A DNA stretch of 27,777 bases from a virus, in the IMG/VR virus record IMGVR_UViG_3300027733_000172, positions 1 to 27,777 of that record. The stretch is one strand, 5' to 3'. The position numbers and the translations under genes are program-made. Shown here one piece after another: positions 1 through 27,777 of the stretch. Positions within the stretch are counted from its first letter, which is position 1, and the number at the start of each line of letters is the position of its first letter. Below the pieces are notes generated by a model that was given only the letters and a program-made list of their open reading frames with translations, ran no database searches and had not been told where the DNA came from.

Positions 1-65
1 TTTTCAATGAAATCAACGGGTTATCCAGGGGTGAAAACTTCTTCAATGAAATCAATGAGTTACGG
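1..65. repeat. Two-copy 39-bp periodic repeat (array A)
   Basis: Two copies of TCAATGAAATCAA plus flanks begin near bases 4 and 43, 39 bp apart. Each holds two TCAA units 9 bp apart. The copies match the array at 11165-11271. The array is intergenic, just beyond the 3' end of the gene at 108-410, so on the minus strand it would lie upstream of whatever starts left of the window. It may be a regulator-binding or promoter-associated element; the function is unknown. Confidence 0.7.
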
Positions 66-107
66 CTGAACTTTTTTTTGTTATAAGCTTATATCTTATA
101 CAAATCA

Positions 108-410
108 TTATGACACCCTCACATACCAGCGACCACGTTTACCAGTCTTCGGACACACACCCTTAATGGACTTGATTGAATAACCAAGTGGCTTCAACCA
201 CTTAGGTGTATAGAGAATGTAGTTGTCTCGGTTGACGGCTGATCGCGGCACAAAAAATGCGCTCCCTACCTTAGTGGTGTGCCAGGGGTACTTACGATAT
301 CTACTTCTAGGAATCAATTTCAAATTGACACCAAGAGACTTCAATTCTGTTTTGCTATAAGACTTAATCATAACAACTCCTTTGGTTAATTTCACGTTTT
401 TCTTAGACAT
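108..410 (-). CDS. Small basic hypothetical protein
   Basis: A 100-aa protein rich in Lys, Arg and Tyr with no family I recognise. The C-terminal part (CPKTGKRGRWYVRVS) is strongly basic, which fits nucleic-acid binding, but I see no known fold motif. Its ATG shares a base with the TAA stop of the gene before it (TAATG at 408-412), so the two are probably translationally coupled. It is the third gene of a small early-type operon starting near 858. An internal ATG at residue 14 is a possible later start. Confidence 0.7.
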   Translation of the reverse strand: MSKKNVKLTKGVVMIKSYSKTELKSLGVNLKLIPRSRYRKYPWHTTKVGSAFFVPRSAVNRDNYILYTPKWLKPLGYSIKSIKGVCPKTGKRGRWYVRVS

Positions 411-631
411 TAGGCAGCCCTCTGCTGTGCGGTATCAAAGGCACGATATTCACATCCGTTCTGCCTACGCACTTTTTTATTATACGAACTGTTGTACCAT
501 TTAATCCAATCGGCGTTCTTTTTCTTTGAACCTAAACTAGGCAATTCTTCGATACACATCCAACGCTTATCCCAGTCATTCCAAGTACAAATGGCAATGG
601 CATATGAATTCTTAGCGGTTTTCTTAGACAT
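410..631 (-). CDS. Small hypothetical protein
   Basis: A 73-aa protein, rich in Trp and Lys, beginning MSKKTAKNSYAIAICTWNDW. It resembles no family I can name. It overlaps its upstream neighbour by a TAATG stop/start at 629-633 and its downstream neighbour in the same way at 408-412. Three consecutive genes therefore use the same coupling, and two of them start MSKK, so the first codons may be related. Such runs of small genes are typical of phage early regions that carry host-takeover functions, but nothing in the sequence shows a role. Confidence 0.68.
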   Translation of the reverse strand: MSKKTAKNSYAIAICTWNDWDKRWMCIEELPSLGSKKKNADWIKWYNSSYNKKVRRQNGCEYRAFDTAQQRAA

Positions 632-858
632 TAGATAGCCACCGCGCCGATGCCGTAACCGACAGAACGAAATCCATTCTTAGTTGCTTTGTGACCACGA
701 TGATAGACAGAGCCTGGGCGACGGATTGCAGGCTGCTTAATGTTCTTAGCAGTGCCTGGCTTACAGACGGGAATAGCTCCGTATTGTTCGATATATGCCT
801 TGACAACTTCGGCAGCAATCTCACGGATTTGCTTCTTGCTTAAGTTCTTCTTCATCAT
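631..858 (-). CDS. Small basic hypothetical protein, first gene of a promoter-led operon
   Basis: About 75 aa, beginning MMKKNLSKKQIREIAAEVVK. The N-terminal half is helical and the C-terminal half is rich in Gly, Arg and Pro. An ATG six codons earlier (876) is also in frame. However, the promoter at 883-910 would start transcription at about 876, leaving that ATG no leader, while the ATG at 858 has a purine-rich AAGAGAGAG stretch just before it, so I prefer 858. It leads a three-gene operon (631-858, 410-631, 108-410). No function is assigned. Confidence 0.65.
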   Translation of the reverse strand: MMKKNLSKKQIREIAAEVVKAYIEQYGAIPVCKPGTAKNIKQPAIRRPGSVYHRGHKATKNGFRSVGYGIGAVAI

Positions 859-882
859 CTCTCTCTTCTTCATCATATTCTT

Positions 883-910
883 ATAGTAACAGAATACACG
901 GAGAAGTCAA
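883..910 (-). promoter_or_regulatory. Sigma70-like extended -10 promoter with upstream GGCTAAGTCA box
   Basis: Read on the minus strand there is TTGACT (905-910), a 16-bp spacer, then TGT-TACTAT (-10 at 883-888 with an extended TGn at 889-891). A GGCTAAGTCA box lies about 30 bp further upstream (ending near 946), exactly as at the 11134-11161 promoter. It probably drives the operon 858 to 108 using host RNA polymerase early in infection. Confidence 0.65.
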
Positions 911-940
911 GTCAAAAGATTATGCAGCAATTACAGTGAC

Positions 941-1135
941 TTAGCCGCGAATACTCCAGCGAGAGATCGGAGGGGCTCCGTTTTCCTCTAGTTCCTTCTT
1001 CAGTAATCTACGCACTAGCTGCGCCACAGAGGTATCATTCGATTTAGCATACTCATCGACCCGCTCTTTGAAGCTAGAGGGCATCAACATAGTGAATAAG
1101 ATGTTTTTAACTGGATTAAACTCTACATCGTCCAT
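941..1135 (-). CDS. Ribbon-helix-helix (Arc/CopG-like) DNA-binding protein
   Basis: A 64-aa protein. Residues 13-52 fit the ribbon-helix-helix pattern: a short beta strand (FTMLMP), helix A (SSFKERVDEYAKSND), a turn, then helix B (SVAQLVRRLLKKELEE). The family binds DNA as dimers through a two-stranded beta ribbon and usually represses its own or neighbouring genes at inverted repeats. A clear inverted repeat lies about 400 bp away at 1521-1537 and is a candidate operator, though this link is inference. The stop codon sits in the GGCTAAGTCA box of the next promoter. An AGGGG ribosome-binding site lies about 10 bases before the ATG. Confidence 0.75.
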   Translation of the reverse strand: MDDVEFNPVKNILFTMLMPSSFKERVDEYAKSNDTSVAQLVRRLLKKELEENGAPPISRWSIRG

Positions 1136-1172
1136 ATGAAGGATACCCCTATTTTTGACGTTATAAATACTG

Positions 1173-1202
1173 ATTATCTTGTAATACAGTATATATATGC
1201 AA
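1173..1202 (-). promoter_or_regulatory. Possible weak promoter for the ribbon-helix-helix gene
   Basis: On the minus strand TTGCAT (1197-1202), an 18-bp spacer and GATAAT (1173-1178) precede the gene starting at 1135. The match is imperfect and the region is very AT-rich, so this is tentative. A + strand TATAAATA at 1162-1169 lies in the same gap but points toward no + strand gene. Confidence 0.3.
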
Positions 1203-1210
1203 TATATAGA

Positions 1211-1498
1211 TTAGTGAGTTAATAGTCTATAGAGCGCGATTGAGTCGATTGTTGAGAGCAGCATGTAATTAGCAAGCATACCGAATGATTTGCGTGTATA
1301 AGCAGCCCAAGTGTAGATAAGACAGCCGCTGATCCAGAATGGATATATCTTCGCAAGCGGCACTTCTGGCGCAGTAATAGCCATAGCTAGACTGCAAGCA
1401 ATAGATATGAACCAAGCGAGACATTCAAGCGCAAAACGTAGCTTATACGCTCTCCAGTCCGATTTGATCCATTGTAAATTATCAGTTATAAAATTCAT
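1211..1498 (-). CDS. Small membrane protein of a phage-conserved type
   Basis: A 95-aa protein with an N-terminal charged stretch (residues 1-20) and then about three hydrophobic segments: roughly 25-43, 51-66 and 75-92. The central PLAKIYPFWISGCLIYTW block and a final YMLLSTIDSIALYR resemble a membrane protein I recall from marine T4-like phages, whose function is unknown. It is preceded by a perfect consensus sigma70 promoter (1582-1610) and a leader of about 75 bases with several hairpin-forming GTAC repeats. It therefore looks strongly expressed and possibly repressed or translationally controlled. Confidence 0.75.
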   Translation of the reverse strand: MNFITDNLQWIKSDWRAYKLRFALECLAWFISIACSLAMAITAPEVPLAKIYPFWISGCLIYTWAAYTRKSFGMLANYMLLSTIDSIALYRLLTH

Positions 1499-1501
1499 TT
1501 G

Positions 1502-1555
1502 TTGTACAATTACCTTTCACGTACAGTTAGACTGTACAAAACTATATGTTGTACT
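1502..1555. promoter_or_regulatory. Cluster of GTAC inverted repeats in the leader (candidate operator or RNA hairpins)
   Basis: A perfect inverted repeat, GTACAGT-TAG-ACTGTAC, occupies 1521-1537. It is flanked by the palindrome TTGTACAA at 1502-1509 and another TTGTAC at 1549-1554. All lie between the consensus promoter (1582-1610) and the ATG at 1498. They could be an operator for a dimeric repressor such as the ribbon-helix-helix protein at 941-1135, or fold in the mRNA as a 7-bp hairpin with a 3-base loop just before the start codon. Confidence 0.55.
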
Positions 1556-1581
1556 ACCTAAAGTGCTGTTTGCTACACTTC

Positions 1582-1610
1582 ATTATACATGATTATTGAT
1601 GCTCTGTCAA
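1582..1610 (-). promoter_or_regulatory. Perfect consensus sigma70 promoter
   Basis: On the minus strand TTGACA (1605-1610), a 17-bp spacer and TATAAT (1582-1587) match the consensus exactly. Transcription would start near 1575 and run into the membrane protein gene at 1498. Confidence 0.8.
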
Positions 1611-1823
1611 CTACTTCGGCGCAAACTTCTCTGCACCTGTCATACCGAGACCTGTGATGATTACGTACATTACAGCATGTACAATCTCTGGATCAGCCTT
1701 TGTATTCATAACAATAGACGCAATTAAAGCACCCAGCAGAGCTAATGAGAATAGAGCAGTGATCCATCGCTTTGATGATGCTGATCCGCTGCTGTCTTGC
1801 ATGATCTGTTTTAAATAGTCCAT
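1611..1823 (-). CDS. Holin-like small membrane protein
   Basis: A 70-aa protein with an N-terminal polar segment (SSGSASSKRW), a hydrophobic helix at about residues 21-39, a short polar loop and a second hydrophobic stretch at about 47-62, ending GLGMTGAEKFAPK. The SSKR...GLGxxGAEKF layout is one I associate with small phage holin-like proteins, but holin activity is inferred from size, topology and late expression only. A minus-strand TATAAATA lies 31 bp upstream (1854-1861), and GAGGAG precedes the ATG at good spacing. Confidence 0.7.
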   Translation of the reverse strand: MDYLKQIMQDSSGSASSKRWITALFSLALLGALIASIVMNTKADPEIVHAVMYVIITGLGMTGAEKFAPK

Positions 1824-1852
1824 AGTGCGACTCCTCTTTGTGCTACCTAGCT

Positions 1853-1866
1853 CTATTTATAAATAG
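1853..1866. promoter_or_regulatory. Palindromic back-to-back T4-type late promoters
   Basis: The palindrome CTATTTATAAATAG holds TATAAATA on the + strand (1858-1865) and on the minus strand (1854-1861), sharing four bases. T4-like phages start late transcription at TATAAATA using the gp55 sigma factor with the gp45 sliding clamp. The left-going site serves the holin-like gene (ATG at 1823) and the right-going one the + strand operon starting at 1895, each about 30 bp from its start codon. Confidence 0.8.
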
Positions 1867-1894
1867 TGTGATATGTTTCACAATTGGAATAATA

Positions 1895-2182
1895 ATGGAC
1901 AGTACTGCAATCTTTAAACTGATAGGCGAGGTGGGCTTCCCTATTGTTGCAGCAATGGTTGCAATGACCTTTGTGTATTTCGTAGTTAACTACATTCTAG
2001 AAAGCGTAGTCAAAGCTATCAAAGGTATGCAAGGCATCATCATGGGTCTTGAGAACAGAATTAAGACTATGAACCATGATATCATTAGACTAGACGCTGT
2101 TGTCGGCTCTGCACTGGGCTTGCGACCTGATTTAGAGAGAATCGCTCGCGCAGACGGCAAAAACGATGCCCGTAAGGACTAG
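1895..2182 (+). CDS. Single-span membrane protein, paralogue of the next gene
   Basis: About 95 aa from the ATG at 1895, which lies 30 bp after the late promoter; the frame stays open back to 1838, but that would overlap the promoter. A transmembrane helix covers about residues 13-37 (FPIVAAMVAMTFVYFVVNYI). A helical, probably coiled-coil tail follows (GIIMGLENRIKTMNHDIIRLD). The same pattern recurs in the following gene, so the two are tandem duplicates. Size, topology and late expression suggest a role in lysis or envelope remodelling. No named family is recognised. Confidence 0.75.
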   Translation: MDSTAIFKLIGEVGFPIVAAMVAMTFVYFVVNYILESVVKAIKGMQGIIMGLENRIKTMNHDIIRLDAVVGSALGLRPDLERIARADGKNDARKD

Positions 2183-2184
2183 AA

Positions 2185-2463
2185 ATGAGTGCTATTGATC
2201 CAGAGCTAATCACTAATGCAATCAAACAGTACGGCTTTCCGATTGTATGTTCTGTGGGCATGGGCTACTTTGTCTTTTTCATCTACAAATTTGTTACTAC
2301 GAGACTGATGCCACTGATTGGCGAAACAAACGGTATTCTAGTACAGTTAATTGACCGTATTCGCATGTTAGACAATGACATGATCAGACTACAACAGAAA
2401 GTTAGCGTAGTACTGCAAATGAAAGAGGAGAAAGCTCAAAATGCACATAAAGATAAAGCTTGA
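2185..2463 (+). CDS. Single-span membrane protein, paralogue of the previous gene
   Basis: A 92-aa protein that aligns with its upstream neighbour: GFPIV, a membrane helix at about residues 17-37, then a GI-x3-L-x2-RI-x5-D-x-IRL pattern in the cytoplasmic helix, here continuing with a KVSVVLQMKEEKAQ tail. An AAGGA ribosome-binding site lies just before its ATG, which follows the previous stop by two bases. Heteromeric complexes are a natural guess for such tandem pairs, but I see no direct evidence. It belongs to the + strand late operon. Confidence 0.75.
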   Translation: MSAIDPELITNAIKQYGFPIVCSVGMGYFVFFIYKFVTTRLMPLIGETNGILVQLIDRIRMLDNDMIRLQQKVSVVLQMKEEKAQNAHKDKA

Positions 2464-2572
2464 GATACTTAAAGTACTCTCTTTCGACTTCGAATGGACT
2501 TCTGGCGCAAAGAAAAAAGAACTACCTGTAATTGAGAACAAAGAAACTATTGATACCAAGGAAACAAAATGA
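2441..2572 (+). CDS. 43-aa overlapping small ORF
   Basis: Reading from the ATG at 2441 gives a 43-aa protein starting MHIKIKLEILKVLSFDFEWT and ending KETIDTKETK. It overlaps the end of the previous gene by 23 bases in another frame, and its TGA overlaps the nuclease ATG (ATGA at 2569-2572). AGAGGAG lies about 10 bases before the start. It fills the gap exactly, and its alternating hydrophobic N-terminus looks like a beta strand pair, both of which argue for a real gene. The tail is charged and probably disordered. Function is unknown. Confidence 0.6.
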   Translation: MHIKIKLEILKVLSFDFEWTSGAKKKELPVIENKETIDTKETK

Positions 2573-3366
2573 AAAAGACAATGTTGATTTTGAGTTTACT
2601 AGCACTTAGCGTCTCTACAACACACGGTGCATCAGTAACAGTGCAGCCGTTAACTGTGATTGATAGCAAGTGTCCACAGTTTGTAGCTTTCGGTGCTCCT
2701 GTTGAACACGTTGCCGCTGGTCAGTACATCTGCAAGAAGAATTATGCTATTCATTATCGTTATGATACAAAAACAGCAGAGTATGTTGTAGAGCATCCCA
2801 CTAAGGCTGCTATTACTGGCACGTCAAAGCGTAAGGATGACTTCCGTCCTGATCCAGATGTCGCAAAGCAATATCAGTCACAGTTAGCTGACTATGCTAC
2901 TGCGGGCAACATCTATGATCGTGGGCATTTAGTACCTGCTGGCAATAACACTCAGTCAGATGCTATTATGTCTGAATCATTCTTTCTATCGAATATGATT
3001 CCACAGATTGCTAATAACAATCGTGGCATCTGGAAACAAGTAGAAACTCATGTTAGAACATTAGCAGTTGACAATGATTCTATCTACGTTATCTCAGGCA
3101 CTATCTATGATGCTGGCTATACTACAATCGGCCCGAACAAAGTCGGTGTGCCAACAAGAGTGTTTAAGGTTATTATTGATAAGAAACACAATAAAGCAGT
3201 GGGCTTTATCTTTCCGAACAAAGCATTACCTGTTGCTGATCTACCCAAGTATAAAGTGCCTGTTGCTACAGTAGAAAAGGAGAGCGGCATTAACTTTATG
3301 CCAACTCTCCCATCTAATCTATCAGGTATTAAAACTATAGAACCGACTCTTTGGGATATACGTTAA
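2569..3366 (+). CDS. Secreted DNA/RNA non-specific endonuclease (EndoG/Serratia nuclease family)
   Basis: A 265-aa protein with a Sec signal peptide (residues 1-20, KKTMLILSLLALSVS then THG|A). The nuclease core carries the family motif DRGH at residues 117-120, where His120 is the expected general base. The metal-binding Asn is expected at 151 in PQIANNNRGIWKQVE. The family cleaves DNA and RNA, single or double stranded, with Mg2+. Two Cys (C34, C55) after the signal peptide could form a disulphide in the periplasm. It is the last gene of the + strand late operon, so the enzyme is made late and exported. It may degrade DNA released at lysis, or incoming DNA of rival phages; this is inference. 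It converges with the cyclase gene 4 bp away. Confidence 0.9.
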   Translation: MKKTMLILSLLALSVSTTHGASVTVQPLTVIDSKCPQFVAFGAPVEHVAAGQYICKKNYAIHYRYDTKTAEYVVEHPTKAAITGTSKRKDDFRPDPDVAKQYQSQLADYATAGNIYDRGHLVPAGNNTQSDAIMSESFFLSNMIPQIANNNRGIWKQVETHVRTLAVDNDSIYVISGTIYDAGYTTIGPNKVGVPTRVFKVIIDKKHNKAVGFIFPNKALPVADLPKYKVPVATVEKESGINFMPTLPSNLSGIKTIEPTLWDIR

Positions 3367-3370
3367 TATC

Positions 3371-5440
3371 CTACTTGGATTGCGCCCTATAAACTCCATC
3401 CCAATCTTTACCGGGAGGATTCTTAATGAAATACTCGCACCGCTTTAGCATCATTGCATAATAGTCTGCCATGTTACCCGTGAAGGAAGAGCGCAAGGTT
3501 TCAATACTTCTTGCACAGCTATCAAATCTCTTAGCTCTATAATCAGATAAGAACTGAGCATGTTTTGCTTGAGACTTTTTGTATTCAGATAGTTTAGAAT
3601 TATATCCAAGGCAGGTATAAATCCTAACACCTTCTTTCTTGCCCTTAACAGCAATGGTGTCAAGTTCTAGAATAAAAAACTCATCATCAATACCCTGTAC
3701 GGTGTTGTGGCCAAGAACAATTCTTACACCATAGTCTTTAGATTGCCCTTCTAAACGAGAGGCAAGATTTACGGAGTCCCCCAAACATGTGTAATCAAAG
3801 CGTTGACTGCTGCCCATATTACCAACAACCACGTCCCCAGTATTGATACCAAGACCCATGCCGAAAGCAGGTACTCCCATAGCAGCGATATCGTAATTAA
3901 ACTGATCCAAGTCACCAAGCATTTGAAGTGCTGTTTTAAGCGCATTTCGTCTATGTTCCTTATCATCTAATGGGGCATTCCAGAAAGCCATTTGAGCATC
4001 ACCGATATACTTGTCTAGTGTGCCAGCGTTCTTTAAAATCTTATCAGTCATCACAGTCATATACTTGTTCATAATCTGTGTAAGACCTTGAACGTTAGCA
4101 CCGTAGTGTTCGCTGATAGCAGTAAAACCTCTAACGTCAGTGAACATGATTGATAACTCACGTGTCTCACCGCCAAGTGTGAGTAACTCTGGATTCTTTT
4201 GTAGTTTCTCAACAAGAGCAGGTGACAAATATGTGCCGAACTGCTTCTTAATTTGTAGCTTTTGCATTAGCTCAGAGATAAACTTAACAGTGTAGATGTG
4301 AATGTACAAAATTAATATTGCAAAGATGTTGAAACTAACATCAAATAAAATTTTATTATGCTCAAATAGATATTTTGGCAAATAAGTGTACGCTGCTACT
4401 AGTGCTGCAATATAAATAAACGAGAACCGCAATCTAGATAATAGAATTATACACAATGTTAGAAGAATTAGAGAAGCATAGTCAAGAACTGGCGTCCATA
4501 ATGGAATCGCTACAGAATCCCCCTGTAGAAGCGTATGAAGAACATTGGCTTGGACATAATGTGGAAACTGTGATCCAACAGGAGTTGCAACGGGGTTCGT
4601 TACTCCAGCCGCTGTTACCCCTAGCAGCACTATCTTTCCTGTTAGGTCTTGGGGTATATCTGTTATGGAAAAATCAGAAAAGCGATAATTCCAGTTCACA
4701 AACACTCTCGAATATTCATCAGTCTTAATAACTGGGAACGTAGGAATACGTACTGCTTCTACACCAGTTTGATTGATCTTAGCTTGATAAGACTCTTGCC
4801 CTGCGGCTGCTCTTAGAATTTCTAATGAGAACGATGGATAGTATTCGCCCTGTGACATAGCTAACATGGGCACTCGACGTACAACACCGTCTGCTTCGGG
4901 CAGTGTTGATGTAATGCCTGTACCAATAGCCACAGATTGTAGATCAAATATGTTGTCTAGTACACACGGATACTCTGGCAAAAACTCAGTTGCTTCACCA
5001 TCGCCGACAACAGCAACACCTGTACGCTTAGTGTCTTTGTTGTTGCGATCACAGTTGCCTACAGTTTGTGATAAAATTGTAGGATAGCCCAACATTGCAT
5101 TAGCAAGAGCTTTATCACCACCAAATCTATCTGCTTCTAAGAATAAAACTGTGTTGCCTAGAACAGCAGCGTGTCTGTCTTTCAAGTCTTTGATTATATC
5201 AGCATATACACTGCGAGGGAATGGAAACTGTCCGTACTTCTGAATTGCTTTCTCATCAATGTTTGCAAGTACGATATCATTAGCAGCAATCGGCTTGCTA
5301 ATCATTAGATAATCATAGAACTTTAAAGTGCCCATCTCAACGAGATAGGGATTTGAAATCTTAATGCATACAAGAAGAGCGAAAGTTACGAGTGCCAACC
5401 AAGGCGATAAGAATACTTTTTTAATTACCTTGCTTGACAT
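3371..5440 (-). CDS. CHASE2-domain class III adenylate cyclase
   Basis: A 689-aa protein: an N-terminal membrane helix (about 13-28), a periplasmic CHASE2 sensor domain (about 35-305), about three membrane helices (about 315-390) and a cytoplasmic cyclase domain (about 425-615). Catalytic residues are all present: metal-binding Asp435 (FTDVRGF) and Asp480 (KYIGD), adenine-specifying Lys476 and Thr550 (DYTCLGD), and transition-state Asn557 and Arg561 (NLASR). The Lys/Thr pair indicates a class IIIb adenylate rather than a guanylate cyclase. It should make cAMP in the host cytoplasm in response to an unknown envelope signal. The start overlaps the FecR gene by 20 bases, with GAGGAAG before the ATG. 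FecR/CHASE2 pairs are known in bacterial genomes, so this looks like host-derived cargo. Confidence 0.93.
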   Translation of the reverse strand: MSSKVIKKVFLSPWLALVTFALLVCIKISNPYLVEMGTLKFYDYLMISKPIAANDIVLANIDEKAIQKYGQFPFPRSVYADIIKDLKDRHAAVLGNTVLFLEADRFGGDKALANAMLGYPTILSQTVGNCDRNNKDTKRTGVAVVGDGEATEFLPEYPCVLDNIFDLQSVAIGTGITSTLPEADGVVRRVPMLAMSQGEYYPSFSLEILRAAAGQESYQAKINQTGVEAVRIPTFPVIKTDEYSRVFVNWNYRFSDFSITDIPQDLTGKIVLLGVTAAGVTNPVATPVGSQFPHYVQANVLHTLLQGDSVAIPLWTPVLDYASLILLTLCIILLSRLRFSFIYIAALVAAYTYLPKYLFEHNKILFDVSFNIFAILILYIHIYTVKFISELMQKLQIKKQFGTYLSPALVEKLQKNPELLTLGGETRELSIMFTDVRGFTAISEHYGANVQGLTQIMNKYMTVMTDKILKNAGTLDKYIGDAQMAFWNAPLDDKEHRRNALKTALQMLGDLDQFNYDIAAMGVPAFGMGLGINTGDVVVGNMGSSQRFDYTCLGDSVNLASRLEGQSKDYGVRIVLGHNTVQGIDDEFFILELDTIAVKGKKEGVRIYTCLGYNSKLSEYKKSQAKHAQFLSDYRAKRFDSCARSIETLRSSFTGNMADYYAMMLKRCEYFIKNPPGKDWDGVYRAQSK

Positions 5441-6506
5441 TGATTACACTTCCTCCTTCGTTGACTTTGATGTTGTATTGTTTACCACCAACGTCCAGAT
5501 TGATAATCTTTCCTTTGTCTTTCTCAACAGAGATCGAAACAAACGTTCCAACAGAACGAACAAACTGAATTTTGTCTTGAGCTAACAATGTATATATCTG
5601 TGTCTGTGGATCATATCCGAACGCTGTACCGTCAATAGTAACGCCATCTTTAGTAGATGAACCGCCCATTGATGTAGCAAGAAAGTCTTCTAGAAAGTTA
5701 GCGCTCAGAACATCAACACTCAATGCATCCATTTGCAGATTGTCTTTTTCTAAATCAGTGTTTTTAAGATAGTCAATATCAAGTTCTGACAAATCTAAGA
5801 TGTTTGATTTTGAGTTTGTAGTTTCATCAAATTGTCTGGCTTCATCTGGCGGCGAAACAATCAACATGTTGTCAATTTGATTTAGAGTTAAATTCAAAAT
5901 AACAGGCTTTGATGGCGCACCGTCATATGTGTTGACCATTGTTGCTTGAAATGCTTTAGTGAGTGTTACGCTACCGCCGGCGTTGCTGACTGTAATCTCA
6001 CCTACTGTGCCATCTGCTTCTGGTAATAAAATAACAAGACTCTTGCCGAAGTCATCTACAGTAGTTGTGAAGTCTGTGCCACGTACAGCAATAGTAGCTG
6101 TAGGTGTATTAAGTGCAATGTTTTGTTTGTTGATCTTGCCTAGCTGACCTGTAGTGAATCGAACAGTGCCAGAAGCAAAGTTAAGAGCCATCTTAGAAGT
6201 GTTTGGATTGCCACTGTAAACAAAATCATCAATAACAAGCTTAGAGTGTTCAGTTACTTTTACATTTGAGTTATCGACAAATGTAATCTCTACTCTACCA
6301 TTGCCTGTTTGGACGTTATCAAGTTGCTGAATAGGCAAGCGAGATTGCGTAGAAAGTTTTTGATCTTTCCTAACAATCTCGCTTGACCCAGTAAACGCCG
6401 ATATAGAACCAATACTAGTGGGCGGCGCAGTTGCCGCTTGGACCGCACTGACTAATAATAACGTTTGTGCCATTAGCAACAGAAGTAACCGTAACGCTGT
6501 CCACAT
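5421..6506 (-). CDS. Exported FecR-domain protein
   Basis: A 361-aa protein with a signal peptide (LRLLLLLMAQTLLLVSAVQA, cut near residue 24). A FecR-type beta-rich domain follows (about 35-190), with VEITFVDNSNVKVTEHSKL and the characteristic TATIAVRGTDF. The C-terminal part is unassigned. Here the domain stands alone, without the membrane anchor of FecR anti-sigma regulators, as in proteins found beside CHASE2 cyclases. It probably acts in the periplasm, perhaps as ligand or partner of the cyclase sensor. The 5' end overlaps the curlin-like gene by 92 bases if ATG 6506 is used, or 59 bases from ATG 6473. Neither start has a strong ribosome-binding site, so translation may depend on coupling. 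Confidence 0.88.
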   Translation of the reverse strand: MWTALRLLLLLMAQTLLLVSAVQAATAPPTSIGSISAFTGSSEIVRKDQKLSTQSRLPIQQLDNVQTGNGRVEITFVDNSNVKVTEHSKLVIDDFVYSGNPNTSKMALNFASGTVRFTTGQLGKINKQNIALNTPTATIAVRGTDFTTTVDDFGKSLVILLPEADGTVGEITVSNAGGSVTLTKAFQATMVNTYDGAPSKPVILNLTLNQIDNMLIVSPPDEARQFDETTNSKSNILDLSELDIDYLKNTDLEKDNLQMDALSVDVLSANFLEDFLATSMGGSSTKDGVTIDGTAFGYDPQTQIYTLLAQDKIQFVRSVGTFVSISVEKDKGKIINLDVGGKQYNIKVNEGGSVINVKQGN

Positions 6507-7125
6507 GTGTTGTACTCGTTTGATTGAGTGTTAAGTTATTCGTATTACCAGTCACAGATACGTTAGCGTTTTTGCCAGCATATCCATTTTGTGTCAGTGT
6601 GAGCGTATTGCTATCGCCACTTGCTGTTACAGTGTTTGTCACATCGTTAGCATTGATTGTTGATGTATATGTATTTAAGTCGCCTGTGATAGCAATAGCC
6701 TGAGTAGCTCCAGTTGATGCAGCGTTATTGCCCTGCGTCAAGCTAACAGTGTTTGTGCTACCAGTTATGTCTAATGTTGTAGCAGAACTCGCAACACTGG
6801 CGCTGCCGCCTATGTCGAGTGTTACTGCGTTGTTATCGCCCACGGTGTTAATAGTCAAGTCAACGTTATCTGCGTTGTTAACAAGACCGTCGATAGTGTT
6901 GCTCGCGCCATCTTGTCTAAAGGTAACGTTTTGATTGCTACCCTCTAAACTAAATGGTGTTGCTTCAGAGCCGATCTTATTTGATTGTCCCTGTTGCTGT
7001 AGTGTTACATTGCTGCCGTCGCCAACTTGATCAATATAGATAGTGTTGGTTGCCGACTGCGCTAAAACCAGTGATGGTGTCATCAAAGCCATAATCAAGA
7101 ACGCTGTCTTGATTTTGTTTCTCAT
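6415..7125 (-). CDS. Curlin-like repeat protein (candidate amyloid subunit)
   Basis: A 236-aa protein with a clear signal peptide (cut after LVLA, residue 22). About eight degenerate curlin-like repeats of roughly 20-25 residues follow, built on G-x2-N-x-[VL]-x-[LFI]-x-Q, for example GDGSNVTLQQQG, GSNQNVTFRQDG, GDSNTLTLTQNG and GNTNNLTLNQT. Such Gln/Asn/Gly/Thr-rich beta-helical repeats are the hallmark of CsgA/CsgB amyloid subunits exported through CsgG. The repeats diverge from the S-x5-Q-x-G-x-N-x-A-x3-Q consensus, so it cannot be called CsgA or CsgB. The C-terminus holds two Cys (SQCGPSGNCAAH). The start overlaps the csgG stop as ATGA. Confidence 0.8.
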   Translation of the reverse strand: MRNKIKTAFLIMALMTPSLVLAQSATNTIYIDQVGDGSNVTLQQQGQSNKIGSEATPFSLEGSNQNVTFRQDGASNTIDGLVNNADNVDLTINTVGDNNAVTLDIGGSASVASSATTLDITGSTNTVSLTQGNNAASTGATQAIAITGDLNTYTSTINANDVTNTVTASGDSNTLTLTQNGYAGKNANVSVTGNTNNLTLNQTSTTHVDSVTVTSVANGTNVIISQCGPSGNCAAH

Positions 7126-7910
7126 TTTTCTTCCTTATATCTCCAGAGGTTTTTGGTTATGCCTTGTTTGATTAGTTCCACCACAGCTTGCTGTATTGCT
7201 GTCTTCACTGCTTTAGTATTAGCTTCATTTTGCGTCATACCAATTTCAGCTTCTACTGCTTTAGTTCCAGCATCTACGAATTTAAACAAAGTAACATCAT
7301 TACCATAAGATAATATAGTCTTAGCTACTTCAACAGTCAAGACAACTTCTCCTGTTTCAGTAGAAGTGCCTCGTAATGCTATAACAACTTCATCTTTTCT
7401 GTATGTAACATCAGCGCCAATACCTAGATATCTTGCACCAGCACCGCCGGTAACAAGATTAGAGTCATAGCCAATTATACCACCCTGCAATATAAGACCA
7501 GCAAACAACATGGGCTTCAGCTTATTAGCATCTTTGCCCACATACTCATCACGGGTAGACTTCACTATCTGACGTTCTTTTGCAAGATCGTCAACTCTAT
7601 TTCTTTCTACTACTGTGAACCATTCTCCTCTACCAGCGTCTTTAAGAGCGCCGATAAGAAGATTGCTTCCCCCTTGTGTCACAGCATTAGAAAAACTAGC
7701 TACATTGTCCTTGTCTTTTCTCTGACCAGTTAGATCAGGGAAATCATATACTGCTACTACCGCTTTTCTTTCAGGTGGCCGCATATCATATAATTCAGTC
7801 AGTTTTGTCCGATACTGTTGCGGATTCTCTGTCAGGTTATCGACAGGAAAATGAGCGCAACCACCGCACAAACTGATACATGCAATAATCATGCACAACG
7901 ACTTTTTCAT
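7122..7910 (-). CDS. csgG: CsgG-type outer-membrane curli secretion lipoprotein
   Basis: A 262-aa protein against 277 for E. coli CsgG. It has a lipoprotein signal with GGC at residues 16-18 (Cys18), though a Cys replaces the usual Leu at -3. Strongly conserved blocks are GGAGARYLGIGAD (E. coli GGVGARYFGIGAD), AKTILSYG, and a C-terminal end with LIKQGITKNLW. CsgG forms a nonameric beta-barrel pore that exports unfolded curli subunits. In the constriction loop (QRKDKDNVASFSNAV) the Phe equivalent to E. coli F56 is kept as Phe73, but Tyr51 is replaced by charged residues and Asn55 by Ser, with one extra residue. Substrate selection may therefore differ. It is coupled to csgF (TAATG) and to the curlin-like gene (ATGA). 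Confidence 0.95.
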   Translation of the reverse strand: MKKSLCMIIACISLCGGCAHFPVDNLTENPQQYRTKLTELYDMRPPERKAVVAVYDFPDLTGQRKDKDNVASFSNAVTQGGSNLLIGALKDAGRGEWFTVVERNRVDDLAKERQIVKSTRDEYVGKDANKLKPMLFAGLILQGGIIGYDSNLVTGGAGARYLGIGADVTYRKDEVVIALRGTSTETGEVVLTVEVAKTILSYGNDVTLFKFVDAGTKAVEAEIGMTQNEANTKAVKTAIQQAVVELIKQGITKNLWRYKEEK

Positions 7911-8362
7911 TAGAAACTAAACCCGCCAACTGGTATGGTAATACTTGTTATATTTCCAGAAGAATCAGTTATGTTCAATACGATTGTGTCACCAGTATTT
8001 GTGTATTGGATACTATTATCGTCTAAAGTAAATGATCCAGAAGCACCTTTACTTGAAAACAAATTCTGCGTCAATTGTTGAGCAATCTGAGAATAAATTC
8101 TAGACTGCAAATTGTTAACAAATCTATTCAAAATAGAGTTTTGATCTGCGAGAGCGGCGGCTTTAAGAGCAGCATCAATCTTGTCTTGAATAGCCTGCCT
8201 ACGGGTATGCTCTTGATTCTCAACAGTAAGCCATTGAGATCCAGCGTTTACCCCACTAAAAGAGGGATTTTTAAATTGATATACGAGTTCTCCGGCTAAT
8301 ACAACTTTCGTACAAAGTAATGATATAAGAAAGCCAGAGAGGATTGTTTTTGTTGTTTTCAT
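7910..8362 (-). CDS. csgF: CsgF-type curli assembly factor
   Basis: A 150-aa protein against 138 for E. coli CsgF. The signal peptide ends at Ala23 and the mature N-terminus GELVYQFKNPSFSG matches E. coli GTMTFQFRNPNFGG. That is the segment which inserts into the CsgG pore and forms its second constriction. A helical middle (about 55-100) and a C-terminal beta region ending ITIPVGGFSF complete the fold. It is the first gene of the operon, 25 bp after a T4-type late promoter (8387-8394), with GGGAGGTGG as a strong ribosome-binding site. Its job would be to dock on CsgG at the cell surface and hold or nucleate the exported subunit. Confidence 0.93.
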   Translation of the reverse strand: MKTTKTILSGFLISLLCTKVVLAGELVYQFKNPSFSGVNAGSQWLTVENQEHTRRQAIQDKIDAALKAAALADQNSILNRFVNNLQSRIYSQIAQQLTQNLFSSKGASGSFTLDDNSIQYTNTGDTIVLNITDSSGNITSITIPVGGFSF

Positions 8363-8386
8363 GGTATGTCCACCTCCCTATGTCTC

Positions 8387-8394
8387 TATTTATA
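8387..8394 (-). promoter_or_regulatory. T4-type late promoter for the curli operon
   Basis: TATAAATA on the minus strand lies 25 bp before the csgF start and directly follows the terminator at 8401-8429. The whole csgF-csgG-curlin-FecR-cyclase operon is therefore predicted to be expressed with the virion genes. Confidence 0.8.
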
Positions 8395-8400
8395 AGGAAT

Positions 8401-8429
8401 AAAAAAAGCCGGGCTAACCATGGCCCAGC
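8401..8429 (-). terminator. Rho-independent terminator
   Basis: On the minus strand GCTGGGC, an 8-base loop and GCCCGGC (7 pairs, one G-T) are followed by seven T residues. It ends transcription of the halogenase-like gene and separates it from the late promoter of the curli operon. Confidence 0.85.
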
Positions 8430-8462
8430 GCGAGTCTATTAGGTAACTACCCTTGTAACTAC

Positions 8463-9719
8463 TTATACGTATATTAGCTGATCAAACGGAACTTTAGTGT
8501 TTCTTAGTGATTTTAAATCTAAACCATAACCGTCTATATACTCTGTCATGATACAATCTGGATGCCAAGAGTAATTTTGCACCCGTTTTAACAAATCGGT
8601 ATCAATTAGAAATTTTTGAAAAGACTTCGAATTCATAAGACGATGTTTTGCTTTTGCACTCGTTGTTTTCCAAAACTCACTGTCTTCTTCAAGTTTGTTT
8701 TCTGAAATATATTGTAATGCAATAAGATTTTGATATTTTTCCATATGCTCATTATACATTCTGTTATGTTCTATATTCAAATAAGACAGTGGCAAATCTT
8801 CAGATACCTTTTGCAAAAATAATTCTGAAAAATTCATATACGTGTGCAAAGGCAATGCATTGGTTGGCTCAAGTAAAAACAATTTGTTTCCTAGATAAAG
8901 AATTCTACCTTCTAAATTTCTTTTTCTACGATACGGTTGCCAAGAAATTTTTGGCAAATTAGTTGTGTCTATACCGCCGCGAATTGCAGAAAATTTTGCA
9001 CATGCTTCTTCTTCAGAAAGAAATTTGTTATTATAGAGATAGCCCCATGCTTTTCTTGTTGCAATAGGAATTCCAAACATCCAGCCATTATCATGATAAT
9101 GCGCCGAAGTAAACATTTCTTCATAGTATTTAAACTCTGGCTGTATGACAACAGAGTTTACTGTTTCGAAAACATCTAGAGTATAGTCTTCACTCTGCAA
9201 TTCTTCTTTTGTCGGATTACCCATACAATTAATAATAACATCAAAAGTATGTGCATGATCATTGCAATGTACAGTTACATTATTTTCTGTTTGATCTATA
9301 GATAGAATAGTATCTTGTATTTCTATAACATTTTTATATTTTGCAATTACTTCTTTAAATACCCATTTGCTCCACACCTGACTGTCAAATTGATATCCCG
9401 CAGCAGGTTGACACACATTAAATGTTGGCAGTCCAGTTCTTTTTTCATAAAAGTATCTAGTAGAGAATTTATAAGTTCCGCTAAATTCTTTACGTCTTCC
9501 ATGTATGGAATCTCCTAGAACATCTTCCATAAGAGCAGGAATTCCAGAACTGGTGCTTTCTCCAACAGGAGCTATTGGAATTTTTGGATCATGTATAATA
9601 ACTACATGAACATGATTCAAATCGTGCTTAACATTGTAATTGTGTACCCGCATTGCAGCAAGAAGAGCAACTGAAGCCGCACTGCCAGCACCAAGAATTC
9701 CTACTTTAAGCGGTTTCAT
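8463..9719 (-). CDS. Flavin-dependent tryptophan-halogenase-like protein
   Basis: A 418-aa protein, somewhat shorter than typical halogenases (about 500-540). An N-terminal FAD-binding Rossmann motif is seen as VGILGAGSAAS (residues 6-16), and PVGEST at 51-56 matches the GES motif of the family. The WxWxIP signature of true halogenases appears as WMFGIP (213-218), with the second Trp replaced by Phe. The active-site Lys could not be placed with confidence. Halogenase-like genes are, from memory, common in T4-like cyanophages, but their substrate is unknown. A terminator follows it and the gene at 9723-10079 precedes it by 3 bp. The coding DNA looks more AT-rich than its neighbours. Confidence 0.78.
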   Translation of the reverse strand: MKPLKVGILGAGSAASVALLAAMRVHNYNVKHDLNHVHVVIIHDPKIPIAPVGESTSSGIPALMEDVLGDSIHGRRKEFSGTYKFSTRYFYEKRTGLPTFNVCQPAAGYQFDSQVWSKWVFKEVIAKYKNVIEIQDTILSIDQTENNVTVHCNDHAHTFDVIINCMGNPTKEELQSEDYTLDVFETVNSVVIQPEFKYYEEMFTSAHYHDNGWMFGIPIATRKAWGYLYNNKFLSEEEACAKFSAIRGGIDTTNLPKISWQPYRRKRNLEGRILYLGNKLFLLEPTNALPLHTYMNFSELFLQKVSEDLPLSYLNIEHNRMYNEHMEKYQNLIALQYISENKLEEDSEFWKTTSAKAKHRLMNSKSFQKFLIDTDLLKRVQNYSWHPDCIMTEYIDGYGLDLKSLRNTKVPFDQLIYV

Positions 9720-9722
9720 AGA

Positions 9723-10079
9723 TTATTCTTTTGATGTTTTTGGTGGTGGAAATGGAATTACATTGTTGATTTTTTTCTTCCGCTTAATGGCTTTCTTTTT
9801 AGCCTTAGCTATATCTATGATAACACTTTCTACAATGTCATCATAAAATTCTTCAATGTCAGTTTCATTCAATGGGTCATAACCACAAGACAACATGTCT
9901 ATGGCTACAGGCAGAGGAACTAAATCTGCTTTAACAATACGGAGATAATAGAAATTAACTACGCCGTCTTTGACAACACATTCGTCTAAATTTTTTGCGT
10001 TATCAATTGTTTGCTTTGTATATTCAGCAATAGTTCTTGTATAGAACTCTTCTACAGCATCATCTTCAATATCAGACAT
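9723..10079 (-). CDS. Hypothetical protein with acidic start and Lys-rich tail
   Basis: A 118-aa protein. The first 85 residues are acidic and mixed helix and strand, with a central DMLSCGYDPLNETDIEEFYDD. The end is a run of lysines (KAKKKAIKRKKKI) followed by a proline stretch (PFPPPK). I recognise no family. It sits between the halogenase-like gene and a small phage-conserved gene, and probably shares their transcript from 11134-11161. Confidence 0.68.
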   Translation of the reverse strand: MSDIEDDAVEEFYTRTIAEYTKQTIDNAKNLDECVVKDGVVNFYYLRIVKADLVPLPVAIDMLSCGYDPLNETDIEEFYDDIVESVIIDIAKAKKKAIKRKKKINNVIPFPPPKTSKE

Positions 10080-10114
10080 TGTTCAGTTCCCTACACTGTA
10101 ATCTCGTATTTAGT

Positions 10115-10402
10115 TTAATAACCCCAGTCGGATTCATTATCCTTTTCCTTATTAGAAAGTCGAGCAGCAAAAATCATCAGTGTGATAATTTCAGTAGGGG
10201 TTTGCCAACCGATAACACTATCTTTTTCTGAAATGGGATAAAAATTACCAGCAGGATCAATAATTGCAACCTCTGCCGTTGTTTCAGTAGAATACGTACC
10301 AACGCCCCACTGTACACTGATAGTGTAGCCGTTCGGATACGTAATCTGAAAACCTTTGTTTTCGTTACAATTAAAAACAGAATTGATATTACTCTTGGAC
10401 AT
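10115..10402 (-). CDS. Phage-conserved hypothetical protein
   Basis: A 95-aa beta-rich protein with GFQITYPNGYTISVQWGVGT, a sequence type I recall beside Gp88-family genes in several unrelated phages. There are no catalytic motifs. Its ATG overlaps the Gp88 stop (TAATG at 10400-10404), so the two are probably translated together and may work together. The context near nucleotide metabolism says little about its role. Confidence 0.7.
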   Translation of the reverse strand: MSKSNINSVFNCNENKGFQITYPNGYTISVQWGVGTYSTETTAEVAIIDPAGNFYPISEKDSVIGWQTPTEIITLMIFAARLSNKEKDNESDWGY

Positions 10403-11103
10403 TAAGCAACCTCTTTAACGAAGCCCGTGGCATCTTTCTTAGCCTTGCCTTTAGCCTTAAGAGCAACAATATTCATATTGCCGTCAAGGAACCGCAGGTC
10501 GCTATCATCGCCGTCAATGACAGGGCGACCAAGGTACGAGATCGGGAAGTTCGGCGTACGGAACACAACTGCAACATTCATACCGTTTTCCAGAGCAATC
10601 TTGGCATTCTCCTGATTGTCTTCAGCCAGAGAGAAAGTCAGATGATAATTGCTAGGGATCTTGCGGCGATTGTGGCGCTTGGTGTAGTCATAGAACTGTA
10701 CAGTAGGAAACAACTCCATGACGTTGGAGAAGCTTGTGCCCTCATAAGTCACAGCAACACGTTCCCAAGGAATGTCGCTGGTGCCGTTTAGGCGCACGGT
10801 AGGAATAAACCCTTGCTTCGCGGCAGACTTCACGAAAGCCGTAATCTCCTTGATCAACTGCGCCATGAACTGGTCACGGGCTTCGAAAAAGAACTTGGTC
10901 TTGGCAATACGTGCCTGTTGGACGTTAGAGAAAGCCCCACGACCAGCGGAGTAAAGACAAGCGGCGCGACAACCATCAGTAGCCATCGGACAGACTTCAT
11001 AGCCAGAAATGTTAGCCGGGGCAAGGTACAGAATACCCGTCATGTAGCCTTGTTTTTGACCCTTGACTGTTTTCGTGTTTGTATCAATTCCGAGCAGTTT
11101 CAT
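10402..11103 (-). CDS. Gp88-family (mycobacteriophage Gene product 88-like) protein
   Basis: About 233 aa. The N-terminal half matches the Gp88 family found across phages and plasmids, with KQGYMTGILYLAPA followed by the Cys-rich CPMATDGCRAACLYSAGRG; the Cys residues could bind metal. Later blocks are FIPTVRLNGTSDIPWE and AVVFRTPNFP. The family's biochemical role is not established as far as I know. I chose ATG 11103 over ATG 11115 because GAGG lies about 6 bases before it, while 11115 has no clear ribosome-binding site. It is the first gene after the promoter at 11134-11161. Confidence 0.78.
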   Translation of the reverse strand: MKLLGIDTNTKTVKGQKQGYMTGILYLAPANISGYEVCPMATDGCRAACLYSAGRGAFSNVQQARIAKTKFFFEARDQFMAQLIKEITAFVKSAAKQGFIPTVRLNGTSDIPWERVAVTYEGTSFSNVMELFPTVQFYDYTKRHNRRKIPSNYHLTFSLAEDNQENAKIALENGMNVAVVFRTPNFPISYLGRPVIDGDDSDLRFLDGNMNIVALKAKGKAKKDATGFVKEVA

Positions 11104-11133
11104 CGCTAACCTCATCTCAATTTCAATATAACT

Positions 11134-11161
11134 ATATTAACAGGATGGTAGGTAGAGTCAA
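11134..11161 (-). promoter_or_regulatory. Sigma70-like extended -10 promoter adjoining repeat array B
   Basis: On the minus strand TTGACT (11156-11161), a 16-bp spacer and TGT-TAATAT (-10 at 11134-11139, TGn at 11140-11142). The architecture, spacer length and upstream GGCTAAGTCA box are the same as at 883-910. It drives the Gp88-family gene and probably the three genes after it. Confidence 0.72.
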
Positions 11162-11164
11162 GAA

Positions 11165-11271
11165 CTATCTTTTCAATAAAATCAATGACTTAGCCAAGCT
11201 GTTAAATTTTGTGAGTAAAATCAACAACTTAGCTCGAAAACTATCTTTTCAATGAAATCAATGACTTAGCC
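11165..11271. repeat. Three-copy 37-39-bp periodic repeat (array B)
   Basis: Copies lie near 11165-11194, 11206-11234 (degenerate) and 11241-11271. The full copies share ATCTTTTCAAT, then AAATCAATGACTTAGCC. The ATCAA cores start at 11181, 11220 and 11257, spaced 39 and 37 bp, and match array A at 1-65. The last copy directly abuts the -35 box of the promoter at 11134-11161. About ten bases remain between the array and that promoter, so the whole intergenic gap is regulatory. Confidence 0.78.
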
Positions 11272-11711
11272 TAAACGACGGATTTGAAGCTGGATTTGTA
11301 GTCTTTCACCCTGCGATAGTACCGCAGCATGATGTTATCATTGTAATAGTCCATAGACTCCAGCACATTGCTCAACACTTGCTGGCGCAACTCATGATAA
11401 TTCACATCGCCGCGAGATTCATGCAATGACAATATCTCTCTAGAGAAATTCTCTTTACCATGAAGTTCTATATCAGCAAGAAGTGTCTTTGAACTGCCGT
11501 AGTATTTTTGCCAGTCAGATTGTTTTCTGGTTATGACTCTATTCTTTTTGCCCGCAACTTTCTTTTTAGTTGTAGAATAGAAATACTTTCGACCGATGTA
11601 CTTCTTGTTTGTTACTTTGTTTGTGATCAGATAAACGAAACCGAACCAATCGCCTACCATATCAGGTGTGAAGATTTCTCTGTCAAACACCCATGGGTTC
11701 GGATATGTCAT
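11271..11711 (-). CDS. GIY-YIG-domain protein, putative endonuclease
   Basis: About 146 aa. FGFVYLITNKVTNKKYIGRK near residues 23-42 carries the GIY-YIG core in the form FVY and YIG, with the following Arg where the catalytic Arg is expected. The family cuts DNA and includes the phage Seg homing endonucleases. This protein lacks an obvious separate DNA-recognition domain, and the catalytic Glu near the C-terminus could not be placed firmly. ATG 11711 overlaps the stop of the zinc-ribbon gene (TGATG), a better start than GTG 11714. Its stop directly abuts repeat array B. It may be a free-standing homing endonuclease or a recombination enzyme. Confidence 0.75.
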   Translation of the reverse strand: MTYPNPWVFDREIFTPDMVGDWFGFVYLITNKVTNKKYIGRKYFYSTTKKKVAGKKNRVITRKQSDWQKYYGSSKTLLADIELHGKENFSREILSLHESRGDVNYHELRQQVLSNVLESMDYYNDNIMLRYYRRVKDYKSSFKSVV

Positions 11712-11881
11712 CACTCGTCAAACAAATCTTCTTCAAAATCATCTTCTATGATAGAGTCATCAACTACATCGCTACCGCAAAAAGGACAATAAAGAATCTC
11801 ATTTGAATTTAAGCTAGTGACAACTTTAAATTCTGCATCACATACTGTGCATGTGATCCACTCTCTGTCTCTCGTACTCAT
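11711..11881 (-). CDS. Small zinc-ribbon protein
   Basis: A 56-aa protein read from the minus strand. Two CxxC knuckles (TCTVC at residues 10-14 and YCPFCG at 31-36), about 18 residues apart, form a classic zinc ribbon. They are followed by a very acidic tail (DDSIIEDDFEEDLFDE). The start overlaps the end of the dCMP deaminase gene by 44 bases and its TGA overlaps the next ATG. Small zinc ribbons with acidic tails are common phage proteins and may bind nucleic acid or RNA polymerase; the role here is unknown. Confidence 0.78.
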   Translation of the reverse strand: MSTRDREWITCTVCDAEFKVVTSLNSNEILYCPFCGSDVVDDSIIEDDFEEDLFDE

Positions 11882-12320
11882 ATGAAAATCTCCAATTTTC
11901 TGTATTTAAAATATCAGAGTATTTGTGTACGCCGATATTGCATTTATTTATTAATTGAACGCCGTCTGAACAACGGTATTCATTCTTATATATGATATCG
12001 GAAATCCCACATGAAATAATCATCTTAGCACACTCTATACACGGCGCATGTGTAACAAACATAACAGAGCCGTGTGCTGACTCTGTAGATGCTGCTAGTT
12101 TTAATATTGCATTAGCTTCTGCATGAATGACTTCTGGCTTTGTTCTACCGTCTTCGCCTTCGCAGCAATTGTCATAACCCGGCGGAGTGCCATTATAGCC
12201 CAAAGATAAAATGCGTCTATCTTTTACGATAACGCATCCTACTTGTAGTCGTTTTGCTCCTGATAAGATGGCTGTTAGTTCAGCTACATCCATAAAATAT
12301 TCAACAAACTTTCTCTTCAC
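11838..12320 (-). CDS. dCMP (deoxycytidylate) deaminase
   Basis: About 160 aa. It has the zinc-dependent deaminase signature: HAEANAIL (zinc His and catalytic Glu) and PCIECAK (two zinc Cys), with GYNGTPPGYDNCCEGE in front, as in phage and eukaryotic dCMP deaminases. It converts dCMP to dUMP, the substrate of the ThyX encoded upstream in the same run, so it feeds dTMP synthesis. I chose GTG 12320 because GGAG lies 8 bases before it. ATG 12293 is an alternative, and a TTG at 12365 would extend it by 15 residues without a ribosome-binding site. It overlaps both neighbours. Confidence 0.9.
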   Translation of the reverse strand: MKRKFVEYFMDVAELTAILSGAKRLQVGCVIVKDRRILSLGYNGTPPGYDNCCEGEDGRTKPEVIHAEANAILKLAASTESAHGSVMFVTHAPCIECAKMIISCGISDIIYKNEYRCSDGVQLINKCNIGVHKYSDILNTENWRFSYEYERQRVDHMHSM

Positions 12321-12495
12321 TCGGCGGTCTCCATATAACATCATCATATTGAATTGCAGACACAAGGCCGTTCTTTACCATTGCGACAGATATATAAGCA
12401 TCTAATAAAACTTTAGCTGTTGATCTAGAAATTGTTCCATCTAAAACCATTTTAATAATATCAGACGCTATCTTGGGATCAAGTGTCCATTTCAT
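12301..12495 (-). CDS. Small hypothetical protein
   Basis: About 64 aa from ATG 12495, beginning MKWTLDPKIASDIIKMVLDG. It is largely helical with a Trp near the end (DDVIWRPPSEE). No family is recognised. It overlaps the previous gene's end by 17 bases and the deaminase start by 20, so it lies within a coupled run between nrdB and the deaminase. The frame is open further back to a TTG at 12516, but ATG 12495 is the more likely start. Confidence 0.65.
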   Translation of the reverse strand: MKWTLDPKIASDIIKMVLDGTISRSTAKVLLDAYISVAMVKNGLVSAIQYDDVIWRPPSEEKVC

Positions 12496-12661
12496 TAATG
12501 AAACTTTCAACTTCAACTATTGCGCGTTGCAAAGCTTGTAGCTCTACTCCCATGTCATGAATACCATGAGCATCTTTATTTTCTAAAAATACTTTAGCCA
12601 TACTCCAACAAATCTTTTCTCTTTCTTTTAAAGATTTAATTCTTGTTAATATTTTTGACAT
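12479..12661 (-). CDS. Small helical hypothetical protein
   Basis: A 60-aa protein, almost entirely helical and charged (LTRIKSLKEREKICWSMAKV and LQALQRAIVEVESF), probably a coiled coil. Its ATG overlaps the nrdB stop (TAATG). No family is recognised. The position next to nrdB is conserved only in the sense of sharing a transcript, and says nothing firm about function. Confidence 0.65.
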   Translation of the reverse strand: MSKILTRIKSLKEREKICWSMAKVFLENKDAHGIHDMGVELQALQRAIVEVESFINEMDT

Positions 12662-13740
12662 TATAGGCTAAATCCTTTGAATGTGTTTTCATCTACGTCT
12701 AAATTAACACCGCCGACAACGTAAGAAGAGATTTCAGTTTCTTGAGGAGCAACTTGCACTTCAGAACCGCTAATCCATTTCTGAGTCCATGGTAAAGGAT
12801 TAGAACCACTCTTGTATGAAGTATGTATACCTGCGGCACTCATACGCTTATGTCCAATCCAATCAATGTATTCACATAGCAATGTAGTGTTTAGGCCGAT
12901 CATAGAGCCGTCTTTGAAGAGATACTCTGCCCATGCTTTCTCTTGTGAGATAACAGCATTGAACATATCTTCAACTTCTTTTGCACACTCTACTTTGATT
13001 TTCTCAAAGTCCGAATCGTCCTTTGGCAACAACTTTAAAATCTGTTGTGTTGCTGCAAGATGTACGTTCTCATCACGTGCAATGAACTTGATGATCTTAG
13101 CATTGCCTTCCATCTTTTTAAGTTCTGCGAAAGCCCAAGAGCAAGCAAACGAAACATAGAAACGAATACCTTCTAGAGCATTGACTGCGTTAATGCAGAG
13201 CCAAAGGGCTTTCTTGTTCTCATACAGATCATAGTTCTTAGTCTTAGTAAGAGAGTGAAGTGCAATCAAATCATCATAGTACTTGCTGATATCTTTAGCG
13301 CAATCTACAATCTCTTTGATGTTCAGCATATCATCAAATACTTTAGACGGATCAGCATACACATTACGAATGATGTGTGTATATGATCTACTGTGAATAG
13401 TCTCAAAGTAAGACCATGTGATGATAAACGTCTCTAGCTCTGGCAAAGAGACAATAGGAAGAAGAACAGTCACAGGTGATCTACCCTGTACACTGTCAAG
13501 AAGAATCTGACGCTTTAGATTGCTAGTGAAAATATGTTGTTCGTGTGGCGTAAGTGACTTAAAGTCTTTTGCGTCACGTGTACAATCAATCTCTGTAGGT
13601 TGCCAGAAGAAACCGTTTTGTTTCTCTGTAATCTTTTCAAAGATAGAATACTTCTGTACATCATATCTAGAAATACCAACGTCACCATCAAAGAACATTT
13701 TCTTTCCAGAATAGTCCGTGATGTTATTAAAAACAGTCAT
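12661..13740 (-). CDS. nrdB: Class Ia ribonucleotide reductase beta subunit
   Basis: A 359-aa protein near the usual length. It carries the diiron ligands Asp82 (LLDSVQGRSP), Glu113 and His116 (YFETIHSRSY), Glu190 (NALEGIRFY), and Glu224 and His227 (ARDENVH). The radical tyrosine is Tyr120. The C-terminal VDENTFKGFSL would bind NrdA. It makes the tyrosyl radical that the alpha subunit uses to reduce ribonucleotides to deoxyribonucleotides for phage DNA synthesis. It overlaps the GNAT gene by 4 bases. nrdA lies upstream, separated by speD and the acetyltransferase gene, which is an unusual insertion between the two subunits. Confidence 0.97.
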   Translation of the reverse strand: MTVFNNITDYSGKKMFFDGDVGISRYDVQKYSIFEKITEKQNGFFWQPTEIDCTRDAKDFKSLTPHEQHIFTSNLKRQILLDSVQGRSPVTVLLPIVSLPELETFIITWSYFETIHSRSYTHIIRNVYADPSKVFDDMLNIKEIVDCAKDISKYYDDLIALHSLTKTKNYDLYENKKALWLCINAVNALEGIRFYVSFACSWAFAELKKMEGNAKIIKFIARDENVHLAATQQILKLLPKDDSDFEKIKVECAKEVEDMFNAVISQEKAWAEYLFKDGSMIGLNTTLLCEYIDWIGHKRMSAAGIHTSYKSGSNPLPWTQKWISGSEVQVAPQETEISSYVVGGVNLDVDENTFKGFSL

Positions 13741-14192
13741 ACTAGTTGCCTTTTTTCCATGAAATATGCGTGTTTGTGTTTACCGTAAAAGTCATTTACA
13801 AAATCGCATTTAACAAATCCAAGTTTTTTGTACATTTCGATTGTGTCCTTTGCAAGCATATCAACGTACAAACTAACTTCAATTATACCATCTTCTTTTA
13901 GCAAAGTCAATGCATTTTCTATTAGCTCTTTACCTCTGCCAGAATTGCGGTATCTATCATCTACAGCAACGCTTTCGATATAACAAGTTTTCTTTTTTCT
14001 CATCAACCAGATAGAACCAACAACAACGTTGTAATCTACCTCATCACATTCTGTAATGACATAGATTTCGTTTTTAATAATACCAGCTTGTATTTCTTTT
14101 TTGGCGTTTCTAATTTCAGGTGTAAAGGAAGCACACTCTATCTCATAGAGTCTATCTAGATCGTAACTATATGCCCTTCGAAATTCTGTCAT
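13737..14192 (-). CDS. GNAT-family N-acetyltransferase
   Basis: A 151-aa protein of the GNAT fold. The acetyl-CoA pyrophosphate loop is VAVDDRYRNSGRGKELIENA (R-x2-G-x-G/A type), followed by the beta strand IIEVSLYVD and a MYKKLGFVKCDF end typical of RimI-like enzymes. The substrate cannot be read from the sequence. It overlaps speD upstream by 26 bases and nrdB downstream by 4, so acetylation of a polyamine or of a host protein are both possible. The speD neighbour makes the polyamine idea attractive but unproven. Confidence 0.85.
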   Translation of the reverse strand: MTEFRRAYSYDLDRLYEIECASFTPEIRNAKKEIQAGIIKNEIYVITECDEVDYNVVVGSIWLMRKKKTCYIESVAVDDRYRNSGRGKELIENALTLLKEDGIIEVSLYVDMLAKDTIEMYKKLGFVKCDFVNDFYGKHKHAYFMEKRQLV

Positions 14193-14556
14193 GGTCCACT
14201 ACCGCTTTTCTGGTTATGACTTGTACGTTGTAATTTTCTGAGCCAAAAGTTTTCACTAAAGACTCGGCAGCGATTTCCGGATTCATGCCTCTACAAAGAA
14301 AAACATCAATCGACGCATACCACCATTCTGGCCAAGTATGAATAGATAGATGTGATTCTGATACTGCAACTACTCCAGTGACACCGTATGCATCACCGAA
14401 GTGATGAAAATAGTCATGTAGAATATTTGCTTTGACTGCTCTAGCAGCCTGTATCATTGCATTTCTAACAAAATTAGCGTCCCATAACAATACTGGTTTA
14501 ATATCATTAATATCCAATAAAATATGAGTACCCGATTCAATAATCTCTTTGCTCAT
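14167..14556 (-). CDS. speD: S-adenosylmethionine decarboxylase proenzyme (SpeD)
   Basis: A 129-aa protein of the short bacterial class. SESHLSIHTWPE contains the self-cleavage site Glu67|Ser68, with Ser68 becoming the pyruvoyl group. His73 and Cys88 sit at +5 and +20, the same spacing as Ser63/His68/Cys83 in the Thermotoga enzyme. It makes decarboxylated AdoMet, the aminopropyl donor for spermidine. I recall speD from marine T4-like phages, where polyamines could help neutralise packaged DNA or support host metabolism. It lies between nrdA and the acetyltransferase gene. Confidence 0.93.
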   Translation of the reverse strand: MSKEIIESGTHILLDINDIKPVLLWDANFVRNAMIQAARAVKANILHDYFHHFGDAYGVTGVVAVSESHLSIHTWPEWWYASIDVFLCRGMNPEIAAESLVKTFGSENYNVQVITRKAVVDHDRISKGI

Positions 14557-14602
14557 CCTTAAACATAAACCACCGTTTTAGAGTTTCGAAAAACTACTTA
14601 TA

Positions 14603-16870
14603 TCAAATTTTACAGCTATCACAATCTTCTTGTTCAATTGGCTGTACAGGCAATTCTTTAGTTTCTACTTCACCAGATTGATCGTTTGTGTTGCAGTAAT
14701 AGAGTTGCTTGCCGCCGAACTTGTAGAACATAAGAATATGTTTTAACATCTCACTCAAAGGAATTTTATCGTCTGCATAGAACTTTGGATTATATGAAGT
14801 GTTTACAGAGATACCTTGATCAATGTACTTTTGTAGTACAGCACAAATCTTTAGATACCCTTCTGGAGATTCTTGGTCCCACAATAGTTCGTACTTGTTC
14901 TTTAACTTACGAATATTAGGAACAACTTGTTTCAACACGCCGTCTTTAGATTGCTTGATACTAAGCAGCGCACGAGGTGGTTCAATACCGTTTGTTGAGT
15001 TGCTGATAAGAGCAGAAGTCTCCGCTGGCATGATTGCCATTAGAGTAGCATTGCGAATACCAGTTTCTTTTAGTTGTTTGCGTAGAGCGTCCCAGTTCAT
15101 AGTGTACTTTCGCTTCACCAGTTCATCAACATCTCGCTTGTACGTATCGACTGGAAGAATACCCTGACAGTACTTGACGTTTGCAGGAGAGCCTAGCTGA
15201 CCTTTTTCAACAGCAAGATCAGCAGATGCACGAATGAGATAGTACGACCAAGCTTCTGCATATTCGTCTAGTAGCTTTAGATTTGGCTCACTGTACGTCA
15301 TATCATTGTTTGCCATCCAGTAGGCAAGATTGATAATGCCGATGCCCAACGGCCGATATTTTTTAGTAGAAGTTACTGCTGCCTTTACGGGATAAGACTG
15401 GTAATCAAGTAAAGCATCAAGAGCGCGAACACTAAGTTCACAGGGTTTTCGAAAATCTTCCGGAGTTTTGATCTTACCCCAGTTAATCGCTGATAGGGTA
15501 CAAAGGGCAATTTCGCCTTCTTCGTCATTGATATCCCTTAGCGGTTTAGTGGGTAGATTAATCTCACAACACAAATTGCTTTGTTTGATTGGTGCGTCAA
15601 TGAATGAGCCGTGATCATTTGCATGATCAACGTTCATCAAATATATACGTCCAGTATCCTTCCTTTCCTGGACGAATGATGAGAAGAGTTCGATTGCAGA
15701 GATTTGCTTTTTTCTAAGCTTTGGATTTTTCTCTGCTCGTTCATATAGCTCTCTAAACTTTTCTGAGTCTGTGAAATAGGTCTCGTAGAGTTCTGGTACG
15801 TCATTCGGTGAGAAGAGGGTAATATTACCGTTCGTAATAAGTCGCTCATACATCACCTTGTTGAATTGGACACCATAGTCCATGTGACGGACACGATTGT
15901 CTTCTGTGCCTTTGTTGTTCTTGAGTACTAATAGGTCTTCAATCTCTAAGTGCCAGATCGGGTAGTAAAGGGTCGCAGCACCGCCCCGTACACCGCCCTG
16001 ACTGCATGACTTAACAGCAGACTGAAAAAGCTTATAGAAAGGAATAACCCCAGTATGAGATGCATCGCCGTTCCGAATAGGAGAACCCAAAGCCCGAATA
16101 CTGCCACCTCCAATACCGATGCCAGCTTTCTGAGAAACGTATTTAACGATAGCAGAAGATGTTGCATTAATTGAATCAAGAGAGTCCTCCGTTTCGATTA
16201 GAACACAGGAAGAGAACTGTCTCTGTGGTGTTCTAACACCAGCCATAATCGGTGTAGGTAAAGAGATATCAAACGTGCTGATAGCATCGTAGTAGTCTTT
16301 TACCCACTTCATTCTAGTATCTTTAGAGTACTTAGAAAATAGTGTCATAGAGATTAGAATGTAAGCCATCTGAGGAGTTTCATAAAACTTCTTAGTGACG
16401 CGATTCTTTACTAGATACTTGCCGCGGAACTGTTCCATAGCAGCATAAGTCAATAGACTGTCTCTATTGTGATCAATAAAACTATTAGCAATATTAAATT
16501 CGTCTTCTGAATATACATCTAGAAGTTCACGATCATAGTAGCCGTCTTTGACTACACGCTTCACATGCAAAAGCAAATTATCTGGCTCGTACTTGCCGTA
16601 AACTTCTTTGCGAAGATTATAATTGATAAGACGACCAGCAACGTACTGATAGTTTGGATTCTCTTCTGTAATCAACTCTGAAGATGCTTTGATGATTGTT
16701 TCTTGAACATCAGAAGTCTTAATCTTATCATAAAATTGAATGTGTGACTTCAGCGCAATTTCTGAAACAGATACGCCAGTAATACCTTCACACGCCCATG
16801 AAATAACTTTGTGAAATTTTTCAATATCTAACGATTCTCTTGAGCCATCGCGCTTGGTAACTGTATTCAT
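14603..16870 (-). CDS. nrdA: Class Ia ribonucleotide reductase alpha subunit
   Basis: A 755-aa protein close to E. coli NrdA (761). An N-terminal ATP-cone occupies about residues 1-95 (allosteric activity site). Catalytic residues are Cys222 (SSCVLIE, E. coli C225), Asn432, Cys434 and Glu436 (NLCCE, E. coli 437/439/441), and CTLSAIN holds the second redox Cys. The radical-transfer pair is Tyr724-Tyr725 (QLYYC), and the C-terminal thiol pair is C750/C753 (CDSC). It reduces ribonucleoside diphosphates with NrdB. No class Ia residue is missing. Confidence 0.97.
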   Translation of the reverse strand: MNTVTKRDGSRESLDIEKFHKVISWACEGITGVSVSEIALKSHIQFYDKIKTSDVQETIIKASSELITEENPNYQYVAGRLINYNLRKEVYGKYEPDNLLLHVKRVVKDGYYDRELLDVYSEDEFNIANSFIDHNRDSLLTYAAMEQFRGKYLVKNRVTKKFYETPQMAYILISMTLFSKYSKDTRMKWVKDYYDAISTFDISLPTPIMAGVRTPQRQFSSCVLIETEDSLDSINATSSAIVKYVSQKAGIGIGGGSIRALGSPIRNGDASHTGVIPFYKLFQSAVKSCSQGGVRGGAATLYYPIWHLEIEDLLVLKNNKGTEDNRVRHMDYGVQFNKVMYERLITNGNITLFSPNDVPELYETYFTDSEKFRELYERAEKNPKLRKKQISAIELFSSFVQERKDTGRIYLMNVDHANDHGSFIDAPIKQSNLCCEINLPTKPLRDINDEEGEIALCTLSAINWGKIKTPEDFRKPCELSVRALDALLDYQSYPVKAAVTSTKKYRPLGIGIINLAYWMANNDMTYSEPNLKLLDEYAEAWSYYLIRASADLAVEKGQLGSPANVKYCQGILPVDTYKRDVDELVKRKYTMNWDALRKQLKETGIRNATLMAIMPAETSALISNSTNGIEPPRALLSIKQSKDGVLKQVVPNIRKLKNKYELLWDQESPEGYLKICAVLQKYIDQGISVNTSYNPKFYADDKIPLSEMLKHILMFYKFGGKQLYYCNTNDQSGEVETKELPVQPIEQEDCDSCKI

Positions 16871-16878
16871 TTTTATTA

Positions 16879-17142
16879 TTATTCCGCTTTATCTGAATGA
16901 GGAAGTAATGCATATCCTGCGATATCGTCCCAGCTATCTTGATACTCTGGATCGCCGTTGACAATACGAGATAGCTTGTTAGCAAGCATATCTAGCTTTT
17001 CTAAAACAGCATCATTGCAATTGTCATAACTGTTGCCTAACTTATATGCTTGCTTAATTGCTTGTGCTACTGCTGCTTGTTGTTGCCAGCTGCCGTAACG
17101 AGAGCCACGTTCTTTATGTAGATTTTCAACTAAGTTTGTCAT
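16879..17142 (-). CDS. DUF6378-like phage protein
   Basis: An 87-aa protein. RGSRYGSWQQQAAVAQAIKQ in the first half and NKLSRIVNGDPEYQDSWDDI in the second are the pattern I associate with DUF6378, a helical family common in phages beside nucleotide-metabolism genes. The His/Asp/Glu-containing helices recall MazG/HD-like all-alpha nucleotide hydrolases, but that is only an impression. It sits between thyX and nrdA with gaps of 2 and 8 bases. A TATAAT at its start codon is too close to serve as its promoter. Confidence 0.72.
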   Translation of the reverse strand: MTNLVENLHKERGSRYGSWQQQAAVAQAIKQAYKLGNSYDNCNDAVLEKLDMLANKLSRIVNGDPEYQDSWDDIAGYALLPHSDKAE

Positions 17143-17144
17143 AA

Positions 17145-17843
17145 TTATACACTCTTTTTTGTGTCTTCAAGTTCCTTGATTTCAGTGAACGCTTCAATGA
17201 TATCTGGAAAATGCCCACCGATAATGTCCCAGCATTTCATTGCTACTTCACGATGTTCTTTTTGAGTTGCTACGTCCATGCGTAGCTGACAGTAGTGAAT
17301 CCAACTGCGTAGACTACCTGCCATGATGATAACAGATTCAGTCATACCTTCTGGTAAGATTGCTCGGGCTTGTTCTTTTGCAATACCCTTTTCGACTGCC
17401 CACTTATACGCTTTGCGAGCGTTGTCCATTATAGAATATTGTAACATATTCCATTCTTCATGTAAAGCTTTATCTTCTGTGTCGATAGAGTTTTGTCTGT
17501 TTTTTGTATCTTGCAACCTAGCGTCACGTGTAGTAAATGCTAAGTCTTTCGTGGGATCAGCATAACGCTGAGAATATTCTTGAAAAGAAAAAGATCGGTG
17601 ACGAAGAATTTGTCGAGCAATATCACGGGTAGTCTTGATTTCCATAGAGATATGTACCGTCTCTAAAGGCGACCAGTGTTGATTTTTGATCAAGTAACGT
17701 ACAAGCTTACTTGCTGTCTGTGTGTTGTTTTGATTTGATGGGTTAGAAACTCTTGCTGCCCATGCGACTAGTTGACTTGCGGTAGAACATCCTGTATACA
17801 TGCTTGGCTTTGTAACGCCAATTAAATTCACTTCTTGTAGCAT
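17145..17843 (-). CDS. thyX: Flavin-dependent thymidylate synthase (ThyX)
   Basis: A 232-aa protein with the ThyX signature RHR at residues 81-83 followed by Ser91 (RHRSFSFQEYSQRY, the RHRx7S motif). The segment HWSPLETVHISMEI before it and a C-terminal MDVATQKEHREVA with the Arg/Gln substrate residues complete the pattern. It converts dUMP to dTMP with methylenetetrahydrofolate, FAD and NADPH, without needing dihydrofolate reductase. With the dCMP deaminase and NrdAB this gives the phage its own dTTP supply. Confidence 0.95.
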   Translation of the reverse strand: MLQEVNLIGVTKPSMYTGCSTASQLVAWAARVSNPSNQNNTQTASKLVRYLIKNQHWSPLETVHISMEIKTTRDIARQILRHRSFSFQEYSQRYADPTKDLAFTTRDARLQDTKNRQNSIDTEDKALHEEWNMLQYSIMDNARKAYKWAVEKGIAKEQARAILPEGMTESVIIMAGSLRSWIHYCQLRMDVATQKEHREVAMKCWDIIGGHFPDIIEAFTEIKELEDTKKSV

Positions 17844-17846
17844 AAA

Positions 17847-18062
17847 TTATTCTCCGTTCTCAATCAAATCTAGAATTTTTCTAACCATAGGCAATCTATA
17901 TTGCCAATATCTGTACTGCGTATACGTATCTATGTTAACGCCTATACCAGTAACTTCTTTGTCTGGCGGCACACCTTCCTCTACACAGATTAGTTTACAG
18001 ATTTGCTCTGCGAGAGGATGATCGTTTTTGTTTAATTTTAATTCGCTATTAGAAAATGTCAT
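17847..18062 (-). CDS. Small hypothetical protein
   Basis: A 71-aa protein with no family I recognise. A central IGVNIDTYTQYRYWQYRLP is followed by a helical MVRKILDLIEN. It overlaps the previous gene's end by 14 bases and ends 3 bases before thyX, so it is part of the replication run. Confidence 0.65.
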   Translation of the reverse strand: MTFSNSELKLNKNDHPLAEQICKLICVEEGVPPDKEVTGIGVNIDTYTQYRYWQYRLPMVRKILDLIENGE

Positions 18063-18342
18063 CTTTTAGATAACATTGTTTTCTATAGAATTCTTTAACA
18101 TCGTTTAAACTTTCGTTTACATCTAAGGTTCGTTCTATGAGAGATCGCGCAAGAGTCCTAAGAACCCGAAGTTCATTTGCGGTACCAATAGGAAGTACCT
18201 CGTAAGAGCCTTCTACGCTGTAGTCAACTCGTCTCATGTCTTCAGACAATCTCGTCATTAGCCTTTTCTCCAGATATTTCTTAATATGATAACCGCCGAA
18301 AACACCGCAGCCAATAACACCTATTCTTAGACAATCCGACAT
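18049..18342 (-). CDS. Small protein with a Rossmann-like glycine motif at the start
   Basis: About 97 aa from ATG 18342; the frame opens earlier only with TTG 18357. It starts MSDCLRIGVIGCGVFGGY, a GxGxxGG dinucleotide-type loop after a beta strand, but it is far too short for a complete oxidoreductase and the rest is helical (ANELRVLRTLARSLIERT). It may be a degraded remnant of a dehydrogenase, or the resemblance may be chance. It overlaps the phosphoesterase by 16 bases. Confidence 0.62.
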   Translation of the reverse strand: MSDCLRIGVIGCGVFGGYHIKKYLEKRLMTRLSEDMRRVDYSVEGSYEVLPIGTANELRVLRTLARSLIERTLDVNESLNDVKEFYRKQCYLKDDIF

Positions 18343-19070
18343 TTTAATATTTCCCAAGTACCATCATGATGTTCAACTAGAGCAGTACAGCTCTCTACCC
18401 AGTCACCATCATTCATATATGTTATACCATTAATCTCTTTTATAGCTGCTTGGTGAATGTGGCCACATATAATACCATCAACACACTTTCTTTTGCAATA
18501 ATCTGCGATAAGATTTTCGTAGTCTGAAATAAACTTTACAATTGTTTTTGTTTTATCCTTAACATAAGCACTAAAACTCCAATGACCTAGTCCTGCCATT
18601 CTTCTAAAGAATGTTACAGCAGTATTCATTGAAAGAAGTATATCATATACATAGTCACCTAAATGATATAAAAATTTAAAATTGCCTTGTAAAGCAGTAT
18701 CAAACATATCGCCATGGCAAATTATATAGGACTTACCATTTACTGCTTCGTAAATGTATTGATTTTTTATTTCTATATTACCAAAAGATAAATCAAAACG
18801 AATTAAATGCCTTAGTATCTCATCGTGATTACCGGGAAGATATATAACATTCGTGCCACGTTTAGCAGCAGTCAATATACGACGAATGACATTCATATGA
18901 CTTTGAGGAAAATGGAAGTGTCTCTTTAATGCCCACCCATCGATAATATCGCCAACAAGGAATAGATTGTCAGAAGTATTAGTTTTTAAAAAATCACATA
19001 ACCATTCTGCTTTACATCCTTGTGTTCCTAAATGAACGTCAGAGATACAGATTGATTTATATTTTCGCAT
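18327..19070 (-). CDS. Calcineurin-like metallophosphoesterase, LpxH-like (COG2908 type)
   Basis: A 247-aa protein with all metallophosphoesterase motifs in order: SDVHLG (Asp11, His13), VGDIIDGW, LPGNHDE, CHGD and CGHIHQA. The layout matches the LpxH/COG2908 group, which removes UMP from UDP-2,3-diacylglucosamine in lipid A synthesis, but the GNHD form rather than GNRDF suggests the LpxH2-like branch and the substrate is uncertain. A phage version could alter LPS or simply be a nucleotide phosphatase. Its ATG overlaps the primase stop (TAATG) and it lies inside the replication run. Confidence 0.85.
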   Translation of the reverse strand: MRKYKSICISDVHLGTQGCKAEWLCDFLKTNTSDNLFLVGDIIDGWALKRHFHFPQSHMNVIRRILTAAKRGTNVIYLPGNHDEILRHLIRFDLSFGNIEIKNQYIYEAVNGKSYIICHGDMFDTALQGNFKFLYHLGDYVYDILLSMNTAVTFFRRMAGLGHWSFSAYVKDKTKTIVKFISDYENLIADYCKRKCVDGIICGHIHQAAIKEINGITYMNDGDWVESCTALVEHHDGTWEILKCRIV

Positions 19071-20089
19071 TAGCCTTTTCTCCAGTGCATTAATTCTGCT
19101 TTAGCCTCGATCCCCCTAAACGTTCTCTTATCAAGAACGATCTTGATGTGTTCTGCATCGTTGCCTGCCATGATCATGTCGTTTATATCTTTCTGAACAA
19201 ACGTTCTGTCCCAGATAACAACTTTATAACCTTTGTCAATACACTTGTCTATGCGAAACACAATCTCTTTGTTTCGCGGTTCATTATCAAACACATAAAC
19301 TACATCTTTAAAATCTGAGTCAAGCTTAACATCGGCACCCGCCATTGCCAAGCTATTAGGTATAAACATACTATCAATTGGGCCTTCAAAAACATAAACA
19401 GGCAGCTCCTTATTTATTAAATCTAGTCCAAATATTTTCGGCCTATCATCTAGCATGATTGTTATATATCTTAGATTGGATTTGGGGTCAAAAGAGCGAC
19501 CTTGAAAGCCGAAGAGATTTCTATTCTCATCTAGAAATGGAATAATAAGTCTTGGTGATTTGAACTTTTCATCCAGCTTATCTGGAACAATCGTATTCAC
19601 CCACTGTGCAAAGTTAGCACAATAGAACAATCGTGCATGAAACTCATTTGGTATCTTGCGATTAACGATGTACGTCTTTGCTGGATGATCCCACTGTAGC
19701 TGAGATATCTTCTTAAGCTTCTTAAGAGGAGAGCCAGCAGCAAGAAAGCGAGGTGGATCCATCGTGGGCATGATGGACTCTTTTGGCTTATAAGCAATAT
19801 GTTCTTTGTTTAGATAGTGTTCTTTGCTGTACTCTTCATGCAGCAAGAGATCGACCTTAGAAAGAAACTTAGCAAAGCTTTGTGAAGCACCACAGTTATG
19901 GCACTTGTAATAAAGTTTTGTAGATTTCTGAAAAAGGTATCCCCTCGCTTTGAGTTTGTTTTTCTCAGAGTCACCGCAGAGTGGGCACCTAAGATTTGCA
20001 AGAAAGGGATTGTGCGTTTTGATTTTGAAAAGTTGCAGCCGCGTAGAGATAAGCGTAGCATACTTTACGTCAATCCAGGTATTGTCCAT
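19070..20089 (-). CDS. DNA primase (T4 gp61/DnaG type)
   Basis: A 339-aa protein like T4 gp61 (342). The zinc-binding domain holds Cys35, Cys38 (CPLCGDS), Cys63 and Cys66 (CHNC). The TOPRIM catalytic core follows with VFEGPIDSMFIPNSLAMAG (the catalytic Glu) and YVFDNEPRNKE (metal-binding Asp). It makes RNA primers for lagging-strand synthesis, normally with a DnaB-like helicase (T4 gp41), which is not in this window. It is first after a consensus promoter and leads the replication and nucleotide run. Confidence 0.92.
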   Translation of the reverse strand: MDNTWIDVKYATLISTRLQLFKIKTHNPFLANLRCPLCGDSEKNKLKARGYLFQKSTKLYYKCHNCGASQSFAKFLSKVDLLLHEEYSKEHYLNKEHIAYKPKESIMPTMDPPRFLAAGSPLKKLKKISQLQWDHPAKTYIVNRKIPNEFHARLFYCANFAQWVNTIVPDKLDEKFKSPRLIIPFLDENRNLFGFQGRSFDPKSNLRYITIMLDDRPKIFGLDLINKELPVYVFEGPIDSMFIPNSLAMAGADVKLDSDFKDVVYVFDNEPRNKEIVFRIDKCIDKGYKVVIWDRTFVQKDINDMIMAGNDAEHIKIVLDKRTFRGIEAKAELMHWRKG

Positions 20090-20124
20090 TATAAAATCTC
20101 ACTAACATGATGCTGACAGAACTG

Positions 20125-20152
20125 ATTATACACTAGTCCTGAGATTTGTCAA
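20125..20152 (-). promoter_or_regulatory. Consensus sigma70 promoter for the replication run
   Basis: On the minus strand TTGACA (20147-20152), a 16-bp spacer and TATAAT (20125-20130) match the consensus. Transcription would start near 20118, about 29 bases before the primase ATG at 20089, and could run about 9 kb to the GIY-YIG gene. It lacks the GGCTAAGTCA box of the promoters at 883 and 11134. Confidence 0.78.
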
Positions 20153-20160
20153 TAGGATTT

Positions 20161-20628
20161 TTAGAATTTAACGAACGGAATTACACCTAGCTTGTAGAGA
20201 ATAAAGGTAAGAAGAATGCCAATAGCAGTGAGAACAAGTTTACCTTTATCCAAGATACTAGAATTTTTCTGAGTGGCTTGGTAATACTCTTTTAATTCTT
20301 TACGCATGTCTTTCATTTCAGAAATAACAGATTTTTGGAAATCGTCCATATCGCGTTTAATTTCCTTTTCCGTCTCTGAAATTTTGTTTTGAATTACTTG
20401 ATGTTGTGTTTCAGACTGATAACGTCTTTTCTCAATCAACGAATAAAGATTTTCTGTATGTTCTTCGCTCTTGATAATCTTCATGTCGTGTACTGCCAGC
20501 ATTTCTTTAATTGAAGAAGAGATATCAGTCATCTTCTCCATTGTTGAGTCAAGCTTAGAGAAGAAACTAGACATTTGCGAAACGTCATGTTCAAGTACTG
20601 CAACTCTAGTTTCTAACTCATTCGCCAT
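20161..20628 (-). CDS. Coiled-coil protein with C-terminal membrane anchor
   Basis: A 155-aa protein. Residues 1-125 are a long heptad-patterned coiled coil (ELETRVAVLEHDVSQM, KISETEKEIKRDMDDFQKS). One membrane helix at about 131-149 (LVLTAIGILLTFILYKLGV) follows, with four residues after it. Tail-anchored coiled coils like this occur near phage lysis genes. It lies next to the membrane and spanin genes, so an envelope role is likely, but no family is recognised. It is the last gene of the structural and lysis run. Confidence 0.72.
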   Translation of the reverse strand: MANELETRVAVLEHDVSQMSSFFSKLDSTMEKMTDISSSIKEMLAVHDMKIIKSEEHTENLYSLIEKRRYQSETQHQVIQNKISETEKEIKRDMDDFQKSVISEMKDMRKELKEYYQATQKNSSILDKGKLVLTAIGILLTFILYKLGVIPFVKF

Positions 20629-20636
20629 GACAAATA

Positions 20637-20921
20637 TTACTCGCTTAGTACTTCTGGCTCTGGCTCAGGTGTAGGAGCTGGAGGGGGAGGAAGAGTCTGT
20701 TCTTTATCAGATAGAGATAGACCGCCAAGTAAGCCGACAAACGCGCCGATAACTGTGTTAAATGCTGGGCCGATCAGTGCAAGAATATCTTTGTTGTCGA
20801 TCTGATCATTTGGCAAAAAAATACCAAACATTAACACAGTAACAACAGCAACAGTGACACTTGCAAGCACAAGAACTGTCACACGCATGATCCATGAAAT
20901 TAGTTTTTGTTTCTCATTCAT
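20637..20921 (-). CDS. Two-span membrane protein, candidate holin
   Basis: A 94-aa protein with a first membrane helix at about residues 12-36 (VTVLVLASVTVAVVTVLMFG), a short acidic loop (NDQIDNKD), a second helix at about 47-69 (LIGPAFNTVIGAFVGLLGGL) and a proline-rich tail (PPPPAPTPEPEPE). Size, topology and the position next to the spanin pair fit a holin, but holins share no sequence signature, so this stays a candidate. It begins 3 bases after the Rz-like stop. Confidence 0.7.
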   Translation of the reverse strand: MNEKQKLISWIMRVTVLVLASVTVAVVTVLMFGIFLPNDQIDNKDILALIGPAFNTVIGAFVGLLGGLSLSDKEQTLPPPPAPTPEPEPEVLSE

Positions 20922-20924
20922 AAT

Positions 20925-21440
20925 TTACTTTCCTTGTTCCTTTGGATTTGCTTTATCTACTGCGGCTTTGGTGTCGTTGAGCCACTGTTGGAGTCCTGCG
21001 AGTTGCTGGGCGTTTTGGATACAGACTGAGTAGTTTCCGACGATGGTTGCAAGGGCAACAGTGTCTTTAATTCCTGAGGCGGCCTCATCAGCACTTCTGG
21101 CGGGGACGGCAGGTAAGCCTTGGGTACTAGAGTCGTGGAGGTACACCCAACCAGAAGACAATTCAGCGCGAGAAGGCACAACAGTTTGGGCTTGATCTCT
21201 GTAAACATATTCTTTTTCCTTTACCGTTCTTACTTTATCAACATACTGAGTTATCACTTTATTACTTATTTCGCCATTTTTCTTTTCAAGTTCCGCAATT
21301 TGAGCATTAGCCTTTGCTTCATATTCAGCAAGAATTTGTTTTGATTTATCTAGACCTTTTACATAGCCCATAGCAATAGCGCCAGCCATGAGAAAGGCTA
21401 TAATTAAAATCTTATAGGGTAATGGTATAAAACTAAACAT
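20925..21440 (-). CDS. Rz-like inner-membrane spanin
   Basis: A 171-aa protein with an N-terminal membrane helix (about 8-26, YKILIIAFLMAGAIAMGYV). A long periplasmic coiled coil follows (AEYEAKANAQIAELEKKNGE) and a periplasmic tail with one Cys. This is the topology of i-spanins such as lambda Rz, which link to an outer-membrane lipoprotein and fuse the membranes in the last lysis step. The second gene nested inside it (20957-21208) is an Rz1-like lipoprotein, which strongly supports the call. The sequence itself is not clearly similar to lambda Rz. Confidence 0.83.
   Translation of the reverse strand: MFSFIPLPYKILIIAFLMAGAIAMGYVKGLDKSKQILAEYEAKANAQIAELEKKNGEISNKVITQYVDKVRTVKEKEYVYRDQAQTVVPSRAELSSGWVYLHDSSTQGLPAVPARSADEAASGIKDTVALATIVGNYSVCIQNAQQLAGLQQWLNDTKAAVDKANPKEQGK
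20957..21208 (-). CDS. Rz1-like outer-membrane lipoprotein spanin, nested in the Rz-like gene
   Basis: An 83-aa protein wholly inside the Rz-like gene in another frame. A signal peptide ends in the lipobox LLVG|C (Cys22), and a Ser/Pro-rich chain follows (PSPPEVLMRPPQ, SNSGSTTPKPQ), the classic o-spanin makeup. AAAGGA lies 8 bases before the ATG, so it has its own ribosome-binding site. The mature lipoprotein would sit in the outer membrane and bind the Rz-like coiled coil across the periplasm. Such embedded pairs are known from lambda; this one confirms a Gram-negative host. Confidence 0.85.
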   Translation of the reverse strand: MFTEIKPKLLCLLALNCLLVGCTSTTLVPKAYLPSPPEVLMRPPQELKTLLPLQPSSETTQSVSKTPSNSQDSNSGSTTPKPQ

Positions 21441-21633
21441 TAACTGATCCCATCAATCTACGGAGTTGAGTGCCGAGTTCTTTCTCACTCTTCTCTCCAG
21501 CCTTCTGATATTTGTTTTGTTTCTTTTTGGAAACAGGAACAATCTTTTGTGGGTTATCGCCAGCTCCAGCAACACCAGCAGTCGTTACTGTAGGTGCTGC
21601 ACCTTCTTCATTGAACTGGCTGAATGTTTTCAT
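21433..21633 (-). CDS. Small phage structural-type protein
   Basis: About 66 aa from ATG 21633, which overlaps the previous stop as ATGA; an ATG at 21648 is possible but less well placed. It starts MKTFSQFNEEGAAPTVTTAG, has a Gly/Ala stretch and ends with Lys-rich KKKQNKYQKAGEKSEKEL. The MKxFxxFxxE start followed by Ala/Pro/Gly residues is one I recall in small proteins of T4-like phages encoded near head genes. The role is unknown. Confidence 0.68.
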   Translation of the reverse strand: MKTFSQFNEEGAAPTVTTAGVAGAGDNPQKIVPVSKKKQNKYQKAGEKSEKELGTQLRRLMGSVNV

Positions 21634-22025
21634 GATCGGCATCTCCATCTCTTCAAAGAAGCAGCTTTACGTGTTGGTCTGCCCTTTTCGTCTTTCATGG
21701 GCCCAGGCATTCCACTCATGCGAGCGCAGAAAGATTTACGGCGACCAGCAGCTTTTGAACCTGGTTTAACTTTACCAGTAACAGCAGTCTGAATACCGAA
21801 GTGCTTTGCACCTTTACGAGTTAGACCAGCACCAGATTCTGTTGAACGATAATAGCCTTTAGAATCTGCACCGCGTTCAGTGATGATCTCTTCTTTTACA
21901 GGAACACAGTTAGGAACTTCTTTGCCGTTCTTATTTTTCTTGCCAATCATCTCGTAGCCTTTCCAGCAAGGATCGGCTCCTTTCATTTTCTTGGCTTCAG
22001 AATAAAAATGCGAGAACTTTTTCAT
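21630..22025 (-). CDS. DUF6321-like phage protein
   Basis: A 131-aa basic protein. DPCWKGYEMIGKKNKNGKEV in the first third and, later, KGYYRSTESGAGLTRKGAKH with KVKPGSKAAGRRKSFCARMS match the Cys- and Lys-rich domain I associate with DUF6321, found in virion-associated proteins of T4-like phages. The very basic, Cys-containing chain could bind DNA in the head. Its start MKKFSHFYSEAKK resembles that of the neighbour at 21433-21633. Confidence 0.75.
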   Translation of the reverse strand: MKKFSHFYSEAKKMKGADPCWKGYEMIGKKNKNGKEVPNCVPVKEEIITERGADSKGYYRSTESGAGLTRKGAKHFGIQTAVTGKVKPGSKAAGRRKSFCARMSGMPGPMKDEKGRPTRKAASLKRWRCRS

Positions 22026-23666
22026 TTAGTTTTTCTTATCCGATTCCATGTAATCAGCAACAGTGTCTAGATAGTCAGCAGCCATAGTTAGCTTAGACTG
22101 TACCCAAGCTTCTAGATTGCCTTCGCCCTTGAGCATACCCATTAGACGCTCAATAGAACGTGAAGCAGTTGTTAGCTGATTGCGAGCCATTTCGTACTCG
22201 TAGTCATGCTCTTCTTTTGTTAGCTTCTGTACATCAGCCTGTGCTTTGTCTGCCTTAGCAGCCTGGCGCTTTAAATGTGCATGAAACATTCTTGCGCGTG
22301 AGCCAGAAGCACTTTTGCCTGGATTGTGCTTGAACTTATATGCTAGATGATGAAGCGAATTCTTATGTTCAGAAGGTAACGCATGAAAGTCTTCGTCTGC
22401 GCCACCGTGCTTTTTAAGAATGTCACGTGCCTCTACTGGATCAACAGCTTCAAACATTTCAACTTCTTCGCCCATTCTTTTTAGACGATTAATTTCGCTT
22501 TGACCGCTTTTAAATGCTTTCTTTTCTTCACGTTCTTTTTTACCCATAGCTAGAATACGTTGACCAGCTTCTGGATCGTGACTCATGAAACTCATGACTC
22601 TTTTCTTCTTTGACACTGCTTCATCGACAACTTCGTTTTCTTCTTTTGTATATTTTGGATCACGATATTTTTCGTAATTCTTTTTCCAGTGTGATGTAGC
22701 AGTATCATGATCTTTAGAAGAAAATTTAACTTTTCCTTCATGATCTAGAACCTGCCAATCTTGTTTGAGTTTGCTTACATAAGGTTTAATTTCTTCATCG
22801 ACAGCCTGAACTTCTTCCTTGACGCCACCAACACGCTTAAACTTACGTTCCCAAACGCTATGATCTTTACCAGTTTGTTCGCCAGCAGATTTTAATACCC
22901 AACCAATACCTTTGGGACGTTCTCCTTTAGGATGTTTAATTGTTTCTGTTTCGAGTTTTTCATTAATCCGCTCGACTTCTTCGTTACGATCCATACCTTT
23001 GACTTTAGGTTCTTCAAGACCGTAATTCTTATCGCCCCACTTTTTCTTAAGTGCTAAGGCATTACCTGCTTTGCGTTCTGGATCGCCCCTAGTTTTGTCA
23101 ATATAACGAGTAAGAGTACCACTACGATCTAATTCATCCACCTGCTCTACTTCTTCGTTTGCTGCCTTTAATGAAGCAGCAACGCGAGGATGTTTTGACA
23201 GATCTGGACGAATCTTTTCGATAGCGGAAATGGCACCTGTCATATTGCCGCCTACATAACGTTTATCGTGTGGAATACCTGTAGCCATCTTGACTTCTTT
23301 ATCAGATGCCTTTTCATCCACCTGCTCGACTTCTTCGTTAGTACTGTGTCCATATTTCTTTTTATACCAAGTTGGCATACCGTTGGTCTTTCTGAAATGT
23401 CTCACTGTGGCGGAGTCATTTGCTTGATCGCGGTATTTGTTCTCAGCAGTGGTGTTGTGGCTCTTCATTGCTTCAGCAGCAGCATGTGCATCTTTAGCAA
23501 TGTGAATCAATGCCGCATCAGACTTCTTGTGGTATTCGTGACCTTCTAATGGATGTCTCTGTGAAGGACGGCCTTCATCTAAACGGGCTTCTGACATACA
23601 AGCGCAAGGGGTTTTGCCGCAGTCTGAACACATTTTTGGTTTAAAGTCTTTGAGCTTCTTAGCCAT
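22026..23666 (-). CDS. Large modular protein with repeated EEVExVDE linkers
   Basis: A 546-aa Lys/Glu-rich protein. It starts with a CSDCGKTPCACM cysteine cluster, probably metal-binding. It is then built of short modules separated by a linker: NEEVEQVDE (twice), NEEVERINE, KEEVQAVDE, ENEVVDEA and EEVEMFEAVD. The modules include a FSSKDHDTATSHWKKNYEKY segment and an EARDILKKHGGADEDFHAL segment, both with relatives in the gene at 26502-27683. Two 26-bp DNA copies of the linker sequence (23134-23159 and 23314-23339) differ at one base. A late promoter lies 80 bp upstream within the preceding gene. An internal head or scaffold-like protein is likely, with the linkers perhaps acting as protease or binding sites. 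Confidence 0.75.
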   Translation of the reverse strand: MAKKLKDFKPKMCSDCGKTPCACMSEARLDEGRPSQRHPLEGHEYHKKSDAALIHIAKDAHAAAEAMKSHNTTAENKYRDQANDSATVRHFRKTNGMPTWYKKKYGHSTNEEVEQVDEKASDKEVKMATGIPHDKRYVGGNMTGAISAIEKIRPDLSKHPRVAASLKAANEEVEQVDELDRSGTLTRYIDKTRGDPERKAGNALALKKKWGDKNYGLEEPKVKGMDRNEEVERINEKLETETIKHPKGERPKGIGWVLKSAGEQTGKDHSVWERKFKRVGGVKEEVQAVDEEIKPYVSKLKQDWQVLDHEGKVKFSSKDHDTATSHWKKNYEKYRDPKYTKEENEVVDEAVSKKKRVMSFMSHDPEAGQRILAMGKKEREEKKAFKSGQSEINRLKRMGEEVEMFEAVDPVEARDILKKHGGADEDFHALPSEHKNSLHHLAYKFKHNPGKSASGSRARMFHAHLKRQAAKADKAQADVQKLTKEEHDYEYEMARNQLTTASRSIERLMGMLKGEGNLEAWVQSKLTMAADYLDTVADYMESDKKN

Positions 23667-24058
23667 TAAATTCTCCTTAACTTGTCTTGTATGTCTGGAT
23701 TAGAAATTATTTTCTCATTCAAAATTGTTTCGCCAGTTATACCTATATTTATAATTCTGTCAGGCATATAGTTAAGAAGTTCAAGGAACGGTTTCAGCAT
23801 TTCCTTGTGGTCATGCAGTTTGAAGAACAATAGCCTTGTTGCTGCTGTAACACCAAAGATGTTGTAGAGAATGATGATATGATTTAATATCAGTCTTTCT
23901 CTAAGATCACCTGTTTCTGCGTATATGTTGAATAGTCTACGGATGTACTTAAATCTCTTTAGGTCATCATAAAACTCTAGCGTGTCATAACATTGAGCGT
24001 TGTTATAATATTTTGCAGCATAAAGTAGAAAATTCGTTTCGTCAAGTTTTTCATTCAT
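23666..24058 (-). CDS. Conserved-type phage hypothetical protein
   Basis: A 130-aa, mostly helical protein (NFLLYAAKYYNNAQCYDTLE, FKYIRRLFNIY, RLILNHIIILYNIFG). It resembles a protein I recall as conserved among marine T4-like phages near the structural genes, with no known function. Its stop overlaps the start of the modular gene (TAATG-type, 23666), and it contains the minus-strand late promoter for that gene at 23746-23753. Confidence 0.7.
   Translation of the reverse strand: MNEKLDETNFLLYAAKYYNNAQCYDTLEFYDDLKRFKYIRRLFNIYAETGDLRERLILNHIIILYNIFGVTAATRLLFFKLHDHKEMLKPFLELLNYMPDRIINIGITGETILNEKIISNPDIQDKLRRI
23746..23753 (-). promoter_or_regulatory. T4-type late promoter inside the upstream gene
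   Basis: TATAAATA on the minus strand, 80 bp before the ATG at 23666, within the coding sequence of the gene at 23666-24058. It would give the modular protein gene and those after it extra late expression. An 8-bp motif in AT-rich DNA can arise by chance. Confidence 0.5.
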
Positions 24059-24064
24059 TAAAAA

Positions 24065-24646
24065 TTAATATCCTATGGCGAGGTACTCTACGCTAATTGC
24101 GGTTGTTGTTGAACCTGTGCGAATAGTCGCTACAGTAGTGTTTGGAGCAGCAACATGATATGCTACGTTAGCAGAGCCGATGACGTTCATAGAAACGTGC
24201 TGGCAAGCAGTTGGAAACGCAACCGAGAATGTAGCGTTGCCTGTAGAGTTGTTAGCAACAACAGTACCCCATTGCATGAGTACACCGTTGGGCAAATACG
24301 TATAACCATTAGCAGCTTTTGAACTGCTGCCTAATGATATACCAGCATTTGCGCTGAATGTGATTGTGTTGCTAAATGTCTGAGTGTTTGACCAAGTGTA
24401 TTGAGCAGAGGCGTTTGCTGTGCCGACAGAGCCAGTATAGCCTAGTGAACCAGCGTAACCAGTAGCGCCGACAGAGCCAGCGTAACCAATACTGCCTGTA
24501 TAGCCTACAGTGCCTAGATTAGCTACAGAAATAGTTTTGAGTACAGCAGTAGATGCTGCATTGGATAAAATTACAAGTCTATCCGTTGACAGCCGAGTGT
24601 TGGCTACAGGAAGATCAGTGAATTTCTTTGGACCGTTTGATGACAT
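24065..24646 (-). CDS. Tail-fibre-type protein with collagen-like repeats and gp53-like C-terminus
   Basis: A 193-aa protein. A short N-terminal region is followed by collagen-like GYTGSxGYAGS repeats (about residues 48-75), which usually trimerise. A beta-rich end then carries YTYLPNGVLMQWGTV and TFSVAFPTACQHV, the pattern of the gp53-like domain at the tip of phage fibres. That domain is a likely receptor-binding tip, so this is probably a short or accessory tail fibre that helps recognise the host. The terminator just upstream (24685-24712) separates it from the previous structural gene. Confidence 0.85.
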   Translation of the reverse strand: MSSNGPKKFTDLPVANTRLSTDRLVILSNAASTAVLKTISVANLGTVGYTGSIGYAGSVGATGYAGSLGYTGSVGTANASAQYTWSNTQTFSNTITFSANAGISLGSSSKAANGYTYLPNGVLMQWGTVVANNSTGNATFSVAFPTACQHVSMNVIGSANVAYHVAAPNTTVATIRTGSTTTAISVEYLAIGY

Positions 24647-24684
24647 TATAACTTATCCGTTAGTTTACAAAATGTGAAGAAACT

Positions 24685-24712
24685 GGGGCGTACCCTATTA
24701 CAGATACGCCCC
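24685..24712 (-). terminator. Probable Rho-independent terminator
   Basis: A perfect 8-bp inverted repeat, GGGGCGTA and TACGCCCC, with a 12-base loop, follows the stop of the 24732-26255 gene on the minus strand. It is followed by AGTTTCTT, only moderately T-rich, so the hairpin is firm but strand and strength are less certain. Confidence 0.65.
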
Positions 24713-24731
24713 ATATTTTATCAACTAGCTA

Positions 24732-26255
24732 TCAACTGTCTGGGAAGGCGATATCGTCAATATCGTTACCAGTGACAGTACGCATAGCAACTAGTGTCTC
24801 GTACTGTACACGACCAGCACGACCGCCGGTGCCTACTGTACGCTTGACCCACCCAGCGTTCATCTTAGCGGGCTGACCTGAGCCTAATGTAGCAGTAGCA
24901 GTTGCAGCAGTGCCGCCAACAATCTGGAAGTACTGAGCATTGTTACCTGTACCACTGATATCAATAACTGTTTCAGTTGTATAAGTTAGACCAGTTAGAG
25001 TACCAGCACTTGTTGTTAGTGCGCCACCGGCTTCAGTAGTTAGAGTAAAGCCAGTAACGTTTGGCGATGTACCAGTTACAGCAGAAACCTTATATGTAGT
25101 TCCTGTTGCATAGCCAGTAATAGTGCCTGTGCCTGCACGTGTACCAGTAATAGTAATACGATCAGCAGCAGCTAGTGTTGAAGCACCGCAAGTGAACTGA
25201 CCAGTAGTGCCGCTAACAGCTACAGTAGCAGCTAGAGTACCAGTTGTGTTTGCAGCCTTAACTTCAAAGGCGTTAGCAGTTAGACCAGCAGTTGCAACAT
25301 AGTATGTTGTATTGTTTGCTAGGCCTGTTGCAGCAGCGCCTGTTGAATTAAAGTACTTCAGTGAAGCGCCAGCAGCTTGACCGTGTGTTGTATAGTTTAC
25401 TGTGTCGAGTGTAGTATTAACAGAAGCAGTAGCAACAGTCAATACTGGAACGTTAACTGTAACAGCAGGAGCAGCTAGATAAGCAGAGCCTACGTTTGTT
25501 ACTGTAATTGCAGTTACAGCGCCAGCAGAGATAGCTGCTGTAGCAGTTGCAGTGTCACCAGTTAGTGTCTGGCTGCTGTTGCCTGTGCCGCTTAAATTGA
25601 TATAAGTGCCAGCTTGAGCATTTGATAGTGATGATGCCAACTGAAATGTATTAACACCAGTATTGATTACATAGTAAGCAGTAGCATCTGATAGACCACC
25701 GAGAACTGTGCCGCCAGCAGCGCCGTATGTTAGCTTTGTACCAGTCAGTAAGCCGTGATTGGTTACTGTGATATTTTCGGTAGTTGTGTTGACTGCTGTT
25801 GTTGCAATTGTTAGTGCAGTAGGACCAGCAAGAGTAACAACAGGAGCTTCAACGTAAACGCCGCCGCCTTGAATCAAGCCAATGCTTGTTACGTTATCGC
25901 CACCAGCAGCAATTTCTGATGTGTCGATGCCGAAGATTGTAGAAATGTTGTTCTGACCAGTAGGAGTATTTCCATCGAAATAAGCATACTTTGGTTGCTG
26001 CTGAATTGTTACGTTTGCAGCGGCAACTGTTGCTGATGAGCCAGGAAATACGTCTGAAAGTGTTAGAGCCGTATTGCTAGTGATTGATAGAACACGGTTT
26101 CTTGAAGTCGTGCCTGAAACAATGCGTAGAACATCGCCTGGCTGAAAATCTACCTGAAACTTTGTGCCTGTGCCAGTGACAGCCGCGCTGCCGTTGGTTG
26201 CTGCAATGCTTGTGCCTTGAATAGCGCCAGCATCGTTATTACCCCATAGTGCCAT
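24732..26255 (-). CDS. Repeat-rich phage structural protein
   Basis: A 507-aa Thr/Ala/Gly/Ser-rich, beta-structured protein. It begins MALWGNNDAGAIQGTSIAAT and ends WVKRTVGTGGRAGRVQYETL then VTGNDIDDIAFPDS, termini I recall from virion structural proteins of marine T4-like phages. The middle holds at least two degenerate domains built around NHGLLTGTKLTYG and THGQAAGASLKYFN, each followed by GL-x3-T-x-YYV and NxFxL. Such repeats suggest a surface-exposed decoration or fibre protein. AAGGAGAAG before the ATG is a strong ribosome-binding site and expression should be high. Confidence 0.82.
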   Translation of the reverse strand: MALWGNNDAGAIQGTSIAATNGSAAVTGTGTKFQVDFQPGDVLRIVSGTTSRNRVLSITSNTALTLSDVFPGSSATVAAANVTIQQQPKYAYFDGNTPTGQNNISTIFGIDTSEIAAGGDNVTSIGLIQGGGVYVEAPVVTLAGPTALTIATTAVNTTTENITVTNHGLLTGTKLTYGAAGGTVLGGLSDATAYYVINTGVNTFQLASSLSNAQAGTYINLSGTGNSSQTLTGDTATATAAISAGAVTAITVTNVGSAYLAAPAVTVNVPVLTVATASVNTTLDTVNYTTHGQAAGASLKYFNSTGAAATGLANNTTYYVATAGLTANAFEVKAANTTGTLAATVAVSGTTGQFTCGASTLAAADRITITGTRAGTGTITGYATGTTYKVSAVTGTSPNVTGFTLTTEAGGALTTSAGTLTGLTYTTETVIDISGTGNNAQYFQIVGGTAATATATLGSGQPAKMNAGWVKRTVGTGGRAGRVQYETLVAMRTVTGNDIDDIAFPDS

Positions 26256-26330
26256 TTTCTTCTCCTTGATACTCGGGAATCCGCCCGGCCGGTTTAGAAG
26301 ATTTGTTCTTCAGTTACTTACTTATCGTTT

Positions 26331-26501
26331 TTAATCCGAAGACTTTTCAACAAACTCAGAATGACGAACAACCGCTACACTTGGAGTAATGCGTACAACG
26401 GGGTCACCAGACATTTTTACTTGAACTCTTTCGTTGTTCTTAAGTTCTTTCTGCTGTACCCCGTTGTTGAGCAATACAATCTTATTAGCAATAATAGTCA
26501 A
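26331..26501 (-). CDS. 56-aa TTG-start small protein
   Basis: Read on the minus strand, a 56-aa frame starts with TTG at 26499-26501, directly after the stop of the preceding gene. AGGA lies 8 bases before it inside that gene's end. The product starts (M)TIIANKIVLLNNGVQQKEL and looks like a small beta-rich domain (VQVKMSGDPVVRIT, SVAVVRHSEF). It fills most of the gap between two structural genes. No family is recognised, and the rare start codon leaves doubt. The remaining bases up to 26256 hold a GC-rich CCGGCCGG palindrome and the next ribosome-binding site. Confidence 0.55.
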   Translation of the reverse strand: MTIIANKIVLLNNGVQQKELKNNERVQVKMSGDPVVRITPSVAVVRHSEFVEKSSD

Positions 26502-27683
26502 TTACTTGTTCCTGTTGAACTCTTCTTCTTTTGCAATCTTACGAATATCACGATTCTGAGACATAATTTCACGAATTGAACTCTCTACGCCACGGAAACG
26601 ATTTGCTTCTGTAGCTGGAGTAACATAATGTCTCTCAGGTGCAGGAGTTTGAGCTTCTTCAGCGACAATCCAAGACTCTTTAATTGTATATCCAGTGTTC
26701 TTTACTAGAGGTCTGACCTTATTAGTATTTGTGTTGAACCATCTAGGATGATTGCCGTCAGCGCCACCGTGATGCTGCTGAACTTCACGTGAACCGTGTA
26801 GCTTTACGTGAGCATTAACTGCACTTGCGAATTTCGGAGAGAGTCCATGTTCTTTATAGACTGGTTTTACATTCTTTTTCCAGTGATCCTGTGCTGCTTT
26901 CACTTCTTCAGGAGAGTAGTACATACTTTTTGATGCTTCATCCATCTGCTCGACTTCTTCAGCAACAGTCTCTTCTTTACGGATCATCTTGAAATCTTGA
27001 GCGTCTAGCTTGCCGTTGTGGTTCTTATCAAGCTTCTTCTGCTTGCCGACTAGAGCTTTCTCGTCAACAGCTTCGACTTCTTCAGCTTGTGTTAGCTTGT
27101 CAAAGTCATTCTGTGACAATACGCCGTCTTCAAGAGCTTTCTGTAGCTTTTCTACGATATCTTGATCTTCTTTTACTGCTGACATAGGATGCCTCTTTTC
27201 TGGTGTGTAAGTGTTGTTAACGTGCTGCATGAAATTTTCGTGACTCGCTCCAGCGTGTTTGATGATCTTGTCTCTTGCATCTGGACTTTTGCCAGCACCA
27301 TGAAGAGAGCGAAACTTGTCTAGCACTTTTTCTCTGTGTGCAGGAGAAACTTCGTGTGACTGACCGTTTTCGAACTTAATCTTGGGAGCACCGCGTAAGT
27401 CTTTGTGCTTCAATAGCTGACCGTAGATGCCAGGAGCTTCACTATCAGACTCAGAAGAGCTTACTTCTTTCTTTGGCTTGGGAACAGTAGCAGTCTTTTC
27501 TGCTTTGGGCTTCCAGTCTTTAGGTGCCTTTAGAGAAATTCTTGCTTTGACTCTAGCTTCATCAACAGTTTCGACTTCTTCGGCAGTGGGCCGAGGAGAA
27601 GGAGCTTCTGCTGGTTTATTTAAATGTTTTTTAATTTGATCTAGCTGTCTTTTAACAACGAGAGGACGCTTTTCGTTTGACAT
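26502..27683 (-). CDS. Modular protein with EEVExVDE linkers and one EF-hand
   Basis: A 393-aa Lys/Glu-rich protein organised like the gene at 22026-23666. The linkers EEVETVDEA, EEVEAVDEK and EEVEQMDEA separate small modules. One module is an EF-hand calcium loop, DKNHNGKLDAQD, with Asp/Asn/Asp at positions 1, 3 and 9 and Asp instead of Glu at 12. Other modules (RDKIIKHAGASHENFMQHV and AAQDHWKKNVKPVYKEHG) resemble modules of the other protein, so the two are shuffled relatives. A degenerate late-type TATAATAAATA lies upstream at 27713-27723. An internal head or scaffold role is inferred only. Confidence 0.75.
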   Translation of the reverse strand: MSNEKRPLVVKRQLDQIKKHLNKPAEAPSPRPTAEEVETVDEARVKARISLKAPKDWKPKAEKTATVPKPKKEVSSSESDSEAPGIYGQLLKHKDLRGAPKIKFENGQSHEVSPAHREKVLDKFRSLHGAGKSPDARDKIIKHAGASHENFMQHVNNTYTPEKRHPMSAVKEDQDIVEKLQKALEDGVLSQNDFDKLTQAEEVEAVDEKALVGKQKKLDKNHNGKLDAQDFKMIRKEETVAEEVEQMDEASKSMYYSPEEVKAAQDHWKKNVKPVYKEHGLSPKFASAVNAHVKLHGSREVQQHHGGADGNHPRWFNTNTNKVRPLVKNTGYTIKESWIVAEEAQTPAPERHYVTPATEANRFRGVESSIREIMSQNRDIRKIAKEEEFNRNK

Positions 27684-27718
27684 TGCTGTTCCTTAAAATC
27701 TGAATTCTGTTGTATTTA

Positions 27719-27777
27719 TTATAAACGATTTTTAGTAGTAGAACGCAACATCCAACCATTTTTTGCATGTGCATCTA
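27719..27777 (-). CDS. 3' end of a gene cut by the window edge
   Basis: The minus strand reads DAHAKNGWMLRSTTKNRL and then TAA. The HAKNGWMLR block looks like the end of a conserved phage protein, but too little is present to name it. The gap to the next ATG (27683) holds the degenerate late-promoter-like sequence. Confidence 0.55.
   Translation of the reverse strand, partial: DAHAKNGWMLRSTTKNRL

Follow-up and report, generated by a model that had tools for sequence, protein, structure and literature searches.

The locus examined here raises the question of why a short acidic sequence should recur between otherwise unlike segments of two viral proteins. The source record is a 27.8-kb virus fragment ('the window', meaning the whole stretch of 27,777 nucleotides), and both proteins, termed A and B below, are encoded on its minus strand (Table 1). 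Proteolytic maturation of T4 heads and the ejection of internal proteins are established features of phage biology, and the initial annotation, made from the sequence alone, had proposed that the linkers were either sites at which a T4-like prohead protease converts polyproteins into internal head peptides or docking motifs for a shell protein. The analysis described here leads to the view that A and B are probably modular prohead-core or internal-head polyproteins of an aquatic T4-like phage, which would be cut by gp21 at the linkers and whose units would recombine at the linker DNA. Packaging of A and B in the head is considered probable because the linker motif matches the cutting site of the phage head protease.

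Two modular proteins and a recurring linker

Protein A opens with a cysteine-rich leader, followed by GRPSQ, KASDKEV, RYIDKT, KLETET and EIKPYV modules, an AVSKKK stretch and a C-terminal, helical WVQSK module. Protein B also opens with a leader, after which come a central stretch that by eye resembles a recurring QLRK-type module of relatives, an EF-hand-like module and a C-terminal stretch; its last ~40 residues resemble, again by eye, the end of a modular protein of Caulobacter phage Cr30. Searches of A and B against PHROG and Pfam assigned no function, a Foldseek search of the model of A against viral models gave no useful match, and neither protein has a clear N-terminal capsid-targeting sequence (the starts are MAKKLKDFKPK in A and MSNEKRPLVVK in B). 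The AlphaFold models, built from small alignments, are mainly helical and of low confidence (mean pLDDT 63.5 for A and 59.4 for B), and several linkers in them fall within helices rather than in clean disordered gaps.

The two proteins together contain eight clear linkers of the EEVExVDE type and one or two degenerate ones, and the figure of 'at least nine' given originally is reached only when degenerate forms are counted. A strict version of the pattern is matched seven times (four in A, three in B), against a chance expectation of ~0.001 per protein in residue shuffles (never more than one match in any of 2000), and a scan of all other ORFs of the window gave no match. The recurrence itself, between unlike segments of two genes 2.8 kb apart, was thus correctly described and is far above the shuffles, as was the DNA-level repeat, in which a 26-nt stretch is common to the first two EEVEQVDE copies of A apart from a single mismatch. 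The accompanying claim that modules are shuffled between A and B did not hold, since no convincing common module was detected (best BLASTP E value 7e-5, over a 331-column alignment with 21% identity); shuffling across related phages did, as set out below. Every window linker has Glu at P1 and all clear ones preserve a hydrophobic-x-Glu core, in which Val occupies P3 in six of the eight, Ile in one and Met in one. (The T4 consensus has Leu or Ile at P3, whereas Val predominates in the window.)

The module of protein B first described as an EF-hand does contain one such loop, DKNHNGKLDAQD, with Asp rather than Glu at its position 12, and its score against Pfam EF-hand_7 is 19.9 bits, below the cut-off of 30. 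With an EF-hand defined as a 12-residue loop of the form D-x-N-x-N-G-x-L-x-x-x-E plus a Pfam score above the cut-off, the module is EF-hand-like at most; members of the same family are also found in head-cluster proteins of other phages.

Table 1. Features of the window discussed in the text (positions in the 27,777-nt window)
Feature	Position	Strand	Remarks
Small protein	21433-21648	-	capsid-targeting-like MKTFSQFNEE near start
DUF6321 protein	21630-22025	-	next gene after A; capsid-targeting-like start MKKFSHFYSE; EEIITE linker
Protein A	22026-23666	-	546 aa, modular
Degenerate linker EEVEMFEAVDPVE	22431-22469	-	protein A
Linker ENEVVDE	22620-22640	-	protein A
Linker EEVQAVDE	22794-22817	-	protein A
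Linker EEVERINE	22959-22982	-	protein A
Linker EEVEQVDE, second copy	23133-23156	-	protein A
Linker EEVEQVDE	23313-23336	-	protein A
Short linker form EARLDE	23574-23591	-	protein A, ahead of GRPSQ module
DUF7207 gene	23666-24058	-	second-cluster marker, itself without linkers
Protein B	26502-27683	-	393 aa, modular
Linker EEVEQMDE	26937-26960	-	protein B, behind EF-hand-like module
EF-hand-like module KALVGKQKKLDKNHNGKLDAQDFKMIRKEETVA	26961-27059	-	protein B
Linker EEVEAVDE	27060-27083	-	protein B, ahead of EF-hand-like module
Linker EEVETVDE	27558-27581	-	protein B

The linker edge as a candidate protease site

According to PMC9026906, gp21 of T4 cleaves after L/I-x-E and processes gp22 and gp67 into multiple fragments each, and the T4 capsid-targeting sequence doubles as a docking and cut signal whose processing is governed by residues 8 and 10, Asp at residue 10 blocking it. 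Because a direct search for the motif would bias the counts at the module boundaries, the module families were first placed with HMMs, and the sequence immediately ahead of each module start was then read. The exact-edge set, made without the alignment described next, provides the unbiased count, with P1 being Glu in 106 of 110 edges and P3 being Ile, Leu, Val or Met in 107 (the SKKTL starts among them are fixed by the motif, because the seeds of that family were segments cut at strict linkers; the remaining families were chosen by eye). When shifts of up to three residues were allowed and seven loci were added, [VILMF]x[ED] was present at 112 of 114 edges. Among 112 shift-aligned edges, whose alignment was anchored on a hydrophobic residue at P3 and an acidic one at P1 so that the P3 count follows by construction, P1 is Glu in 110 and Asp in two, and P2 is Asp in 88 and Glu in seven, with positions further upstream more variable. 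Since P2 favours Asp while P1 is Glu, the site distinguishes Glu from Asp.

The GRPSQ module is preceded by [LI]xE and begins with Gly in all eight instances, and in Cr30 the sequence upstream of the edge differs (NESENLEE, NRGEELDE) with the [ILVM]xE core retained. Because Cr30 keeps the core under a changed upstream sequence, the core behaves, as judged from these comparisons, as a functional unit, at which gp21 would be expected to cut. The motif is not an unconserved one, both the linker type and the core being kept in relatives.

It appears unlikely that the linkers instead serve to dock or target the proteins to the scaffold or shell, as internal copies of a capsid-targeting sequence that stay uncut or are cut incidentally, although docking may well operate alongside cutting. 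The double role of T4 targeting sequences (PMC9026906) would accommodate such a function, several linkers are placed in helices by AlphaFold, and upstream Glu residues (at P8 in 76, P7 in 79 and P5 in 86 of 112 edges) are commoner than a bare L/I-x-E site requires; however, variation is lowest at P3 and P1, the determinants of T4 processing, and P1 takes Glu in preference to Asp, whereas residues upstream of the core vary between lineages.

The core is also found in head proteins of related phages. Their gp21 N-termini carry EEVEYITE, EDLKYVTE, EEVQYITE and the like (with V and M used too), and most of their gp23 N-termini carry FLSE, ILNE, LLGE or similar sequences at the position of T4 FLTE; by analogy with T4, where FLTE lies before the known cut region, the gp23 motif is a presumptive N-terminal cut site. 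A basic protein at the position of T4 gene 68 has one junction that reads EEVEQVDE, EEVELDE, FISE, MVSE or GLAE across phages. (This protein was also considered as a direct homologue of T4 gp68, and the idea was set aside, the match being weak and composition-biased at 8.9 bits with a bias of 15.2.) In one relative (locus L135, 2677-3849), the gp22 scaffold, identified by Pfam T4_CASP (1.8e-19) and phrog_237 (3.7e-25), itself bears three SKKTLGSY modules ahead of the scaffold domain, with the edges ALFE, TLFE and QLDE.

Gain or loss of linker-module units

A close relative of gene A, locus L008, is 98.8% identical to it over the aligned positions and lacks exactly two linker-plus-module units of 174 nt. 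The first of these has both ends at AACGAAGAAGT and is bordered by the second EEVEQVDE copy upstream and by EEVERINE downstream, while the second has both ends at TGTCGATGAAG, starting inside EEVQAVDE and stopping inside ENEVVDE. Whole units have thus been gained or lost at linker repeats, and module shuffling between related phages is clear from the comparison of their sequences.

Such exact gain or loss at linker DNA points to the kind of recombination on which a further explanation depends, in which the linkers would be acidic spacers homogenised by repeat recombination or gene conversion and by module exchange, with no function at the protein level, and the single difference in 26 nt between two linker copies fits it as well. 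It is nevertheless quite improbable, given that the [ILVM]-x-E core persists in Cr30 with its different linker and at the GRPSQ and MTDADM edges, and that gp21, most gp23 and the gp68-position proteins share it though they lie outside repeat arrays.

Relatives and genomic position

Judged by protein A, the Melnitz group of Methylophilales phages supplies the nearest named relatives of the window, and closer relatives are present on IMG/VR contigs. Gene order in the Melnitz genome is similar, with modular and small proteins, S-layer- or fibre-like genes, a DUF7207 homologue (by eye), spanin-like genes, a primase and a curli csgG/csgF set. Two relatives that share modules with protein A (G001 and G002) encode gp21 (Pfam Peptidase_S77, 2.7e-34).

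A DNA pattern for EEVE[QE][VILMF]DE identified at least 120 loci in IMG/VR. Once redundancy was removed, the ORFs that carry at least two strict linkers numbered 74 among the matches listed, on T4-like contigs (an earlier set gave 73, before seven loci were added). Among the matches listed, 19 of these 74 lie near gp20, gp21, gp22 or gp23 (the head cluster), 47 near nucleotidyltransferase (NTase), DUF7207, DUF6321 or gp61 markers (the second cluster), and eight have neither marker set within range; where both anchors were on the contig, all ten multi-linker ORFs among the matches listed fall between the portal gene gp20 and the protease gene gp21. Among the matches listed, the pattern gave one match per locus in cellular genomes and several loci with two or more copies in viruses. 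Five module families (EF-hand-like, SKKTL, MTDADM, WVQSK and RYIDKT) are common to both clusters.

The genes of A and B themselves lie in the second cluster, and the 27.8-kb window contains no gp21, gp22 or gp23 gene. The argument for a head role of the second cluster has two sources, a single neighbour family detected in virions and the N-terminal motifs. The former is the NTase of cyanophage S-SM1, SSM1_190 (T4-GC190), which was detected in virions by mass spectrometry (PMC3037559); it corresponds to the second-cluster NTase and starts with MKKFSAFLNEA. As to the latter, capsid-targeting-like starts were found in 67 of 712 ORFs near second-cluster markers, versus 14 of 821 in the background and eight on shuffling. 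Tail-fibre-like and baseplate-like genes (24065-26255) lie near A and B, yet it is very improbable that the two are tail, neck or cytoplasmic host-takeover proteins, given that modular proteins of the same kind lie between gp20 and gp21 in relatives, that one is fused to gp22, and that the NTase of the same cluster is present in cyanophage virions (PMC3037559).

A proposed route from polyprotein to head peptides

The reading of A and B as prohead-core or internal-head polyproteins can be set out as a series of steps, in which head entry, cutting and the fate of the pieces are what we infer from features seen directly: the motif, its conservation pattern, the genomic position in relatives, unit gain or loss, and charge. 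A and B would enter the prohead core during head assembly, and gp21 would cleave behind the final Glu of each linker, the linker ends offering the [I/L/V/M]-x-E recognition core of a gp21-type prohead protease. The modules between linkers are basic (n=97, mean charge +9.1, 99% positive) and the linkers acidic (-5.1); the products would be small, mostly basic peptides (~+9 per module), each with an acidic tail, that either remain with the DNA or exit the head. The linker DNA would act as short repeats at which linker-plus-module units can be added, removed or transferred, from phage to phage as well as from one gene cluster to the other. The original prohead-protease idea draws the most support of the readings considered, from the gp20-gp21 position in relatives, the gp22 fusion, the [ILVM]xE core in gp21 and most gp23 and the predominance of Glu at P1, with cleavage itself as its presumptive step.

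The system is a variation on the T4 prohead-core and internal-protein theme. It resembles the T4 core proteins gp22, gp67 and gp68 in its position between gp20 and gp23 in relatives, its candidate sites of the [L/I]-x-E kind, the multi-fragment cutting by gp21 that is predicted here, and the modules on one relative's gp22; it differs from them in its many interchangeable linker-plus-module units, the conserved acidic linker around the site and the second gene cluster. The T4 internal proteins IPI-III and Alt bear capsid-targeting sequences of the type seen in the window neighbours (MKKFSHFYSE, MKTFSQFNEE); T4 internal proteins enter the core, are cut after Glu and shed one N-terminal propeptide, whereas the window proteins have several internal candidate sites, A and B being without a clear targeting sequence. 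In phiKZ and SPN3US, too, cleavage after Glu, with little else required of the site, is seen in many head proteins, but the protease motif is another one (S/A-x-E in phiKZ) and shuffled linker-module arrays are not described in the accessible part of the source (PMC9026906). The Cr30 hypothetical protein (phrog_5709 family) shares SKKTL-type modules, [LIM]-x-E edges, a similar gene neighbourhood and, by eye, the C-terminal stretch; its linker, in contrast, is ESENLNE or GEELDE rather than EEVExVDE, and no function is assigned to it. A search of open-licence papers turned up no polyprotein system of this kind, with units set off by linkers and shuffled.

If this reading is right, head cargo could be recognised among the unknown proteins of T4-like phages from marine and freshwater habitats by an acidic stretch followed by [ILVM]xE, by capsid-targeting-like starts and by the two gene clusters, and a single mass-spectrometry run could look for the specific peptides that it predicts. 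It would amount to a 'Lego-like' loading of proteins into virus heads.

Possible cargo domains among the modules

A broader proposal, which we regard as possible but put forward tentatively, is that aquatic T4-like phages load polyproteins whose gp21-cut modules would serve as independent cargo, some of it effectors (HicA, Zeta-toxin, Dps/ferritin-like and nucleotidyltransferase domains) ejected with the DNA; the linker would be a protease and recombination site at once, and the phage population would trade units. No effector domain of this kind was assigned to the window's own modules by the Pfam and PHROG searches of A and B, and it is the toxin and Dps-like modules of relatives that invite a reading as head-packaged effectors ejected into the host. 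In those relatives, a HicA toxin domain scores above the Pfam cut-off in five of 70 scanned proteins and Zeta toxin in two NTase proteins, and a ferritin/Dps-like domain and DUF6321 also exceed the cut-off among the modules.

HicA-like modules in related phages

A HicA-like module, preceded by LDE or LTE, was observed in loci from four other phages (L072, L105, L139 and L042), where it adjoins DUF6321 or other modules; Pfam matches over the cut-off cover the first three, the fourth being assigned by sequence likeness. The insert interrupting a module of L139 is termed intein-like, its match to Pfam Intein_splicing (5.9e-4) falling under the cut-off.

Curli-type genes

The curli-type set of the window, its members named by eye and by synteny, matches that of the Methylophilales phage Melnitz. 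The Melnitz paper reports csgA and csgB to be absent (PMC9004378), whereas the window encodes a curlin-repeat-like protein and such repeats are annotated in the Melnitz record itself.

Features of the window and of compared phage loci
Locus	Position	Strand	Feature	Basis
Window	2569-3366	+	Nuclease-like ORF; signal peptide, DRGH motif	By eye
Window	3371-8362	-	Curli-type set: CsgG-like, curlin-repeat protein, FecR-like, adenylate cyclase	Eye, synteny
Window	6415-7125		Curlin-repeat-like protein	Eye, synteny
Window	8463-9719	-	Tryptophan-halogenase-type flavoprotein-like ORF	By eye
L042	5951-6535		HicA-like module	Sequence likeness
L139	1936-6231	-	Intein-like insert in linker-delimited module	
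L034	426-3148		Terminase large subunit, apparently split by HNH-type ORF	By eye
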